From Gemmatimonadaceae bacterium (GTDB lineage: Bacteria > Gemmatimonadota > Gemmatimonadetes > Gemmatimonadales > Gemmatimonadaceae): a DNA stretch of 64,000 bases. The notes under the pieces are model-generated. The model was not told where the DNA came from. It was given only the letters and a program-made list of their open reading frames with translations, and did no database searches. The stretch is taken from positions 62,001 to 126,000 of the forward strand of contig JAICWO010000005.1 in the NCBI GenBank assembly GCA_025934775.1. Reading direction: 5' to 3'. Shown one piece after another: positions 1-64,000 of the stretch (the first letter of the stretch is position 1; every line of letters starts with the position of its first letter). The position numbers and the translations under genes are program-made.

Positions 1-1
1 C

Positions 2-1861
2 GCGTGGGTTCTCCCGACGGTCGACGCGCTGCCGGGCATTCCGCTCAACATCATCCGCGTACGCGACGGCGCCGATCCGCAACTCGTGCACAACGAGCTG
101 GCGACGCTCGCCGCGAATCTCGCGGGCGACGCGGGCGAGGTGAAGGGATGGACGCGCTTCTACATGAAGCCGTGGATGTCCACGCAGTTTCACGCGACAC
201 ACTTTCACTACGCGCTGTTCGGCGCCGTGCTCGCGGTGCTGCTCGTCGCATGCGCGAATCTGGCGAATCTGCAACTCGCGCGCGGACTCGGGCGCAGCCG
301 CGAGCTCGCGATGCGCGCGGCACTCGGCGCATCGCGCGGGCGACTCGTACGGCACATGCTCGCCGAGACGGCGCTCGTCGCGGCGGGCGGGCTCGTGCTC
401 GGCGTGGTGCTCACGTTCTGGGGCGTACACCTGCTCTCCGCGACGATTCCGGACACGATCGCCGATTACATCGTCAAGCCGCACACGAATTGGCGCGTGC
501 TCGCGTTCGCCGCGCTCACAGCGGTCGTCTGCGTCGTTTTGGTGGGGTTGGCGCCAGCGCTCCGCGTCTCGCGCGCGGATCCAAACGAGTTGTTGAAGAG
601 CGGCGCGGGCACCGGCGCGCACAAGAAGCACACTCGACTCTATGGATGGCTCGTGATCGTCGAGATCGGGCTCGCGCTCGCGGTGCTCTGCGGATGCTCG
701 GCGCTGCTCGAGTCGGCGTGGCATCTCTCCGATCGCGAGTATCGCGTGAAGGCGCTCTTCGGCTATGATCCCGATCCGCTCCTGGAGTCGACCGTTTCTT
801 TGCGCGCGGCCCCGAGCACACGCGTGCCGGTCGCAGACATGGCGGCGGATCTCGTCGAGCGCATTCGCTCGGTGCACGGCGTCGCCGACGCGAGCGTACA
901 CCTCGGCGCGCCGACCGAGAACCGCGGCGTGATGGCGGACGACGGACATGGAATCCTGAAGGAAGTGCCCGCGCCGAATTGGGGCGTGGTCCTCGTGTCG
1001 CCGTCGTACTTCACGACCATGGGCTTACCGATCATTCGGGGCCGCGATTTCGCGCCCGGCGATCGCGACACGCGCAACGTCGTCGTCGACAGCCTGACGG
1101 CGCTCTTCATCTGGCCGCATCAGGATCCGATTGGAAAACTCATAAAGTTCGGCGACGCGAAGGCGGCGGTGCCGTGGAGTCGCGTCGTGGGCGTGGTGAG
1201 CGACCATCGCGATCGCAAACAGTACCCCGATCCGCTGCGCGAGCTGCCCGGCCTGTATGGCGTGTACCGCGTCGTGAGCAGTTGGGACAGCGTGTCGGTG
1301 AAAAACGCCAAGGGCGCCTACCCGCTCAGCGTCACCGTCCGCGCGACGGGAGACGCCGCCGCCACGGCGATCGCGGTGCACCACGCGCTGATTCCGTTCA
1401 GCACCGGCGGTGTGCTCTCGGTCTCTACGTACGACGAGATGTATCGCATCAGTTGGCGGCGCACGCGGAGCGAGTTCGTCGGCTCATTGTTCAGCATTTT
1501 CGCCGCGATCGGAATCGGGCTGGTCGCGATCGGCGTGTACGGCATCGTCGCGCACTCGGTGGCCGAGCGCCGGCGGGAGATCGGCGTGCGGATCGCGCTC
1601 GGTGCGACATCGCGCGACGTGCTGCACGCGATCCTGCGGGAAGGAAACGTGCTCGCCCTCGCCGGCGTCGCGCTGGGACTCTATCTCACGCTCCAGTTGA
1701 AGGGCAATCTCATGGCGTTTCTCGACGACGCGACCTTCTTCGACGCTCCGCTCTACGGCGCGATGGGCGTGCTCCTGTTTACCATCGTCATCATCGCCGC
1801 AGTGCGGCCGGCACTCCAGGCGACGCGGATCGATCCGGCGGAGTCGTTGAGAAATGAGTAG
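2..1861 (+). CDS. ADOP-type FtsX/MacB-like ABC permease, C-terminal part (5' truncated by window)
   Basis: The reading frame is open from the first bases of the window, so the gene begins upstream; about 619 residues are visible. An FtsX-type membrane block (VLLVACANLANLQLARG, followed by a cytoplasmic RELAMRAALGAS segment) is followed by a long extracytoplasmic domain and a second FtsX block near the C-terminus (IVAHSVAERRREIGVRIALG). This duplicated permease layout is that of the ADOP family seen mainly in Acidobacteria and Gemmatimonadota. It is presumably an inner-membrane permease of unknown substrate that works with a MacB-type ATPase. No ATPase is adjacent in the visible part. Confidence 0.9.
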   Translation, partial: AWVLPTVDALPGIPLNIIRVRDGADPQLVHNELATLAANLAGDAGEVKGWTRFYMKPWMSTQFHATHFHYALFGAVLAVLLVACANLANLQLARGLGRSRELAMRAALGASRGRLVRHMLAETALVAAGGLVLGVVLTFWGVHLLSATIPDTIADYIVKPHTNWRVLAFAALTAVVCVVLVGLAPALRVSRADPNELLKSGAGTGAHKKHTRLYGWLVIVEIGLALAVLCGCSALLESAWHLSDREYRVKALFGYDPDPLLESTVSLRAAPSTRVPVADMAADLVERIRSVHGVADASVHLGAPTENRGVMADDGHGILKEVPAPNWGVVLVSPSYFTTMGLPIIRGRDFAPGDRDTRNVVVDSLTALFIWPHQDPIGKLIKFGDAKAAVPWSRVVGVVSDHRDRKQYPDPLRELPGLYGVYRVVSSWDSVSVKNAKGAYPLSVTVRATGDAAATAIAVHHALIPFSTGGVLSVSTYDEMYRISWRRTRSEFVGSLFSIFAAIGIGLVAIGVYGIVAHSVAERRREIGVRIALGATSRDVLHAILREGNVLALAGVALGLYLTLQLKGNLMAFLDDATFFDAPLYGAMGVLLFTIVIIAAVRPALQATRIDPAESLRNE

Positions 1862-1942
1862 GGGAGAGTTGAGAGTGGAGCGTCGAGAGTTGAGCGTTCG
1901 GTCCGTCTCTACTCTCCACTCTCTACTCTCCACTCTCCGCAA
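1862..1942. repeat. Heptameric tandem repeats forming a hairpin between convergent genes
   Basis: Left arm 1865-1899 reads in 7-bp steps (gagagtt, gagagtg, gagcgtc, gagagtt, gagcgtt). Right arm about 1908-1940 reads ctctact, ctccact, ctctact, ctccact, ctccgc. The arms are near-complementary, giving a long hairpin between the ADOP stop and the pepT stop. It may act as a bidirectional terminator, but there is no T-tract. The same heptamer class occurs at 60616-60678. Confidence 0.7.
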
Positions 1943-3185
1943 ATATTTTCACCAACTCCACCAACATTTCCGTCGTCTTCTCCAACCCTTTACGAGAATT
2001 GAATTCCAGTTTGCTATGGAACTCGTGTCCGCCGGTGAAGAGGTTGGGGCAGGGGAGGCCGCGGAAGGTGAGCTTGGCGCCGTCGGTGCCGCCGCGGATG
2101 GGCTTGTTGAAGGGTTCGAGCCCCGCGCGCCGCGCGGCCTCGAAGGCGTTCTCGGTGAGCTGCGGATGATGCTTCAGCACCTCTTTCATGTTCTTGTAAT
2201 TCTCTTTGACGTCGACGGTGACGCGCGCGCCGGGGAAGCGCGCCGCGCTGGATGCGGCCGTCTCGCGGATCAGCGTTTCTTTCGCCTCGAGCCCTGAGAG
2301 GTCGAAGTCGCGGAGGAGCACCTTGATCGTCGACGTCTCGACGTCGGCGCTTCCGATGTACGGGTGCACGAAGCCGACCCGGTCCTCCGTCGTCTCCGGC
2401 AGCATGTCGCGCGGCATGCGCGTGAGAAAGTCCGCCATCGGATAGACCGCGTTCACCATCACGCCCTTCGCGGTGCCGGGATGCGCGCTCTTGCCGTGGA
2501 ACGTGACCGTCGCCACGCGCGCGCTCCACGTCTCGTCGCTGATCTCGCCGAGCTCGCCGCCGTCGACCGTGTAGGCGTGCTTCGCGCCGAATCCTTCCAC
2601 GTCGAACTTGTCGATGCCGATGCCAACTTCCTCGTCGGCGGTGAACGCAACGGCAAGCGGGCCGTGTTGAATGTCAGGGTTCTGCCGCAGGACGTCGACC
2701 AGCGTCATGATCGTCGCCACACCTGACTTGTCGTCGGAGCCGAGCAGCGTCGTGCCGTCGGTGGTGATGATGTCGTCCCCGATGAGTGTCTTCAGCACCG
2801 GATGCTGCGCGACCGTGATCACCTGCGACGGATCGCCCGGGAGCGTGATGTCTCCGCCTTGATAGTTCTCATGAATCACCGGCTTCACATTCGTCCCGGT
2901 CACGGCGGGCGAGGTGTCGACGTGCGCGATGAGTCCGAGCGTCGGCACCGGCCGGCCGCCGGCGAGATTGCCGGGAATCGATGCGTAGACCATGCAGTGC
3001 CCGTCGATCCGAACGTTGGATGCGCCGAGCTGCGTCAGCTCCTCGACGAGCATGCGCGCGAGCGTCCACTGCTTGTCGGTGCTCGGCACGGTCTTCTGAT
3101 CTTCCGCCGACTGCGTGTCGACGCGGACGTAGCGGAGAAATCGGTCGACTACACTCTCGGTCGGAGGCTTGAGCGTCATGGTCAT
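1923..3185 (-). CDS. pepT: Peptidase T (tripeptide aminopeptidase)
   Basis: 420 residues, the usual length for PepT, an M20B di-zinc aminopeptidase that removes the N-terminal residue from tripeptides in the cytoplasm. Zinc and catalytic signatures are in place: AHVDTSP (H88, D90), SDDKSGVA (D151), the glutamate pair in TADEEVG (E185/E186) and a C-terminal TGGHEFHS. Alternative start Met3 is equally possible. The gene converges on the ADOP permease, and the 3' end lies beside the heptamer hairpin. Family assignment is secure. Confidence 0.96.
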   Translation of the reverse strand: MTMTLKPPTESVVDRFLRYVRVDTQSAEDQKTVPSTDKQWTLARMLVEELTQLGASNVRIDGHCMVYASIPGNLAGGRPVPTLGLIAHVDTSPAVTGTNVKPVIHENYQGGDITLPGDPSQVITVAQHPVLKTLIGDDIITTDGTTLLGSDDKSGVATIMTLVDVLRQNPDIQHGPLAVAFTADEEVGIGIDKFDVEGFGAKHAYTVDGGELGEISDETWSARVATVTFHGKSAHPGTAKGVMVNAVYPMADFLTRMPRDMLPETTEDRVGFVHPYIGSADVETSTIKVLLRDFDLSGLEAKETLIRETAASSAARFPGARVTVDVKENYKNMKEVLKHHPQLTENAFEAARRAGLEPFNKPIRGGTDGAKLTFRGLPCPNLFTGGHEFHSKLEFNSRKGLEKTTEMLVELVKIFAESGE

Positions 3186-3240
3186 TTCGATATCTAGTCG
3201 GCTGGATGTGCGATCGAAGTTATGAGGCGGCTCCCTCTAC

Positions 3241-3293
3241 CGTCATCCCGAGCGACCGAGCGCGGCGCTTCGGGTCACCCGGCTCGGAATGAC
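3241..3293. repeat. REP-like palindromic intergenic element
   Basis: The ends gtcatcccgagc and gctcggaatgac are complementary apart from one position, enclosing a G+C-rich loop. Half-sites (ctcgggatgac) recur near 9027 and (ttcgggatgac) near 17360, suggesting a dispersed extragenic repeat. Confidence 0.5.
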
Positions 3294-3348
3294 AACGAGT
3301 TGGCCCTCCTCCCCCCCTGACGCGGCCAGTCGGAGTGATGCGGAGAAC

Positions 3349-3400
3349 GGCGGGCTGCGGAGGAACGGCCGGATGGCGCGGAAAGGCGCGGGAGACTGCG
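3349..3400 (+). repeat. Dispersed 50-bp repeat, copy A (inverted relative to copy B)
   Basis: Contains ggctgcggaggaacggccg followed by gcgcggaaaggcgcgggag. It is almost the exact reverse complement of 3630-3681. Related pieces are found near 8949 and 9078-9122. Confidence 0.65.
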
Positions 3401-3629
3401 GCGCGTGTTGACGAGTAGCCTCGAGGGGCATCGATCGAGGAATACGAGACTGATGCGAGAAATGGTGATGCTCTTTGGGGGCGCGCTCGAGAGGCGTTGA
3501 TTGATCACAATAGCAAATTGCAATATCAATAGACTAAAGTTCTATCATCGTGCGTGAACGCCCCTGCCATGTCCCGATCGAAGCGGCATCCGAGGGTGTT
3601 CGCAAAGTTCGCCGTCACTGTCGTCCCCG

Positions 3630-3681
3630 CGGTCTCCCGTGCCTTTCCGCGCAATTCGGCCGTTCCTCCGCAGCCCCGCCG
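3630..3681 (-). repeat. Dispersed 50-bp repeat, copy B
   Basis: Reverse complement of copy A with only a few mismatches (ggtctcccgtgcctttccgc, then cggccgttcctccgcagcc). The two copies could pair across an approximately 230-bp loop. Confidence 0.65.
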
Positions 3682-3756
3682 TTCGCCGCGACTTTCCGCG
3701 CCGCTGCGGAATCAAATGCTGATGGATCCGCGCGTCGCGCACGTATCGTTCGCACC

Positions 3757-4350
3757 ATGGAATCCCCACCACGATCCGACGAACATCTTCTCCACGCCGA
3801 CGTCATCCGCACCATCATCGGAGGCACGTTCGCGGTGCACAGCACGCTCGGCGCCGGTTTCCTCGAGTCCATGTACGCGAAGGCGCTCGACATCGAGCTC
3901 AGAGCGGCTGGTCTCGAGGTGGAGCGGGAAGTGCCATTCACGATTTACTATCGGGGCCCGGTGGTTGGCGTCTATAAGGCCGACCGGGTCGTCGCTCGGA
4001 AAGTCATCATCGAGACCAAAGCCGCCGGGCCGATCCGCCGCTCACGTCGGCGGCGGCACTCGATCGTCGGGCGGAACGAAGTTCGAGAGAAAGAGCCGTT
4101 CCTGAGGCGTGAGGCTGGCCAATCCACGCGCGCTGATCTTGTCGAGGATGCGATTGACCTCGTCGCGATTGACCTCGTGCACGGAGCGCGGGTCGACCTT
4201 CTTCCAATTCATCAGCGCGTCCTTCGCGACCTTGGGCGTCACCTGCGCCCGGAACTTCCGCACGCCATGCTGGCGCTCGATCCAGAGCAGGTAGATCCAG
4301 GCGCCGAGGAAGCCGCCCAGGTGCGCGAAGTCGGCGACGCCGCCGCGTGA
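3757..4350 (+). pseudogene. Truncated GxxExxY-type protein
   Basis: From ATG 3757 the first approximately 90 residues match the GxxExxY family: IIGGTFAVHSTLGAGFLES, then the VYKADRVVARKVIIETKA core ending near 4026. The family normally continues for about 35 more residues (an AQ..NYL..LLINF-like segment). That segment is absent, and the frame instead runs on as low-complexity RRSRRRRHS sequence antisense to the rhomboid gene until 4350. I read this as a gene whose 3' end was lost when the rhomboid gene came to lie next to it. It could still make a truncated product. The family is often linked to nuclease-like folds, but its function is unproven. Confidence 0.6.
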
Positions 4351-4821
4351 GCCGGTGTAGCCGCTCCAGAGCGCGAGTGCGGCCATCAGAAAGACGGCGA
4401 ATCGTGCTTCGATCGGCAGCACGAAAAAGAGCAGGAATCGCACCCGCGGCCAATAGCGCGCGAACGCCAGCATCACGCCCATCACCGCGCCCGACGCACC
4501 GATGATCGGCGAGTTGAACGCGAACACGGTCGACAGCAGCGCGCCGACGATGCCGCTGATGAAATAGAGAACGAGGAACCGGCGCGCGCCGAGCCGCTCT
4601 TCGACCGCCGGGCCGAAGAAGTACAGCGCCAGCATGTTGAACAGGATGTGCGTGATGTTCGCGTGCGCGAACATGTACGTGATCACGGTCCACGGCTGGT
4701 ACAGCAGGTACGCCGGGACGTACGCCAGGTAATTGGTCATTCCTGGCATCGTCATCTGCAGGAAGAAGACGATGACGTTCGCGACGATCAGTCGCCGGAC
4801 CCATGGGGTCACCGAACACAC
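4042..4821 (-). CDS. Rhomboid-family intramembrane serine protease
   Basis: 259 residues with about six hydrophobic segments. The catalytic serine lies in GASGAVMG (S110) and the catalytic histidine in DFAHLGG (H167). The HxxxHxxxN-like element in TM2 appears as HANITHILFN. A soluble C-terminal tail of about 70 charged residues follows. Rhomboids cleave transmembrane substrates in the inner membrane; no substrate is indicated. The gene is divergent from prfC and its 3' end overlaps the truncated GxxExxY frame. Confidence 0.93.
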   Translation of the reverse strand: MCSVTPWVRRLIVANVIVFFLQMTMPGMTNYLAYVPAYLLYQPWTVITYMFAHANITHILFNMLALYFFGPAVEERLGARRFLVLYFISGIVGALLSTVFAFNSPIIGASGAVMGVMLAFARYWPRVRFLLFFVLPIEARFAVFLMAALALWSGYTGSRGGVADFAHLGGFLGAWIYLLWIERQHGVRKFRAQVTPKVAKDALMNWKKVDPRSVHEVNRDEVNRILDKISARGLASLTPQERLFLSNFVPPDDRVPPPT

Positions 4822-4862
4822 TCCTTGGGGGCGGGGGCTGGCATTAAGTTACGATACGTGTC

Positions 4863-4894
4863 CGAGGGCCCGACCCGAACGGGTTGGGCCCTCG
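4863..4894. promoter_or_regulatory. Strong GC hairpin in the rhomboid/prfC divergent intergenic region
   Basis: A stem cgagggcccgaccc / gggttgggccctcg (14 pairs with one G-T wobble) closes a GAAC loop. It lies 33 bp upstream of the prfC start and 41 bp upstream of the rhomboid start. No T-run follows, so an intrinsic terminator is unlikely. It may be an operator or a leader-RNA structure. Confidence 0.45.
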
Positions 4895-4927
4895 CTGCGT
4901 TCACCCCATGCAATCTAGGTAGTTCCG

Positions 4928-6550
4928 TTGTCGCTCGACCTGCAAGCCCAAGAATCCCTCCGCGAGGCGGTGCGTGCGCGCCGCACGTTCGCGATCATCA
5001 GCCACCCCGACGCCGGCAAGACCACGCTGACGGAGAAGCTCCTGCTGTACGGCGGGGCGATCCATCTCGCGGGGTCGGTCAAGTCGCGCCGCGCCGCGCG
5101 GCATGCGACGTCGGACTGGATGAAGCTCGAGCAGGAGCGCGGGATCTCGGTGACGTCCAGCGTGATGCAATTCGAATACGCCGGCTACCATATCAACCTG
5201 CTCGACACGCCGGGCCACGAGGACTTCTCCGAGGACACCTACCGCACGCTGGTCGCGGCGGACAGCGCGGTGATGCTGCTCGACAATCGCCGCGGCGTGG
5301 AGGATCGCACCAGACAACTGTTCGCGGTCTGTAAGCGCCGGCGCACGCCGATCTTCACGTTCGTGAACAAGTGCGATCGCGTGGGTGAGGATCCGCTCAA
5401 GCTGATCGGCGACGTCGAGACCGATCTCTCGATCGCGTGTCATCCGGTCACGTGGCCGATCTTCCGCGACGACGCGTTCGTCGGCGTGTACGACCGCCGG
5501 CAGCGGCAGGTGCACCTGTTCGAGCGCGCGGCCGATCATGGCGCGAGCCGGGTCGACGAAGCGGTGCTCGACGTGGATTCACTCGACGATCCGGAGCTCC
5601 GCGCGTTTCTCGGGCCCGCGGCCCACGACCGGCTCGCGATGGACGTGGCGCTGCTCGACGAGGCCGGCCATGCGTTCGACGAGCAGGCGGTGCTCGACGG
5701 CGACCTGTCGCCGGTCTTCTTTGGCAGCGCGCTCACGAACTTCGGCGTCGAGCCGTTCCTGCGCGAATTCCTCGAGCTCGCGCCGGCGCCGGTCGCGCGC
5801 GAATCGTCCGCCGGCATCGTCGCGCCGACCGACGAGGAGTTCACAGGATTCGTATTCAAGATTCAAGCAAACATGGACGCCAAGCACCGCGACCGCGTGG
5901 CGTTCGTCCGCGTCTGCTCCGGCCGGTTCGAGGCCGGCATGGACGTGAAGCACGTGCGGACGGGGAAGCCGCTTCGCCTCGCGGCGCCGCAGCAATTCCT
6001 CGCCCGCGAGCGCACGGCGATCGAGGAGGCGTGGCCGGGCGACGTGATCGGCGTGATGGATCGCGGCACGCTGCGCATTGGCGACACGATCACCGAGCGC
6101 AGCGATCTCGAGTTCAGCGGCATACCGCGGTTCGCCCCGGAGCATTTCGCGCGCATCGTGCTCGCCGACCCGATGAAGCGAAAGCAGCTCGACGCCGGAT
6201 TGCGTCAGCTCACCGAGGAAGGCGCGGCGCAGGTCTTCTTCACGTCAGGGAGCGAGACTACCGGTCCCACGCCGATCGTCGGCGCCGTGGGGCAGCTCCA
6301 GTTCGACGTCATGCTGCACCGGCTGGAGCACGAGTACGGCGCGCCCGCGCGCCTCGAGCGCATCGCGGCGCGCTATCCGCGTTGGGTGACCGGGCCCATC
6401 GACGAGATCGAACGGATCGCGCGCGACCGCGGCCGCATGCTGCTCTACGACGCGAAGGGCAATCCCCTCATTCTCTTCGAGGACTCGTGGGGGCTTCGGT
6501 GGGCGCTCGAGCGGGAGACCGCGGTCACCTTCCACGAAGTGGCGCCCTGA
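4928..6550 (+). CDS. prfC: Peptide chain release factor 3 (GTPase)
   Basis: 540 residues, typical length for RF3, which recycles RF1/RF2 from the ribosome after peptide release. GTPase motifs are present: P-loop SHPDAGKTTL (25-34), the switch region RGISVTSS, DTPGHEDFSE and NKCDR. The start is TTG at 4928; no ATG fits before the conserved N-terminus (the residues LDLQAQESLREAV directly precede the GTPase fold). A weak start and the adjacent hairpin suggest low or controlled expression. Confidence 0.96.
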   Translation: MSLDLQAQESLREAVRARRTFAIISHPDAGKTTLTEKLLLYGGAIHLAGSVKSRRAARHATSDWMKLEQERGISVTSSVMQFEYAGYHINLLDTPGHEDFSEDTYRTLVAADSAVMLLDNRRGVEDRTRQLFAVCKRRRTPIFTFVNKCDRVGEDPLKLIGDVETDLSIACHPVTWPIFRDDAFVGVYDRRQRQVHLFERAADHGASRVDEAVLDVDSLDDPELRAFLGPAAHDRLAMDVALLDEAGHAFDEQAVLDGDLSPVFFGSALTNFGVEPFLREFLELAPAPVARESSAGIVAPTDEEFTGFVFKIQANMDAKHRDRVAFVRVCSGRFEAGMDVKHVRTGKPLRLAAPQQFLARERTAIEEAWPGDVIGVMDRGTLRIGDTITERSDLEFSGIPRFAPEHFARIVLADPMKRKQLDAGLRQLTEEGAAQVFFTSGSETTGPTPIVGAVGQLQFDVMLHRLEHEYGAPARLERIAARYPRWVTGPIDEIERIARDRGRMLLYDAKGNPLILFEDSWGLRWALERETAVTFHEVAP

Positions 6551-6556
6551 GCGGCG

Positions 6557-6964
6557 TCAGCCGCTCTGCCCGTCGCCGCTCTGCCCGTCGCTCGCCCGTC
6601 CGTCGTAGTATTGACGAATGCTCAGGGCGATGATGTCGCGGTAGATCGCGGCTTCGCTTCCCGCGGCCGGCGACGCTTCGCCTGAATTGCCGTAGCTCGG
6701 CCTGAGTCCGGCATCAGCGAGAATTCGCTTGATCAGTAGGAGCACCTGCTCCGGCGGGAGGGCCGCACGCTTGAGCTCCGTCACCAGCGCGCGTGCCGCC
6801 GCGTCGAGCTCGTCCTCCGATCCGGCGCCGCTCGCCTTCGCCTCGATCGCCTGCCGCAGCCGCTCTACCGCCACACCGGGTTTCGACTCCGAGCCGCCGC
6901 TCGAGCCGCCGCCACCGGTCCCGTCCCCATTCCCATTCCCCAATCCCCGCATGCCGTCGCTCAT
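6557..6964 (-). CDS. Conserved small hypothetical protein, Gly/Ser-rich N-terminus
   Basis: 135 residues. The N-terminal 30 residues are low-complexity Gly/Ser/Asn. They are followed by a predicted helical domain (VERLRQAIEAKASG ... LPPEQVLLLIKRILADAG) and a C-terminal DGQSGDGQSG repeat. No recognised domain. The helical part with 'LPPEQVLLLIK' has the look of a small regulatory protein encoded near receiver genes, but no function can be assigned. Convergent with prfC with a 6-bp gap. Confidence 0.65.
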   Translation of the reverse strand: MSDGMRGLGNGNGDGTGGGGSSGGSESKPGVAVERLRQAIEAKASGAGSEDELDAAARALVTELKRAALPPEQVLLLIKRILADAGLRPSYGNSGEASPAAGSEAAIYRDIIALSIRQYYDGRASDGQSGDGQSG

Positions 6965-7061
6965 CGCTGCTGTTCGTCTCGTGGTTGCCGCCGCCGAGGC
7001 CCACCGAGGCCGCCGAGCCTCCGGATGAGAGTATGCTCATCCATTCACGAATCAGAAAAGC

Positions 7062-7077
7062 AATTGGCGGACCAATT
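7062..7077. promoter_or_regulatory. Palindrome aattgg-cgga-ccaatt
   Basis: Perfect 6-bp arms in the intergenic region between the small hypothetical gene (minus) and the receiver gene (plus). Candidate operator; no partner regulator identified. Confidence 0.3.
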
Positions 7078-7190
7078 CCAGGTAACCATCGTCACACTGG
7101 CACAAGAATTCGGATCGTGCTCGTTGTGTCGCGCCGCTGCATGTGGCGCGGTTTTTCCATGATGGGAGACAATCCAGCCACCCGCGGCAA

Positions 7191-7592
7191 ATGCCATCGT
7201 CGTCGAAAACAGGGTCGAAGACCGTCCTCATCGTCGAGGATAACGAGGACAACCTCGTCATCTACTCGACCATCCTGCGCCACGCGGGATTCACCGTGAT
7301 CGAGGCGCGCGACGGACGCGCGGGTGTCGAGGCCGCGACGCACGATCATCCCGGACTGATTCTGATGGACGTCTCCATCCCGATCATCGACGGATGGGAG
7401 GCAACGCGCCAATTGAAGTCCGACGCGGCGACGGCCGACATCCCGATCATCGCGCTCACCGCACACGCGCTCGCCAGCGATCAGCAGAAGGCGTTCGACG
7501 CCGGGTGCGACGGATACATCGCCAAACCCGCCGAGCCGCGCGTCGTGCTCGCCGCGGTCGAGCGATACCTCGGCCACGCCCAAGCCGCGTAG
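7191..7592 (+). CDS. Single-domain response regulator (DivK/CheY-like)
   Basis: 133 residues from ATG 7191, consisting of one receiver domain: acidic pocket VEDNED (E16, D17), phospho-acceptor D60 in LILMDVSIP, and conserved lysine in YIAKPAEP. There is no output domain, so it works by protein-protein contact or as a phosphotransfer intermediate. 'IALTAHALASDQ' is typical of DivK-like receivers paired with hybrid kinases. An upstream in-frame start at 7143 is possible but adds sequence that does not look conserved. Confidence 0.9.
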   Translation: MPSSSKTGSKTVLIVEDNEDNLVIYSTILRHAGFTVIEARDGRAGVEAATHDHPGLILMDVSIPIIDGWEATRQLKSDAATADIPIIALTAHALASDQQKAFDAGCDGYIAKPAEPRVVLAAVERYLGHAQAA

Positions 7593-7637
7593 CAGCCGTC
7601 GGGTGCGTGATGTAGCGGCGCGGGCTATACTCCCCGC

Positions 7638-8912
7638 ATGTCCGCCTCGCCTCGTCTATCAACGCTCGCGGAGGGCCTCCGCGGATCATCGATCCTCGGC
7701 ATCGCCGCCGAAGTGCGGAGCTTGGTCAAGACGGGACACGACGTGGTCGATCTCACCGTCGGCGACTTCAGCTCGAAGCAATTCCGCATTCCGCAGGAGC
7801 TCGAGGATGGAATCGTCGACGCGTTGAGGAGCGGCGAGTCCACCTATCCGCCGCCCAACGGACTCGAGACGCTCCGGCAAACGATTAGAGATTTCTATGT
7901 ACGCCGCCTCGCGCTCACGTTCCCGCTCGAGTCGGTTCTCGTCACCGCGGGCGCCCGGCCAGCCATCTACGCCACGTACCGCGCGCTCGTCGATCCGGGT
8001 GACCGCGTCGTGTTCGCGACGCCCTCGTGGAACAACGACTACTACTGCGCCATGCTCGGCGCCGTCCCGGTGACGGTGGCGTGCGACGCGAGCACCGGTT
8101 TTCTCCCGACCGCCGACCAGCTCCGTCCGCTGGTCCGCGGCGCGCGCTTGCTCGCGCTCAACTCGCCGCTCAACCCCACCGGCACGGTGTTCGACGCCGA
8201 GCAGCTGCTCGCGATCTGCGACCTGATCGTCGACGAGAACGATCGGCGCGGCGCGGCGGAGCGTCCGCTGTATTTGATGTACGATCAGGTCTACTGGATG
8301 CTCACGACGCGCGATGCGCAGCACGTCGACCCGATCACCCTCTGTCCGGAGATCGCGCCGTACGTGGTGCTGGTCGACGCGATCTCGAAGGCGTTTGCCG
8401 CCACCGGATTGCGCGTCGGCTGGGCGATCGCTCCCGCGGACGTCATCAAGCCGATGAACGACGTCGTCGGCCACACCGGCGCGTGGGCGCCGCGCGCCGA
8501 GCAAGTCGCGGCCGCGCGATTCCTCGCCGATCACGAGAGCGTCGACCGGTACATGGACAACATGCGCCGCGAATCAGCGGCGCGTCTCGACGCCGCGTAT
8601 CGCGGGCTCGTGACGATGTGCGCTGACGGATTGCCCGTCGAGGCGATTCGTCCGCAGGGCGCGATCTACGTGAGCGCGCGTTTTCACCTGCGCGGCACTA
8701 CCACCGCCGACGGCGAGCGGCTCGCGACGGACGAGGACGTGCGGCGATATCTCCTCCACGCCGCCGGCGTCGCGATCGTGCCGTTCAGCGCGTTCGGTGC
8801 GGCGGCGGATCACGGCTGGTTCCGTCTGTCGATCGGCGCGGTGTCGGTGGCGCAAATCGAGACGGCGCTGCGGAGCCTGCGCGTCGCGATCAGCGATTGC
8901 GTTGCGGATTGA
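7638..8912 (+). CDS. PLP-dependent class I/II aminotransferase
   Basis: 424 residues of fold-type I aminotransferase. Visible are NSPLNPTG (175-182), the PLP-contacting D216 and Y219 in YDQVYW, and the Schiff-base lysine K251 in DAISKAFAATGLRVGW. Substrate cannot be set from sequence; aspartate-, aromatic- or pyruvate-family amino acids are possible. It stands alone, 45 bp downstream of the receiver gene. Confidence 0.93.
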   Translation: MSASPRLSTLAEGLRGSSILGIAAEVRSLVKTGHDVVDLTVGDFSSKQFRIPQELEDGIVDALRSGESTYPPPNGLETLRQTIRDFYVRRLALTFPLESVLVTAGARPAIYATYRALVDPGDRVVFATPSWNNDYYCAMLGAVPVTVACDASTGFLPTADQLRPLVRGARLLALNSPLNPTGTVFDAEQLLAICDLIVDENDRRGAAERPLYLMYDQVYWMLTTRDAQHVDPITLCPEIAPYVVLVDAISKAFAATGLRVGWAIAPADVIKPMNDVVGHTGAWAPRAEQVAAARFLADHESVDRYMDNMRRESAARLDAAYRGLVTMCADGLPVEAIRPQGAIYVSARFHLRGTTTADGERLATDEDVRRYLLHAAGVAIVPFSAFGAAADHGWFRLSIGAVSVAQIETALRSLRVAISDCVAD

Positions 8913-9139
8913 GCGGGAAATGCTAGCCGCGGACAACCGCACGGCGTCCGCGGAAAGGCGCGGAGAAAACGTGAACGGCGGTCTCTATCCAAAGGGCGAG
9001 AGTGACCCGCCAACAGACCGCGGCGCTCGGGATGACTACGCGCTCCGGCGTTGGCCTGTCAGAGCCCCGCGATCTCCGCGCCCTTCCGCGGAATCCCTGC
9101 ACGTCTCCGCAGCCCTGCCGTTCCTGATTCGTCCGCCGC
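8913..9139. repeat. Intergenic region with pieces of the dispersed 50-bp repeat and a REP-like half-site
   Basis: The segment tccgcggaaaggcgcggaga (about 8949) and, inverted, ctccgcgcccttccgcgg (about 9081) plus cgtctccgcagccctgccgt (about 9103) match the repeat at 3349/3630. A ctcgggatgac half-site lies at about 9027. No gene is seen. Confidence 0.5.
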
Positions 9140-9940
9140 TCAGAACGTGACTCGCCACGACAGCTCTGGTCCGCGACTCCGCGAGCCGAGAAAGATTCGA
9201 TCGATCCGTGTCGTCGGATGCGTGTGCGAGTAGCCGACGATGCGCCAGCCGTAGAACGTCCCGAGAAACGCGCCGGCAAAGATGTCGCTTACCCAGTGTT
9301 GACCCAGGTAGATGCGCGAGAGTCCCGGCGTGAGCGCGAGTAAGTAGGCGGGGATCGCGACCGGCCAGACCGCGCCCGGAGCCCGGCGCTTCACTTCGGC
9401 GACGAGCGCGGACGCCGCCGCGAATCCGGACGACGAGTGGATCGACGGGAACGATCGGTATTTGAAGTTCGTGAATCCTTCCAGGAAGTGGAATTCGTAC
9501 TGGTCGTTGAATTTGTCCTCGGTGTCGCGCGGCCGCGTGCGGCCGAGCGGGCCGCGCACCGCCTGGCTCGAGAGGCTCGCCGCGGCGACGGATTCGGCGA
9601 CGTGAAAGCCCACGTCGGCCACGGTGCCGTTCCGCGTGAGCCGGCCAATCGCGTACGTCGCCAGTCCGCCGACGGTGAGCGTGGTCTCGTTGATGTGCGT
9701 GAAGATCTTGTCGAGCTTCTCGCCTTCACGCACGTGCAGGTGCATCGTGTCCTGAAAGAAGTGCTCGAGCCGGACGTCGAAGATGCTCAGCGCCGCGGTG
9801 GCGCCGAGGAAGCCGGCGGCGATCTTACCATCGCGTGCCCTGAAGAACGTCTTCGGTTTCGCCGAATCGACGTCTTGGGCATGCGCCAACGGCGCCGCCA
9901 ATGTGAGCGCGGCCACCGCTTGTATCCACACTCGCTTCAC
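9140..9940 (-). CDS. Secreted/membrane PAP2-family phosphatase
   Basis: 266 residues with an N-terminal signal peptide (MKRVWIQAVAALTLAAPLAHA). PAP2 motifs are present: the central SFPSIHSSSGFA block (PSIH replacing the more usual PSGH) and C-terminal SRIYLGQHWVSDIFAG with the catalytic His and Asp. It likely acts on lipid phosphates such as undecaprenyl pyrophosphate or phosphatidic acid in the periplasm. It is divergent from the haem-like membrane gene at 10039. Confidence 0.88.
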   Translation of the reverse strand: MKRVWIQAVAALTLAAPLAHAQDVDSAKPKTFFRARDGKIAAGFLGATAALSIFDVRLEHFFQDTMHLHVREGEKLDKIFTHINETTLTVGGLATYAIGRLTRNGTVADVGFHVAESVAAASLSSQAVRGPLGRTRPRDTEDKFNDQYEFHFLEGFTNFKYRSFPSIHSSSGFAAASALVAEVKRRAPGAVWPVAIPAYLLALTPGLSRIYLGQHWVSDIFAGAFLGTFYGWRIVGYSHTHPTTRIDRIFLGSRSRGPELSWRVTF

Positions 9941-10038
9941 GTTGAATTTCCGGGTCGCGTCGGTCCGAGCCGATGCACCAGACGTGCCGGCTCCGCCACC
10001 CCACCGAACACTCGACGCAACCCGCCCGTACTCCGAGC

Positions 10039-10623
10039 ATGGATCCCATCGACCTCACGTCGTACAGCGGCCTGGCTGCCGTCTATCTGCTCAGCGTCAA
10101 CCTGCTGCTCGGCATCCTCATGTCCGCGCGGTACAACCCGTGGAAGCGGTGGCCACACCGGCGCATCAACATTCTCAAGCTGCACAACTGGACGGCGTAC
10201 GTCGGACTGGGACTTTCCCTGCTGCACCCGATTCCGCTGCTCTTCGTTCGCAAACCGCGCTTCGCGCTCGTGGACATTCTCTATCCCGTGAGCTCGCCGG
10301 AGCAGCCGACGATCAACTGCCTGGGCGCGATCTGTCTGTACGTGTTGATTTTCACCGTGATCACGTCGATCTACCGCGCGGAGATCGGGCGGCAGCGTTG
10401 GAAGCCGTTGCACTATCTCACGTACGTCGTGGCGACACTCTTCGTGATCCACGGCGCCCTCACGGACCAGCATCTCAACGACTCGCCGGTCGACCTGCTC
10501 GACGCGGAAAAGGTGGGGATCATCGCCTGTGGCGTCGTGATCCTCGCCGCGGCGATCGTGCGGTTCCGGTGGACCTCCAAGCACCCAAAATTCCACCCGC
10601 CGACGCGCGCGACGGTACCGTAG
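10039..10623 (+). CDS. Ferric-reductase-like transmembrane protein
   Basis: 194 residues from ATG 10039, with about five membrane helices. Candidate haem-ligand histidines come in pairs facing each other: LHNWTAYVGLGLSLLHP and LHYLTYVVATLFVIHG, as in the ferric reductase-like/cytochrome b561-like transmembrane domain. No FAD or NADPH domain is attached, so an electron-transfer partner would be a separate protein. Start chosen because the sequence before it is Pro/Arg-rich and not membrane-like. Confidence 0.75.
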   Translation: MDPIDLTSYSGLAAVYLLSVNLLLGILMSARYNPWKRWPHRRINILKLHNWTAYVGLGLSLLHPIPLLFVRKPRFALVDILYPVSSPEQPTINCLGAICLYVLIFTVITSIYRAEIGRQRWKPLHYLTYVVATLFVIHGALTDQHLNDSPVDLLDAEKVGIIACGVVILAAAIVRFRWTSKHPKFHPPTRATVP

Positions 10624-10655
10624 CGCCCGCTTCGTAAGTGCCCACCGTTCCAGCG

Positions 10656-10673
10656 CTGGCACCGACCGTGCGG
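10656..10673 (+). promoter_or_regulatory. Sigma-54-like -24/-12 promoter upstream of a small paralogous gene
   Basis: ctggcaccgaccgtgcgg has the GG (10658-10659) and GC (10670-10671) pairs 10 bp apart, and TGGCAC at -24. It is 30 bp before ATG 10703. A similar element precedes the paralogue at 16242. Confidence 0.45.
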
Positions 10674-10702
10674 AGCGGTAGCGGGCAGAACATGGAGGCT
10701 CG

Positions 10703-11059
10703 ATGGCGTTCCGAACATTTTCCGGCGCCGACGGCAATGAATGGCAGGCATTCGATGTGGTGCCGCGCTCGGACGAGCGGCGGCGCTACGACCGGCGCTC
10801 GGGGCCCGTGAAATCCATAGAGGACGAAGACCGCCGCGATCGTGACCGGCGCATTACAGTCGGCGGTCGGTCGCCGCTGGCGAGCGGAGTCCACGAAGGT
10901 TGGCTGTGCTTCGAGCATGGCGACGATCGTCGCCGGCTATCGCCGATTCCGGCCAATTGGCGCCGGGCGACTGACGAGGAGCTCGAAGCGTACCGGCAGG
11001 CCGCACAGCCGGTGCGCACGATGCCGCGCGGCGCATCGGCGTCGCACCGCGAGCTGTAA
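10703..11059 (+). CDS. Conserved small hypothetical protein ('GWLCFE' family)
   Basis: 118 residues with a charged, Arg-rich middle and the block GWLCFEHGDDRRRLSPIPANW near the C-terminus. The ending is shared with the protein at 16242 (LVFVNEDVIRRVRTYPANW), so the two are distant paralogues. Family function unknown; I recall similar proteins in many Gemmatimonadota, but cannot check here. A weak ribosome site (catggagg) lies just upstream of the ATG. Confidence 0.7.
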   Translation: MAFRTFSGADGNEWQAFDVVPRSDERRRYDRRSGPVKSIEDEDRRDRDRRITVGGRSPLASGVHEGWLCFEHGDDRRRLSPIPANWRRATDEELEAYRQAAQPVRTMPRGASASHREL

Positions 11060-11073
11060 CCTGTAATACGAAA

Positions 11074-11098
11074 AGCGCCGCGGTCAGCCCGCGGCGCT
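11074..11098. terminator. Rho-independent-type terminator
   Basis: Perfect 10-bp stem agcgccgcgg / ccgcggcgct with loop tcagc. On the minus strand it is followed by ttttcgtatt, so it would terminate the minus-strand gene whose stop codon lies in its loop, and perhaps read-through from 10703-11059. Confidence 0.75.
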
Positions 11099-11287
11099 CA
11101 ATAGCATCGAAACTCGCTCGCGCACCGCGCGGCCGACTTGCCGGCCCGCGCGATCCGCCAGCGCGTGGAGTCGCCGACCCTGGCGCGCCGCATCCGCCGC
11201 CGTGAGCAGGAGAGCGCGGAGCTGACGGCGACGACCGTCCGGTCCCACTCTGTTGGAGATGTCACGCACGATATGCTGGTCCGACAT
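11084..11287 (-). CDS. Small basic hypothetical protein
   Basis: 67 residues from ATG 11287 (preceded by caggggcgtcgt, an acceptable ribosome site). Arg/Ala-rich with one amphipathic-looking stretch (RRRQLRALLLTAADAARQ). No known domain. The stop codon lies inside the terminator hairpin. It could be a small regulatory protein or a chance frame. Confidence 0.4.
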   Translation of the reverse strand: MSDQHIVRDISNRVGPDGRRRQLRALLLTAADAARQGRRLHALADRAGRQVGRAVRERVSMLLSAAG

Positions 11288-11403
11288 ACGACGCCCCTGC
11301 CAGCGGCGAAATGAGGTTTTGCTACTCGAGCGCCTCGCTATAGGGCAAACGGAATGCCGCTCCAGAGTATCGGCCGAAATCACGAGGGGTTTAGCTTTCG
11401 CGC

Positions 11404-12252
11404 ATGCCAAGAACGCCTGACACGCGTGCGCACGCCCCGGAAACCCTCGAGGGTTGGTACGTCCATCACCAACTGTTCTCGATTGTCCCCACCGGTCAGT
11501 CGGGAGATGTCCACCTCGGTGAGGACGCCGCTCGCGTCAATTCGACACGTTCCGACCGTGCCGAGCTGACGCAGCCGGACGCGGGCTGGTCGCTCTACGC
11601 GCGGGTCATCGGCTCCGAAGCCGACGTCATGGTCGTGCACTTTCGCCCAACGCTCGACGGCATCGGTGACGCGCAGCTCGCTTTTCGCCGGCTGCCGATC
11701 GCGCAGCGCCTGCGCTCCGTCTACTCGTTTCTGAGCGTCACCGAGGCGGGACTCTACCACCTCACGGCCAAGCTCGCGCGCGAGGCGGCCGAGCGGGGCG
11801 GGGCAGTCGGCGACGAGCAGTACACGGCGGAGCTCGCGCGCCGCTCGGCGACGGAGCGCGACAGCGCGCACGTGCAGCGGCGGCTCTATCCGACGCTTCC
11901 CGACGGCATGCCGTACGTCTGCTTCTATCCGATGAACAAGAAGCGCGAGACGGGGCAGAACTGGTACACCCTCTCGCTCGACGAGCGGAGCCGCTTGATG
12001 CACGAGCACGGTCTCACCGGCCGCAAATACGCCGGACGCGTGGTGCAGGTGATCAGCGGCGCCGTGGGCTTTGACGCGTGGGAATGGGGCGTTACGCTCT
12101 TCACCAAGGATCCGCTCGACTTCAAGAAGCTGGTGAGCGAGATGCGCTTCGACGAAGCGAGCTCGAAGTACGCCGAGTTCGGCGTGTTTTACGTGGGACG
12201 CGTGGCCAGCCTGGAGCAGATCGAGCAGCTCGTCGAAACACCGGGGAGCTGA
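11404..12252 (+). CDS. hemQ: Coproheme decarboxylase (HemQ/ChdC, chlorite dismutase fold)
   Basis: 282 residues. It catalyses the last step of the coproporphyrin-dependent haem pathway, converting coproheme III to haem b. Diagnostic blocks: YPMNKKR (Y175 and K179, matching the catalytic Tyr and Lys of actinobacterial/firmicute HemQ), NWYTLSLDERSRLMHEHG with the proximal haem His (H202), and the QVISGAVGFDAWEWGVTLF block. The lack of the chlorite-dismutase distal Arg signature cannot be judged reliably by eye. Other pathway genes are not nearby. Confidence 0.92.
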   Translation: MPRTPDTRAHAPETLEGWYVHHQLFSIVPTGQSGDVHLGEDAARVNSTRSDRAELTQPDAGWSLYARVIGSEADVMVVHFRPTLDGIGDAQLAFRRLPIAQRLRSVYSFLSVTEAGLYHLTAKLAREAAERGGAVGDEQYTAELARRSATERDSAHVQRRLYPTLPDGMPYVCFYPMNKKRETGQNWYTLSLDERSRLMHEHGLTGRKYAGRVVQVISGAVGFDAWEWGVTLFTKDPLDFKKLVSEMRFDEASSKYAEFGVFYVGRVASLEQIEQLVETPGS

Positions 12253-12285
12253 CCCTCGTAGAGAGGGGCGTCCCGTTACCAGAGG

Positions 12286-12708
12286 ATGGACGACATGTGG
12301 TCGGCGCTTCGCTGGGTGGTGCTGCGGCTAGCCGCGGTCAACTGGCTGCTCAAGACAATCGGTGGCTTCGCGATCCTGGTGCCGATCGCGTTCGTGCTCA
12401 AGATGATCGGCCTGCCGCTGCTCGCGATCCTGTCCGCGATCGCGCTGCCGGTGCTCATCGTCCTCTTCATCTTCGGCTTGCCGATCTTCCTCGTGCTGAT
12501 CTTCGGCGGCATGATCATGGGCCTCGTCGGCTTCGTGCTCACGATCGGCCTGGCGGCGATCAAGATCGGCATCTTCGTGGTGCTTCCGATCTGGCTCGTC
12601 TTCAAGCTTTGCTCATGGATTTTCCGCAAGCGCGGGCCAGACGCGCCGCCGGCATCGCCGCCGCCGTCCGCCGCGGCGAGTGAGCCCGCGGAGCCGGAGA
12701 TTCCGTGA
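12286..12708 (+). CDS. Hydrophobic multi-pass membrane protein, first of a coupled pair
   Basis: 140 residues, almost wholly hydrophobic from residue 10 to 110, with repeated Gly-Leu-Pro turns (IGLPLLAIL, FGLPIFLVL). The tail is Pro/Ala/Ser-rich and presumably cytoplasmic. The repeated 'GLP' helices look like internal duplications. It overlaps the next gene by 4 bp (GTGA), implying translational coupling. Function unknown. Confidence 0.75.
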   Translation: MDDMWSALRWVVLRLAAVNWLLKTIGGFAILVPIAFVLKMIGLPLLAILSAIALPVLIVLFIFGLPIFLVLIFGGMIMGLVGFVLTIGLAAIKIGIFVVLPIWLVFKLCSWIFRKRGPDAPPASPPPSAAASEPAEPEIP

Positions 12709-13046
12709 TCCTGCGTCTCTTCCGAGCGCTCTTCTTCGGCGCGATCGCGCTGATCGTCCTGATCCCGCTCGGGATTCTGCTCGCCACGATCGGGCTGCCG
12801 ATCTTCGCGGTGCTCTGTCTCCTCGGACTGCCCGTGCTGCTCGTGCTCTTTCTCGTCGGGCTCCCGATCATGATCGTCGCGGCGACGGTCGTCGGCCTGC
12901 TCGCCGCGACGTTTGGCGTGCTGATGGCGTTCCTCTCGCTCGGCTTCGTCGTGCTCAAGCTGGCGTTCGTGATCCTGGTGCCGCTGCTCGTCCTCGGCTG
13001 GATCGTGCGCCGCGTGCTCGGGCCGCGGGAGTACTCGCAGGTCTGA
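12705..13046 (+). CDS. Hydrophobic multi-pass membrane protein, second of a coupled pair
   Basis: 113 residues starting at GTG 12705, inside the stop of the preceding gene. It has the same composition and 'IGLPIF / LGLPVL / VGLPIM' repeats as its neighbour, so the two probably arose by duplication and may form a hetero-oligomer. No charged or catalytic motif is visible. Function unknown. Confidence 0.72.
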   Translation: MILRLFRALFFGAIALIVLIPLGILLATIGLPIFAVLCLLGLPVLLVLFLVGLPIMIVAATVVGLLAATFGVLMAFLSLGFVVLKLAFVILVPLLVLGWIVRRVLGPREYSQV

Positions 13047-13153
13047 GCGGACCGGCGTCGCCGACACGCGCACCGTAGCATCGCCGAGCCCTGGCAAGGC
13101 GCGAACGTTGCACCCGGACAACGTCTTCATCTGCGTCACAGCGCGAGGACGTC

Positions 13154-13804
13154 ATGAGCAACGTTCGACTCACGATCGTGTTCTACAGCACCTACGGCAC
13201 CAATCACCAGATCGCCGAGATCGCGGCTGAAGCCGCCCGCGAGGCCGGCGCCGAGGTCCGGCTGCGCAAAGTGCGTGAGACCGCGCCCGAGCCGGTCGTG
13301 ACCGGCCAGCCGAAGTGGAAGGCGCAGGCCGAGCGCATGTCGCATATCCAGGAGGCGACGCCTGATGACATGGTCTGGGCGAACGCCTTCATCTTCAGCG
13401 CACCAACGCGCTACGGCGTCTCGGCGAGCCAGCTTCGCGCGTTCATCGACACCCTCGGACCGATCTGGCAGCAAGGGCATCTGTCGGACAAGCCCGTGAC
13501 GGCGATGACGAGCGCGATGAATCCCCATGGCGGACAGGAGAGCACGCTGCTTGGCCTGTACACGACGATGATGCACTGGGGAGCCATCGTCGTTGCTCCG
13601 GGGTACACTGATAAGTCGTTCTACGCCGCCGGCGGAAATCCGTACGGAGTCAGCGTCACCGCCGGGCAGCCATTCACGGACGACATCAAGGCGGCCATTC
13701 GCCATCAGACGACTCGGCTGATCGACATCGCGGAGAAGCTCGCCGGCCCCGAGCCCGAGGAATCATATCGGTCGGGCGGCGAGGTGGAGCGCGATCGCCG
13801 GTAG
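13154..13804 (+). CDS. wrbA: NAD(P)H:quinone oxidoreductase, WrbA family
   Basis: 216 residues. Flavodoxin-fold FMN-binding protein that reduces quinones by two electrons. The phosphate loop is YSTYGTN near the N-terminus, and FSAPTRYGV and [16 protein letters not shown] correspond to the WrbA active-site segments. A 20-residue charged C-terminal tail is beyond the usual end. Confidence 0.93.
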
Positions 13805-13832
13805 CCGAATCGTTCTCACCGCCGAGGCATCG

Positions 13833-15124
13833 ATGACCGTCACCGACTTTCACGCAGCCGAGCTTCGTTCGCCGCCGAGCGTCGAGCGCTACCGCGCCGT
13901 GCGCGCGCAGACCGAATCGCTCTGCGCACCGCTCGAGACGGAAGACTACGTCGTGAGCACGATGGCCGACGTGAGCCCCACGAAGTGGCACCTGGCGCAC
14001 ACGAGCTGGTTCTTCGAGACGTTCGTGCTCGCGCCGCACGACTCCGGGTATGCGACGCCGAATCCCCGCTACGCATTTCTCTTCAACTCCTACTACGTAC
14101 AGGCGGGCGAGCGCCACTGTCGCGCGCAGCGCGGTCTCGTCACGCGGCCGACCGTCGCGGAAGTGTTCGCCTATCGCGCGCACGTGGACCAGGCGATGGC
14201 GCGGCTCATCGACTCGATCGGCGGCGACGTCGCGCATCCGGCGGCACCGATCATCGAGCTGGGGCTGCACCACGAGCAGCAGCACCAGGAGCTGATGCTC
14301 ACGGACATCAAGCACGTGTTCTGGATGAATCCGTTGCGGCCCGCGTATCGCGAGCGCGTGATGGACGGATCGCGGAGCGCATCGAGCGGCGCCCGCGAGT
14401 GGGTGGACGTGCCGGCGGGGATCTATCGCACGGGTCATACGGGCCCCGGCTTCGCGTTCGACAACGAGTCGCCGGCGCACCGCGTCTTCCTCGAGCCGTT
14501 CCGGCTCGGCCGCGATTTAGTCACGAATCACGACTATTTGAGTTTCATCAATGATCGCGGCTATCACCGGCCCGAGCTCTGGCTGTCGAACGGATGGGCC
14601 GCGGTGCGCGAGCACGCGTGGGAAGCGCCGCTCTACTGGGAGCGGACGGGCGATGGCTGGATGGAATTCACGCTCGCCGGTACGCGGCCGGTGGACCTCG
14701 CCGAGCCCGTGTGTCACGTGAGCTACTACGAGGTGGACGCGTTCGCGCGGTGGGCCGGCGCGCGGCTGCCCACCGAGGCGGAGTGGGAGGTGGTCGCCTG
14801 CCAGCATCCGCTCGACGGCAACTTCGTGGACGCGCGCCTGTTCCATCCCGCGGCGCCGCGTGATGCGCGCACGGCGGATGTGCCGGGACAGCTCTTTGGG
14901 GACGCCTGGCAGTGGACGCAGAGCGCGTACGTCGCGTACCCGGGCTACGTGCCCGCGGCGGGCGCGATCGGAGAGTACAACGGCAAGTGGATGTGCGATC
15001 AGTGGGTCCTGCGCGGCGCGTCGTGCGCGACGCCGCGGTCGCACGCGCGCGTGAGCTATCGCAACTTCTTCCCGTCGGACGCGCGGTGGCAGTTCACCGG
15101 CATTCGCCTCGCCGGAGACGCCGC

Positions 15125-15128
<4 letters not shown>
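13833..15128 (+). CDS. egtB: Ergothioneine biosynthesis sulfoxide synthase EgtB
   Basis: 431 residues. N-terminal DinB-like domain with the non-haem iron site HHEQQHQE (H147, H151) plus H53 in TKWHLAHTSW. C-terminal formylglycine-enzyme-like domain begins near residue 190 (WVDVPAGIYRTGHTG) and ends in the typical SYRNFFPSDARWQFTGIRLA. It joins hercynine to a thiol donor with O2. It overlaps egtD by 4 bp (GTGA). No egtA, egtC or egtE is adjacent. Confidence 0.95.
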
Positions 15129-16081
<953 letters not shown>

Positions 16082-16145
16082 CCCGCGCTAACGAGCGGTA
16101 GCGGGCGGCAGCTGGTCGGGCGACTGGTTGTGACGGTCCTGCACC

Positions 16146-16163
16146 CGGCACGCCAATTGCGGC
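16146..16163 (+). promoter_or_regulatory. Sigma-54-like -24/-12 promoter
   Basis: cggcacgccaattgcggc: GG and GC pairs separated by 10 bp, with GGCAC and TTGC cores. It lies about 80 bp upstream of ATG 16242 and is the closest match to the consensus in the window. Confidence 0.5.
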
Positions 16164-16241
16164 GTTCGAAATGAATCCGGCCGCGGCGGTGACAAACCTT
16201 TGTCCCGAGGCTCGAGTCGGCATCGCATCAGGGTTGTCGTC

Positions 16242-16502
16242 ATGCAGGACGATGCGCACGAAGATAGGCAGGAACGGCACGAAGCCACGACCAAGGCGGT
16301 TCGCGACCGCGTTCGCGTGATTCGCGACGACCAGTATCGCGCTTGGATCGTGCGCGAGGTCGCGTCGACCGGGTACGACCGGCGCGGTGGCAGCTCCCTC
16401 GTCTTCGTGAACGAAGACGTGATTCGGCGCGTGCGGACCTACCCCGCGAACTGGTCCGAGCTGCCGGACGCGGCGTTGTACGCGATCTCGCTTGGCGCGT
16501 GA
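16242..16502 (+). CDS. Small conserved hypothetical protein, paralogue of the 10703 product
   Basis: 86 residues from ATG 16242. Charged N-terminus followed by YRAWIVREVASTGYDRRGGS and LVFVNEDVIRRVRTYPANW, the latter aligning with the end of the 10703 protein. No catalytic motif. An earlier start at 16200 is possible. The shared sigma-54-like upstream element suggests common control. Confidence 0.65.
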   Translation: MQDDAHEDRQERHEATTKAVRDRVRVIRDDQYRAWIVREVASTGYDRRGGSSLVFVNEDVIRRVRTYPANWSELPDAALYAISLGA

Positions 16503-16566
16503 TGGTTAAAGCAAACTGAGGCTTGCGTTTCGGCGACGAGTAGCTGATCGTCATGGGGATAGATCT

Positions 16567-17226
16567 ATGCGTCCCCATTCCCGCAATTCCCACCGTTCCG
16601 ACCATTCCCACCATCGCCGCGGCTGGTCCCGCCGCGGCTTTGCGCTCATGTGGTCGATCGTGACGATCGCGCTCATTGCCGCGCTCGTCGCGGCGGTTGC
16701 GCCCACGCTCACCCAGATGGTCGATGTGACCCGGGTGGAGACGACGGCGGATTATCTCCGCGACATCTCAGTCGCCGTGGATTCGTTCAACAAGACCGTG
16801 AAGCGCGGCGCGTCATCGTTCACGACGCCGCGGTACGTGCACCTGCTCGACACGATCGTGGTGAGCGGCGACTCGATCGGGTGCGTGAGCAACCAGACGT
16901 ACAACAACACCGCCGTCAACAACTGGAACACGAACGGACCGTTTCTGCCGTTCTACTTCTCGCCGAACGGACTCGAGACGCCGCTCGGGCACGTGAGCGA
17001 TTCGACGTCGCGAACGATGGGGACACTCGCCGTGCGGCGCACGTCGCAGAACGATTCTTTGTTCATTCAGATCCCGAACGTGTACGTGGGGTTCGCGCGG
17101 ATGATGGATCTGAACGTGGATGGGACGGCGGATCCGAATGCGGATACGGTGCGGTTCACGGCGCCGGGGGCGGATAGTTTGGTGTTGGTGAGCTGGTGGG
17201 TGCCGCTGTTTCATGCGGGGTGTTGA
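16567..17226 (+). CDS. Type IV pilin-like / pseudopilin-like protein
   Basis: 219 residues. A basic leader (RGWSRRG) is followed by a class III-type hydrophobic helix FALMWSIVTIALIAALVAAV, as in type II secretion pseudopilins and type IV pilins. The +5 position is Trp instead of the nearly invariant Glu. The rest is a soluble domain with Asn/Thr-rich stretches. No secretion machinery genes are adjacent. Confidence 0.65.
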   Translation: MRPHSRNSHRSDHSHHRRGWSRRGFALMWSIVTIALIAALVAAVAPTLTQMVDVTRVETTADYLRDISVAVDSFNKTVKRGASSFTTPRYVHLLDTIVVSGDSIGCVSNQTYNNTAVNNWNTNGPFLPFYFSPNGLETPLGHVSDSTSRTMGTLAVRRTSQNDSLFIQIPNVYVGFARMMDLNVDGTADPNADTVRFTAPGADSLVLVSWWVPLFHAGC

Positions 17227-17424
17227 AGGGGGGCGAGGTGGCGGGGCGGCGCACCTGGATGGGATTCCACTGCCAGCATCACAGATCCTGAATCAATAGA
17301 CTCATATGTCTTGGCCCTCACCGCACTTGCGCAGGTGAGGGCCTTTTCGCCGGCTCGTCTTCGGGATGACTCGTGTGATCGCATGGAGATGCTCTGTGGC
17401 GCACCATCGTCACCCGAGCTGCCA

Positions 17425-18012
17425 ATGAAGGCTGCCTTGCTCGTCGCGCTGGTCGTTGCCTTGGTCCTTCCCAAACACGCGTGGTCACTGCAGCGGGCAC
17501 GTCCCGACGCCCAGCTCAACGGCGACGTGCCTCGAAGCGCGCCGGCTAGCTCTCCTCCCCATGTGCGGGCGTGGGCATTCGCGCGACTTGGTCCTGTTCA
17601 GACATCGCTCCCCGGTTCGCCGATCTTCGGTTCGGTCGAGGTCGGTGTGTCCGCGTCGTACGGCATGTTCGTGGGCATGCTTCGCGCGTCGGACAACGCG
17701 TACGTTGGCTTTCGGGACAACCCGCCACCGGGCGAATAACAGTACGCCGCATTGGCTGGCCTCCGCACGCGCGGCGACCGTCTCTTTCTCCTCGGTGCCG
17801 TTGGAATCGCGCAGTCAGCGCGTCGGGGCGTAAGGACCAGTTCTGGGTCGCTGATTTCCGAGCGAGCGTTGGCTCCGTCGTTCGACCTGTCTGTGCATAC
17901 GGATGGTCGGATGGCCGGACTATCTCGTTCGGTCTCCGGCGTTGCTGGGCCGCCGCCTGTGCGGTGCATTGCCCTGTCGCTCGGCGCCGAGCTTGGATGG
18001 TTCGGGCGATGA
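17425..18012 (+). pseudogene. Secreted beta-barrel-like protein interrupted by an in-frame stop
   Basis: A signal-peptide start at ATG 17425 (MKAALLVALVVALVLPKHAW) is followed by barrel-like alternating sequence (SVEVGVSASYGMFVGMLRASDN). TAA at 17737-17739 interrupts it, and the same frame continues at once with QYAALAGLRTRGDRLFLLGA to a stop at 18012. One base change (GAA or CAA to TAA) would explain it. Function unknown. Confidence 0.5.
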
Positions 18013-18320
18013 CAGGTGAATCTCGGACTCGGTCGGACGATGGCCGCGACAGCCGATCAGAACACCGATGCGTAAAGTTCGATTAGAATTTTTTCGACGC
18101 GGGATCATATTGGGATCACGCTCCGCGCGACGCGGCCATCCGCCCGGGCTGGAGGAAATCGGTGTCGGCTCGCGTGGCCGTGCTGCAATCGCGGGGTAGG
18201 GAGTACCAGGGTTGTAGGACGGCGCTAAGCCGTTGTCGGCGCGCCGGTTGTGAGAAGGCCGTTCTGCGGCTAAGTTCTTATTTCTGTCCGGCTCGCGAGG
18301 GTTGGGGTTTGAGCGGCGGA
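18013..18320. other. Non-coding stretch upstream of tRNA-Pro
   Basis: No gene is supported. The tRNA promoter presumably lies in 18260-18315, where a run cggctaagttcttatttctg is the most A+T-rich part. Confidence 0.4.
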
Positions 18321-18394
18321 CGGGACGTAGCGCAGTCCGGTAGCGCACCTGAATGGGGTTCAGGGGGTCGCGGGTTCAAATCCCGCCGTCCCGA
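18321..18394 (+). tRNA. tRNA-Pro (anticodon GGG)
   Basis: A 74-nt cloverleaf can be drawn by hand: acceptor CGGGACG/CGTCCCG with discriminator A, D-stem GCGC/GCGC, anticodon stem CCTGA/TCAGG with loop ATGGGGT (anticodon GGG), and T-stem GCGGG/CCCGC with loop TTCAAAT. CCA is not encoded. Its 3' half is repeated at 23962 and 27219, marking it as the integration site of the following elements. Confidence 0.96.
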
Positions 18395-18400
18395 TTTAAA
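18352..18400 (+). repeat. att-like core, copy 1 (inside tRNA-Pro)
   Basis: 49 bp from the anticodon loop of tRNA-Pro to ccgatttaaa are identical to 23962-24010. The start in the anticodon loop is typical for tyrosine-integrase targets. Confidence 0.85.
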
Positions 18401-18420
18401 ACGTTGTGATTGAATGACTT

Positions 18421-18450
18421 ACGGCGGCCTGTGCCGCCGTTTGTCGTTTC
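18421..18450 (+). terminator. Terminator downstream of tRNA-Pro
   Basis: Perfect 8-bp stem acggcggc / gccgccgt with loop ctgt, then ttgtcgtttc. The same hairpin, with a compensated loop, is duplicated at 24031-24060. Confidence 0.7.
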
Positions 18451-18547
18451 GGTTCCACATACCCCACAAGTGACGCGACGTAAGTCGTTGTCGAAAGGGG
18501 CGTTAGAGATTCCTGAATCGTGAAATCGCCGGCGCATTCCCGAACGG

Positions 18548-18568
18548 TGGGGTATGTCTGGGGTATGT
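18548..18568 (+). repeat. Direct repeats tggggtatgt, candidate recombinase arm sites
   Basis: Two 10-bp copies one base apart. Similar pairs occur at 23835-23853 and 27108-27127, each next to an att-like core. Confidence 0.45.
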
Positions 18569-18970
18569 CGTGCGCCATTTCGCGTACCTGGACGACAACT
18601 CGCGCATGTCGCAGGTCGCCGCCGTCGCTCGCAGCGCGTTGAATGACAACATTATCCGCGAGCGCGCGATCTTTGAACCCTGCCGCGCCAGAAAGGAGAA
18701 CAGGTGGTCTCCGGTTCGGTCGGCGTTCCGATGTAGCGTCGTTCAGCTTCGCTGGGTCGAGCTCAGACAAATCGATGTCGCGCGCTAAGTCGCGCCCGAC
18801 CCCTTCGCCTTGGCGAAAGGCGACCGTCGAAAAAAGTCCACCAAACTCTCAGGCTCTGCGGCGTCGGTCGGTCCCGTTTCCGTGTCGGATTCAGGTGGCT
18901 TGTCTAACGTGCGCGCATCCTCCTTCTCGCTTGGCCTCAGCCTGGCGCCGTCAGCCGGCAATCGCGTGCA

Positions 18971-20290
18971 TTACGTCGCGATCGTATAGCCGAGAGCACG
19001 ATAACCCGCCTGCCGCTTTGCGCTCATGCGAGCGAGCACCGGGACTAGTCCATCGACATAGTCGTACACAACAACGTCTCGTTTGCCGTTGTAGTCACGG
19101 TGCAGACGTCCGACATATTGCGCGAGCGTGCCCTTCCAAGCAATCGGCACTGCCAAGAAGAGCGCATCGAGCCGCGCATCGTCGAAGCCTTCGCCCAAGT
19201 ACCGACCAGTCGACAGGATGATCCGCGGCCGACTGGCGTCGTCGCGCAGGGCAGCGTTCACAGCGTGGCGTTCAGAGGCCTTCATAGCTCCACGCAGCAC
19301 GATAACGTCAGCCGTGTCTTGCAGCTGTTCCGCGAGGGCGTCGAGATGATCGCGACGCTCCGTAAGGACGAGGGGTGACCGGCCCGCTGCAACGGCCGCA
19401 CGGACATCTTCAACAATTTGGGAATTCCGTCGTGTATCGGATGTGAGGGCGCGGTACACATCGGTTATCGAAGGACGGTCCTCGGCAATCGCGGTTGGAA
19501 GGCGAAATGTTGTGTCGCGCACGAGCACACGATGGTCGATGCCGCTTTGCAGCGCATGTGCTTTGTGCTCGACGCGGTACCTCACCGGTCCGCATTGCAT
19601 CAGGATGATTGGGTGGTGTCCATCCCGTCTTGCAACGGTCGCCGAAAGTCCGAGGACATAGCGCGCTCTTGAGCGGCGTGCAACGAGTTCGAAGCTCGCC
19701 GCCGACAGGTGATGGCATTCATCGACCACGAGGTGACCGTATCCCGCGATCTCATCTGATACGACGCCGCGCCGTACGAGGCTCTGAATCACCGCGACAT
19801 CGATCACGCCTGTTGGCTTCCGGCGGCCACCACCAACGACGCCAATGTCTGAGCGGTCCACCGATAGGAATGAAGCGAGGCGCTCCACCCATTGCGTCAA
19901 TAGCTCACGGCGGTGCACGAGAACCAGCGTGCTGCATCCGCGCGTGGCAATCAGTGATGCCGCGACAACCGTCTTGCCGAAGGCTGTCGCGGCTGCCAAT
20001 ACTCCGAAATCGTGATGCAACAGAGCGCCGGATGCGAGCGCCTGCTCTTCACGGAGCTCTCCGACGAATTGTAGCTCGAGCGCTGCACCGGACTCCCGCT
20101 TGTCGTCAACCTGCGGCGCGACGCCGTGTGATTTCAACAGGTCGACGGTCTCGTCGATGCATCCGCGTGGAAGGGCAATGTGGCGCGCATGAATCTCGGC
20201 GCACGAGATGATTCGGGGCTTGCCGTGCGTGGATAACCGCATCGCTTGTGCGCGGAAGAATTCCGGATTCTGAAATGCGGCGAGACGCAT
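18971..20290 (-). CDS. Superfamily II helicase part of a TOTE-type primase-helicase
   Basis: 439 residues. It begins RLAAFQNPEFFRAQAMRLST, which in the TOTE conflict-system family is an internal junction between the archaeo-eukaryotic primase and the helicase. Helicase motifs: Walker A TAFGKT, motif Ia VLVHRRELL, Walker B VDECHHLS, motif III LSATVARRDG, motif VI QYVGRLHRDY. Its ATG lies inside the TGATG that ends the preceding frame. Shifting that frame by one base restores PPALVARLMRLAAF, so it originally belonged to a single longer protein. It could still be made as a free helicase by coupling. Confidence 0.85.
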   Translation of the reverse strand: MRLAAFQNPEFFRAQAMRLSTHGKPRIISCAEIHARHIALPRGCIDETVDLLKSHGVAPQVDDKRESGAALELQFVGELREEQALASGALLHHDFGVLAAATAFGKTVVAASLIATRGCSTLVLVHRRELLTQWVERLASFLSVDRSDIGVVGGGRRKPTGVIDVAVIQSLVRRGVVSDEIAGYGHLVVDECHHLSAASFELVARRSRARYVLGLSATVARRDGHHPIILMQCGPVRYRVEHKAHALQSGIDHRVLVRDTTFRLPTAIAEDRPSITDVYRALTSDTRRNSQIVEDVRAAVAAGRSPLVLTERRDHLDALAEQLQDTADVIVLRGAMKASERHAVNAALRDDASRPRIILSTGRYLGEGFDDARLDALFLAVPIAWKGTLAQYVGRLHRDYNGKRDVVVYDYVDGLVPVLARMSAKRQAGYRALGYTIAT

Positions 20291-21450
20291 CAGCCGAGCG
20301 ACGAGCGCGGGCGGAGGGCGGTGCGGTCGATGTAGATGCCGTCGGCGACGACGACTTGGACCGAATCAGGCAGTGGCTCGGTAATGGGCGTGTCCGTGGA
20401 CCGTCGCGACGGTGGCGCAAGCCACGGCTCACATGCTTCATCATCTTCCACTGGCATCCGCACGCCGACAATGCGCCCGCGTGCTTCGGCCTCCGCGACG
20501 ACGCGTTCGACGGTCGCGCGCGAAATGGGCGTGAGTGACGAGAGGAATGCCCATTGATCCTCGAATGGGTGCAGATCGCTGTCGAGGAAGAGCGTGTTTC
20601 CGTGCTTCCGTGCGCGTGCTTGGAGAGGGAGGGCGATGAGATTGCCGAATCCTCCCGCCGGCATAGTGTCCTGCGATGGGAAGAAGCGGTCGTAGGAGGC
20701 GAAGCCGATTTCCGGACGCCGGTCTATTGTTTCGGTGAGAACGACGAAACCGAGTTGGCGGGCGAGCCGAGCAGGCAAGGGCTCCTCGAAGAACAGCCAC
20801 GCGTGACCGCCCGCACCGGATCGCTATCGTTCAAGGCCGACCGAGATGTTCAGCTTCTGGCACGTCTCGACGAAGGCGATCGTGTCGGAGGCCCAGTGTT
20901 CGCCGTCGAAGTCGACCGCTAGGAAATGGCACGTGTTGTCTGGAAGGAGCGGATATACACCGGCGACAAAATCGGTAGAGGTTGATTTGTTGGAAGGACC
21001 GCCGAGATGACGGCGAATGATTTCATCCGAAATCGGGATGAATGCCTGGTGGGGGCATTCGCCGCACTTCACGCGCGGTTTGTTACAGATGCCGGGCTTC
21101 CATTCGTTGTTGCAGGCCGGAGCATACCCGGACTCCCCACTCTTGGCATTCTCCCAGTGGACTGGGAAGACGTCGCCTCGACCCGCGAAGAGGCGGCGAA
21201 AGAGCGCGATCTTGTCGGCCGACGGAGATCGCTTTGTGACGAGCGGCGTTGTCGCGCGTTCGGGCGTTGAAAGCCGCGCCGAGACGTTCGGAACATGACG
21301 CTCCAGGGCGACGAGTTCTTCATTCAGCGCCCGTCGTTCCGTCGCGATCGCGTCGAGACGTTCGCGAATCTCAGCGATTCGCCGATGTTCGTCCGGTTTT
21401 GTCATTCGGGCTCTGGAAGGCTCCCGATTGAGCCTCTCTTCGACCGCCAT
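20290..21450 (-). pseudogene. TOTE-type archaeo-eukaryotic primase part, broken by amber stop and frameshift
   Basis: The N-terminal part is a coiled segment (IRERLDAIATERRALNEEL), then the primase domain with a Cys cluster (C...GIC...VKCGEC) and motif I FLAVDFDGEHW. The frame stops at TAG 20824-20826 (LNISVGLER then stop). The next codons in the same frame read RSGAGGHAWLFFEEP, the second catalytic block (GGHxWLFF), and continue through FASYDRFFPSQDT and GGFGNLIALPLQ. One base (TCG to TAG) explains the stop. Near 20311-20320 a 1-nt loss shifts the frame so it ends RPRSSLG instead of running into the helicase. The locus is therefore a relic unless recoding occurs. Confidence 0.85.
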
Positions 21451-21456
21451 GCTGCG

Positions 21457-21493
21457 CTGGCAATAATATTCTCAGACATTATATTATTGCCAG
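21457..21493. promoter_or_regulatory. Palindromic operator/promoter between TOTE and AbiE genes
   Basis: Perfect 13-bp arms ctggcaataatat / atattattgccag with an 11-nt loop, A+T-rich in a G+C-rich setting. On the plus strand tggcaa (21458-21463), a 16-bp spacer and tatatt (21480-21485) resemble -35/-10 elements. By symmetry a minus-strand promoter overlaps it. AbiEi antitoxins are known to repress their own promoters by binding inverted repeats, so this is the likely operator for both directions. Confidence 0.7.
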
Positions 21494-21512
21494 TCCTCAC
21501 AGCACGGAATCG

Positions 21513-22193
21513 ATGAGATCGCGTCAATGGACTACCAAGCTCTACGATATCGCCGAAAGCCAGCTCGGCTACTTCACGGCTGCGCAGGCCCGAGCGACTG
21601 GCATCCAACAGGTTCGCCTGATCCAGCTCCATCAAAGTGGTGACGTCGAGCGCGTCAGTCGTGGCGTATATCGGCTCGTGCGATTTCCATTGTCGCCCCT
21701 CGGCCAATATATGGAGGCGGCGCTCTGGCCACAGGTGCGTCGCCCAGAAGCTCTCGCGGTTATTTCACACGTCTCAGCGCTTGCGCTCCACGAGCTCTCC
21801 GAAGTCAGCCCGGCGAAGATCCACATCACACTACCCTCTGGTCTGCGCCTTCGACGCGCAGTACCACCTCATCTAGTTCTGCATTTTGCGACGCTGGCGC
21901 CGGACGACGTGCAGGTGGTCGAAGGTGTGCCAGTGACCACACCGACTCGGACGATTCGCGATGCACATGCCGCGCACCTGGGGACGGCACTGGTGAGACG
22001 TGCGATCGCTGATGGACGCCGCACAGGCCGACTGACGCATAACGAGGCCGACCGGCTCACGCGAGAACTGCTCGCCGAACCGACTCCAAGGAGAAAAAGC
22101 GCGAAGCTGAAAGCGGACATTGACACAACGTCAACCAAAACGCGCCGTCAACGAGGCAAAACTCCCGTGAGGCGCGGAGTACAAGGTCGGTGA
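21513..22193 (+). CDS. abiEi: Type IV toxin-antitoxin antitoxin, AbiEi family
   Basis: 226 residues. N-terminal winged-helix domain (LYDIAESQLGYFTAAQARATGI ... VERVSRGVYRLVRFP) followed by the AbiEi C-terminal domain (VISHVSALALHELSEVSPAKIHITLP). In this family the antitoxin represses the operon and counteracts AbiEii without direct binding. The C-terminal 35 residues are basic (PRRKSAKLKADIDTTSTKTR). It overlaps abiEii by 4 bp (GTGA), and a palindromic operator lies 20 bp upstream. Confidence 0.9.
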   Translation: MRSRQWTTKLYDIAESQLGYFTAAQARATGIQQVRLIQLHQSGDVERVSRGVYRLVRFPLSPLGQYMEAALWPQVRRPEALAVISHVSALALHELSEVSPAKIHITLPSGLRLRRAVPPHLVLHFATLAPDDVQVVEGVPVTTPTRTIRDAHAAHLGTALVRRAIADGRRTGRLTHNEADRLTRELLAEPTPRRKSAKLKADIDTTSTKTRRQRGKTPVRRGVQGR

Positions 22194-23059
22194 CGGAACC
22201 GCGACGAAAGCGACCCGGCGGGCCGCCGCCATCGGCCGGCGTGCTGGCTCGGTATGCCCGCGCCTACGCCAAAGAGCTTGGCGTCAGCGAAGCTCGCGTC
22301 CGCGCGTGGATTTCATACATGATCCTCGCCGGCATCCTCGAGCAAGTCGGCGAGAGCGCCGACGCTTACCAATTCACTGTGAAAGGCGGGGTCGCGCTCG
22401 AACTGCGGCTGAAAGACCGGGCGCGCGCGACGAAGGACATCGATCTCGTATTGCATCATGACGAAGCCGATCTCGCGCGCGCCCTCGAGCATGCCGTCGA
22501 CGTAGGCGCTCGCGGTGGCTATCAAGGCTTCCGGTTTCGTCGAAAGAGTGAACCGCTCGTTCTCGAGAACCGCACGATCAGTGTTGAGTTTGCGGTTACC
22601 TACGAGGGCGGAGCGTGGACGAGCATCATCGTCGACGTTGCTCGCGCCGAACCAGGAGAGGGCGAGATAGAGCTGATATCGGCCGTTCCGCTCCAGGAGG
22701 CAGTCGGCATCATCGGACCGACCGAGCTGGCCTGTCTCCCGCTGCGAATGCACGTCGCGCAGAAATTTCACGGAATGACACTGCCCCCGCGACCCGGCAA
22801 ACGGAATGAACGATTCAAGGACTTGGTCGATATCCTGCTGATGGAGGCGCTCGTCACCGACTACGCGGGACTTCGAGAAGCGTGCGAATCCGTGTTTCGC
22901 ACGCGTGACACGCACACCTGGCCGCCGGTGCTCGAGCTGCCGTCGCATTGGACCGAGCCGTTCGCGGCGCTTGCGCGCGAGCTCAATCTTCCCGTGATCG
23001 ATGGGCATCAAGCCATGGCGCGCGTCCGGGCGTTCGTTGATAGAATCCGAAATGCCTAG
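22190..23059 (+). CDS. abiEii: Type IV TA nucleotidyltransferase toxin, AbiEii family
   Basis: 289 residues from GTG 22190. The nucleotidyltransferase signature is FTVKGGVALELRL (G66-G67) followed by RATKDIDLVL (D83, D85), the metal-binding acidic pair of the DNA polymerase-beta fold. AbiEii-type toxins transfer nucleotides to RNA targets such as tRNA acceptor ends and stop growth during phage infection. The C-terminal half (GPTELACLPLRMHVAQKFHG...) is also found as a decayed copy at 26728-27090. It overlaps the next gene by 8 bp. Confidence 0.92.
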   Translation: MTEPRRKRPGGPPPSAGVLARYARAYAKELGVSEARVRAWISYMILAGILEQVGESADAYQFTVKGGVALELRLKDRARATKDIDLVLHHDEADLARALEHAVDVGARGGYQGFRFRRKSEPLVLENRTISVEFAVTYEGGAWTSIIVDVARAEPGEGEIELISAVPLQEAVGIIGPTELACLPLRMHVAQKFHGMTLPPRPGKRNERFKDLVDILLMEALVTDYAGLREACESVFRTRDTHTWPPVLELPSHWTEPFAALARELNLPVIDGHQAMARVRAFVDRIRNA

Positions 23060-23783
23060 GCCTAAGTTCACCGGGGTGCAGGGTCAGTACTTGTCTTTCA
23101 TCGATGCGTACGGGCGCATCCACGGTCGCGCGCCTGCCGAGGTCGATCTCCAACGCCACTTCGGCGTAACGCCGCCGAGTGTTCATCAAATGATCCTGGC
23201 GCTAGAGAGGAAGGGCTTGATCACCAGAACTGCCGGCGTTGCCCGGTCAATCGAGCTGAGAGTCTCTTCCGAGGAACTTCCGCCGCTCGCGCACGAGCCG
23301 TTGCGTGGGGGGACGCGATCGACGTCCGCGGTTGCATCGTATCGCCGGCCGCGGCCAGCGACGAAGACGACGGTAGCGAACAGGACGGCGAAGCGGACGA
23401 AACTCGATCCCGCGACCGAGTACATCGACAGCTCGTTGATGAGCCAGCGCTTGCGACACGATCGGCACGTATCTGCCCTGATCGACGGTCGATACGGTGT
23501 GTATCGAGTCCAGGCAAAGCTGACTCGCCGAGTCGATGGCGATTGCACATGTCCGTCCGACATCTGGCCCTGCAAGCACGTGCGTGCGCTCCACGCCACA
23601 TGGGCCCGAAACCCGAGCAGTTTCTTCGATGTAATGGCGTTTCTACGATCGCTCGATACGCGCGATAAAGCTGAGTTGGTCGACGCCATTGGCCGAATCG
23701 TCGCCAGCTATCCACAAACTCTTGCGCTGCTCGGCGTCCAGGGGTTCAACGACGAGACCGACGATTCAGGCGACGACTATTGA
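23052..23783 (+). CDS. LexA-type winged-helix / SWIM zinc-finger fusion protein
   Basis: 243 residues from ATG 23052, which lies inside the last codons of abiEii. Residues 5-62 resemble the LexA repressor N-terminal DNA-binding domain (YLSFIDAYGRIHGRAPAEVD ... SVHQMILALERKGLITRT). No S24 peptidase follows. Instead, after a basic linker, residues 160-180 form a SWIM zinc finger: C165-x-C167 ... C174-x-H176 in GDCTCPSDIWPCKHVRAL. Two DNA-binding or protein-binding modules in one chain, coupled to a toxin gene, suggest an extra regulator or DNA sensor of the AbiE operon. Function is not known. Confidence 0.75.
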   Translation: MPRPKFTGVQGQYLSFIDAYGRIHGRAPAEVDLQRHFGVTPPSVHQMILALERKGLITRTAGVARSIELRVSSEELPPLAHEPLRGGTRSTSAVASYRRPRPATKTTVANRTAKRTKLDPATEYIDSSLMSQRLRHDRHVSALIDGRYGVYRVQAKLTRRVDGDCTCPSDIWPCKHVRALHATWARNPSSFFDVMAFLRSLDTRDKAELVDAIGRIVASYPQTLALLGVQGFNDETDDSGDDY

Positions 23784-23961
23784 GATCCTCATCGTTCTAG
23801 ACCTAGGACGCCGTGGCGCCCGGCTCGACCGTGTTGGGGTATGTGGGGTATGTGAAACGCCTCAATCCGCGTGAAAACCATTCGCGAACCTGCAGGATGT
23901 CAGGTGCGACAAAGTGCGATTCTGCCGGCGTTTGCGGGTTCGGAGCACTCGCTTACCCCAC

Positions 23962-24010
23962 AATGGGGTTCAGGGGGTCGCGGGTTCAAATCCCGCCGTC
24001 CCGATTTAAA
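23962..24010 (+). repeat. att-like core, copy 2 (tRNA-Pro 3' half)
   Basis: All 49 bp are identical to 18352-18400. There is no 5' half of a tRNA here, so it is not a functional tRNA gene. It marks the right end of element 1 and left end of element 2. Confidence 0.9.
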
Positions 24011-24030
24011 CCGATCAAGCAGAAAGACTT

Positions 24031-24060
24031 ACGGCGGCCCAGGCCGCCGTTTGTCGTTTC
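24031..24060 (+). terminator. Duplicated tRNA terminator hairpin
   Basis: acggcggcc / ggccgccgt stem followed by ttgtcgtttc, as at 18421. The flanking actt and tcgtttcgg are also conserved, so the duplicated unit is longer than the att core. Confidence 0.6.
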
Positions 24061-24534
24061 GGGTGAACTTACACCGCTACGGATGAGCACTAAGTCGTTC
24101 TTCCGCAAGATCTCAAGGAACCACTTCGGGCAATTTCGTCGGCCCAGATACCGAAAGTGGCGCGAGTGGTGGTGTAAGTTTCGCGGCAAACCGCGCAGAA
24201 ATGCCGCAGCGCCCGCGGCAACGTCGCGATGGGCTCAGCAAGGCAACACGTTGTGCTGGCTTGACATCCACAAGAACTGACTCGGTTGAACGCTACTGCC
24301 CCTGAACGCCGCGCAGGGGCGTTTCGGCGCAGTGCCAGGTCGTTGCTGGCCGAGGACACCCGCGCAATGATTGAGGCATGGGGCAGGACTATCACATTTG
24401 AATCTGCTGCTCGCCCGGCATGCGCGATGCCGCCGTTGCCGGCAGTGGAAATCTCCCCCAATCTTATGGATCGACTGAATCGACCATCGGAAGTGAGTTC
24501 AGGATGGCGTCGATCCGGGACGATCGGCGAGTCG

Positions 24535-24987
24535 CTATCGCCGTAGCACCGCGGTTCCCGCCGGGATGTTGCGTCGTCCGCGGCTCAACCGGAGCAGCGC
24601 TTCGATCCTATACCGCCCCGGCGATAGCGAATCGCCCAGTATGTGCGCGACGGAGTCCACCCGTGAGAGCGTGATGCTCGATCGACCGGCGATCTGGACG
24701 TTGCGGCTCATATCGAAGCACAAGGACAATGAGCCATCCCACACGGGCGTGCCACGACCTCCCCTCGTCTCATACACCCGCGCGACCACCGGGCAATCGG
24801 CGGCGATCTCGAGCTTGACTGATTCCTTTTCCGGATTGGCGAGCGTGACCGAGGTGCGGAGCACGCGGCCGCTGTCGGCGGTTCGCGCTAGGGCAGTGAC
24901 GCGAAGATCTCCGAGCGGCACCGTGGTCGATTGGGCGGAGGCTCTGCTGAGCGCGAGCGCGCAGACGAGTGCGGTCGTGAGTCGCAT
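24535..24987 (-). CDS. Secreted protein resembling a BsuPI-type proteinase inhibitor domain
   Basis: 150 residues from ATG 24987. Signal peptide MRLTTALVCALALSRASAQ, then a single beta-rich domain (VLRTSVTLANPEKESVKLEI ... TPVWDGSLSLCFDM ... LSPGRYRIEALLRL). The order 'variable N-P, vWd.S, L.pG.Y.i.a' resembles the BsuPI domain; the match is by pattern only. It lies 97 bp downstream of a secreted serine protease on the same strand, which makes an inhibitor or modulator role attractive. Confidence 0.5.
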   Translation of the reverse strand: MRLTTALVCALALSRASAQSTTVPLGDLRVTALARTADSGRVLRTSVTLANPEKESVKLEIAADCPVVARVYETRGGRGTPVWDGSLSLCFDMSRNVQIAGRSSITLSRVDSVAHILGDSLSPGRYRIEALLRLSRGRRNIPAGTAVLRR

Positions 24988-25084
24988 TTGAGCATCCTGT
25001 CGTGTGTACCGCCCTCCCGCAAGCGCCTCCGGCACGCACCACGATCGTAAGGCGTACCGGAGGAGTATGCCCTGACGGGCTCGC

Positions 25085-26575
25085 CTATTGCCAGACTCCA
25101 GAGACATTCAGGCCGAGCCAGCAATTCGTGTCACTTCCACAAATCGTTGGCAGGTCCGCACGCGTCAATTCGTATCGGACGTATACGTACGGGCTGTATG
25201 CGCCCTCCGAGCCTGTGCCACCCCAATGAATTCCGACGATCCGCGCATACTGCCCGCTCACATCGACCTGGAATATCGGCGAGCCGCTGTCGCCATCGGC
25301 GTTCGCGGCGGAATATGAATCCTGGCACAGCAAATAGAACCCCGACCAGTACGCCGGCTGGTTGAAGCAGGTGCCGCTCAGGAAGCCGTTGGTCCACCCC
25401 GACGCCTTACCCACTTTGCTCACGAGCGTACCCGCCATCGAGTTGCCGCTGTTCTGTGTTGAATCGACAATCACCCAGGTCGGCGTGAACACGTCGATCG
25501 TCGTCTCTCCACTGTTCACGTTGCCAGTTGGATGAGCGATCGCCGCCATGCTGCCGTCGCCGTCGAGGTAGCCGACGAGTGCGGCGTCCGCGAGGGAGCA
25601 GCGGTATCCCGCCGGACAGTTTCCATAGGTCGCATTGTCCCACGGTGGCTGGCGCGTTTCCCAGCCGATGTAATAGTCGCTAGCGAAGAAGGGGCCCTGC
25701 GAGATGCGTGTCGGGGTGACCTCACCGGGCGTCTGCATGCAGTGCGACGCGGTCACGAACAAGTGTGTGTGGTCGTAGACGTACGATCCGGTCACTGGCT
25801 CGTACTTCACCTTCTGCGTGTTGAATCCGAGAGTACAGTTGCCGATGGGCGTGGAGACTTGCGTACCGCCGAGCGCTGGGCGGATGGCATCCGTCAGGTC
25901 CTGCCCAGCTTGTTGAAAGTGGAAAGGCGCCACGACAGGAACGCTGATCGCGTCCGGCGGAATGTTAAGCGACGCGGCGACCGCCAGGACGGCACGCGCG
26001 GCATCCGCAGTCTTGACTGCGATCTTCACCACGTTGTTCACCTCGTCGATGTCCGTGTACGTCAGATCGGCCATCGATGCTACGGTGCGAAACACCGCGT
26101 CATGCCAGTGGCGCAGCTGCCGGAAGTCGTACTTCGCGGTCATATAGCGCGCAGCTTTCGGCGCTGCGCCTCGGCGCCACGGATGCCGGAGCGCAAAGTC
26201 GTGCACATGCACGTCGGCGGCCGCCGCGCCGGTTCGATCGGTCATGAGCACAACCGGCGCTCCCGTGCTGTCGTAGTACATCCCGGCGAATCCCGGAACG
26301 AGATCGACGAAGTCGTCGAACTCGTCATCGAGCGTCTTGGGACGCCCCTGCGCGCCCGCGGCAACCACAGTCGTACGTGAGCGGGCTAGCGCGACAAGTC
26401 CTCGTCCGCTCGTGCTTGGTTCGACGGGCCCGTCGCATGCGGCGGCACATAGCGCGATCATAGCGATGACGGCATGCCCGGTCCAGACCCTTCGCCCGGT
26501 CCATGACGACGGGCGACATTCCTCAGACGGAATGCGACTCGTGCCTCCGAACTCACATTCTGCTCGTTGCATCAT
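25085..26575 (-). CDS. Secreted trypsin-like (S1) serine protease, probable lipoprotein
   Basis: 496 residues from ATG 26575 (gaggggaag upstream). An N-terminal hydrophobic segment ends ALCAAACDG, a poor lipobox or a signal peptide. The catalytic triad is recognisable: His in LFVTASHC, Asp in SLADAALVGY and Ser in DADGDSGSPIF near the C-terminus. A proregion-like N-terminal 200 residues contains a DLVPGFAGMYYDSTG segment. A start at 26572 is equally possible. It may be self-processing and exported; its placement on a tRNA element beside defence genes is unusual cargo. Confidence 0.8.
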   Translation of the reverse strand: MMQRAECEFGGTSRIPSEECRPSSWTGRRVWTGHAVIAMIALCAAACDGPVEPSTSGRGLVALARSRTTVVAAGAQGRPKTLDDEFDDFVDLVPGFAGMYYDSTGAPVVLMTDRTGAAAADVHVHDFALRHPWRRGAAPKAARYMTAKYDFRQLRHWHDAVFRTVASMADLTYTDIDEVNNVVKIAVKTADAARAVLAVAASLNIPPDAISVPVVAPFHFQQAGQDLTDAIRPALGGTQVSTPIGNCTLGFNTQKVKYEPVTGSYVYDHTHLFVTASHCMQTPGEVTPTRISQGPFFASDYYIGWETRQPPWDNATYGNCPAGYRCSLADAALVGYLDGDGSMAAIAHPTGNVNSGETTIDVFTPTWVIVDSTQNSGNSMAGTLVSKVGKASGWTNGFLSGTCFNQPAYWSGFYLLCQDSYSAANADGDSGSPIFQVDVSGQYARIVGIHWGGTGSEGAYSPYVYVRYELTRADLPTICGSDTNCWLGLNVSGVWQ

Positions 26576-26727
26576 CTTCCCCTCGACCAACCAACGCCGA
26601 ATGGCGGTGCTACCTCGCACGACGCTGATCGCAAGCACTCTTGGCGCTTGATCGGCTCCGGTGAGTATGTGACTCGTACTTCTACAATACAAGTCAGAAT
26701 ATGCAAATAGGCGGGGAATCGTGAACC

Positions 26728-27090
26728 GGCATCACGGGGCCGACCGAGCTGGCTTGTCTCCCGCTGCGCATGCACGTCGCACAGAAACTTCACGGAATGA
26801 CACTGCCACCGCGGTCCGGCAAGCGGAACGAGCGATTCAAGGACTTGGTCGACGTCTTCTTGATGGAGGCACTCGTTACTGACTACGCGGGGCTTCGCGA
26901 AGCTGCGAATCAGTGTTTCGGACTCGCGGCACTCACGACTGGCCGCCCGTGCTGGAGCTGCCGTCGCACTGGGTCGAGCCTTTCGCCGCGCTTGCGAGCG
27001 ACCTCGACCTTCCCGTGCTTGGCGTGCGCGAAGCGATAGAGCGCGTGAGGGCATTCGTCGGGAGAATCCGTGGTGCCTTACCGCCGGCAA
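26728..27090 (+). pseudogene. Decayed 3' end of an abiEii gene
   Basis: Nucleotide-level similarity to the abiEii C-terminus is high (LACLPLRMHVAQKLHGMTLP, KRNERFKDLVDVFLMEALVT). The 5' half is missing, and a 1-nt shift near 26910 separates it from WPPVLELPSHWVEPFAALA. The LexA-SWIM gene that follows in element 1 is absent. It shows that a second AbiE element once sat at this tRNA. Confidence 0.85.
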
Positions 27091-27107
27091 TCGATCTCAC
27101 GCGTTTT

Positions 27108-27127
27108 TGGGGTATGTGAGGTATGTC
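27108..27127 (+). repeat. Arm-like repeat tggggtatgt-gaggtatgt at the right end of element 2
   Basis: Matches the pairs at 18548 and 23835. The following sequence up to the att-like core is also recognisably related to 23853-23961. Confidence 0.45.
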
Positions 27128-27218
27128 GAATTCCTCAATCTGCGCGAACACCGTTCGTGAGTGAGGTAACGTGCTGAGCTGCGCGAAGTTGTAGGCGTGG
27201 AGCGCTCGGTTACCCCAC

Positions 27219-27262
27219 AATGGGGTTCAGGGGTCGCCGGTTCAAATCCCGCCGTCCCGATT
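27219..27262 (+). repeat. att-like core, copy 3 (degenerate)
   Basis: The tRNA-Pro 3' half again, with one G deleted and one G-to-C change relative to copies 1 and 2. Like copy 2 it is preceded by taccccac. Confidence 0.85.
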
Positions 27263-27296
27263 GGTGCAAGGAGCTGTATTCGAGTGAGTTCTGGCC

Positions 27297-27335
27297 AGGG
27301 GCCTCCGTCGAAGGGCGGAAGGCCCCTGTCTTTAT
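27297..27335 (+). terminator. Terminator hairpin after att copy 3
   Basis: aggggcc...ccg / cgg...ggcccct stem at 27297-27327 followed by gtctttat. It may be the original chromosomal terminator beyond the tRNA. Confidence 0.55.
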
Positions 27336-27344
27336 ATGCGGATG

Positions 27345-27840
27345 GTGTGCAGCCGGTTCACGCTCGCTCGGCCGAAGGCAATCAGACGCTCGCCGAGCTC
27401 GCGCAGCGCTTCGACGTCCACCCGAATCAGATCACCGAATGGCGCCGGCAGCTCGTCGCCAACGCCGCGGATGCGTTCGGCGGCGACGGGGAGCGACGCG
27501 AACCGCCGATCGACGTGAAGGCACTGCACGCGAAGATCGGGCAGCAGGCGCTGGAACTGAGTTTTTTGTCCAACGCGCTCGGTCGCGACCGCGGGCCGAG
27601 CGGAAAGCGATGATTGATCGCGCCCACAAGCGTGCGGTGACACGTCAGGCGACGCTCGTCGGGGCCGCATGCTGCGCGATCTGCTGAACGATGAGGGCGT
27701 GGACATCGGCCGCGAGCATGTGCGAACGCTCATGCGCCGCATGGGGATCACGCCGTGTATCAGCGGCCCAAGACGACGCGCCGCCATCGCGCGCACCCGG
27801 TGTTCCCGTATCTGCTGCGCACGCTCACGATACAGGCCTC
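27345..27840 (+). mobile_element. Remnant of an IS3-family insertion sequence
   Basis: The orfA product is recognisable (NQTLAELAQRFDVHPNQITE, WRRQL, then LHAKIGQQALELSFL to about 27613), but its N-terminus is missing. The orfB start MIDRAHKRAVTRQA is followed, after loss of about 45 codons and frame changes, by MLRDLLNDEGVDIGREHVRT and then a shifted RPKTTRRHRAHPVFPYLLR. The DDE catalytic core is gone, so the element is dead. No terminal inverted repeats could be seen. Confidence 0.8.
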
Positions 27841-27953
27841 CTCGTAGCCCGCGCCGAACGGTCCCAATAGAGCGTCTGTTCGTGCTCCGAAGATTTCTGA
27901 AAAAATGTAGAAATGTTCTGGTAACCTTCGCCAGCGTGGCGCATATGTAGAGC

Positions 27954-28442
27954 GTGTGCCCCGAATCCGAGTTCCGCTCGCTGTACGAGCGGAACGCCGC
28001 CGACGTGTATCGTTTTGCACGCTCGCTCGGCGCCAGCGCCGAAGAGGCGGACGACATCACGTCCGAAACCTTCGCGCGGGCGCTCGCGTCGGGGACGGCG
28101 ATCCGGGAGAAGACGGCCAAGGCGTATCTCATGACGATCGCGCGCCACTATTTTCTCGAAACGCGGCGTAGGCGACGCCCCGAGACGGAGCTCGCGGCCA
28201 CCATGGAGGATCGTCGTCCCGGTCCCGACGTCGCGGTCGAGGGTCGGAGCGAGCTCCGCGCGGTTCACGCGCGATTGTCGACACTGCCGGACCCCGATCG
28301 AACGGCGTTGCTCATGCGCAGCGTCTTCGAGATGTCCTACGATGAAATCGCTCGACATCTCGGCATCTCCGTGGTCGCGGCCAAAGTGAAGGTCCATCGC
28401 GCGCGCCGAGTGCTCGCCGCGCTCATCCCGAGGCATCTATGA
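27954..28442 (+). CDS. ECF-type RNA polymerase sigma factor
   Basis: 162 residues from GTG 27954. Region 2 (FRSLYERNAADVYRFARSLG ... KAYLMTIARHYFLETRRR) and region 4 (TLPDPDRTALLMRSVFEMSY, DEIARHLGISVVAAKVKVHR) are both present. It directs transcription of a stress regulon under control of the anti-sigma factor encoded by the next gene, which it overlaps by 4 bp (ATGA). Confidence 0.93.
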   Translation: MCPESEFRSLYERNAADVYRFARSLGASAEEADDITSETFARALASGTAIREKTAKAYLMTIARHYFLETRRRRRPETELAATMEDRRPGPDVAVEGRSELRAVHARLSTLPDPDRTALLMRSVFEMSYDEIARHLGISVVAAKVKVHRARRVLAALIPRHL

Positions 28443-29884
28443 ACGTGACTCGCGACGTCATTCTCGACCTCGCGCCATTGTACCTGACCGGCGAGGCGAG
28501 CGCCGACTCCCGCGCGCTCGTGGAGCTGTATTTGGCCCGCGACGCCGAGCTGGCCGAATGGATGCGTGAGCAGCGAGCGTCGCTGCCGCTGGACCTTGGC
28601 CCGGCGCCGTCCGCCGATCTCGAGCTCCGGACGCTTGCACGCATTCGGCGCCGCATCGGCGTGCAGCGGTGGATCTTCAGCGTCGGCTGCTTTTTCGTCG
28701 CGCTCGCCCTCTCGCTGGAGGTCAACATTCGCGGCGGGCGCGTCGTGGAATTTCATTTCGTGGCGCGTGACTATCCCGTTGCCGCATTGGTGTGTCTCGT
28801 CTGCGCGCTCGCGTGTTTCGCGGCGTATCATCGGTTGCGCAAACGTCGCTTCGGCCTGGTGCTCCTCGCCGCCCTCTCGGCTGTCGGCAGCGTTCCCTCC
28901 CACTCCGCGGCGGCGCAGGCGCCCGATCGCGAATTTCGCATCGATGCCGCACACTCGAGCGTCGAGTTCGAAATTCCGTTCATGTACAGCCACGTCCGCG
29001 GTCGTTTTGACGACGTAGTGGGCACGATTGTCGTGCCAGACTCGGCGGCCGGGGGAGTAGGCGGCGCGTCGGCCGCGGCAATCATCCGCGTGGCGAGTCT
29101 CAACACGGGATCATCGCACCGCGACGACCACTTGCGTAGCGCCGACTTCTTCGATGCTGAACGGTTCCCGGTGATCGCGTTTCGTTCGGAGCGGGTGGTG
29201 CCCACGCCGGGACAGCGGAACGGGTTCACGCTCATCGGCGGTCTGACCATCCACGGCAGCACGCGTCCGGTTCGCGTGCAGTGCCGGATGACCCTCGCCC
29301 CGACGAGTGACTCACACAATGTCGTGCTCGCGATCTTTACCGGCGCGCTTGCGATCAATCGCCTCGACTTTGGCATCATGGGCGGCGATGCGCGCAACGA
29401 CTGGTTCGATCGCGCTCGCAGTGCGACGATGGGCGATAGCGTTCGCATTACGCTCGAGATCCACGGATGGATGGCCGACCCCGCCAATCCCGCGCCGTAC
29501 ACGCGCGCGACGATCGCGCGGCTCGACAGCATTGGCATCGACTCGGCGGTCGCTACTCTGCGCGCGGCATTCAGAAAGGACTCTGCCGCCGTCGCCTCGA
29601 GTGAAGGTGCGTTGGACGTCGTCGGTCGGACGCTGCTCGACGGAGGGCGGGTGCGCGACGGATTCTTATGGTTGCATGCGCTCGCGCGCTTGCTCCCACG
29701 CTCCGTCAACGCCATGGTCAGCGTTGGTCTGGCGAATAAGCGAATGGGCGACACGGCACGGGCGCGCGTCTGGTACGAGCAGGCGATGGCTGCTGACTCA
29801 CTGGACACGCGCGCCGCCGTCCGCCTTGCGCGGTTGCCGGTCAAGACGCGTGTCAGCGAGGCCAGGGATTCCAAATTCTGGTGA
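28439..29884 (+). CDS. Anti-sigma factor fused to a YceI domain and TPR-like tail
   Basis: 481 residues. Residues 1-50 resemble an anti-sigma N-terminal helical domain (PLYLTGEASADSRALVELYL) without the usual His-Cys-Cys zinc ligands. Hydrophobic helices lie at about 78-95 and 112-130. After RKRR, residues 138-160 look like a former Sec signal peptide (FGLVLLAALSAVGSVPSHSA). It is followed by a YceI domain (165-345; FRIDAAHSSVEFEIPFMYSH, IHGSTRPVRVQCRMTL), which in other proteins binds isoprenoid-like lipids in the periplasm. The last 120 residues are TPR-like. It may let an envelope lipid signal control the sigma factor. Confidence 0.8.
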   Translation: MNVTRDVILDLAPLYLTGEASADSRALVELYLARDAELAEWMREQRASLPLDLGPAPSADLELRTLARIRRRIGVQRWIFSVGCFFVALALSLEVNIRGGRVVEFHFVARDYPVAALVCLVCALACFAAYHRLRKRRFGLVLLAALSAVGSVPSHSAAAQAPDREFRIDAAHSSVEFEIPFMYSHVRGRFDDVVGTIVVPDSAAGGVGGASAAAIIRVASLNTGSSHRDDHLRSADFFDAERFPVIAFRSERVVPTPGQRNGFTLIGGLTIHGSTRPVRVQCRMTLAPTSDSHNVVLAIFTGALAINRLDFGIMGGDARNDWFDRARSATMGDSVRITLEIHGWMADPANPAPYTRATIARLDSIGIDSAVATLRAAFRKDSAAVASSEGALDVVGRTLLDGGRVRDGFLWLHALARLLPRSVNAMVSVGLANKRMGDTARARVWYEQAMAADSLDTRAAVRLARLPVKTRVSEARDSKFW

Positions 29885-29973
29885 TGGCGACCTCCCGCTA
29901 TTGAGCGCAGCCACCATCAAAGACACGCGTCGATTCTCCCGGAGTCGGCGCTGGCCCATCGAGCGATGACGAT

Positions 29974-30696
29974 ATGAGCGCTAATGACTTTCTCGTAGTT
30001 GGCGAGCGGCCGTCAGACTCGCCGTTCATCGAGCGGGTATGGCGCGCCCACAGCGAGCGCGCCGGAACCATGGTGTCAGTCGCATCGAGCCACTGCGAGA
30101 TGGTCGTGACTCGCCGTGAAGGCAGCACGACGCTGACTCTGCGTGGCCCCGAAACAAGAGCGACGACGGCGGAGTGCTCGGCTGACACGGAGTGGATAGG
30201 CATTCGTTTTAGACTCGGCACCTTCATGCCGGAGTTTCCCGCAGGGCGACTCATGGATCGAAATGATGTGAACCTCCACCGTGCGACCCGTCGCTCGTTT
30301 TGGTTTGGCGGCTCCGCCTGGGAGTGCCCCGACTTCGAGAATGCCGAGGCATTTGTCACTCGTCTCGTCACCGCGGATCTGCTCCGTCGGGACGCGGCCG
30401 TCGAGGCGGTGGTTCACGGTGAGGCGCACGCGCTATCGCGACGATCGACCCAACGCCATTTCCTGCATGCGACGGGTATGACGCACGTCATGTTCCGTAA
30501 GGTTGAGCGCGCGCGCTACGCGGCGAGGCTCCTGAGAGAGGGCGCTTCGATCGTCGACGTCGTCCTCGCCGCCGGGTATTACGATCAAGCGCACCTCACC
30601 CGCACGCTCCGTTGGCTGATCGGAGTGACGCCGGCCAGGATTGGCCGGCAGCAGCAGCAATTGTCGCTTTTGTACAAGACAGAACTGCTGCGATAA
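29974..30696 (+). CDS. AraC-family transcriptional regulator
   Basis: 240 residues. An N-terminal sensing region with no named domain and a C-terminal AraC double helix-turn-helix (SRRSTQRHFLHATGMTHVMF, RKVERARYAARLLREGASIV, AAGYYDQAHLTRTLRWLIGV TP). Followed on the same strand by a secreted alpha/beta hydrolase and a RibD-C reductase, which it may regulate. Confidence 0.9.
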   Translation: MSANDFLVVGERPSDSPFIERVWRAHSERAGTMVSVASSHCEMVVTRREGSTTLTLRGPETRATTAECSADTEWIGIRFRLGTFMPEFPAGRLMDRNDVNLHRATRRSFWFGGSAWECPDFENAEAFVTRLVTADLLRRDAAVEAVVHGEAHALSRRSTQRHFLHATGMTHVMFRKVERARYAARLLREGASIVDVVLAAGYYDQAHLTRTLRWLIGVTPARIGRQQQQLSLLYKTELLR

Positions 30697-30801
30697 CTCA
30701 GCTTCACGACTCGGCCTCCGATCCGTGTCGATTCCGAGGTCCGTCGAACGACGTCCTGATAGAGTGTGCAATCAGGCGCGCCAGAACCCGGAACGATCAT
30801 C

Positions 30802-31719
30802 ATGCTACGATCCAGACTCGTCTTCATCGCATCGGCACTTGCCATTTGCGCCGCGCCGCCCGCTGCCGGGGCGCAGCAATCTGTCGCTAAGCCAGACACG
30901 AGCGGCTACGTCGCCGCGAACGGGGTGAACTACTGGTTCGAAATCCGCGGCACGGGCGAGCCGTTGCTGTTGCTGCACGGCGGCCTCTACACGACCGACA
31001 TGTTCGGACCCGTGCTCGCGAAGTTGGCCGAACACCGCCGCGTCATTGGTATCCACCTCTACGGTCACGGCCGGACTGCGCTTGGTACGCGAAAGATCAG
31101 CCCCGTCGATATGGGTCGCGACCTCGGTATCGTGCTCCAGAAGCTCGGCGTGCGACAGGTCGATGTGATGGGGCACTCCCTCGGCGGCAGCGTGGCGTTT
31201 CAGCTCGCCGTGCAGTACCCCGCGCTGGTACGGCGGCTGGTCCTCGTATCAACGCCATACGCGCAGAACGGTTGGTTCAGCGAGATGCTGGCGCAACAGG
31301 CCGCGGTGAGTGGAGCGATGGCCGATGCGTTGAAGGACACGCCGATGTACAAATCCTACGCCGCCGTTGCGCCGCGCCCGCAGGACTTCCCGCGGCTACT
31401 CGACGCGATGGGGGAGTTCATGCGACAGCCCTATGACTGGTCCGCCAGCGTGAAGCAGCTCACGATGCCGGTCATGCTGGTCTACGGCGATGGCGACATG
31501 GTCCGCCCCGAACACATGGTTTCGTTTTACCATCTACTCGGCGGCGGCCTGAGAGACGCCGGCTGGATGCGCGAACACATGTCCAAGAACCGACTCGCAA
31601 TCCTGCCGAACCTCACGCACTACGAGATTGGCGCGGCGCCCGTCCTGGCCACCACGGTACTCCCGTTCCTCGATGGCGAGTACTCCGCGAAGAGTCCACC
31701 TGGCGAATTGCATAACTGA
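30802..31719 (+). CDS. Secreted alpha/beta hydrolase
   Basis: 305 residues from ATG 30802 with signal peptide MLRSRLVFIASALAICAAPP. Oxyanion LLLHGGLY, nucleophile elbow GHSLGGS, acid YGDGDMV and catalytic His in NLTHYE. Periplasmic esterase, lipase or related enzyme; the substrate is not evident. Confidence 0.88.
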   Translation: MLRSRLVFIASALAICAAPPAAGAQQSVAKPDTSGYVAANGVNYWFEIRGTGEPLLLLHGGLYTTDMFGPVLAKLAEHRRVIGIHLYGHGRTALGTRKISPVDMGRDLGIVLQKLGVRQVDVMGHSLGGSVAFQLAVQYPALVRRLVLVSTPYAQNGWFSEMLAQQAAVSGAMADALKDTPMYKSYAAVAPRPQDFPRLLDAMGEFMRQPYDWSASVKQLTMPVMLVYGDGDMVRPEHMVSFYHLLGGGLRDAGWMREHMSKNRLAILPNLTHYEIGAAPVLATTVLPFLDGEYSAKSPPGELHN

Positions 31720-31784
31720 GCACGCGGCTTCGCCGACACGCGTTGACGTCAACACCAAAACATCAAATCGCGAGAACCACGATC

Positions 31785-32339
31785 ATGCGCAAGATTATCA
31801 ACTCAACCTACATGACCCTCGACGGGGTGGTTGAAGGTCCGCACCTATGGCCCAAGCTCGACGCACCGCCGGACGAGCGGGCCGCCGCAATCCAGATTGA
31901 CCTGCTCGAGACCTGCGACGCGGTGCTCATGGGGCGACGCACATACGACGTCATGGCGTCCGCCTGGCCGACGCGCTCTGGTGACCCGCTTTCCGAGCGA
32001 ATGAATGCGATTCGCAAGCTCGTTGTTTCCAATACTCTAAAGAATCCCGAATGGGCCAATACGATGGTGATTTCGGGAGACGTCGGCCACGAGATCGAGA
32101 AGCTCAAGGAGGAGGGCGGCAAGGACATCGTCCAGTATGGCTTCGGTCCGGTCAGCAGGCTGCTGATGGAGCGGGGTTTGCTCGACGAGCTGCGCCTGTG
32201 GCTGTACCCGCAAACGGTTGGCAAACGCGACTTCGCCGATCTGTTCGCCGCGAACGCAACGCAGGCCCGATTCGATCTCGCGGGCAGCACCGCGCTCGGC
32301 AACGGCGTGATCGTCCTCCGATACCTCGTCGCTCGGTAA
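31785..32339 (+). CDS. Dihydrofolate-reductase-like / RibD C-terminal domain protein
   Basis: 184 residues from ATG 31785. NSTYMTLDGVVEGP at the start, LMGRRTYDVMA and QYGFGPVSRLLMERGLLDEL near the end are typical of the RibD_C family common in high-GC bacteria. NADPH-dependent reductase of unknown substrate. In line with the upstream hydrolase gene. Confidence 0.88.
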   Translation: MRKIINSTYMTLDGVVEGPHLWPKLDAPPDERAAAIQIDLLETCDAVLMGRRTYDVMASAWPTRSGDPLSERMNAIRKLVVSNTLKNPEWANTMVISGDVGHEIEKLKEEGGKDIVQYGFGPVSRLLMERGLLDELRLWLYPQTVGKRDFADLFAANATQARFDLAGSTALGNGVIVLRYLVAR

Positions 32340-32459
32340 GCGTGAGGGCGGGATCGTGCAGCGGATCGTCACGGATCCGGCATCGGTGTACTTGATCGCG
32401 TTGGAGAGAAGACTCGCCACGATCTGACGAACGCGCGTCGAATCGGTTTGGACGATCAT
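32340..32459 (-). pseudogene. Fragment of a histidine kinase ATPase domain
   Basis: The minus strand encodes TDSTRVRQIVASLLSNAIKY TDAGSV, the N-box of HATPase_c kinases, with no phospho-acceptor domain before it and no G-boxes after it. About 40 residues remain. A relic of a larger gene removed by deletion. Confidence 0.6.
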
Positions 32460-32572
32460 GGTGTGGTGATTCCTGCCTCGGAACCGCCGCCCGCAAGCGC
32501 CTCCCGTGCATGAATTATAGAATGCTCATTCGTAGTGTCATGCGCACCTCCTTGAGCACCGCTCGCGCGATG

Positions 32573-32962
32573 TCAGCCGGACCGTTTCCTCGGCGCGGCC
32601 GTTGACCTCTCACGAGCCATCCGTCGGCGGATGATCGCCGCAAGGACGACCGCGTCGTTGTGCTGCTCGTCTCGAGCTCCGAATACGAGGGTGACGCGCC
32701 CCCGCCGTGCCCAGGATGCGATCCGGCCGATGAGGTCGGAGTGGACTCGCAGTTCCTGCTTGTACCGACGTTGGAATTCGGGCCACTTGTTCGGGTCGTG
32801 CGCGAACCACCGTCGAAGCTGCGTGGAGGGCGCGAGCTCCTTCATCCAGTCGTCGATCGCGACGCGCTCCTTGTTGAGGCCTCTTGGCCAGAGCCTGTCC
32901 ACGAGGATGCGTCGACCGTCCGTCCGAGCCGCAGGCTCGTAGGCGCGCTTTATCTGGAGCAT
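32573..32962 (-). CDS. DUF488-family protein
   Basis: 129 residues from ATG 32962. The sequence IKRAYEPAARTDGRRILVDR, LWPRGLNKERVAIDDWMKEL and WARRGRVTLVFGARDEQHNDAVVL is typical of the short DUF488 family. Function unknown. An earlier start at 33181 would add a Pro/Arg-rich leader and is less likely. Confidence 0.88.
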   Translation of the reverse strand: MLQIKRAYEPAARTDGRRILVDRLWPRGLNKERVAIDDWMKELAPSTQLRRWFAHDPNKWPEFQRRYKQELRVHSDLIGRIASWARRGRVTLVFGARDEQHNDAVVLAAIIRRRMARERSTAAPRKRSG

Positions 32963-33242
32963 CGCGGCCTCTTCAGCGAGAGCGGAGGGGTTGCCGGGCG
33001 TCCGCGGTGCTCCATGGAAGCCTCGGCGTCGAGGCGGTCGCGAGCCGCTGCGAGCCGCGTGGATTGGGCAACGTGTCGTGGCGGAACGAGGTGTTCCGCG
33101 CGAAAGGTGAGCGTCGAGAACGACGTGCGTCTCGACGACCAGTACAAATGATTCATTGTCGCCCCGCGTCTCCGATGGCATCCATTCGATCGCGCGACCG
33201 GCTCGCGCGAATCAGATAATCGCTTTGCGACGTGAGGTACGC

Positions 33243-33707
33243 ATGACAAATCCACTCATTGGCATCTGGCCTGCCAGAACGGTCCACAGCACGCGGCAGG
33301 AAGGAATTCGACTTGGCCTGATCGTTGGAACGGTCACCTGGCTCTGGGTTGCCCTGGTCGATGCGATGACGGGCCGACCGTGGCATACCTTCTCCATGAT
33401 GGGCGGCGTGCTCGCCTTTACGGTGGTGCACTACCTGCTCAACGTGACGTACGGTATGGTCCTGCTTTCCGTCGTTCACAGTGCCGAGCGGGCACCGAGC
33501 GTCATCTTTGGCGCAATCTTCGGCCTTCTCTTGTTCGAGGGGGCGTTTGCCATGTTCACGAACATCCTCGCCGAGTCCTCGGTGGGCAGCGTTGCCTGGG
33601 TTGGGATCGTTGGCGGAAGCCTGATTGGAACGGCGGTCGCCATCACACTTCTCTCACGAACCCACCCGCTCGTTCAATATCTGCACCGTGCCGAGGACGA
33701 ACGGTAG
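33243..33707 (+). CDS. Four-helix membrane protein of unknown function
   Basis: 154 residues from ATG 33243 with four hydrophobic segments (GLIVGTVTWLWVALV, FTVVHYLLNVTYGMVLLSVV, VIFGAIFGLLLFEGAFAMF, WVGIVGGSLIGTAVAITLL). His and Asn within TM2 (FTVVHYLLN) could bind a cofactor. No family recognised. Convergent with the PAS-LuxR gene. Confidence 0.75.
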   Translation: MTNPLIGIWPARTVHSTRQEGIRLGLIVGTVTWLWVALVDAMTGRPWHTFSMMGGVLAFTVVHYLLNVTYGMVLLSVVHSAERAPSVIFGAIFGLLLFEGAFAMFTNILAESSVGSVAWVGIVGGSLIGTAVAITLLSRTHPLVQYLHRAEDER

Positions 33708-33731
33708 GCCCACGGTCGTACCGAGACTCAC

Positions 33732-34430
33732 TCAGTCGATCAGGCCACGCCGCTGCGCGTGGGTGACCGCTTCGAGCCGGTTGTGCGTGCGCAACTTGCG
33801 GTTGATGTGGTGAAGGTGGTTCCGCAGCGTCTGGGGCGAGATCTCCAGCTTGCGCGCGATCGCGGCGGGGTTTCCTCCCCGTGCGAGCAGCGTGAGGATG
33901 CGCCGTTCCTGGTCCGACAGCGGCTCGACGGGAGCATGATCGGACGCCTCGTCGGTGAGCGAGACGAGATGGCGGGCAACATCCAGCATCTGAGCGAACA
34001 GCTGCTCCTTTCGACGCCGGTGCGTGATGTCGCGCGCCAGTCGAACGAAGAGCCGTCGGCTCGTTCGCGAGTTGTCGAAGACGATCGTCGATACGTTGAT
34101 CCAGAGTCTTCCCCCGGAGCGAACGCGAACGTCCAAGTCGAACGACGGAATGCCACCGGTGACGTCGGACCACTGTCGAGACGCCGACTCGAGGCCGCCG
34201 GCGAGCGGATCCGTCCCGAGCGCGTCGAAGGCATCGAACACGTCGTCGATGTGCCGGCCGAGCACCTCGGCGGCAGGATAGCCGAAAAGACGTTCGGCTG
34301 CCGAGTTCCACGAGCAAATCTCTCCGTCGCTGGACACCGAGTACGCGGCGTCGGCCGTGTGCTCAAACAGCGCGAACAGTTCTGCTTCGAGCATGCGTTC
34401 CGCACTCCTGGGTAGGCGCTGCGTCGGCAC
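33732..34430 (-). CDS. PAS-domain LuxR-type transcriptional regulator
   Basis: 232 residues. A PAS domain (FEHTADAAYSVSSDGEICSW ... GRHIDDVFDAFD) and a PAC-like segment (LFVRLARDITHRRRKE) precede a C-terminal LuxR helix-turn-helix (LSDQERRILTLLARGGNPAA, IARKLEISPQTLRNHLHHIN RKL). A one-component sensor-regulator; ligand unknown. Confidence 0.9.
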   Translation of the reverse strand: MPTQRLPRSAERMLEAELFALFEHTADAAYSVSSDGEICSWNSAAERLFGYPAAEVLGRHIDDVFDAFDALGTDPLAGGLESASRQWSDVTGGIPSFDLDVRVRSGGRLWINVSTIVFDNSRTSRRLFVRLARDITHRRRKEQLFAQMLDVARHLVSLTDEASDHAPVEPLSDQERRILTLLARGGNPAAIARKLEISPQTLRNHLHHINRKLRTHNRLEAVTHAQRRGLID

Positions 34431-34797
34431 ATGAAGTTCTGCGTTAACGTCTCATTGCGACGCTGCGACGGACGTCGCGATGGATTGTACGCATGCGCCA
34501 TTGGGACGCCGTCCGAGCAGTCGTATCCCTACGGCGTAACGTAGTCAGTGAATCCGGCGGGGGACGTAGTGAAGCAGGCCGGGACGGAAGTCGGGGGCAT
34601 GAGCCCGCCAGGCGTAAGCGTTCGCACGTCGCCTCCCGTGCCGCCGCCGGAGCGCAAACCCATGGCTATGAGCCGCAGTGGGCCTTCACTGACGAGCGCG
34701 CGGTGTACTGGACTCATGGCCTCTCCGTATGAGGACTCTTTGACTCTGTCATTCGGCCAGCCCGAGCGTTGCATATTTCGGAGTATCAGGAGGAACG
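34431..34797. other. Non-coding stretch
   Basis: No supported gene between the PAS-LuxR start and the small plus-strand gene at 34798. A ribosome site aggagg is seen at its right end. Confidence 0.5.
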
Positions 34798-35004
34798 ATG
34801 AATAATTCCGACGCGAGGACCGGGAATCCAACGCCGCACCGGCACGATCGTGTCGACGAGGCGTCCGACGAGAGTTTCCCCGCAAGCGATCCGCCGGGCT
34901 GGTCGCAGTTGCACATCGGCGCGCCGCGCCAGCATTCAGACGATGGCGACGATGGCCTCCGAACCGACGGGTATTCTGGGGAGAGTGAATCCTCGCGCCC
35001 CTGA
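34798..35004 (+). CDS. Small acidic protein with DESFPASDPPGW motif
   Basis: 68 residues, preceded by tcaggaggaacg, a strong ribosome site. The core DEASDESFPASDPPGW is a motif I recognise from many short bacterial proteins of unknown function. Otherwise charged and probably disordered. Confidence 0.75.
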   Translation: MNNSDARTGNPTPHRHDRVDEASDESFPASDPPGWSQLHIGAPRQHSDDGDDGLRTDGYSGESESSRP

Positions 35005-35116
35005 CTCCCAGTCGGCAACGTTCTCTCGAACGCGGGGACGTGACTTCACGTAGCGGCGCCGCGCGATATCTTCTGGTCGACGCATCACCCACCGCCGCCC
35101 TCCACTCCAGCTTCGT

Positions 35117-36229
35117 ATGTCGCAATCAATTCGCCGATTCGCCGGCCCGCTCGCGGCGTTGTCACTGCTCGCCGCGCCGACGCTCGCACAGTCCCGTCCC
35201 GCGCACGCGCCCGCACCGGTCGGCCACGTGTTCGTGATCATGCTCGAGAACAAGGGCTACGACACGACGTTCTCGGCGACGACACGCTCGCCGTACCTCG
35301 CCGACTCGCTGCCGAAGCAGGGCGCGCTCCTTCGACAGTACTACGGGATCGCGCACGTGAGCCTCAGCAACTACGTCGCGATGATCAGCGGGATCGCGCC
35401 GTCGCGAGCGAATCAGATCGACTGCCCTCGGTACATCGACTTCGTGCAGACGGGAACGGCACCCGACGGGCAGCCGATCGGCAGCGGCTGCGTGTATCCA
35501 CGGAAGATCAAGACGGTCGCCAACCAGCTCGATTCCAAGCATCTCGCGTGGGGCGCGTTCATGGAGGACATGGGCGCGAATCCCGCGCGCGAGCGGAGCA
35601 CCTGCGGGCATCCGGTGGTCGGCTCGATCGATTCCACAGAGCGTGCGACGCCGAGCGATCAGTACGCGACCAAGCACAATCCGTTCATGTACTTTCATTC
35701 GATCATCGACTCGAAATCGTGCGACAAGGACGTCGTGCCGCTCTCGAAGCTCGAGGATGCGCTCTCCTCGGTCGCGAGCACGCCGCGGTTCACGTTCATC
35801 TCGCCGAGTCTGTGTCACGATGGCCACGATCATCCATGCGTGAACGGCGAGCCCGGGGGCCTCGTCTCAGCCGACGCGTTCCTGCAGCACTGGGTGCCGA
35901 TCATCACCGCGTCGCCCGCGTTCCAGCGCGATGGGCTGCTCGTGATCACGTTCGATGAGTCGATCGGGCTCGATGCGACCGCGTGCTGCGACGAGCCGCC
36001 GGGGCCGAACGTGTTGAAGCCGGGGATCAACGGCCCGGGCGGCGGCCGGATTGGCGCGGTGCTGCTCTCGCCGTTCATCAAGCCGGGGACGATCTCGGAC
36101 ACGCCGTACAATCACTACTCGCTGCTGCGAACGATCGAGGACATCTTCGGGCTCGATCATCTGGGCTATGCGGCGCAGGAGGGATTGCAGCCCTTGGGGA
36201 GCGACGTGTTCACGCAGAGCGTTCGCTAA
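35117..36229 (+). CDS. Secreted phosphoesterase-family protein (phospholipase C/acid phosphatase-like)
   Basis: 370 residues with signal peptide (FAGPLAALSLLAAPTLAQS). Begins the mature domain with HVFVIMLENKGYDTTF, typical of the PF04185 phosphoesterase family. Metal-site blocks FISPSLCHDGHDH and LLVITFDES follow, and HYSLLRTIEDIFGL near the C-terminus also fits. Probably hydrolyses phospholipid or phosphate esters outside the inner membrane. Confidence 0.9.
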   Translation: MSQSIRRFAGPLAALSLLAAPTLAQSRPAHAPAPVGHVFVIMLENKGYDTTFSATTRSPYLADSLPKQGALLRQYYGIAHVSLSNYVAMISGIAPSRANQIDCPRYIDFVQTGTAPDGQPIGSGCVYPRKIKTVANQLDSKHLAWGAFMEDMGANPARERSTCGHPVVGSIDSTERATPSDQYATKHNPFMYFHSIIDSKSCDKDVVPLSKLEDALSSVASTPRFTFISPSLCHDGHDHPCVNGEPGGLVSADAFLQHWVPIITASPAFQRDGLLVITFDESIGLDATACCDEPPGPNVLKPGINGPGGGRIGAVLLSPFIKPGTISDTPYNHYSLLRTIEDIFGLDHLGYAAQEGLQPLGSDVFTQSVR

Positions 36230-36251
36230 TCTATAAACGCTGACGCACGCG

Positions 36252-37916
36252 TCACGGCACGCGCGCCAGCTCGATCCCCGTGAACGTGACCGAGTTCCCT
36301 CTGGCCGCCGCAGCGCCCGGGTAGGGCGTCGAGAACAGTGAATACGGCACGAACACCAGCCGAAGCTGCGCGATCGCGCTGTCGCTGAGCCCGGCGACGG
36401 CGCGCGTCGCGTCGAACGATTCGTTCCGGTCGGCGATCACCATGCGATCGGGCCGCTCGCCCGGCCGCGCCTGATGTCGAAAGAGCTCGATCGAGCCAAG
36501 GAACGACGCGCGATCGCGGCTGAGTGAGTCGGCGGGATTCGATGTGAGGTACACGTCGAACCCCGAGCCCTCGAGCTGATTCAACTGCACGCCCAGGAGG
36601 CGCAACAGCACACGCTCGGATTTCGGCGTGGTCGCCTTGCCGAGCAGCGCGATGTCTGCGCGCGCGGCGGTCCGCAATCCCGCCGGCAGCGCGACGACGG
36701 TGCGTTCCGCGGGCGAGACGCGAACCGCGGTGTCCGCGTGCGCCTCGACTCTAGGCTTTGGCGCCGCCGGCTGCTGCTTCGCGAGGGCGAGCACCTTGGG
36801 GCCGGTGACGTTGGCCGGGAGGGGCAGCGGCTCGCGCGACATGTCCTCGTCCTTGAAGCGCACGCCGAGCGCGCGGTGGTCGAAGTATTTCCATCGCGGC
36901 TCGTTGACGACGCGGCCGTTCCTGTCGACGAAGTACCACGGACGCTCATTGAACCATGCGACCGAGGGCAGCACGCCCCACGTCTTGCCGCTCATCAGCG
37001 ACCACTCGACCCACAGCCGGTCGATGTTCGCGTGCACGACGGCGAAGATCGGATCGAACGCGGCGGTTGGCGGTACGGCCATCGCGCCGGCGGAGGGCTC
37101 GCTGCTGCCGGGCGTGAGCACGATGCCGCCCACGGCGCGATGAATCTGGTCGTGCGGGTAGCTCTCGAGGAGGCCGCGCGTGGTCGGGTCGTCGTCCGCG
37201 ATGCCGCCGCCGAGGCCTTCGCGCTCGGTGGCACCGAAGAAGATCGGCGAGCCCATTGGGCGGCTGATGTCGACCGCACGGTCGCCCAGCTCGAGGAGGG
37301 GCAGGCCTTCGGCGAACGGATGCTCGTACGAGCAGAAATAGTGATCGCGCTCCTCGAGGTAGAGCGGATTGATGTTCGAAGGCGCGTCGTTCTTCAGATT
37401 TCCGTCGAGATGCTGGATGCCGAACACTCTCGGGAACTGGCGATTGCCTTTCTCGGTGAAATTCCAGTACGGCAGCGCGAAGTCGTCCTCCTCGGCGTGC
37501 AGCCGGACGATCTGCTCCAAGAAATGCGTGTATCCGCGGTGCCAGGGGAGAAAGTTCGCCGAGTTCTGGCCGTTATGAGGACACTGATTCCAGAACTTGG
37601 AATCGACCTTCGCAACGCCGGGGTCCTGGGCGGCGGCTTTCGCGCGCGCGTCGTCGCTCACGCCGTGGATCGCGGCCTGATAGAACCAGCTCAGCGGATC
37701 CGAGGGCTTGCGCGCGTTCATGGCGCGCACGGCCTTTCGGTACGCGTTGAGCAGACGCGGTGTCTCGACGAACTCCTCGAGCGGCAGGCGCACCGGCGCG
37801 GTGGGAACGGCGGCGGGCAGTCGGTGCGACCACGGGCGCAGCTTGGCCGTGGCGAGTGAGACCGCGATCAGACGGAGCGAGTCACGGCGGGAGATTGTCA
37901 TCCGCAACGCTATCAC
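36252..37916 (-). CDS. Tyrosinase-family type 3 copper protein
   Basis: 554 residues with a twin-arginine-like N-terminus (SRRDSLRLIAVSLATAKL). CuA candidates: His in YQAAIHGVS, His in NQCPHNGQ and His in FLPWHRGY. The CPH-to-WH gap is three residues longer than the H-x8-H usual in this family. CuB candidates: PHDQIHRAVGG and FDPIFAVVHANIDRLWVEW. A C-terminal domain of about 190 residues may cover the active site, as in plant polyphenol oxidases. Monophenol or diphenol oxidation is inferred. Confidence 0.82.
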   Translation of the reverse strand: MIALRMTISRRDSLRLIAVSLATAKLRPWSHRLPAAVPTAPVRLPLEEFVETPRLLNAYRKAVRAMNARKPSDPLSWFYQAAIHGVSDDARAKAAAQDPGVAKVDSKFWNQCPHNGQNSANFLPWHRGYTHFLEQIVRLHAEEDDFALPYWNFTEKGNRQFPRVFGIQHLDGNLKNDAPSNINPLYLEERDHYFCSYEHPFAEGLPLLELGDRAVDISRPMGSPIFFGATEREGLGGGIADDDPTTRGLLESYPHDQIHRAVGGIVLTPGSSEPSAGAMAVPPTAAFDPIFAVVHANIDRLWVEWSLMSGKTWGVLPSVAWFNERPWYFVDRNGRVVNEPRWKYFDHRALGVRFKDEDMSREPLPLPANVTGPKVLALAKQQPAAPKPRVEAHADTAVRVSPAERTVVALPAGLRTAARADIALLGKATTPKSERVLLRLLGVQLNQLEGSGFDVYLTSNPADSLSRDRASFLGSIELFRHQARPGERPDRMVIADRNESFDATRAVAGLSDSAIAQLRLVFVPYSLFSTPYPGAAAARGNSVTFTGIELARVP

Positions 37917-37957
37917 GCGATGGCGGCGAGCGCCACCGGTCGCGAGCGTGCAAACGC

Positions 37958-37987
37958 AGAGAGGCCGCGACGAATCGCGGCCTCTCT
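37958..37987 (-). terminator. Terminator hairpin after the efflux operon
   Basis: Perfect 12-bp stem agagaggccgcg / cgcggcctctct with a 6-nt loop, 21 bp beyond the tolC-like stop codon. Confidence 0.75.
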
Positions 37988-38007
37988 GTCTGTCAGACCT
38001 TCGAGCG

Positions 38008-39372
38008 TTAGTTGCTGGCGGCCGTCGCGGGCACCTTCAAATTGCCCGTGTCGTAGGACATCACCGCCTGCTGCAGCGCGAGGTTGTTATTCGCCGTCAC
38101 GACGGCGGTCGCCGCCTGCACCTGCTGCGCGCGCGACTGGGTCACTTCGACGAGCGTCGCCGCGCCTACCTCGTACCGCTTCTGCGTCGCGTCGACCGCG
38201 TTCTGCGCCGCGGTCAGCTGCGCTTGCGCCGCGACCAACTGCTGCTCCGCCGACTGCTCGTTCAGATACGCCCGCCGCACGTCCAGCGCGATCTGCTGCT
38301 TCTGCTGCGCCAAGTCGAGCTGCGCGTTCTCGGCGCCGATCTCCGCCTTCTGCTCGGCGAGGCTCGCCGCGCCCTTGTCGAAGATCGGGAACGACACGCC
38401 GATGGACAGACCGCCGCCCTGGCGCTGATTGAGCTGATTCGTGAATGCCGCGTCCGCGGCGCTGCTATAGCCCGTGCTGTAGCTCGCGCCAACGGACACC
38501 GTCGGCAGCTTGCTCGACGCGGCGGCCTTCACGTCCTGTTGCGCGGCGGCCACGCGGGCGTTCTGCGCATCGAGGTCGGCGCGGTTCTGCCAGGCCTGCG
38601 CGATCAGCGCATCGAGGTTGGTCGAGGTCGACGCCGCGGCGGTCGGGGTGCTCGGCACGAAGTCGTAGCTCGCCAAGGGATCGAGCTGCAGCGTCTGGAT
38701 CAGGTCGACCTTCGCGAGCTCGATCGCGTTGGTGGCTTGCGTTACGGCCAGCTTCGCGCTGGCCACGCTCGCCTCCGACTGATACAAGTCGGCGACCGGG
38801 CGCGTGCCGGCATCCACGAGCTTCTGAATCTGATCCTGCTGCACCTGGAGCGACTTCAGATTCTCCTGCTGCACGCCGAGCTGCTGCTCCGCGTTCGTGA
38901 GATTGACGAAGTCCGACATCACGGTGAACACCGCGGTCTGCTTGGCGCGGGTGAGGTCCTGCGTCGCCGCGTTCTGCGACGCTTCCGCCGAGCGAACGTT
39001 GGCGACGTTGCGTCCGCCGTCGAACAGCGTGATGCTCGACGAGACCCCGGTGTTGAGCGATTGCGTCTGCTGGTTCACGATCGCGCCATCGGACGGGCTG
39101 AAGTTCCGCCCGAGGTTGTTGGCGCCGGTCACGCTCAGGCTGAGCGACGGGAGGAGCTGCTCCTTCTGCTCGTGAACGACGGCCGAGCTCAGGTCGCTCG
39201 AGTTCTGCGCCTGTCGCACGGCGGTGTTCTGCTGGAGCGCCAAGTTGATCGCGTCGTCGAGCGTGATCGCCTTGCCCGGCGCGGCGAGCCCCGCGGGTGA
39301 CTGCGCAGCCGCGAGGCCGGCCGCGCCGGCGCTGAGCGCGGCCGCCATGAGTGTTCTGACAAATCTATGCAT
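38008..39372 (-). CDS. TolC-family outer membrane channel
   Basis: 454 residues with signal peptide (LMAAALSAGAAGLAAAQS). Two repeated halves of long Gln/Ala-rich helices (VHEQKEQLLPSLSLSVTGAN ... AEQKAEIGAENAQLDLAQQK), as in TolC trimers. Last gene of an efflux operon (30-bp gap to the permease gene); it supplies the outer-membrane tunnel for the MacA-MacB pair. Confidence 0.92.
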   Translation of the reverse strand: MHRFVRTLMAAALSAGAAGLAAAQSPAGLAAPGKAITLDDAINLALQQNTAVRQAQNSSDLSSAVVHEQKEQLLPSLSLSVTGANNLGRNFSPSDGAIVNQQTQSLNTGVSSSITLFDGGRNVANVRSAEASQNAATQDLTRAKQTAVFTVMSDFVNLTNAEQQLGVQQENLKSLQVQQDQIQKLVDAGTRPVADLYQSEASVASAKLAVTQATNAIELAKVDLIQTLQLDPLASYDFVPSTPTAAASTSTNLDALIAQAWQNRADLDAQNARVAAAQQDVKAAASSKLPTVSVGASYSTGYSSAADAAFTNQLNQRQGGGLSIGVSFPIFDKGAASLAEQKAEIGAENAQLDLAQQKQQIALDVRRAYLNEQSAEQQLVAAQAQLTAAQNAVDATQKRYEVGAATLVEVTQSRAQQVQAATAVVTANNNLALQQAVMSYDTGNLKVPATAASN

Positions 39373-39402
39373 TGCACGACTCCTGTTATTGTCTGCCGAT
39401 GA

Positions 39403-40617
39403 TCACTCGTACCGCAGCGCCTGGATCGGATTCAACGCCGCCGCCTTGCGGGCCGGGTAGTAGCCGAAGAACATGCCGACCGCGCCCGAGAAGCCGACCG
39501 CGATCGCGACGGCGGAGAGCGGCGTCGAAGTGGTCCATCCCGTGATGTGGCCGACGAGCGACGCGCCGGCGTAGCCCGCCACGAGTCCGACCAGGCCGCC
39601 GAGGAGACTCATCACCACGCTCTCGACGAGAAATTGCGTGAGCACGTCGGAGCCGCGCGCGCCGATCGCCATGCGAATACCGATCTCGCGGGTGCGTTCC
39701 GTGACCGACACGAGCATGATGTTCATGATCCCGATGCCGCCCACGAGCAGCGAGATCGACGCGATCGCGGCGAGCAGGCCGGACATGACGCGCGTCGTGC
39801 TCGTCGCGGCCTGCGCGATCTCGGTCTGGTTGCGGACCGTGAAGTCGTCCGGCTCGCCGTTCAGCCGGTGCGAGTCGCGCATGATGCTCGAAATCTCATC
39901 CTGCGCCGCCGGGATGTCGGCCGCCGAGCTCGCGCTCGCGAGGATCTGCCCGATCCGCACGTTGCCGCTCAGCCGCGTCTGCGCCGTGGTGTACGGCATC
40001 AGAATCACGTCGTCCTGGTCCATGCCGCCCGCGTTCTGTCCCTTCGCGGCGAGGACGCCGATCACGTCGAACGGCACGTGCCCGATCTGAATCTTCGAGC
40101 CGACGGGATCCTGCCCCGGAAAGAGGTTGCTCGCCACGGTCGCGCCGAGTACCGCCACTTTGCGGCCGGACTGCACGTCCGCGTCGGTGAACAGATCGCC
40201 CGAGCTGGTCGTCCAGTTGCGAATCGCCGCGTAGTCGGTGGACACGCCCTGGATCGACGTGCGCCAGTTGCCCTGGCCGCCGATCACCTGCGTCCGCGTC
40301 GACACGACCGGCGAGACGCCGGAGAGCAGCGTCGCGTTCTGCTTGATCTTTTCCGCGTCCTGGATGGTGAGCTTGTTGAACGTACCGGCGCCCTGGTTGG
40401 CGCCGCCGGACGAGCTCGCGCCGGGCATGACGATGATCAGATTCGTCCCGAGGCTGTTGATCTGCGACTCGATCATCGTCTGCGCGCCGTGGCCGACGGC
40501 GACCATCACGATCACCGCGCCCACACCGATGACGATGCCGAGCATCGTGAGCAGCGTCCGCATCTTGTTCTTGAGAATGCTCTGCGACGCCACCTTCAAT
40601 AATGTTGACTGTTTCAT
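39403..40617 (-). CDS. MacB-type ABC transporter permease
   Basis: 404 residues. N-terminal TM (MRTLLTMLGIVIGVGAVIVMVA), periplasmic MacB core domain, and three C-terminal TMs with the FtsX signature TERTREIGIRMAIGARGSDV. Overlaps the ATPase gene by 4 bp. Forms the inner-membrane part of a tripartite pump. Confidence 0.94.
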   Translation of the reverse strand: MKQSTLLKVASQSILKNKMRTLLTMLGIVIGVGAVIVMVAVGHGAQTMIESQINSLGTNLIIVMPGASSSGGANQGAGTFNKLTIQDAEKIKQNATLLSGVSPVVSTRTQVIGGQGNWRTSIQGVSTDYAAIRNWTTSSGDLFTDADVQSGRKVAVLGATVASNLFPGQDPVGSKIQIGHVPFDVIGVLAAKGQNAGGMDQDDVILMPYTTAQTRLSGNVRIGQILASASSAADIPAAQDEISSIMRDSHRLNGEPDDFTVRNQTEIAQAATSTTRVMSGLLAAIASISLLVGGIGIMNIMLVSVTERTREIGIRMAIGARGSDVLTQFLVESVVMSLLGGLVGLVAGYAGASLVGHITGWTTSTPLSAVAIAVGFSGAVGMFFGYYPARKAAALNPIQALRYE

Positions 40618-41390
40618 GCCGCTTCTCCAAAGGCCGCGGTGAGCGGCTCGTCGCCTTTCGCGTCGCGCTCCGCCAGATCGTCCGCCGCGCGCCGGCGGTT
40701 CATCACCGGGTGGTCGCGGATGATGCGACCGTCGCGGACTTCCACGACGCGCTTCGCGTACTGCGCCACCTCGGGCTCGTGCGTCACGAGCACGATCGTG
40801 ATGCCCTGATCGTTCAGCTCCTGAAAGAGCGCCATCACCTCGACCGTCATGCGGCTGTCGAGATTGCCCGTCGGCTCGTCGGCGAGCAGCAGCGTCGGCG
40901 TCGTGACGAGCGCCCTCGCGATCGCCACGCGTTGCTGCTGGCCGCCCGACAGCTCGCTCGGCTGGTGGTCGAGCCGGTCGCCGAGCCCGACGCGCTCCAG
41001 CGCCTCGGTCGCCAGCCGCTTCGTATCGAGCTTGCGGGCGGTGCGGTCGTAGAGCAGGGGGAGCTCGACGTTGGCGAGCGCCGTCGTGCGTGCGAGCAGA
41101 TTGAATCCTTGAAAGACGAAACCGAGTTTCTGATTTCGTAAATCCGCCAGGGCGTTGCGGCTCAACCCGTTCACTTCCACGCCGTCGAGCACGTACGAGC
41201 CTTCGGTCGGCACGTCGAGGCAGCCGAGGATGTTCATCATCGTCGACTTGCCCGAGCCGGAGCTGCCCATGATCGCCACCATCTCCCCCGGCTCGACCGT
41301 GAGGTCCACCCCGCGGAGCGCGAAGACTTTCGTCGCGCCCGTCGCGTAGATCTTCTTCACGCCGCTCAATTGAATGACTGGATTGCTCAT
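40614..41390 (-). CDS. MacB-type ABC transporter ATPase
   Basis: 258 residues. Walker [11 protein letters not shown]-loop FVFQGFNLL, signature [15 protein letters not shown], Walker [13 protein letters not shown] and H-loop VTHEPEVA. LolD/MacB subgroup. 20 bp downstream of the adaptor gene and translationally coupled to the permease gene. Confidence 0.95.
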
Positions 41391-41410
41391 TTGCTCATCT
41401 CCGTCGTGCC

Positions 41411-42670
41411 TTAGAAGCCGCGGCCGCCGCGGCCGCCGCGCTGCTGCTGGAACGGACTCGCCGCCGGCGCCTGCTCGGGCGCCGCGGTCGCGCTCGGATC
41501 ATTGAGGCCGATCACGACCGTCGCGCCCGCCGCGAGACTCTTGCCTTGCACTTCCGTCCTCGTGCCGTCGCTCAGTCCCGCGCGCACGCGCACGGGCTTG
41601 GCCGTTCCCGTCGAATCCATCACCCACAGCGTGGCGATGCTCGGCCGGGTGCCGCTCGGCGCGTTCGCGCTCCGGTGCTGCGTGGAGTCGCGCGCGACGC
41701 GGTGCGTCGAATCGCCGGGTGCCGTCGTGCCGATCCCCGCGGCGGCGAGCATTTGCGCCGTCGGCTTGATGCGGAGCGCCGCGTTCGGAACCGTGAGCAC
41801 GCTGTCCGCCGACGCCGTGAGGAAGTTCACCGTCGCCGTCATCCCGGGCAGCAGCTTGTTCGCCGTGTTCTTCACGCCCACGACCACCGTATAGTTCACG
41901 ACGTTGTCCTGCGTCGTCGACTGAAGGCGCACCTGCTGCACGGTCCCGGTGAACTGCTGATTGGGATACGACTGCACCGTGAACTGCACCGGCTGGCCAT
42001 TCTTGATTTGCCCGATGTCGCTCTCGTCGACGTTGGCGAGGATCTGCATGTCGGTGAGATCGTTCGCGATCACGAACAGCTTCGGCGCGGAGAGGCTCGC
42101 CGCGACCGTCTGGCCGACGTCGACGTCGCGCTCCACGACCACGCCGTCGATCGGCGCGTAGATGTTGGTGTACGCGAGCTGCTGCTTCGCGCGGTCGAGC
42201 GCGATCTGCGCCGACTTCACCGTCGCCTTCTGGACCTCGAAATTCGACTCGATGGGACCGAACTCGCTCGCGGTGATCACCTTCGCGTCGACGAGCTGCT
42301 TGTTGCGCTGATATTCGGCTTCCGCTTCGGAGAGGGTCGCCTGCGCGCGCTCCAACTGCGCCTGGGCGTCCTGCACCGCCTGCTCTTGCAGCGTGGGATC
42401 GATGCGGGCGAGGAGCTCGCCTTTCTTCACGTGTTGGTTGAAGTCGACGTAGAGCGCCGCGACCTGTCCGGAGACCTGGGTACCCACCTGCACGGTGGTG
42501 ACGGCGTCCAGCGCGCCGGTCGCGGAGACCGTCGACTTCACCGAACCGACCGAGACGGTAGCCGTGCGATACGGCGCCACTTCCTTGGCATCGGCCCGGC
42601 GGTAGAACCAGGTCACGCCGCCGAGGATGGCGAGCCCGCTGGCGATTGCTGTTACTTTGATCCTGTTCAT
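41411..42670 (-). CDS. MacA-type periplasmic adaptor (HlyD/RND MFP family)
   Basis: 419 residues from ATG 42670. N-terminal anchor (VTAIASGLAILGGVTWFY), split lipoyl domain (SATGALDAVTTVQVGTQVSG, IYAPIDGVVVERDVDVGQTV), alpha-helical hairpin (LERAQATLSEAEAEYQRN) and beta-barrel. A Gly/Arg-rich tail ends the protein (QQQRGGRGGRGF). First gene of the pump operon; it bridges MacB and the TolC-like channel. Confidence 0.93.
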   Translation of the reverse strand: MNRIKVTAIASGLAILGGVTWFYRRADAKEVAPYRTATVSVGSVKSTVSATGALDAVTTVQVGTQVSGQVAALYVDFNQHVKKGELLARIDPTLQEQAVQDAQAQLERAQATLSEAEAEYQRNKQLVDAKVITASEFGPIESNFEVQKATVKSAQIALDRAKQQLAYTNIYAPIDGVVVERDVDVGQTVAASLSAPKLFVIANDLTDMQILANVDESDIGQIKNGQPVQFTVQSYPNQQFTGTVQQVRLQSTTQDNVVNYTVVVGVKNTANKLLPGMTATVNFLTASADSVLTVPNAALRIKPTAQMLAAAGIGTTAPGDSTHRVARDSTQHRSANAPSGTRPSIATLWVMDSTGTAKPVRVRAGLSDGTRTEVQGKSLAAGATVVIGLNDPSATAAPEQAPAASPFQQQRGGRGGRGF

Positions 42671-42768
42671 GTGATGCCTCGCGAGGATGACCGCCGGTAC
42701 GAGTGGAAACCGCCGGCTCTGTACTGGTAGACGCACCGCGAGGCCCGATACGCGGCTCGAGTTCACGA

Positions 42769-43926
42769 ATGGCACGTGCGCGTCACGAATCGTTGGAAGC
42801 GCGACACGAACCCGCGGCGCGGCTGAGCTTGGGCTGGCGCGAGATCGCGACGATCGTCGCGTGCTGGGCCTTTCTCGCGCTGCTCGCGGCCGCCGGCCGG
42901 CTCCTCGACCCGCGCATTCCGGATCTGCGTCCCGAGGTCAGCTCGGCGCTGATCACGATGAGTGTCGTTGAATACGCGTTCTGGGCCGCGCTCAGCGTGC
43001 CGATCGTCTGGCTCGCGGGACGGTTCGACCCCACCACGGGCCGCCGCGCCGCCCGCGTGCTCGCGCTGGTCGCGCTCGGGATCGCCATCGCGATCGGCAT
43101 GGATTTCGTGCTCCGCGCGGCGCGGATGCGTCTGCTTCCGCCGCCGCGCCGCTTTCGCCGGTCGGGTCCGTTCGACGCGATCCTCGCGTTCGAGTTTCTC
43201 CCGGACTTCATGGTGTATCTGGCCGTGCTCGGCGCCGGACTCACCCGCGCGTACTTCCTTCGCTATCGGGCCCGCCTCGAGGAGACGCGACAACTCCAAG
43301 CCGAGACCGATCGTCTGCACGTGCAGTTGACCGACGCGCGGCTCAGCGCGCTGCGCGCACAGCTCAACCCGCATTTCTTATTCAATACTTTGAATGGCGT
43401 GTCCGCCTTGCTCACGCGAGACCCGGGTGGCGCCCGACGGATGATCTCTCGCTTGAGCGAGCTCTTGCGCCATTCGCTCGAGGAGACTGAGCCGGAGATT
43501 CCAATCGAGCGCGAGGTCGAGCTCGCGCAGCGTTACCTCGATATCATGCAGGCGCGGTTCGAGGGGTCGCTCGACGCGGCGATCGAGATCGATCCGCGCG
43601 CCGCGCACGCGCTCGTCCCGAATCTCGTTCTCCAGCCCCTGATCGAGAACGCGTTCAAACACGGGACGCCCGCGAGCGGGAGCGCGCGCGTGCGCATTCG
43701 AGCCACGGTCGAGGGCGCATCGCTCGTGCTGGAAGTGAGCGACAACGGACCGGGCCCGACGTCGGGCGCCGAGCACGGAGTTGGGCTCGGCAATACCCGC
43801 GAGCGCCTGCACGCACTGTACGGCGACGCCGCGTCGCTCGAGCTCGTGAGCGGACGCATGGGAGGCGCCGTGTCGCGCGTGCGACTCCCGTTGCACACGA
43901 GTGCGCGAGACACGAGCCGTGGCTAA
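42769..43926 (+). CDS. LytS/YehU-type sensor histidine kinase
   Basis: 385 residues from ATG 42769 (42703 is also possible). Four hydrophobic segments, then the His_kinase core RAQLNPHFLFNTLNGVSALL with the phospho-acceptor His, followed by PNLVLQPLIENAFKHG and a C-terminal ATPase lobe (EVSDNGPG, GLGNTRERL). Divergent from the efflux operon, overlapping the response regulator gene. It may sense the pump's substrate at the membrane. Confidence 0.92.
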   Translation: MARARHESLEARHEPAARLSLGWREIATIVACWAFLALLAAAGRLLDPRIPDLRPEVSSALITMSVVEYAFWAALSVPIVWLAGRFDPTTGRRAARVLALVALGIAIAIGMDFVLRAARMRLLPPPRRFRRSGPFDAILAFEFLPDFMVYLAVLGAGLTRAYFLRYRARLEETRQLQAETDRLHVQLTDARLSALRAQLNPHFLFNTLNGVSALLTRDPGGARRMISRLSELLRHSLEETEPEIPIEREVELAQRYLDIMQARFEGSLDAAIEIDPRAAHALVPNLVLQPLIENAFKHGTPASGSARVRIRATVEGASLVLEVSDNGPGPTSGAEHGVGLGNTRERLHALYGDAASLELVSGRMGGAVSRVRLPLHTSARDTSRG

Positions 43927-44713
43927 TACCGCCCTGCGCGTGCTCGTGGTGGACGACGAGCTACTCGGCCGGGAGCGCGTGGTCGAGCTGCTCCGCCGCG
44001 AGTCCAACGTGGAGATCGTCGGCGAAGCAGGGGACGGTCAGGCAGCGGTCGATGCGATCCGCACGCTGCACCCGGACATCGTATTCCTCGACGTGCAGAT
44101 GCCGCGCATGAACGGGCTCGAGGTGATCAAGACCATTGGCCCGGACAGTATGCCGACGACGGTGTTCGTCACGGCGTACGACAAGCACGCGCTCGCCGCG
44201 TTCGACCTCGCCGCCGTCGATTACCTAGTGAAGCCATTCGATGACGAACGATTCGAGCAGGCGTTCAAGCGCGCCCGCCGCTCCGCGACGGCAACCGATG
44301 CATCCGTACTTCGCGAGCAACTCCTCACGCTGTTGCACGGGACGTCCGCGCAAGCCGCCGTCGCCGCGGAGCCGCGCCCCGGCTATCTCGAGCGGATCTC
44401 CGTGGAATCGCGGGGGAAGGTGCGGTTCGTTCCGGTGAACGAGGTCGATTACATCGTCTCGAGCGGGCCCTACGCCGAGGTGTACACGGGCGATCGCCGG
44501 TATCTGATCCGCGAATCCATGCAGAATCTCGAGGATCGCCTCGACCCGTCGAAGTTCATGCGCATTCATCGCTCGGCGATCGTGCGGTTGGCGCGGGTGG
44601 ATGTGCTGCACAAAGGGGCAGGCGGGGACTACGAAGTGCAGCTCGCGAACGGCGCGCGCCTGCGCGTGAGCCGGTCGAAGCGCGAAGAGCTCGAGCAGCG
44701 GCTCGGCCGGTAG
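43919..44713 (+). CDS. LytTR-family response regulator
   Basis: 264 residues from GTG 43919 (GTG 43901 is possible). Receiver with phospho-acceptor Asp in DIVFLDVQMPRMNG and lysine in VDYLVKPFDD. C-terminal LytTR DNA-binding domain (YLERISVESRGKVRFVPVNE VDYI, FMRIHRSAIVRL). It probably regulates the adjacent efflux operon or itself. Confidence 0.93.
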   Translation: MANTALRVLVVDDELLGRERVVELLRRESNVEIVGEAGDGQAAVDAIRTLHPDIVFLDVQMPRMNGLEVIKTIGPDSMPTTVFVTAYDKHALAAFDLAAVDYLVKPFDDERFEQAFKRARRSATATDASVLREQLLTLLHGTSAQAAVAAEPRPGYLERISVESRGKVRFVPVNEVDYIVSSGPYAEVYTGDRRYLIRESMQNLEDRLDPSKFMRIHRSAIVRLARVDVLHKGAGGDYEVQLANGARLRVSRSKREELEQRLGR

Positions 44714-44777
44714 CCACGGTCCGCCGCGGCGACAGAGCCGAGAGCGCTCGGTGAGTCGGTGTCTCCAGGCGAGCGGA

Positions 44778-44812
44778 TGGCAGTAGTGCCACGATCAGTG
44801 GCACTACTGCCA
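44778..44812. promoter_or_regulatory. Nested palindrome between convergent genes
   Basis: 15-bp perfect arms tggcagtagtgccac / gtggcactactgcca with loop gatca. Each arm is itself a dyad, TGGCA-N4-TGCCA. It could be a bidirectional transcription end or a protein-binding site. No T-run follows on either strand. Confidence 0.6.
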
Positions 44813-44864
44813 CGTCGCCGAAGGTTACCCCAGCCCCGAGCCCCTTCGGCGAGAGCGGCGAGGA

Positions 44865-45341
44865 CTACAGGCCGCCGTCGTGATGCCAGTTCGCGCCGTT
44901 CCGCTGGCCCCGTTGCGCGAAGCGTTGTTTCATCTGCGCGAGATTCGCGTCGAACGTGCGCTGCTGATCGGGTGTGAGAATCGCGCGAATCGCGGTGGCG
45001 CGCTGCTCCATCCGCTCCTGCATGCGCTGCTGCATCGCGGCGCGTTGCTCGGCCGTGGGCCGCTGGCGCTGGCCCTGCGCGGAGTCGCGCCGTGCGCCGT
45101 TCGGGTGATCAGCGCGCCACTGCTTCTGCAGATCGGCGACGCGCGCTTGCTGGTCGGCCGAGAGCGTGATCCCCTTGAGGAGAAGCGCCTCGGGGCCGCG
45201 ACCGCCGCGGCGATGGCCTTCTGCCTGGCCGGAGCGGCCGTGATCCTGGGTGCCTGCCTGTGCGGGTGCCTGCGCGGCGGCAATGCCGGCGCCGAGCGTC
45301 AGCGCGAGACCCAGCGAGGTGAGAAGAGTCGAAGTACGCAT
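44865..45341 (-). CDS. Spy/CpxP-like periplasmic protein
   Basis: 158 residues with signal peptide (SLGLALTLGAGIAAAQAPAQ). Helical, Gln/Arg-rich body with LTXXQ-like segments LSADQQARVADLQKQW and LTPDQQRTFDANLAQM, characteristic of Spy/CpxP-type envelope-stress chaperones or metal-sensing relatives. Confidence 0.8.
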   Translation of the reverse strand: MRTSTLLTSLGLALTLGAGIAAAQAPAQAGTQDHGRSGQAEGHRRGGRGPEALLLKGITLSADQQARVADLQKQWRADHPNGARRDSAQGQRQRPTAEQRAAMQQRMQERMEQRATAIRAILTPDQQRTFDANLAQMKQRFAQRGQRNGANWHHDGGL

Positions 45342-45593
45342 GAAGTTGTCTCCCAGTTCGTTTCGCCCGCGGCGACAGTCGCCTCGGTGCGTTGCGGGAG
45401 GTCGTACCAGCGCGGACCCGCCGCGATCCCGGTGATGTCACCAACGGCACGCCGGTGTCACGAACTGCACGCGCTGGCGGAGGCCGCCTCGAGCTCTAGC
45501 TTTTCGCCGCGTGTCGATTCGCGCGATGGCCGTTCGTATAGGTGGGTGAGGACGATGTGAAGTCCTCGCACACCCGCACAGGAGGAGTTCGCA

Positions 45594-45944
45594 ATGCCCC
45601 AGTATCTGCTGAGCATCTACCAGCCCGACGGTGCAGCGCCGCCGCCGGAGGTCCTCGGGCCGATCATGCGCGAGGTCGGCGCCGTTCGCGATGAGATGAA
45701 AGCCGCCGGCGTGTGGGTCTTCGCGGCCGGATTGTTTCCGCCGAGCACCGCCACCGTCGTCCGGTCCAAGAATGGCGAGTTGTTGATGACGGATGGGCCG
45801 TTCGTCGAAGGCAAGGAGCACATCGGCGGCTTCAACGTCATTCGCGCCAACGATCTCGACGCAGCACTCGCATGGGCCGAGAAGCTCGCGCGCGCCACGA
45901 CACTGCCGATCGAAGTCCGTCCGATGCAGGCGGTGGAGGCCTGA
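45594..45944 (+). CDS. YCII-related (DGPF) protein
   Basis: 116 residues, preceded by caggaggagttcgca, an excellent ribosome site. Contains the [15 protein letters not shown] signature of the DGPF branch of YciI-like ferredoxin-fold proteins. The next gene encodes an ECF42-type sigma factor, the usual partner of DGPF proteins. Confidence 0.93.
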
Positions 45945-45949
45945 GCGAC

Positions 45950-47170
45950 ATGGTGCCGGGACCGGCGACGGCGGAGATCGAGCGCGTATTCCGCGCGGAG
46001 TACGGGCGCGCCGTCGCGGTCCTCGTTCGCCTGTGCGGCGACATCGACGCTGCCGAGGAGGCGGTACAGGATGCGTTCGTCGCCGCTATCGAGCGATGGC
46101 CGTCGACCGGCATCCCGCCGAGTCCAGCGGGGTGGATCATCACCACCGCGCGCAATCGCGCGATCGATCGCGCGCGGCGCGAGTCATCACGCGACGCGCG
46201 ACACGCCGACGCGATGTCGCTGCTCGAGTATGATGAACCCGACGACGAGAACGCCGTGCGCGACGATCGACTTCGCCTGATCTTCACGTGCTGCCATCCC
46301 GCGCTCGCCGAAGCCGCGCGGATCGCGCTCACGCTGAGGCTCCTCGGCGGGCTCACGACGCCGGAGATCGCGCGCGCGTTTCTCGTTCCCGAAGCGACGC
46401 TGGCGCAGCGGCTCGTGCGCGCGAAGGGAAAGATTCGCGACGCGCACATTCCGTATCGCGTGCCCGAGGCGAGTGAACTACCGCGCCGGGTGCACGCGGT
46501 GCTCGCGGTCATCTATCTGATCTTCAACGAAGGTTACGCGGCGACGGCGGGCGAGCAGCTCGTGCGCGCCGATCTGTGCGCCGAAGCAATCCGCCTCGGC
46601 CGTCTCGTGGTCGAGTTGATGCCCGATGAACCGGAGGCGCTCGGTCTGCTCGCGCTCATGCTGCTGACCGACGCGCGGCGTCCCGCGCGCATCGGGGCGG
46701 ATGGCCGCTTCATCGCGCTGTCGGAGCAGGATCGCTCGCGGTGGGATCGGCGGCTGATCGCGGAAGGGCAGGCGCTCGTACGCCCGTGTCTGCGGCGCAA
46801 CGAGCCGGGGCCGTATCAGCTCCAGGCGGCGATCAACGCCGTGCACTCGGACGCGGCCACCGCATCTGCAACCGATTGGTTGCAGATCCTCGAGCTCTAC
46901 GATCAGCTTCTCACGTTCACGCCGACCGCGGTGGTGCGCCTCAACCGCGCGGTGGTCGTGGCGGAGATCGAAGGGCCGGAGGCGGCGCTCGCGATTCTCG
47001 ATCGGCTCGAGCTGCGGGACTACTATCTCTTTCACGCGGTCCGTGCCGACATGCTCGCGCGCGTCGGTCGCACCAACGACGCCGCGCTCGCGTACGACGC
47101 GGCGATCGCGCTGACGGCCAACGAAGCCGAGCGAACGCACCTTCGAACGCGTCGCGCGGTGCTCGGGTGA
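45950..47170 (+). CDS. ECF42-type RNA polymerase sigma factor with C-terminal TPR-like extension
   Basis: 406 residues from ATG 45950, 5 bp after the DGPF gene. Sigma regions 2 and 4 occupy residues 1-180 ([40 protein letters not shown]). A long helical extension follows ([53 protein letters not shown]). This extension defines the group and is thought to replace an anti-sigma factor. Confidence 0.93.
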
Positions 47171-47335
47171 GTCGCGCGCGAGCCCGGCGGAGTGTGCGCC
47201 AGGTCACCCCATCGCGGTGAGAAAACGGCGCACCGGCCGAGGCGTGAACCTCGCGCGGGCTGGCGGGTATGTTCCTGCGATTGGCGGTGGCCGAGGCCGG
47301 CCGGCCGCCCGGGTGAGGACGTGGAGGGGTGTTAT

Positions 47336-47917
47336 ATGAAATGGAATTCTGGTTTGCTTACGATGGCGATGGTGGCGGGACTCGCGGCGCCGGTGGCCGC
47401 ACGCGCCCAGGTGGCGCTCACGCCGATGGTCGGCGGGTACATCCCGGCGAGCGATGTGAATCAGGTGACGGGCACGGCGCAGAACATCGCCAAGACGCGG
47501 GACGGCACGCTCGCGCTCGGGCTCAACCTGGATCTGGCGAGCATGCTGCGCGTGAGCGGCTTGTACGCGTCGGGGACCACGCTCAAGAACGCGAACAAGC
47601 AGGACATCGGCAAAGGCAACGTCGCCGCCGTCGCCGGCGACCTGGTGATCCGGCCGCTCCCGCGGATCCTCGTGCAGCCGTACCTCGTGGCGGGAGCGGG
47701 CGAGAAGTTCTACAAGTACGACCAGAACGCCACGCTGGCGAGCGGCGGCGATGCGCATGCGTTCGCGCTGCACGGCGGACTGGGCGCCGATCTCATGGTC
47801 GGACCGATCGGCGCGGTCGCCGAGCTCACGGATTTCCTGAGCAAGGGCGCCGACGACAAGTGGAACGTGCACGACGCGTTCTTGATGCTCGGCATGAAGC
47901 TGCGGCTGGGTCAGTAG
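47336..47917 (+). CDS. Small outer-membrane beta-barrel-like protein
   Basis: 193 residues from ATG 47336 with a good ribosome site (ggaggggtgttat). Signal peptide (LLTMAMVAGLAAPVAARAQ), then alternating amphipathic strands and a C-terminal aromatic/hydrophobic-ended strand (AFLMLGMKLRLGQ). Likely an 8-stranded barrel; function unknown. Confidence 0.7.
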   Translation: MKWNSGLLTMAMVAGLAAPVAARAQVALTPMVGGYIPASDVNQVTGTAQNIAKTRDGTLALGLNLDLASMLRVSGLYASGTTLKNANKQDIGKGNVAAVAGDLVIRPLPRILVQPYLVAGAGEKFYKYDQNATLASGGDAHAFALHGGLGADLMVGPIGAVAELTDFLSKGADDKWNVHDAFLMLGMKLRLGQ

Positions 47918-48006
47918 CGAATCGATGCAGCATGGAGTCGGCCGGTGCGCTCTCGACTGAGTGCACCGGCCGACTGATGCGGTGAGTTGCATAACATGTG
48001 AACGAT

Positions 48007-48022
48007 TGGCATGTCACCTGCT
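48007..48022 (+). promoter_or_regulatory. Weak sigma-54-like promoter
   Basis: tggcatgtcacctgct has GG and GC 10 bp apart, 57 bp before ATG 48079. Weaker than those at 10656 and 16146. Confidence 0.25.
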
Positions 48023-48078
48023 TGACGGCCCGGCGCCACGGCGACGAGCGTCGCCGGCGAAGACATGCGAGGTTTCAC

Positions 48079-48702
48079 ATGCACAGACGCTTATTCACCG
48101 GCCCCCTGCTCGTCGCGGTAGCCTGCGGTCTGGCCGCTTGCGGCAGCGACAACACCAACGCCGTCGGGCCCGTCTCGAACGGAGGCATCCTCGGCAGCAC
48201 GCCCGGATGGTTCGACGGCGACGTCGTCACCTTCGACTACACCGCGCAGTTCGAGTGCAAGAACCCACCGAGCGCGGGCTCGCTGTCGCACTGCGAGCTG
48301 GGTGACACGGCGCAGTCGATGCCGCACGCGAACACCGCGATCCCGGTGCTCTACGTGATGACGCCGCTGGGATTCATGCCGCCGGACAGCACCCTGCATT
48401 GCCCCACGGCTGGCAACTGTGTCACGCACCCGTCCGACGTCGACGTGAGCCGCGTTTTCGGTCCCGGCACGGAACGGAATCCGCTGCCGCCGCACAGTCA
48501 CATCATCATCGATCCGATGAACCACATGACGACACCGTGGGTGCTCGAGGTGATCGGCGTCAAGGATCTCGCCACGTGGAACGACATCGCGGCCACTGAG
48601 AATCTCGCCGAGGTGCGGCGGCTCCAGCTCGCCGATCCGGGCGAGCAGCACATCACGGGCGACATCGAGACGAACATCTTCCTCTTCTTCAAAGTGCGAT
48701 GA
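48079..48702 (+). CDS. Lipoprotein of unknown function
   Basis: 207 residues with lipobox CGLAACGS. A long soluble domain with Cys residues that may form disulfides (FECKNPPSA, HCELGDT, LHCPTAGNCVTHP) and a His-rich patch PPHSHIIIDPMNHM, suggestive of metal binding. Overlaps the next gene by 4 bp (ATGA). Confidence 0.75.
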   Translation: MHRRLFTGPLLVAVACGLAACGSDNTNAVGPVSNGGILGSTPGWFDGDVVTFDYTAQFECKNPPSAGSLSHCELGDTAQSMPHANTAIPVLYVMTPLGFMPPDSTLHCPTAGNCVTHPSDVDVSRVFGPGTERNPLPPHSHIIIDPMNHMTTPWVLEVIGVKDLATWNDIAATENLAEVRRLQLADPGEQHITGDIETNIFLFFKVR

Positions 48703-49148
48703 TCAAACTCGGATTGCGGACGCGCCCCTCGGCGCGGGCGATCGCATCGTTGCTCGCGCTCGTGGGCGGCGGCGCGATCGTCGTCGGGGCGTGCCTCCCG
48801 TGGATGTCGTATTTCGCCGGGCTCATTCCGCTCCGCGGCATCATCGGTCTCAATGGCCGTCTGCTGTGCGCGGCCGGCGTGCTCGGCGTCGCGGCGGCCG
48901 GGCCGCTCGCGCGCGCGCGGCCAGGTCGCGTACGGCACGTGACGCGCGCCGGCGCGGCCGCGCTGGGGATCGCCGTGAGCGCGGCCGCGGTGTGGCTGCT
49001 CATCGGCGTTCGCGAGCTCACGGAAGGCCGAGCGGCGCACTCGATGCTCGCGCCCAAGCCGGGCATCGGACTCGTCGTCGTCTTCATCGGTGGACTGCTG
49101 CTCGCCATCGAGGCGCTCGTCGGTCGCGCCGTTGGAGAATCGGCATGA
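48699..49148 (+). CDS. Four-helix membrane protein
   Basis: 149 residues with four hydrophobic helices (LLALVGGGAIVVGACLPW, LCAAGVLGVAAAGPLA, ALGIAVSAAAVWLLIGV, VVVFIGGLLLAIEALVG). No known domain. Translationally coupled to the lipoprotein gene. Confidence 0.7.
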   Translation: MIKLGLRTRPSARAIASLLALVGGGAIVVGACLPWMSYFAGLIPLRGIIGLNGRLLCAAGVLGVAAAGPLARARPGRVRHVTRAGAAALGIAVSAAAVWLLIGVRELTEGRAAHSMLAPKPGIGLVVVFIGGLLLAIEALVGRAVGESA

Positions 49149-49220
49149 CGATTATCGCGGGCGCGGCGTAAAGAAACGAAGCGGGTCTTTCGCGGCCATG
49201 CGCGTCTCCCATATTCGAGT

Positions 49221-52200
49221 ATGCGCGCGCCGAGCAAGACGATTGCTGCCACGTTCCTGCTCGCCCTTGCGCCCGCGCTCGTGCGGGCGCAGGGCGATCA
49301 TGCCGCACCGTTCGCGGTGAACCGTTGGAACACGGAGAGTGGGCTTCCTCAGAATTCCGTGAACGCGATTCTCCAATCGCGGGACGGATACCTGTGGCTC
49401 GGCACCCTGGGCGGCATCGCGCGGTTCGACGGCACCTCGTTCTTCACGATCAGCACGGGCGACCACGCCGGCCTCCGGTCGGATCGCGCGCGCGCGCTCA
49501 CGCAGGATCGTGCGGGCGCGATCTGGATCGCGACCGAAGACGGCCTCTCGCGCCTGGAACACGGCCGAGTCACGACCCTCACGATGAGCGATGGTTTGCC
49601 GGGCGCCGTCGTGAACGCGGTGGGCGCGGCGCCCGACAGCTCGGTGTGGTTTACCACGGGCAACGGCGGTCTCGGTCGCGTGGTGCGCGGCCGCGTGCAA
49701 GTCATCGTCGCACCTGCATCCACTCTTGGCAACGGCATCGAGGAGATGGTCGTCGGTCCGGACGGAGCGGTGTGGGTGAGCGCGCGGACCGGGATCTGGC
49801 GCATCGACTCGCGCGCACCGGACCGCATGTCGCGCGTCGTCTCGATCGACGGCGCGCAGCCGCGCGTGCCTCTCCTTCCGCGCATCGCGCTCGATCGCGA
49901 TTCGATCGACATCGTGTGGGCGACGACCGACTCCGGATTGGTCGAGCTCACACCGGGTGGCGCGAAGCGGTACCGGGTGCCGATTCCTGACGCCGACGCC
50001 AGGTCGATCCATGCGGTTGCCTCGGCGGGGCACGACGTGCTCTGGCTCTCAGCGGGCAAGAACGATCTCTGGCGGTATCGCGTCGATTCGAACACGGTGA
50101 CGGCCGTCGACAGTCTCGGCGCGGAAGCGATCGTCTCGATGATGGTCGACCGCGAGGGAAGCTTGTGGGTAGGCGATCGCGTGGCCGGCCTTGCGCGGGT
50201 GCGACCGACGCTCTTTCGCTCGTACGCGAAGTCCGACGGGCTGCCGGCGGACAACGTCGTGAGTCTCTTCGCCGACTCGCGCGATCGCCTGTGGATCGCG
50301 GCGCGGTGCGGCGGGGCGGGCGTGCGAGAGGGCGGCGAATTCCACGCGCTCGCGACACCGCGGCTGCCGCGCTGCGTCACGACGTTCGCCGAGGACACGG
50401 CGGGCACGATCTGGATCGGTGGCGACGCGCTCGTGAGCTTGCGCAACGGCGTGGTGACCGACTCGCTCGCCGGCCTGCCCCAGGGCGTGATCACCGCGCT
50501 GTACCGCGATCGTCGCGGGACGATCTGGATCGGCACGCATCGGGGGCTCGCGACGTGGGATGGTCGCGCCGTGCGCGAGGTGTCCGACGAACACGGTTAC
50601 CTCCGGAACGTCCGCACGATCCGCGAGTCGCGCGACGGTGCGCTCTGGGTCGGCACCGAGCACGGACTCGTCCGATACGATCACGGGGCGACGCGCGAGT
50701 TCACCAAGGCCGACGGTCTGCCGAGCGATTTCATACGAGACATATATCAGGACGATAATAATAATTTATGGATAGCCACGTACGGCGGAGGGCTGGCGCG
50801 GCTTCGCGGCTCGACGATCGAGGCGTTCACCACGGCTGACGGGTTGTACGACAACTATCTCTCGTCGGTGGTCGAGGATCGCGCGGGCAATCTGTGGATG
50901 AGCTCCAACCGCGGCGTCTTCCGCGTCGCGCGGCGCGAGCTCGAGGCCTATGGCGCCGCCCGGCGCGGCCGACTGCACAGCGTCGCGTACGGCCGGGCGG
51001 ACGGCATGTTGTCGTCGGAGGCGAACGGCGGCTTCGAGTCGGGCGTGGCGCGCACCGCCGACGGGCGCCTCTGGTATCCGACGCTCGTCGGCGTCTCGGT
51101 GGTGAACCCGGCGCGTACCACGAACGCCATCCCGCCCGCGGTGACGGTCGAGCGCATCACGGTGGACGGGCGTGCGCAGGACTCGACGGAAAATCTCGCG
51201 CTCGCGCCGGATGCATCGGTCGTCGAGATCGATTACTCCGGGTTGAGCCTCAACGCGCCATCGGCGGTGACGTTCCGATATCGGCTGGAGGGATGGGACC
51301 GCGATTGGATCGATGCGGGCACGCGCCGCACGGTGACGTATTCGCGTCTTCCGCATGGGCATTATCGCTTTCGGCTGATGGCGGCGAATCGCGACGGCGT
51401 CTGGGGCGCGGAGAACCTGCCCGTCACGTTCGCGATCCGGCCGCACATCTGGCAGACGTGGTGGTTTCGAACGGCCGCCGCCGTGCTCGCGATCTTCGCA
51501 CTGGCGCTCGCGGTTCGCGCGCGGCTGCGCGCCGTCCGAGCGGCGACCGAAGCGGCGGAGCGCGAGTTGGCGCAGCAACGGATCGCCACCATTCTCGAGA
51601 GCATCACCGACGGCTTCATCGCGCTCGACCGCAACGCGCAATTCACCTATGTGAATCGTACCGCGGAACGGCTGCTCGGCCGCCCGGCGAGTGAGCTGTT
51701 GGGGAATAGCTTCTGGTCGTGCTTCCCCGGAGCGCGCGGAACCATCACGGAGCAACATCTCGAGCGGGTGCTCGCGGAGCGGAAGCCCGTCGTCTTCGAG
51801 GCCCAGGACGCGCCGGCCGCGGGAAGCTGGCTCGAGATGCACGCGTATCCCTCGGACGATGGCGCGTCGGTGTACTTCAGCGACATCACCGGCCGCAAGC
51901 GCGATGAAGATGCGCTGCGCAATCAGAAAGAAGAGATCGAAGCCCAGGCCGAGGAGCTCGCGCAACAGACGGAAGAGCTGGCGCGGCAGAATGAGATCCT
52001 CGAGGAGAACGCGCGGCTCAAGGACGAAGTGGAGCGGATCGCGCGCCACGATCTTCGGACGCCGCTCAACACGATCATCTCGCTCGCGCAGATCGTGCGC
52101 GATGAAGCGGGCCTCGACGCCGATCATTCGGCGTCGCTCGAGCTCATCGAGCAGGCAGGGTATCGCGTGCTCGGCATGGCGAGCCTGACGCTCGATCTGT

Positions 52201-53426
52201 ACAAGATGGAGCAGGGGACGTACGAGCTTGCGCCGCGTCCCGTGGATGTTCGCGTGGTGGCCGAGCGCGTCGTCGGCGATCTCGCCGCGCAGATCCGGAC
52301 GCGCGAGGTCGCGTGCGAGATCGTCCAGCAGGGAGTGCCCGCGATCGCGCTCGGCGACGAGCTGCTCGTATACACGATGCTGTCGAACGTGGTCAAGAAC
52401 GCGATCGAAGCCGTCGCGCCGGGCAGCCGTGTGACGATCACCGTCGAGCGCGGCGAACGTATCGCGGTGCGCGTGCACAACGATGGCGTGATTCCAGACG
52501 CCGTTCGCGCTCGACTGTTCGAGAAGTACGTCACCGCCGGCAAGAAAGGCGGCACCGGGCTCGGCGCGTACTCGGCGCGTTTGATGGCTCGCACGCAAGG
52601 CGGCGACGTCCGCGCCGAGTCGTCGCCGGAGAAGGGAACGACTGTCACCATCGAGCTGCCCGCTGCGCCGCTCGAGTCGACGGCATCGCCGCAGGTGGCG
52701 AGCGGTGGTTCGCGCGGGGCGAGCTCGCTCGACGACGATCGTCCACCGCGCACGATTCTCATCGTCGACGACGACGCGGGCAATCGCGCGATCCTGCGCC
52801 GCTTTCTCGCGCATCCGAGTTGGCGCATCGACGAGGCGGAGAACGGGCCGCTCGCGATCAAGCTGGTGCTCGAGCGCGCCTACGACATCATCTTCATGGA
52901 TATTGAAATGCCGGTGATGGATGGCGTCGAAGCGACCGAGCGGATACGCGTGAACGGATCGCGCGCCCGGATCGTGGCATTCTCGTCCCACGACGACGCG
53001 CCGACTCGCGAGCGCGCCATTCGAGGCGGGTGCGACCTGTACGTCACCAAACCCGCGACGCGCCAAACGGTCGTCGACATCGTGCTGGGCGCGAACGGCG
53101 TGAGCGCCGCGGCCGCGCATCTCGATCCGGCGATCAGCGATCTGCTGCCGTCGTTCGTCGAACGCAAGCGCGGAGAGATCGACGAGCTGCGTCGCGCTCA
53201 CGAAGGCGGTGAGCGCGATCTCGTTCGCCGGCTGAGCCATCGCCTGCGCGGCAGCTTCGGTCTCTACGGCTTCGGCGAGCTCGCCGAGATCAGCCGGCAG
53301 ATCGAGGAGCTCGCGGCGGCGGATCGCGGAATCGGACCGGAGGCGGCGGAGCGGATCAGCGCGTTGTATGATTGCATGCGGCGCGTCGACGTCGCCGCCA
53401 CCAAGCCTGAACTTCGGGAGGCATGA
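49221..53426 (+). CDS. Propeller-type hybrid sensor histidine kinase
   Basis: 1401 residues. Signal peptide, then two-component regulator propeller repeats to about residue 630 (LTQDRAGAIWIATEDGLSRL, IYQDDNNNLWIATYGGGLAR), a Y_Y_Y domain (VTFRYRLEGWDRDWIDAGTR), one TM near 755, a PAS domain (about 795-890), a dimerisation/phospho-acceptor domain with H943, an ATPase lobe, a receiver (D1227 in FMDIEMP) and a C-terminal Hpt domain (H1340 in LSHRLRGSFG). A full phosphorelay in one chain. Probably senses a periplasmic ligand. Confidence 0.93.
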   Translation: MRAPSKTIAATFLLALAPALVRAQGDHAAPFAVNRWNTESGLPQNSVNAILQSRDGYLWLGTLGGIARFDGTSFFTISTGDHAGLRSDRARALTQDRAGAIWIATEDGLSRLEHGRVTTLTMSDGLPGAVVNAVGAAPDSSVWFTTGNGGLGRVVRGRVQVIVAPASTLGNGIEEMVVGPDGAVWVSARTGIWRIDSRAPDRMSRVVSIDGAQPRVPLLPRIALDRDSIDIVWATTDSGLVELTPGGAKRYRVPIPDADARSIHAVASAGHDVLWLSAGKNDLWRYRVDSNTVTAVDSLGAEAIVSMMVDREGSLWVGDRVAGLARVRPTLFRSYAKSDGLPADNVVSLFADSRDRLWIAARCGGAGVREGGEFHALATPRLPRCVTTFAEDTAGTIWIGGDALVSLRNGVVTDSLAGLPQGVITALYRDRRGTIWIGTHRGLATWDGRAVREVSDEHGYLRNVRTIRESRDGALWVGTEHGLVRYDHGATREFTKADGLPSDFIRDIYQDDNNNLWIATYGGGLARLRGSTIEAFTTADGLYDNYLSSVVEDRAGNLWMSSNRGVFRVARRELEAYGAARRGRLHSVAYGRADGMLSSEANGGFESGVARTADGRLWYPTLVGVSVVNPARTTNAIPPAVTVERITVDGRAQDSTENLALAPDASVVEIDYSGLSLNAPSAVTFRYRLEGWDRDWIDAGTRRTVTYSRLPHGHYRFRLMAANRDGVWGAENLPVTFAIRPHIWQTWWFRTAAAVLAIFALALAVRARLRAVRAATEAAERELAQQRIATILESITDGFIALDRNAQFTYVNRTAERLLGRPASELLGNSFWSCFPGARGTITEQHLERVLAERKPVVFEAQDAPAAGSWLEMHAYPSDDGASVYFSDITGRKRDEDALRNQKEEIEAQAEELAQQTEELARQNEILEENARLKDEVERIARHDLRTPLNTIISLAQIVRDEAGLDADHSASLELIEQAGYRVLGMASLTLDLYKMEQGTYELAPRPVDVRVVAERVVGDLAAQIRTREVACEIVQQGVPAIALGDELLVYTMLSNVVKNAIEAVAPGSRVTITVERGERIAVRVHNDGVIPDAVRARLFEKYVTAGKKGGTGLGAYSARLMARTQGGDVRAESSPEKGTTVTIELPAAPLESTASPQVASGGSRGASSLDDDRPPRTILIVDDDAGNRAILRRFLAHPSWRIDEAENGPLAIKLVLERAYDIIFMDIEMPVMDGVEATERIRVNGSRARIVAFSSHDDAPTRERAIRGGCDLYVTKPATRQTVVDIVLGANGVSAAAAHLDPAISDLLPSFVERKRGEIDELRRAHEGGERDLVRRLSHRLRGSFGLYGFGELAEISRQIEELAAADRGIGPEAAERISALYDCMRRVDVAATKPELREA

Positions 53427-53797
53427 GCGGAATGAAAAAGGTTCTCGTCGTCGATGACGATCCGGATGTGTGCCGGCTGCTGCAGGCGAAGCTCGCCTCC
53501 GCGCAGCGTTATGCGGTGATCGTCGCGAACGGTGGACGGGATGCACTGCGCATTGCCGAAGCCGAGCGTCCCGATCTGATGCTGTGCGACATCGACATGC
53601 CCGACATGGACGGCGTGTCGGTGGCCGAAGCGATGTCCGCGCAGGAGGCGACGAGCGGCATTCCGCTGATCTTCCTTTCGGCGCTCGTCACGCCGGCCGA
53701 CGTGCGGCGTGGTGTGAAAGCGGGTGATCGGCCGATGCTATCGAAGAACTCGAGTCTCGAGGATTTGCTGGCGAGCATCGATCGCGCGCTCGCGTGA
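53423..53797 (+). CDS. CheY-like single-domain response regulator
   Basis: 124 residues overlapping the kinase gene by 4 bp. Acidic pocket VDDDPD, phospho-acceptor D56 in LMLCDIDMP. The lysine loop is shortened (RPMLSKNSSLEDLL). Likely the cognate output of the hybrid kinase's Hpt domain. Confidence 0.92.
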   Translation: MSGMKKVLVVDDDPDVCRLLQAKLASAQRYAVIVANGGRDALRIAEAERPDLMLCDIDMPDMDGVSVAEAMSAQEATSGIPLIFLSALVTPADVRRGVKAGDRPMLSKNSSLEDLLASIDRALA

Positions 53798-53820
53798 GCT
53801 GAGCGGCGCGGCCGTAGGCT

Positions 53821-55332
53821 TTACGCGAGTCGATGCAGCGGCCGCGGCGGCGTCGCGTGACGTGCCGGCCGGACGCGGGCGGCGGGCAGCGGCGACTGGG
53901 GGATGAGCAAACCTTGACGGCGCGCCTGCACGGCGAGCGCGTCAACGAGAATCGCGACGATCTCCCGCCACGCGTAGGCGCGCGCGGTCTTGCGCGCCGC
54001 GCGCCGAACGCGCGCCGAGAGCGCGGGCGACGCAAACAGCTCCCGCCAACGCGCCGCGATCTCGCCCGGATCGAGCGTCTCGAGGACGACGGCGTTGCGC
54101 CCGGCAACCGCGTAGTCCTCGCCCGTGCCGCCGGTGAACGCGACGCCGCCGGCCGCCATCGCCTCGAGTCCCACCAGGCCGAACGGCTCGGAGACCGAGT
54201 TGGCGAGTACGCCATCCGACGCGGCGTAGAGCGCGCGCGCCAATGTCTGGTCGACGCCGAATCCAAGATCGATCACGTCGGTGCCGGCCTGCACGCAGTC
54301 GCGAATGCCCGCGAGGAACGCGCTCTTCGTCTCGAAGGTGGTGACTTTGAGGCCACGCGTTGCGGCGAATTGGCCGAGCCCGGCGCCGCGACCGGTCGGG
54401 CCGCCGCCGCGGCCGACGAGCACCGCGGATTCGGTCTTCTTATGTTCGCCAGCGCGGAGCTGCGCGACTGCTTCCACCGCTTGCGTCCAGCCCTTTTCGC
54501 GCTGCCAGCGCGCCATCTTGAACAACATGCCGGTGCCAGGGCGCGAATCGAGCGCGGCGCGCAAACGCGCCACATCGCTCTTGGGCACCGGATCGAACGA
54601 GGCGTCGGGAATGCCGTTCGGGATCACGCGCGCGTCCGCGCCGGACGAGCGAATGATGCTGCGCATGTGCCGGCTGACGGTCGTGAGCATCGTCGACGCG
54701 GCGAGCCGCGGCCAGTCGATCGTCTCGAAGCCGTAGGGATTATTCGCGTTCCAGGCGAGCACGGCGCTGTCGCGCAGACCGTACGCCGCGAGCGCGTCGG
54801 CCACGCGGCACGCACACTCGGCGGTTTGCCATTCCTCGAATAATACGATTGGTATACGGCCCGCGGCGATCGCCGGCACGAGGATGCGATCGACCAGGTA
54901 CGGCGGCAGCGACGCGGTGATGTCCGCGACCTTCGCGGCTTCGCCGTCGTACACGCCGCCCGGGCAGTTTCGCGAGATCCACTGCCCCCAGCGATGCAGC
55001 ACGACGCGGCCGTCGGCCGTGCGTTCTTCGCCCGGGCGATCCGGGTCGCCGAAGAAGAAGATGTGCGTCTCGTAGCCGTGCGCGGCGAGCGTCTCGACGA
55101 GTCCCGCCATGCGAACGCCGAGCCCGCCAGCCTGCGACGAGGGATCCGGGCCTTCGAATGAGACGGCGACGAACAGGGCCCGGTCAGGCGAAATCGTCGA
55201 GGGGCGATCGTTTGATCGGCCGACGCTCGAGCCAGAGTGAAGCAGGGACACAGATCGATCCTCCGACAGCTGGGCAGCCGGCGTGAGCAAGCGGGAATGC
55301 GATTGTAGATACGGCGGTAGCTTCTTCCGCAA
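53821..55332 (-). CDS. Family 4-like glycosyltransferase
   Basis: 503 residues. N-terminal Gly-rich loop (SSQAGGLGVRMAGLVETLAA), C-terminal donor-binding segment EPFGLVGLEAMAAGGVAF (the E-x7-E motif of GT4). The first 45 residues are variable, and the 5' end overlaps the divergent hydrolase frame, so the true start may be further in. Probably transfers a sugar from a nucleotide donor in envelope polysaccharide or glycolipid synthesis. Confidence 0.85.
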   Translation of the reverse strand: MRKKLPPYLQSHSRLLTPAAQLSEDRSVSLLHSGSSVGRSNDRPSTISPDRALFVAVSFEGPDPSSQAGGLGVRMAGLVETLAAHGYETHIFFFGDPDRPGEERTADGRVVLHRWGQWISRNCPGGVYDGEAAKVADITASLPPYLVDRILVPAIAAGRIPIVLFEEWQTAECACRVADALAAYGLRDSAVLAWNANNPYGFETIDWPRLAASTMLTTVSRHMRSIIRSSGADARVIPNGIPDASFDPVPKSDVARLRAALDSRPGTGMLFKMARWQREKGWTQAVEAVAQLRAGEHKKTESAVLVGRGGGPTGRGAGLGQFAATRGLKVTTFETKSAFLAGIRDCVQAGTDVIDLGFGVDQTLARALYAASDGVLANSVSEPFGLVGLEAMAAGGVAFTGGTGEDYAVAGRNAVVLETLDPGEIAARWRELFASPALSARVRRAARKTARAYAWREIVAILVDALAVQARRQGLLIPQSPLPAARVRPARHATPPRPLHRLA

Positions 55333-55420
55333 TTCTCGCGCTGGGGCGCAACGAGCCGGTCACCGCACAGCAGCGATCGGCGCACTCCTTGCCCGAGAGC
55401 ACGTCGCGGCGGTCGCCGCC

Positions 55421-56404
55421 ATGCAATCGCAGCCAGCGGAGGATCACCGGTTGTCGCGCGGTATCAAAGGTCGGAACCTGCTCGGAGGCGCGGCGGCGGT
55501 CGTCGCGGCCGTGATGCTGAGCGGAGCGTCCGGCTGTGTGTTCTGGGATCCCGCGCACGCGAAGATTCCGGTGCCGCCCGTTTCTCTCGGTGCGCGAGAC
55601 GTGGCGTTCCCGAGCGGCTCGGGAAATGAGATTCGCGCCTGGTTCGCGCGCGGTGAGAGAGGCGGCGGCGCGGTGTTGCTGCTGCACGGCGTCGGCTCGA
55701 ACCGCACGAGCATGACGGCGCGCGCGCGACTGCTGCACGGCGAAGGATTCACCGTGCTGGCGCCCGATTTTCAGGCGCATGGCGAGTCCACCGGCGACGT
55801 CATCACGTATGGCGCGCGCGAGAGCCTCGACGCGGAGGCGGCACTCGAGTTTCTGCGACGCAAGGTTCCCGGAGAACGGATCGGCGTGATCGGCGTGTCG
55901 ATGGGCGGGGCGGCGTCGCTCCTCGGCCCGGGCCCGCTCCCGGCGGACGCGTTCGTGCTCGAGTCGGTGTACCCGACGATCGGTCAGGCGGTGCGCGATC
56001 GGTTGACGGCGTGGCTCGGGCCGCTCGGCGCGGTCGGCGAGCTGATCGCACCTGCGATGACCGACTTGCTGGGCGCCGAGATCGGGGTGTCGGCTTCGCA
56101 GCTCCAGCCGATCACGCGGATTGGAGCGCTGCGCGCGCCGGTGCTCGTGATCGCCGGAACGAAGGATCGATACACCCACTTGGCCGAAGCCGAGTCGCTC
56201 TACGCGCGCGCGCCCGAGCCCAAACGTTTCTGGGCGGTGCCGGGTGCGGGACACGAGGACCTCTTCGCGTTCGCCGGACAGGAATACGCTCGGCGTGTGA
56301 GCGCGTTCCTGGAGGAGTATCTACGCGCTGCGCCGTACGTCGCAGAGAGCGCTGACTCGGCGACGGCCGAGCACATCGGACGAAGGACGCGCGAGACGCC
56401 GTAG
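55421..56404 (+). CDS. Membrane-anchored or lipoprotein alpha/beta hydrolase
   Basis: 327 residues from ATG 55421 (55283 also possible). N-terminal hydrophobic stretch with LSGASGCVFW, lipobox-like. HGVGSNR oxyanion region, nucleophile GVSMGGA, acid in GTKDRYTH and catalytic His in GAGHEDLF. Dienelactone-hydrolase-like or serine esterase; substrate unknown. Confidence 0.85.
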   Translation: MQSQPAEDHRLSRGIKGRNLLGGAAAVVAAVMLSGASGCVFWDPAHAKIPVPPVSLGARDVAFPSGSGNEIRAWFARGERGGGAVLLLHGVGSNRTSMTARARLLHGEGFTVLAPDFQAHGESTGDVITYGARESLDAEAALEFLRRKVPGERIGVIGVSMGGAASLLGPGPLPADAFVLESVYPTIGQAVRDRLTAWLGPLGAVGELIAPAMTDLLGAEIGVSASQLQPITRIGALRAPVLVIAGTKDRYTHLAEAESLYARAPEPKRFWAVPGAGHEDLFAFAGQEYARRVSAFLEEYLRAAPYVAESADSATAEHIGRRTRETP

Positions 56405-56438
56405 CGACGCCGTGCACTGGTCGCGTTATGCTACGAGC

Positions 56439-56912
56439 ATGAACGCACTTCAAGATCTGTATCCCGACGACTTCGCGCACTGCTACGGCTGCGGCCGGCT
56501 CAACGCCGACGGATTGCACGTGCGGAGCGAGTGGCACGACGGCGAATGCATCGCGCATTTTCAGCCGCGGCCGTACCACATGGCGCTCCCCGGATTTGTC
56601 TACGGCGGTTTGATCGCCTCGCTCGCCGACTGCCACGCGATGGCCACGGCCGCCGGTGCGTCGATGGTTGCCGCGCGCACGGAGCCGGGCCGCGATGCGA
56701 CGCCGCGCTTCGTCACCGCGTCGCTCCATGTGGATTTTCTCAAACCGACGCCGCTCGGCCCGGAGCTCGAGCTTCGTGCAAGGCCGACTGATGTTGGTGA
56801 GCGGAAAGTCACCGTCGAGATGGGGATCTTCGCCGACGGAACCGAATGCGCGCGAGCGCGGGTCGTGGCCGTGCGAGCTCCAACGACGATGCGGGCGCGT
56901 GCGAGCGGGTGA
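56439..56912 (+). CDS. PaaI-type hotdog-fold thioesterase
   Basis: 157 residues from ATG 56439. Central helix GFVYGGLIASLADCHAMATA with the active-site Asp, and HVDFLKPTPLGPELELRAR as in PaaI/YbgC-like acyl-CoA thioesterases. N-terminal CYGCGRLNADGLHV is typical of the PaaI branch. Confidence 0.88.
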   Translation: MNALQDLYPDDFAHCYGCGRLNADGLHVRSEWHDGECIAHFQPRPYHMALPGFVYGGLIASLADCHAMATAAGASMVAARTEPGRDATPRFVTASLHVDFLKPTPLGPELELRARPTDVGERKVTVEMGIFADGTECARARVVAVRAPTTMRARASG

Positions 56913-57008
56913 GGTTGCCAGGCCCACTGGCAGACTCGGCCACGCGTTGAGCGCGTCGGTCCGCGCGTTGCATGGGCTTCGAATGCTTCTATTCGACTGA
57001 GTCGACGT

Positions 57009-58427
57009 ATGCCCACATTGCATGATATCTCGCATGAGCCGGGGCGCACCTCGCTGCCGGTCGAACCTCCGCGCTGGGCTGATGGCGCGCTGAAGGTCGC
57101 GCAACGCGTGATCGAGGCGCTGTTCGGACCGCCGCTCACGCGCGAGTTCACGGTACGCTACTGGAACGGGATGGTCGAGTGGCCAGCCCATGAATCGCGT
57201 TTCACGCTCGACATTCGCACGCCCGCCGCGTTGCGCCGGATGTTGCTGCCGCCATCCGAGCTCTCGTTCGTCGAAGCGTATCTCTATGGCGACATCGAGA
57301 TCGACGGCGACGTCGAATCCGCCGTCTCGCTGGGCGACGTCGCCGCGCAGCGCATTGGCTCGCCCGGCAAGCTGGTCGCGCTCATGCGCGAGGTGATGTC
57401 GCTTCCGTCGAGCGATGACGAGCCAACCGACTCCAAGGGGAGGCGCCGCGTCGCGCGCGGGCTGCTGCGCTTCGGCCGCGCACACTCGCAGCGCCGCGAC
57501 GCGCAGGCGGTTCGGTTTCATTACGATTTAGGTAACGAGTTCTACTCGCTCTGGCTCGATCGGCAGATGGTCTATTCGTGCGGCTATTTCCCGCGCGGCG
57601 ACGAGTCGCTCGACGATGCCCAATCGGGCAAGCTGGATCTGATCTGCCGCAAGCTCCGCCTCGCCTCGGGCGAGCACCTGCTCGACATCGGATGCGGCTG
57701 GGGCGCGTTGATCATTCACGCGGCTCGGCACTACGGCGTGCACGCCACGGGCATCACATTGAGCAAGGAGCAAGCGGCGTTCGCGCGGGACCGGGTCGAA
57801 CGCGAAGGTCTGACGGACCGCGTCACGATCGAGCTCCGCGACTATCGCGACCTGCCGCGAGATGAGCGTTTTGATAAGATCTCGAGCGTCGGCATGATCG
57901 AGCACGTGGGCGAGCGGCGGCTGGATGACTATTTCGCCGTGGCGAACGGCGCGCTCCGTCCGGGCGGTCTGTTCCTGAATCACGGCATCGTCAGCGTGGA
58001 CGGGGCACGCCCGCACAACAAGATCGATGCCGTGTTGGGGCGCGTCTGGAAGCGCGGAGCGTTCATCGACCGCTACGTCTTCCCCGATGGCGAGCTGCTC
58101 CCGATCGCGACCGTGATCGGCTCCGCGGAACGGAACGGATTCGAGCTGCGCGACGCCGAAAACCTGCGCGAGCACTACGTGACGACGCTGCGGCACTGGG
58201 TCGACCGGCTCGAGCACCGTGAAGCCGAGGCGCGCACGATCGTGGGCGACGTGACCTACCGGGTCTGGCGGCTCTACATGGCCGCGTCGGCGCATGCGTT
58301 CAATGTGGGGCGAATCGGCATCGTGCAGTCGTTGCTCGGGAAGCCGGATGAAGCGGGGAGAGTACGAATACCACGGAGCCGCGCCGACTTGCGAACGGCG
58401 CAAACAACTAACGGCGCAAACAACTAA
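57009..58427 (+). CDS. cfa: Cyclopropane-fatty-acyl-phospholipid synthase
   Basis: 472 residues. N-terminal lipid-contacting domain, then a SAM-methyltransferase core with HLLDIGCGWGALIIHAARHY and KISSVGMIEHVG. FLNHGIVSVDGARPHNKIDA and YVFPDGELLPIATV are typical of Cfa. It converts unsaturated acyl chains to cyclopropanes. The last 11 residues (AQTTNGANN) are read through the tandem-repeat region, so the end of the protein is repeat-derived. Confidence 0.92.
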   Translation: MPTLHDISHEPGRTSLPVEPPRWADGALKVAQRVIEALFGPPLTREFTVRYWNGMVEWPAHESRFTLDIRTPAALRRMLLPPSELSFVEAYLYGDIEIDGDVESAVSLGDVAAQRIGSPGKLVALMREVMSLPSSDDEPTDSKGRRRVARGLLRFGRAHSQRRDAQAVRFHYDLGNEFYSLWLDRQMVYSCGYFPRGDESLDDAQSGKLDLICRKLRLASGEHLLDIGCGWGALIIHAARHYGVHATGITLSKEQAAFARDRVEREGLTDRVTIELRDYRDLPRDERFDKISSVGMIEHVGERRLDDYFAVANGALRPGGLFLNHGIVSVDGARPHNKIDAVLGRVWKRGAFIDRYVFPDGELLPIATVIGSAERNGFELRDAENLREHYVTTLRHWVDRLEHREAEARTIVGDVTYRVWRLYMAASAHAFNVGRIGIVQSLLGKPDEAGRVRIPRSRADLRTAQTTNGANN

Positions 58428-59008
58428 CGGCGCAAACAACTAACGGCGCTGACTTCCAAACGGCGCTGACTTCCAAACGGCGCGGACTTCCGAACGGCGC
58501 GGACTTCCGAACGGCGCGGACTTCCGAACGGCGCGACGCTTCCGAACGGCGCGGCACGAACGGCTGCGCCGTTCGGCAGAGACATAGCGGCGCAAGCCGC
58601 GAAGGGCGGGTGACGGCGCAACGGCGAAGGGCGGGTGATGGCGCGAGCTGTGAGCAGCGGGGCCGGAGGCCGGCATCCGGCCTACCGTCCGCTGTTCGCA
58701 GTCACGCTGTTCGCAGTCACGCTGTTCGCCGCAGCGCCGTTTCGCGCCATCCGCCGTTGCGCCCCTACCCGCAGTCCGTCCTTTGCGCCGTCATGTCTCT
58801 GCCGAAGGCCGCGCAGTTTGGGAGTTCGCGCCGTTCGGAAGTCAGCGTCGTTCGGAAGTCAGCGCTGTTCGGAAGTCAGCGCCGTTCGGAAGGCAGCGCT
58901 GTTTGTTGTTTGCGGCGTTAGTTGTTCGCGGCGTTAGTTGTTCGCGGCGTTAGTTGTTCGCGGCGTTAGTTGTTTGCGCCGTCAGTTGTTTGCGCCGTTA
59001 GTTGTTCA
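58395..59008. repeat. Large imperfect inverted repeat built of 16/17-bp tandem units
   Basis: The left arm has about three 16-bp units (ggcgcaaacaactaac), then five or six 17-bp units (ggcgcggacttccgaac). The right arm mirrors it: four 17-bp units (gccgttcggaagtcagc), then about six 16-bp units (ggcgttagttgttcgc). Between them ttcggcagagacat (about 58571) pairs with atgtctctgccgaa (about 58793), and the centre aggccggcatccggcct is a perfect hairpin at about 58667-58683. Smaller direct repeats lie inside (gctgttcgcagtcac twice; gcgaagggcgggtga twice). It lies between two convergent genes. Confidence 0.85.
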
Positions 59009-59857
59009 AGCGCTCACCGATTCAACGCCGATTACCGCCAGGTCTTCTGCTCCTCTTCCGGCTGCAATGAGCTGATCCATCCGCTCCGCCACCCCGGGCA
59101 GCACCGCGAGCCGCTTGCCCGCGGCCGTGTCGAGCATCAACCGCACGTCCTTGCGTGCCATCGACAGCTCGAAGCTCGGCGCGAAATTGCCGGCTACCAT
59201 GTTGCGGCCGCGTCCGGAAATCAGCGCCGCGGTGTTGAAGTAGTCGAGGATGTCGAGGACGTTCGCCGCCTGGACGTTCGCGGCGGTCGCGATCGCGTAG
59301 ACGTCGGCGACGAGCGCGCTCACGCCGATGATGAACGCGTTGCCGCACAACTTGTACACGGCCGCGAGGTCCGGCCGTTCGCCGACGTACGCGACACGCT
59401 CGGCCATCCTCGCGAGCTCCGCGCGAATTGCGTCGAAGATCGCGCGCGGGCCGGCCGAGAGGATCGTGCCCTTTGCCTGGCGCGCCGCGGCGGGCCCGAT
59501 GAACACGGGACAGTGGATGTAGCGAACGCCCGCCGCGTTCAGGCGCCGCGCACGTTCGGCGGTCGCCGCCGGTTCCGTAGTCGTGTGGTCGATGATGATC
59601 GCGTCGTCGTCGAGCGCGGGGCGCAGCGCGGCGATCACCTCTTCCACCACCGGATCATCCTTGAGCACGAGATGCACGTGCTTGATGCCCCGAACGGCGT
59701 CGGCCGGAGTTCGGGCCACGGTCACGCCGAACTGCTCGAGTGCGCGTGCCTTCTCGATGGTGCGGTTCCAGACGGTGACGTGGTCGCCGCGCTTGGCCGC
59801 GGCTTCGGCGAACGCGCCCCCGAGCAAGCCGGTTCCCAGAAATGCGATGTTGGTCAT
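59006..59857 (-). CDS. NAD(P)-binding beta-hydroxyacid dehydrogenase family protein
   Basis: 283 residues. Rossmann fold start IAFLGTGLLGGAFAEAAAKR and VTVWNRT, then the all-alpha C-terminal domain with the catalytic lysine in AAVYKLCGNAFI. Relatives include 3-hydroxyisobutyrate and tartronate semialdehyde dehydrogenases. The stop codon is at the edge of the giant repeat. Confidence 0.9.
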   Translation of the reverse strand: MTNIAFLGTGLLGGAFAEAAAKRGDHVTVWNRTIEKARALEQFGVTVARTPADAVRGIKHVHLVLKDDPVVEEVIAALRPALDDDAIIIDHTTTEPAATAERARRLNAAGVRYIHCPVFIGPAAARQAKGTILSAGPRAIFDAIRAELARMAERVAYVGERPDLAAVYKLCGNAFIIGVSALVADVYAIATAANVQAANVLDILDYFNTAALISGRGRNMVAGNFAPSFELSMARKDVRLMLDTAAGKRLAVLPGVAERMDQLIAAGRGAEDLAVIGVESVSA

Positions 59858-59885
59858 GCCCGAAACGTACGCCGCCCGGGCAAGA

Positions 59886-60599
59886 CTATTTCATCGCGAG
59901 CGCGCGGTCGATCGCGACCACAGCGAGCGGAGCCATCACCGCGTAGCCGGCCTGGTTCGGGTGCACGCCATCCTTCGAGAGCTCGGGCTTCATACCGCCC
60001 TGCGCGTCGGACATCGCCGAATAAAAGTCACAGTACACCGCGCCCATGCGCGAGGCGTACTGCTCGATCCACTTGTTGAGTGCGATGATCTTCGGCGCCG
60101 GCTCCCGGCCGCGGCGCCACGGGTAGTCCGACGCCGGCAGCACCGACGCGAGCACGACGCGGATGCCGTTCGCCTTCGCGATCTCGGTCATCGAGGCGAT
60201 ATTGTCCTCGATCATCTCGAGCGTCGACTCCCCGGTGTTGCCCGCGATGTCGTTCGTGCCGCCGAGGATCACCACGACGCTCGGATGCAGATCGACCACG
60301 TCCTGCCGAAAGCGGACGAGCATTTGCGGCGTCGTCTGGCCGCTGATTCCCCGACCGATGTACGGCTTGTTGGGAAAGAGCGTCGAGAAGAGCGGCGCCC
60401 AGAGCTCGGTGATCGAGTTCCCCATGAACACGACGCGATGCTCGCCCGGCGCTGGCGCGGCGAGTTGCGCGTCCGCGTCGCGGAACTTCGCAAGATTTGC
60501 CCAATCGCCCGAAGTCTGCTGCGCGCCAAGCGGCACTGCCGCGATCAGGGCGAGCGTAACACAGCCGAACAATCTCGATGTCAAGGAATGAATACGCAT
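59886..60599 (-). CDS. Secreted SGNH/GDSL-type esterase
   Basis: 237 residues from ATG 60599. Signal peptide (LFGCVTLALIAAVPLGAQQ). Block I VVFMGNSITELW (GNS in place of GDS), block II GRGISGQTT, block III VILGGTNDIAGN, block V DGVHPNQAGY with the catalytic Asp and His. Upstream is a heptamer repeat array; an upstream ATG at 60719 would place that repeat in the protein and is rejected. Confidence 0.9.
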   Translation of the reverse strand: MRIHSLTSRLFGCVTLALIAAVPLGAQQTSGDWANLAKFRDADAQLAAPAPGEHRVVFMGNSITELWAPLFSTLFPNKPYIGRGISGQTTPQMLVRFRQDVVDLHPSVVVILGGTNDIAGNTGESTLEMIEDNIASMTEIAKANGIRVVLASVLPASDYPWRRGREPAPKIIALNKWIEQYASRMGAVYCDFYSAMSDAQGGMKPELSKDGVHPNQAGYAVMAPLAVVAIDRALAMK

Positions 60600-60615
60600 G
60601 AGAGTATTAGTGACG

Positions 60616-60678
60616 CTCCACGCTCCACGCTCCACGCTCCACGTTCCACGTTCCACGTTCCACGTTCCACGTTCCAAG
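60616..60678. repeat. Heptamer tandem repeat array, nine units
   Basis: Four ctccacg, four ttccacg and one ttccaag, all 7 bp, directly in front of the esterase gene (start 60599 on the minus strand). The same heptamer class as at 1865-1940. It occupies the place where the promoter would be expected. Confidence 0.8.
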
Positions 60679-60719
60679 TGCCCCTCCCGCCCGCACGATC
60701 GTCTTGATGCCGAACGCAT

Positions 60720-61352
60720 ATGCCTCCGATGACGACACGCGCCATGCGCGCCGCCGCACTACGATGCGCCGAGCTGGCCACGCTCCGCAAGCTCGACACG
60801 CCGCGAAAGATTCAGGATTTCCTCAATGCGCTGCCGGTCAATCACGAGCGCGGCGGCGAAACCTGCTTCTCGCCACTCATGGTGCTGCGAAAACGGCGCG
60901 CGCACTGCATCGAGGGCGCGATGCTGGCGGCCGTCGCACTCGCCATGCATGGCGAGCCGCCGCTCCTCCTGGACCTCAAGACGACGCGCGACGACATCGA
61001 CCACGTGGTCACGCTCTTTCGCCGCGGACGGCATTGGGGCGCGCTCTCGAAGACGTCGCATGCCGTGCTGCGCTACCGCGAGCCTGCGTACCGCGACGTT
61101 CGCGAGCTCGCCATGTCGTACTTCCACGAATATTTCCTCGACAGCGGCAAGAAGACGCTGCGCCAGTACTCGTCACCCTTCGACCTTCGCCGATGGCCCG
61201 GCGAGTGGATGACGAGCACCGAGTCCCTCTGGGACCTCCAGCTCGCGCTCGACGAGTCGCCGCATCACGATCTGCTCACGCGCGCGCAGATCGCGCAGCT
61301 TCGCCGCGCCGACGCGATCGAACGAAAAGCCGGCCGAATCAAAGAATCATGA
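60720..61352 (+). CDS. Transglutaminase-like conserved hypothetical protein
   Basis: 210 residues. RRAHCIEGAMLAAVALAMHG (Cys near the start of a helix) and the later DIDHVVTLFRR (His) resemble the Cys-His arrangement of transglutaminase-like proteins. The remainder is charged. Peptidase or scaffold role unknown. Start at 60720 or a few codons later. Confidence 0.7.
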   Translation: MPPMTTRAMRAAALRCAELATLRKLDTPRKIQDFLNALPVNHERGGETCFSPLMVLRKRRAHCIEGAMLAAVALAMHGEPPLLLDLKTTRDDIDHVVTLFRRGRHWGALSKTSHAVLRYREPAYRDVRELAMSYFHEYFLDSGKKTLRQYSSPFDLRRWPGEWMTSTESLWDLQLALDESPHHDLLTRAQIAQLRRADAIERKAGRIKES

Positions 61353-61895
61353 CTAGCCTGCGCGTGCCGCCGCCGCGGCGCGCTGGCGTTCCTCGCGCTG
61401 GCGCGTGAGGTGCGGCACCACGCCGAGCAGGCGTTCGATCAGCATGAGCTGCCCGCGATGGTGCATCTCGTGCTCCTTCACCGCCATGATGTTCTCGAAT
61501 CGCGTCCTGGGATTCTGACCGGTCGTATCGGTGTACGTCTCGTTCAGGAACTCGGGCGAGAGCGACTCCACCCACCGCGCGAACTGCTCGCCTTCGCTCT
61601 CGAGCAATCCCACGATCTCCGCCTTGCTCCGCGGCACGCTCTCCGCCGCCTTCGACCGCGTCACGAGCGCCGGGAAGTCGTACCCCTTGAGCGTGCTCAC
61701 GCGCTTGTCGCGATGAAAATCGTACTGGAGCATGGGCAGGTAGATGATGTGCCGCAGCACCTGGCTCACCGACATCGTGCCGGGCACCGGGACGAAGTCG
61801 TACTTGTCCTCGGGAATGTCCTTCGCGATCTGGATCGTGTTGCCGCGGACCGTGCGAAAGGCCGCCGCCAGCTCGCGCGCGCCATACTGGACCAT
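61353..61895 (-). CDS. DinB-family protein
   Basis: 180 residues from ATG 61895, preceded by tcgaggagaacacgc. Four-helix bundle with candidate metal ligands His in VSQVLRHIIYL and the pair in KEHEMHHRGQL. DinB-like proteins are often thiol transferases or unknown hydrolases. Confidence 0.85.
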   Translation of the reverse strand: MVQYGARELAAAFRTVRGNTIQIAKDIPEDKYDFVPVPGTMSVSQVLRHIIYLPMLQYDFHRDKRVSTLKGYDFPALVTRSKAAESVPRSKAEIVGLLESEGEQFARWVESLSPEFLNETYTDTTGQNPRTRFENIMAVKEHEMHHRGQLMLIERLLGVVPHLTRQREERQRAAAAARAG

Positions 61896-61985
61896 GCGTG
61901 TTCTCCTCGAGTTCATGTCTGTCGTGCGACGGGCCCAGATTCGCATCTGGGCCCGCCGTGTTCCAAGCTGCGGAAAATCTAAGGA

Positions 61986-63836
61986 CTATTTCGCGGCGAG
62001 TGCGCGGACCTCGCCGGCGAGCAGCTTGACCCGCCGCGAATCAGAGGATGACTGCGCGTCGTTGTCGAGCTGCGTGGCGAGCTGCGCGAGCGTGCTCGTG
62101 CGATCGGCGCCACTCGCCTTTTCGGCGCGGTTGAGTGCATCCGAGACCGCGGACAAGCGCGCGGACGAGAGGCCGTTGTCGCGCGTGAGCTGGTCGACGT
62201 ATGCGCGCGCGACGACGAACGCCGTCGGCCAGACCAGCTTGGGTTGATCCTGCACGTTGAGCTGGTCGAAGTGCACCAGCTTCGCCGCGTCGATCTCGTT
62301 CTGCGTGAGGTTCGCGCTCGGCGCGAGATCGAACACGTCGAAACCGCGCGCGATCTCCGAACCATAGATGTGACCGTTGTACCAGTACGCCGACCAGTAG
62401 CCGGCGAGATACAGCGTGTCCTTGTTCATCGGGCCGCGGTCGAAGTACGCGATCTCCTTGGGATGCGCGGGATCGGTCCAGTCGAACACCGAGATGCCGC
62501 CCTGGTACCACGCCTGTGCCATGATGTCGCGGCCCGGCACCGGGATCAGCGAGCCGTTGTGCGCCACGCAGTTCTCCGTCTGCGTCTGCGGCGCGGGGAG
62601 CTTGTAATACCCGTCGAAGTCGAGCGAATCGTGATCGATCGTGAAGATCGCGTCGGCGCCCCAGTGCGGATCGTCCGTCGCGCGGCACCGCGGCTGTGTG
62701 CCGCCGCCCCACTCGTCGGAGAAGAGCACCTTGTGTCCGTCGTTGCTGAACGTGGCCGAGTGCCAGAACGAGAAGTTCGTGTCCGATGCGGCGAAGAGAC
62801 GCCGCGGGTGCGCCGGATCGCGAATGTCGAGGAGCACGCCGTACCCAGCGCACGCACCGCCGGCGAGACCGATTGCCGGATAGACCGTAATGTCGTGGCA
62901 CTGCACCGGACCGGTCGGCGGGCCGGCGGGACGGCGCTGCGGCATCGTACGGCCCGCACGCGCGGCGGCCGCTTCACGCTCGGCGCGAAGCTTCGCGGCG
63001 GCGATGCTGTCCGCGGGCGTCTCACCGTGATGCTCCACGGCGCCGAGGTGCGCCAGAATGTCCGGCTTGCTGATCACGTGCGCCTTCGCCGGATTCGCGA
63101 GCGGCACCTGGATCACCTCGATCCGGAACAACTCGCTGTTGGGATCCTGCTGCGGCGTCGCGCCCGAGCAGCCCGCGAGCTCCGCGGCCGGCCGCACCGG
63201 CGCGGATCCGGACACGTAGATGTAGATGTTGTTCGGATCGTTCGGGTCGGTGACGACCGTGTGCGTGTGCGAGCCGCGGCAGGTCTGCACGTTGGCGATG
63301 TACTTCGGGTGCCTGATGTCGCTGATGTCGAAGATGCGAATGCCGCGGAGCCGCTCCGGGCTCACCGTCGCCGTGTCGCCCTGGATGCCGCAGTCGAGCC
63401 GGCCGCCGAGCTCTTCACCAGATACGAATAACAGATTTTTATATACTGAAACGTCGCTCTGCGAGCCGCGGCAGACATACGCGTCGGCGACCGTGGCATG
63501 CGCCGGATTGGAGATGTCCCAGACGGTGAAGCCGCTGAAGTTGCCCTGAATCGCGTAGTTGCCCGTGAACGTCAGGTCGGAGTTGGCGAGCGAGAGCCCC
63601 GCGGGCGACTTCGGCAGGAACGCCGGCGCCGGTTTGTTCTCCGAGACTTTCTTCAGGTTCCAGATTGCTTCGCCGGCGTTGAACCAGCCGGCGCTCAGCC
63701 CCACGCGCGCATCCGTGCTCGACGACTGCGTGACGGTGGGGGAAGGGGAGGGTGTGGCGGCTGCATGCGATGACGCGCATCCGGCGGCAGACAGCACGCC
63801 CATGGCGATGGCGACGGACGAATAGCCAAGTCTCAT
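61986..63836 (-). CDS. LVIVD-repeat lipoprotein
   Basis: 616 residues. Lipobox LSAAGCASS. Repeated beta-propeller-like blocks such as FTVWDISNPAHATVADAYVC, GIRIFDISDIRHPKYIANVQ and LLDIRDPAHPRRLFAASDTN. Cys pairs are frequent. Exported; binding partner unknown. Overlaps the DUF305 gene by 4 bp (ATGA). Confidence 0.88.
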   Translation of the reverse strand: MRLGYSSVAIAMGVLSAAGCASSHAAATPSPSPTVTQSSSTDARVGLSAGWFNAGEAIWNLKKVSENKPAPAFLPKSPAGLSLANSDLTFTGNYAIQGNFSGFTVWDISNPAHATVADAYVCRGSQSDVSVYKNLLFVSGEELGGRLDCGIQGDTATVSPERLRGIRIFDISDIRHPKYIANVQTCRGSHTHTVVTDPNDPNNIYIYVSGSAPVRPAAELAGCSGATPQQDPNSELFRIEVIQVPLANPAKAHVISKPDILAHLGAVEHHGETPADSIAAAKLRAEREAAAARAGRTMPQRRPAGPPTGPVQCHDITVYPAIGLAGGACAGYGVLLDIRDPAHPRRLFAASDTNFSFWHSATFSNDGHKVLFSDEWGGGTQPRCRATDDPHWGADAIFTIDHDSLDFDGYYKLPAPQTQTENCVAHNGSLIPVPGRDIMAQAWYQGGISVFDWTDPAHPKEIAYFDRGPMNKDTLYLAGYWSAYWYNGHIYGSEIARGFDVFDLAPSANLTQNEIDAAKLVHFDQLNVQDQPKLVWPTAFVVARAYVDQLTRDNGLSSARLSAVSDALNRAEKASGADRTSTLAQLATQLDNDAQSSSDSRRVKLLAGEVRALAAK

Positions 63837-64000
63837 GGTCGGGTACCTTGATGTGAGGAAGCATCGTACGCGGCCAGCATCTTCCGCATACGGTCGATCT
63901 CCGTGGTCTGGTCCGTATTCACGTCGGACACGAACCGGAACACGTCTGCATCCTGCGCCGCGCCCGGCACGGCGAGGAGATGTTGAACCATCTCCAACGC
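63833..64000 (-). CDS. DUF305-family protein, C-terminal end (cut by window)
   Basis: 55 residues visible. VFRFVSDVNTDQTTEIDRMR KML matches the C-terminal part of DUF305, a helical family linked to copper or to envelope proteins. The 5' part lies outside the window. Its ATG/stop overlap with the LVIVD lipoprotein implies a shared operon. Confidence 0.8.
   Translation of the reverse strand, partial: ALEMVQHLLAVPGAAQDADVFRFVSDVNTDQTTEIDRMRKMLAAYDASSHQGTRP

What the first reader, a model, noticed from the sequence alone, without database searches (positions are those of the whole stretch)
58395..59008. Approximately 600-bp inverted repeat made of 16- and 17-bp tandem units
The two arms mirror each other unit by unit, and the centre is a perfect hairpin. 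It lies between convergent cfa and dehydrogenase genes and has invaded the cfa 3' end. It is too ordered for an ordinary terminator and may be a mobile MITE-like or structured-RNA element.
Basis: seen in the sequence. Interest (0 to 1): 0.7.

Follow-up and report, generated by a model that had tools for sequence, protein, structure and literature searches.

The report
Mobile hairpin element at gene ends
The 600-base mirror-image repeat is a stripped-down copy of a mobile hairpin element whose full versions carry one small gene (the '23S rRNA intervening-sequence protein'); such hairpin-plus-gene units sit at the ends of genes in many bacterial phyla, which ties together three things so far described separately.

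Summary
In detail: 58394-59007 is a ~614-bp inverted repeat of 16/17-bp tandem units (142 nt at 87% complementarity; RNA-fold z -17). The centre is not a perfect hairpin. It is one of seven dispersed, diverged copies in this genome. Two insertion sites are empty in sister species. At this site the element replaces the last residues and the stop of cfa.

One copy (contig C7) carries a 23S_rRNA_IVP gene (PF05635) in its loop. Cognate IVP genes sit between related 17-mer arms in other species. More broadly, 50 of 59 IVP genes in same-family genomes lie in inverted-repeat loops (41 of 942 control positions), and 51 of 74 in other phyla at a looser cut-off (18 of 717). Arms are mostly 7-bp arrays. 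They change sequence between elements but stay complementary (compensated changes 15, 2.8 expected). They abut gene 3' ends (median 3.5 nt). Repeat-unit length follows the IVP tree. One genome holds two 90%-identical copies with unrelated flanks.

Best reading: an IVP-less, MITE-like member of an IVS-like hairpin element class. How it moves is inferred; no reverse transcriptase or Y1 transposase was detected in the genome.

The parts
58394..58449 (+). left outer arm: 16-bp tandem units AACGGCGCAAACAACT (3.5 copies)
   Evidence: TRF; mirrored at 58901-59007
58442..58554 (+). left inner arm: 17-bp tandem units AACGGCGCGGACTTCCG (6.6 copies)
   Evidence: TRF; inverted partner 58828-58903
58539..58579 (.). 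local hairpin CTTCCGAACGGCGCGGC / GCTGCGCCGTTCGGCAG at the inner end of the left arm
   Evidence: inverted pair I24
58566..58644 (+). left half of the inner stem, with 25-bp units; shared with the C7 copy that carries the IVP gene
   Evidence: I4; TRF; C7:39763-40000 matches element positions 31-268 at 84%
58645..58733 (.). central spacer with small imperfect hairpins and 15-bp units (58690-58729); in the C7 copy the IVP gene occupies the loop
   Evidence: own-genome PF05635 search reports no match here
58734..58812 (+). right half of the inner stem
   Evidence: I4
58828..58903 (-). right inner arm: inverted 17-bp units (4.5 copies)
   Evidence: TRF
58901..59007 (-). right outer arm: inverted 16-bp units (6.7 copies)
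   Evidence: TRF
57009..58427 (+). cfa (CMAS-family) gene; its last ~11 codons and stop (from about 58392) come from the element
   Evidence: Pfam PF02353 E 9e-96; C-terminus compared with G042 (L182)
59006..59857 (-). NAD-binding dehydrogenase (6PGDH/3-HIBDH type), convergent; its stop codon 59006-59008 straddles the right edge of the element
   Evidence: Pfam PF03446 E 4e-31

Best explanation
The region is a non-autonomous, IVP-less copy of a mobile hairpin element. The full form is just two inverted arms of tandem repeats around one gene for a 23S_rRNA_IVP (S23p / four-helix-bundle) protein, the same plan as the intervening sequences of 23S rRNA but placed between protein genes, at their 3' ends. 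Shown here: the architecture, dispersal, empty sites, duplication of the whole unit, arm co-evolution, site preference for gene 3' ends, purifying selection on the IVP, co-inheritance of arm type with IVP lineage. Inferred: read-through transcription of the neighbouring genes makes the hairpin RNA; RNase III can trim it, so that insertion after a stop codon costs little; the IVP pentamer recognises its cognate hairpin (as RNA or extruded DNA) and promotes copying into new gene ends, with host enzymes doing the chemistry; the tandem units in the arms are renewed in step by slippage or template switching in the hairpin. IVP-less copies such as this one would be moved in trans by the IVP of the C7 copy, or are now dead.
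For: Seven copies in the genome. C7 copy has an IVP ORF in its loop, PF05635 E 8e-17. Cognate IVPs between related 17-mer arms in G064 (51% identical protein), G083, G046, G020 (IR scores 55, 77, 70, 82.5; arm similarity to the window 41-63 against about 12 shuffled). 6 of 7 IVP genes of this genome lie in inverted-repeat loops, each with other arms. 50/59 same-family IVP genes with IR score >=25 against 41/942 control positions; 51/74 in other phyla at >=20 against 18/717. Two 90%-identical arms+IVP copies with unrelated flanks in G034. Empty sites for the C6 copy in G095 and the C12 copy in G014. Compensated arm changes 15 against 2.8 expected at orthologous elements, broken pairs 26 against 46. 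Arm edges at gene 3' ends: 84 3' ends against 42 5' ends, median 3.5 nt, convergent 27 against divergent 7. IVP dN/dS 0.06-0.33 in the nine pairs where it could be computed. Unit length 15-17 against 7 clusters on the IVP tree: 3 changes, shuffled mean 10.4.
Against: The window copy itself has no IVP remnant, so the link is through its sister copies. No target-site duplication was recognised. Among the seven own copies the arms are not better matched within than between copies, except C7 (permutation p about 0.2), so the IVP-less copies show no sign of continued renewal. Roughly 15-30% of IVP genes show no clear arms (for example L050). Mobility by the IVP is not tested; a host or unlinked enzyme could do everything. 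The gene-end analysis uses a composition-based gene guess.
Confidence: 0.7

Rival explanations
1. A classical MITE: the arms are terminal inverted repeats of a DNA transposon and are moved by a transposase elsewhere in the genome; the IVP is a passenger.
For: Dispersed short palindromic copies and empty sites; most copies of the 16/17-mer family carry no gene.
Against: Arm sequence differs wholly between elements of one genome, which a sequence-specific transposase could not follow; no target-site duplication recognised; whole unit L112/L119 holds only arms and IVP; arm type follows the IVP lineage. Other transposase families were not searched.
Confidence: 0.1
2. A REP/REPIN-like element moved by a Y1 (RAYT, IS200/IS605) transposase acting on the hairpin as single-stranded DNA.
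For: Palindromic intergenic elements near gene ends resemble REPs; hairpin recognition would not need a fixed arm sequence.
Against: No PF01797 match in this genome (99% complete) or in IVP-rich G004, G005, G006, G009, G016, G019.
Confidence: 0.05
3. Retro-element route: the hairpin RNA with bound IVP (an Avd relative) is reverse transcribed by a reverse transcriptase acting in trans, as in diversity-generating retroelements.
For: IVP is homologous to Avd according to PMC10053308; a hairpin RNA with the gene in its loop suits an RNA intermediate; insertion at transcribed gene ends.
Against: No PF00078 match in this genome nor in G004, G005, G006, G009, G016, G019, although G004 and G019 hold lineage-specific IVP expansions. 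The RT could have been lost, be diverged or be on an element absent from the assembly.
Confidence: 0.2
4. Not a mobile element: a bidirectional RNA hairpin (terminator or mRNA 3' stabiliser) between convergent genes that grows by slippage, kept because it is useful there.
For: Position between convergent 3' ends; very stable fold; arms kept complementary by compensated changes.
Against: Dispersed homologous copies and a duplicated whole unit, empty sites in sisters; no intrinsic-terminator pattern in the element. It could still act as 3' hairpin after insertion.
Confidence: 0.15

Closest known systems
Intervening sequences (IVS) of 23S rRNA with an S23p/IVP ORF (Coxiella, Leptospira; PMC4990558)
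   Same: Inverted-repeat stem closed over a loop that may encode an IVP; the Coxiella IVS even has tandem heptamers GACAGAT before the ORF; suggested long ago to be mobile.
   Different: Ours lie between protein genes at their 3' ends, exist in several copies per genome, and have long arms of tandem 7- or 15-17-mers; the window copy has lost (or never had) the ORF.
Heptameric G-rich repeats of Xanthomonas and Nostoc (GGGAATC; PMC4692102) and heptanucleotide elements of Geobacter metallireducens (PMC2700814)
   Same: Intergenic tandem heptamers, in Xanthomonas about 70 close inverted pairs per genome and lying close to the preceding ORF (average 28 nt).
   Different: These were read as quadruplex or regulatory repeats. 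Passages I read do not link them to IVP genes; here the same GGGAATC-type arms flank IVP genes of Xanthomonas (L213, L215, L216, L252).
MITEs
   Same: Short, dispersed, palindromic, mostly without coding capacity.
   Different: No target-site duplication or parent transposase found; arms are tandem arrays whose sequence changes from element to element.
REP/REPIN elements with RAYT (Y1) transposase
   Same: Intergenic palindromes near gene 3' ends.
   Different: Far longer, tandem arms; no Y1 transposase in the genome.
Avd accessory protein of diversity-generating retroelements
   Same: Homologous protein family (PMC10053308).
   Different: No RT detected in the genome and none in the duplicated unit.

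Membership tests
23S rRNA intervening sequence (IVS) | lies inside the 23S rRNA gene | tested here: not met
   between cfa and a dehydrogenase gene
23S rRNA intervening sequence (IVS) | terminal inverted repeats forming a long stem | tested here: met
23S rRNA intervening sequence (IVS) | loop may encode an IVP (PF05635) | tested here: inconclusive
   absent in the window copy, present in sister copy C7 and in cognate elements of other species
23S rRNA intervening sequence (IVS) | excised from the transcript by RNase III | not testable with these tools
   shown for Coxiella IVS in PMC4990558; needs RNA work here
MITE | several dispersed short palindromic copies | tested here: met
   seven copies
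MITE | empty sites in relatives | tested here: met
   C6 site in G095, C12 site in G014; the window site has no syntenic counterpart
MITE | target-site duplication | tested here: inconclusive
   none seen by eye in L112/L119 or at the empty sites, but edges are blurred by tandem units and divergence
MITE | ends match those of a transposase-bearing parent | not tested
   no general transposase search was made; sister copy C7 bears an IVP instead
REP/REPIN with RAYT | Y1 transposase in the genome | tested here: not met
   PF01797: no match
Diversity-generating retroelement | reverse transcriptase in the genome | tested here: not met
   PF00078: no match
Intrinsic terminator | GC stem followed by a T run | tested here: not met
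   none found at 58300-59100 on either strand
Known structured RNA (Rfam) | match above a family's gathering score | tested here: not met
   only sub-threshold microRNA-model hits to the hairpin

The most novel reading that the evidence does not exclude
IVP hairpins are a widespread class of autonomous mobile elements whose only protein is the IVP: no reverse transcriptase and no known transposase or recombinase. The IVP lineage sets the repeat-unit length of the arms (7 against 15-17), and both arms are rewritten in step, so that the element keeps its palindrome but not its sequence. The 23S rRNA intervening sequences and much of the intergenic heptamer repeats of bacteria would be members or relics of this class.
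Probability: 0.3. Interest if true: 0.92.

Novelty: new variant of a known kind. Interest (0 to 1): 0.74.

Why it matters
The IVP/S23p/'four helix bundle' family is common across bacteria and has no known function; the origin of 23S rRNA intervening sequences has been an open question since 1990; intergenic heptamer repeats have been described in Xanthomonas, Nostoc and Geobacter without a cause. The evidence here puts the three into one object, a hairpin with the gene in its loop that moves between gene ends, and gives direct tests: delete the IVP and watch the arms and insertions. A mobile element without a reverse transcriptase or a recognisable transposase would be new biochemistry.

Tried and rejected
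Rfam search: only sub-threshold plant/insect microRNA-model hits to a hairpin, rejected. Assembly artefact: rejected, diverged copies with different flanks on several contigs. Intrinsic terminator: no T run. RT (DGR-like) and Y1 transposase as resident movers: not found in this genome nor in several IVP-rich genomes, so disfavoured. Arm co-evolution within the seven own copies: not supported except C7. First genome-contig scan with the C7 protein found nothing and the first alignment was too diverse; a closer alignment worked. The IVP gene nested by chance in a 16/17-mer hairpin: rejected because cognate IVPs lie between related arms in other species. Synteny of the window site itself in sister species: none found, cfa and the dehydrogenase are on different contigs in G042, so no empty site could be shown for this very copy. 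Literature: nine full-text searches found no paper linking IVP genes with flanking inverted heptamers; subscription papers and preprints are not covered.

Full report
OBSERVATION. Tandem Repeats Finder gives 16-mers (58394-58449) then 17-mers (58442-58554), and in mirror order 17-mers (58828-58903) then 16-mers (58901-59007). The best inverted pair is 142 nt at 87% complementarity, with an inner pair at 75% and an 89-nt spacer between. Folded as RNA the region is 17 standard deviations more stable than its shuffles. The centre is not a perfect hairpin, and unit numbers differ between the arms.

A DISPERSED FAMILY. The window is part of a 4.88-Mb, 47-contig genome. A search with the element finds seven copies, 70-85% identical: this one, C12:178337-178926, C20:65403-65973, C20:155224-155673, C20:317843-318313, C6:106491-107104 and C7:39763-40792 (sequences). 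All share the arms and an inner stem around ..GGCAGAGACATAACGGCGCAA... Their flanks differ.

INSERTION. With 250-bp flanks of all seven copies as query, sister species give two empty sites: for the C6 copy G095 has 136 bp where this genome has about 700 (L168), and for the C12 copy G014 has 156 bp where this genome has about 666 (L178). In G042 the C12 site holds a different small palindrome built of GGGTTTA-type units (L174). For the window copy the two neighbours lie on different contigs in G042, but that cfa shows the native end...PPSRADLYVS*; here it reads ...PRSRADLRTAQTTNGANN*, so the element starts at about 58392 and supplies the last residues and the stop. The dehydrogenase stop codon (59006-59008) straddles the other edge. 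Copies C12 and C20c likewise sit at the last codons of the gene to their right (and the sequence).

A GENE IN THE LOOP. The C7 copy is about 1,030 bp because its loop holds an ORF, PF05635 23S_rRNA_IVP, E 8e-17. The genome has seven PF05635 genes. Six of them lie in the loop of an inverted repeat and each repeat is of another sequence, for example GGGACGTGGGACGTG, GAGACGCGAGATGCGAG, TTGTTGCGGGTCGTGGG. The seventh (L050) has none.

GENERALITY. In 59 same-family genomes, 47 carry PF05635. I took 60 loci with 4-kb flanks and aligned 330 bp left of the gene with the reverse complement of 330 bp right of it. 50 of 59 usable genes score 25 or more; of 942 shifted control positions in the same loci, 41 do (Mann-Whitney p 5e-27). 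In 74 usable loci of other phyla (Xanthomonas, Flavobacterium, Planctomycetota, Acidobacteria, Clostridia and others), 51 score 20 or more against 18 of 717 controls; at 25 or more it is 31 of 74 against 5 of 717. Periods of the flanks are chiefly 7: 35 of 56 periodic flanks in the family, and 35 at 7 plus 12 at 14 of 54 in other phyla, while controls show a period in about 3 of 116-134 flanks. Reading inwards, G exceeds C in 82 of 89 arm pairs.

THE UNIT MOVES. In genome G034 two copies (L112, L119) are 90% identical over 526 bp, from arm tip to arm tip, and their flanks are unrelated. The unit holds only arms and IVP. The same intergenic site beside a ychF-like gene carries an IVP element in nine genomes with different arms; the IVP tree asks for at least two separate arrivals there and shows expansions within G004 and G019.

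ARMS CHANGE TOGETHER. At three orthologous elements in G006/G039, 15 of 168 stem pairs show the same change on both sides where shuffling predicts 2.8, and 26 are broken where 46 are predicted; paralogous pairs behave alike (15 against 4.3, 47 against 63). The shuffle keeps base make-up but not alignment error, so the excess is a guide rather than an exact test. At the ychF site eight of nine elements show their left arm matching its own right arm (scores 16-42), mostly above the other elements' right arms (9-26), the weak cases being L142 and L159. Among the seven own copies only the IVP-bearing C7 copy shows this.

WHERE THEY SIT. With a composition-based guess of genes, arm edges adjoin 84 gene 3' ends and 42 gene 5' ends, median distance to the 3' end 3.5 nt; 27 elements are between convergent and 7 between divergent genes. 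The gene guess is crude and some of the very negative distances are its errors.

THE 17-MER FAMILY AND ITS OWN IVP. A sister species, G064, has an IVP 51% identical to that of C7 inside 17-mer arms related to those of the window. A search with the C7 protein finds close relatives in G083, G064, G067, G046 and G020. Where both flanks are available (G083, G064, G046, G020) they form inverted arms of 16-17-mers, similar to the window arms well above shuffles; G067 has a contig end on one side and gives arm similarity only. On a tree of 90 IVPs the unit length (15-17 against 7) needs 3 changes where shuffled labels need 10.4 (0 of 500 as low). The 18 added loci were picked by likeness to the C7 IVP, and near copies help such clustering, so this shows co-inheritance of arms and IVP, not that the IVP makes the arms.

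SELECTION. IVP pairs show dN/dS 0.06-0.33 in the nine of eleven pairs where dS could be computed; dS is near saturation in several. Few of the listed IVP frames hold a stop.

MECHANISM. Shown: a hairpin unit that has been dispersed, sits at gene ends, and keeps its arms complementary. Inferred: transcription by read-through, trimming by RNase III as for the Coxiella IVS (PMC4990558), binding by the IVP pentamer (solved relative 2gsc; Avd kinship in PMC10053308), and copying by host enzymes. The genome has no PF00078 and no PF01797 match, and neither have the IVP-rich G004, G005, G006, G009, G016 and G019. Other transposases were not searched.

KNOWN PIECES. The Coxiella IVS paper records heptamers before its S23p ORF, RNase III excision, and older proposals that IVSs were mobile. 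The Xanthomonas/Nostoc paper records intergenic heptamers, some 70 inverted pairs, close to the preceding ORF, and 'generally' no link with mobile elements. The Geobacter paper lists heptanucleotide elements as regulatory. I found no paper joining them with IVP genes, within an open-access library only.

VERDICT. The window feature is an IVP-less, MITE-like member of an IVS-like hairpin element class, new in place and build rather than in principle. The general link between IVP genes and inverted tandem arms is the interesting part.

Noticed in passing
window 60613-60676: Array of about nine 7-bp units (CCACGCT/CCACGTT) at the start of the GDSL lipase ORF, without an inverted partner within 1.5 kb; looks like a single arm of the heptamer kind.
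   Followed up: partly
window 8930-9100: Inverted repeat (GCGGACAACCGCACGGCGTCCGCGGAAAGGCGCGGAG.. / ..CTCCGCGCCCTTCCGCGGAATCCC) just after a gene end; the only other one above the score cut-off in the window scan.
   Followed up: no
L174 (G042:C2), between the matches to the C12 flanks: The site that is empty in G014 and holds the 16/17-mer element here carries an unrelated small palindrome of GGGTTTA-type units in G042, without an IVP: a re-used site.
   Followed up: partly
L117, L122, L125, L126, L128, L140, L142, L159, L166 around the IVP gene: One intergenic site beside a ychF-like gene carries IVP elements in nine genomes of different genera, from at least two separate insertions, with different arms.
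   Followed up: partly
L050 (G000:C12:39205-39519): The one IVP gene of this genome without inverted flanks, on a long branch next to what looks like an ATP synthase alpha gene; may be a domesticated copy.
   Followed up: no
L168 (G095:C14), empty C6 site: Right after the stop codon the empty site has three tandem GGCGGAGC units, perhaps the seed or the scar of such an array.
   Followed up: no
window 58665-58685: The spacer holds the palindromic phrase GGCCGGAGGCCGGCATCCGGCCTACC, not shared with the other copies as far as read.
   Followed up: no
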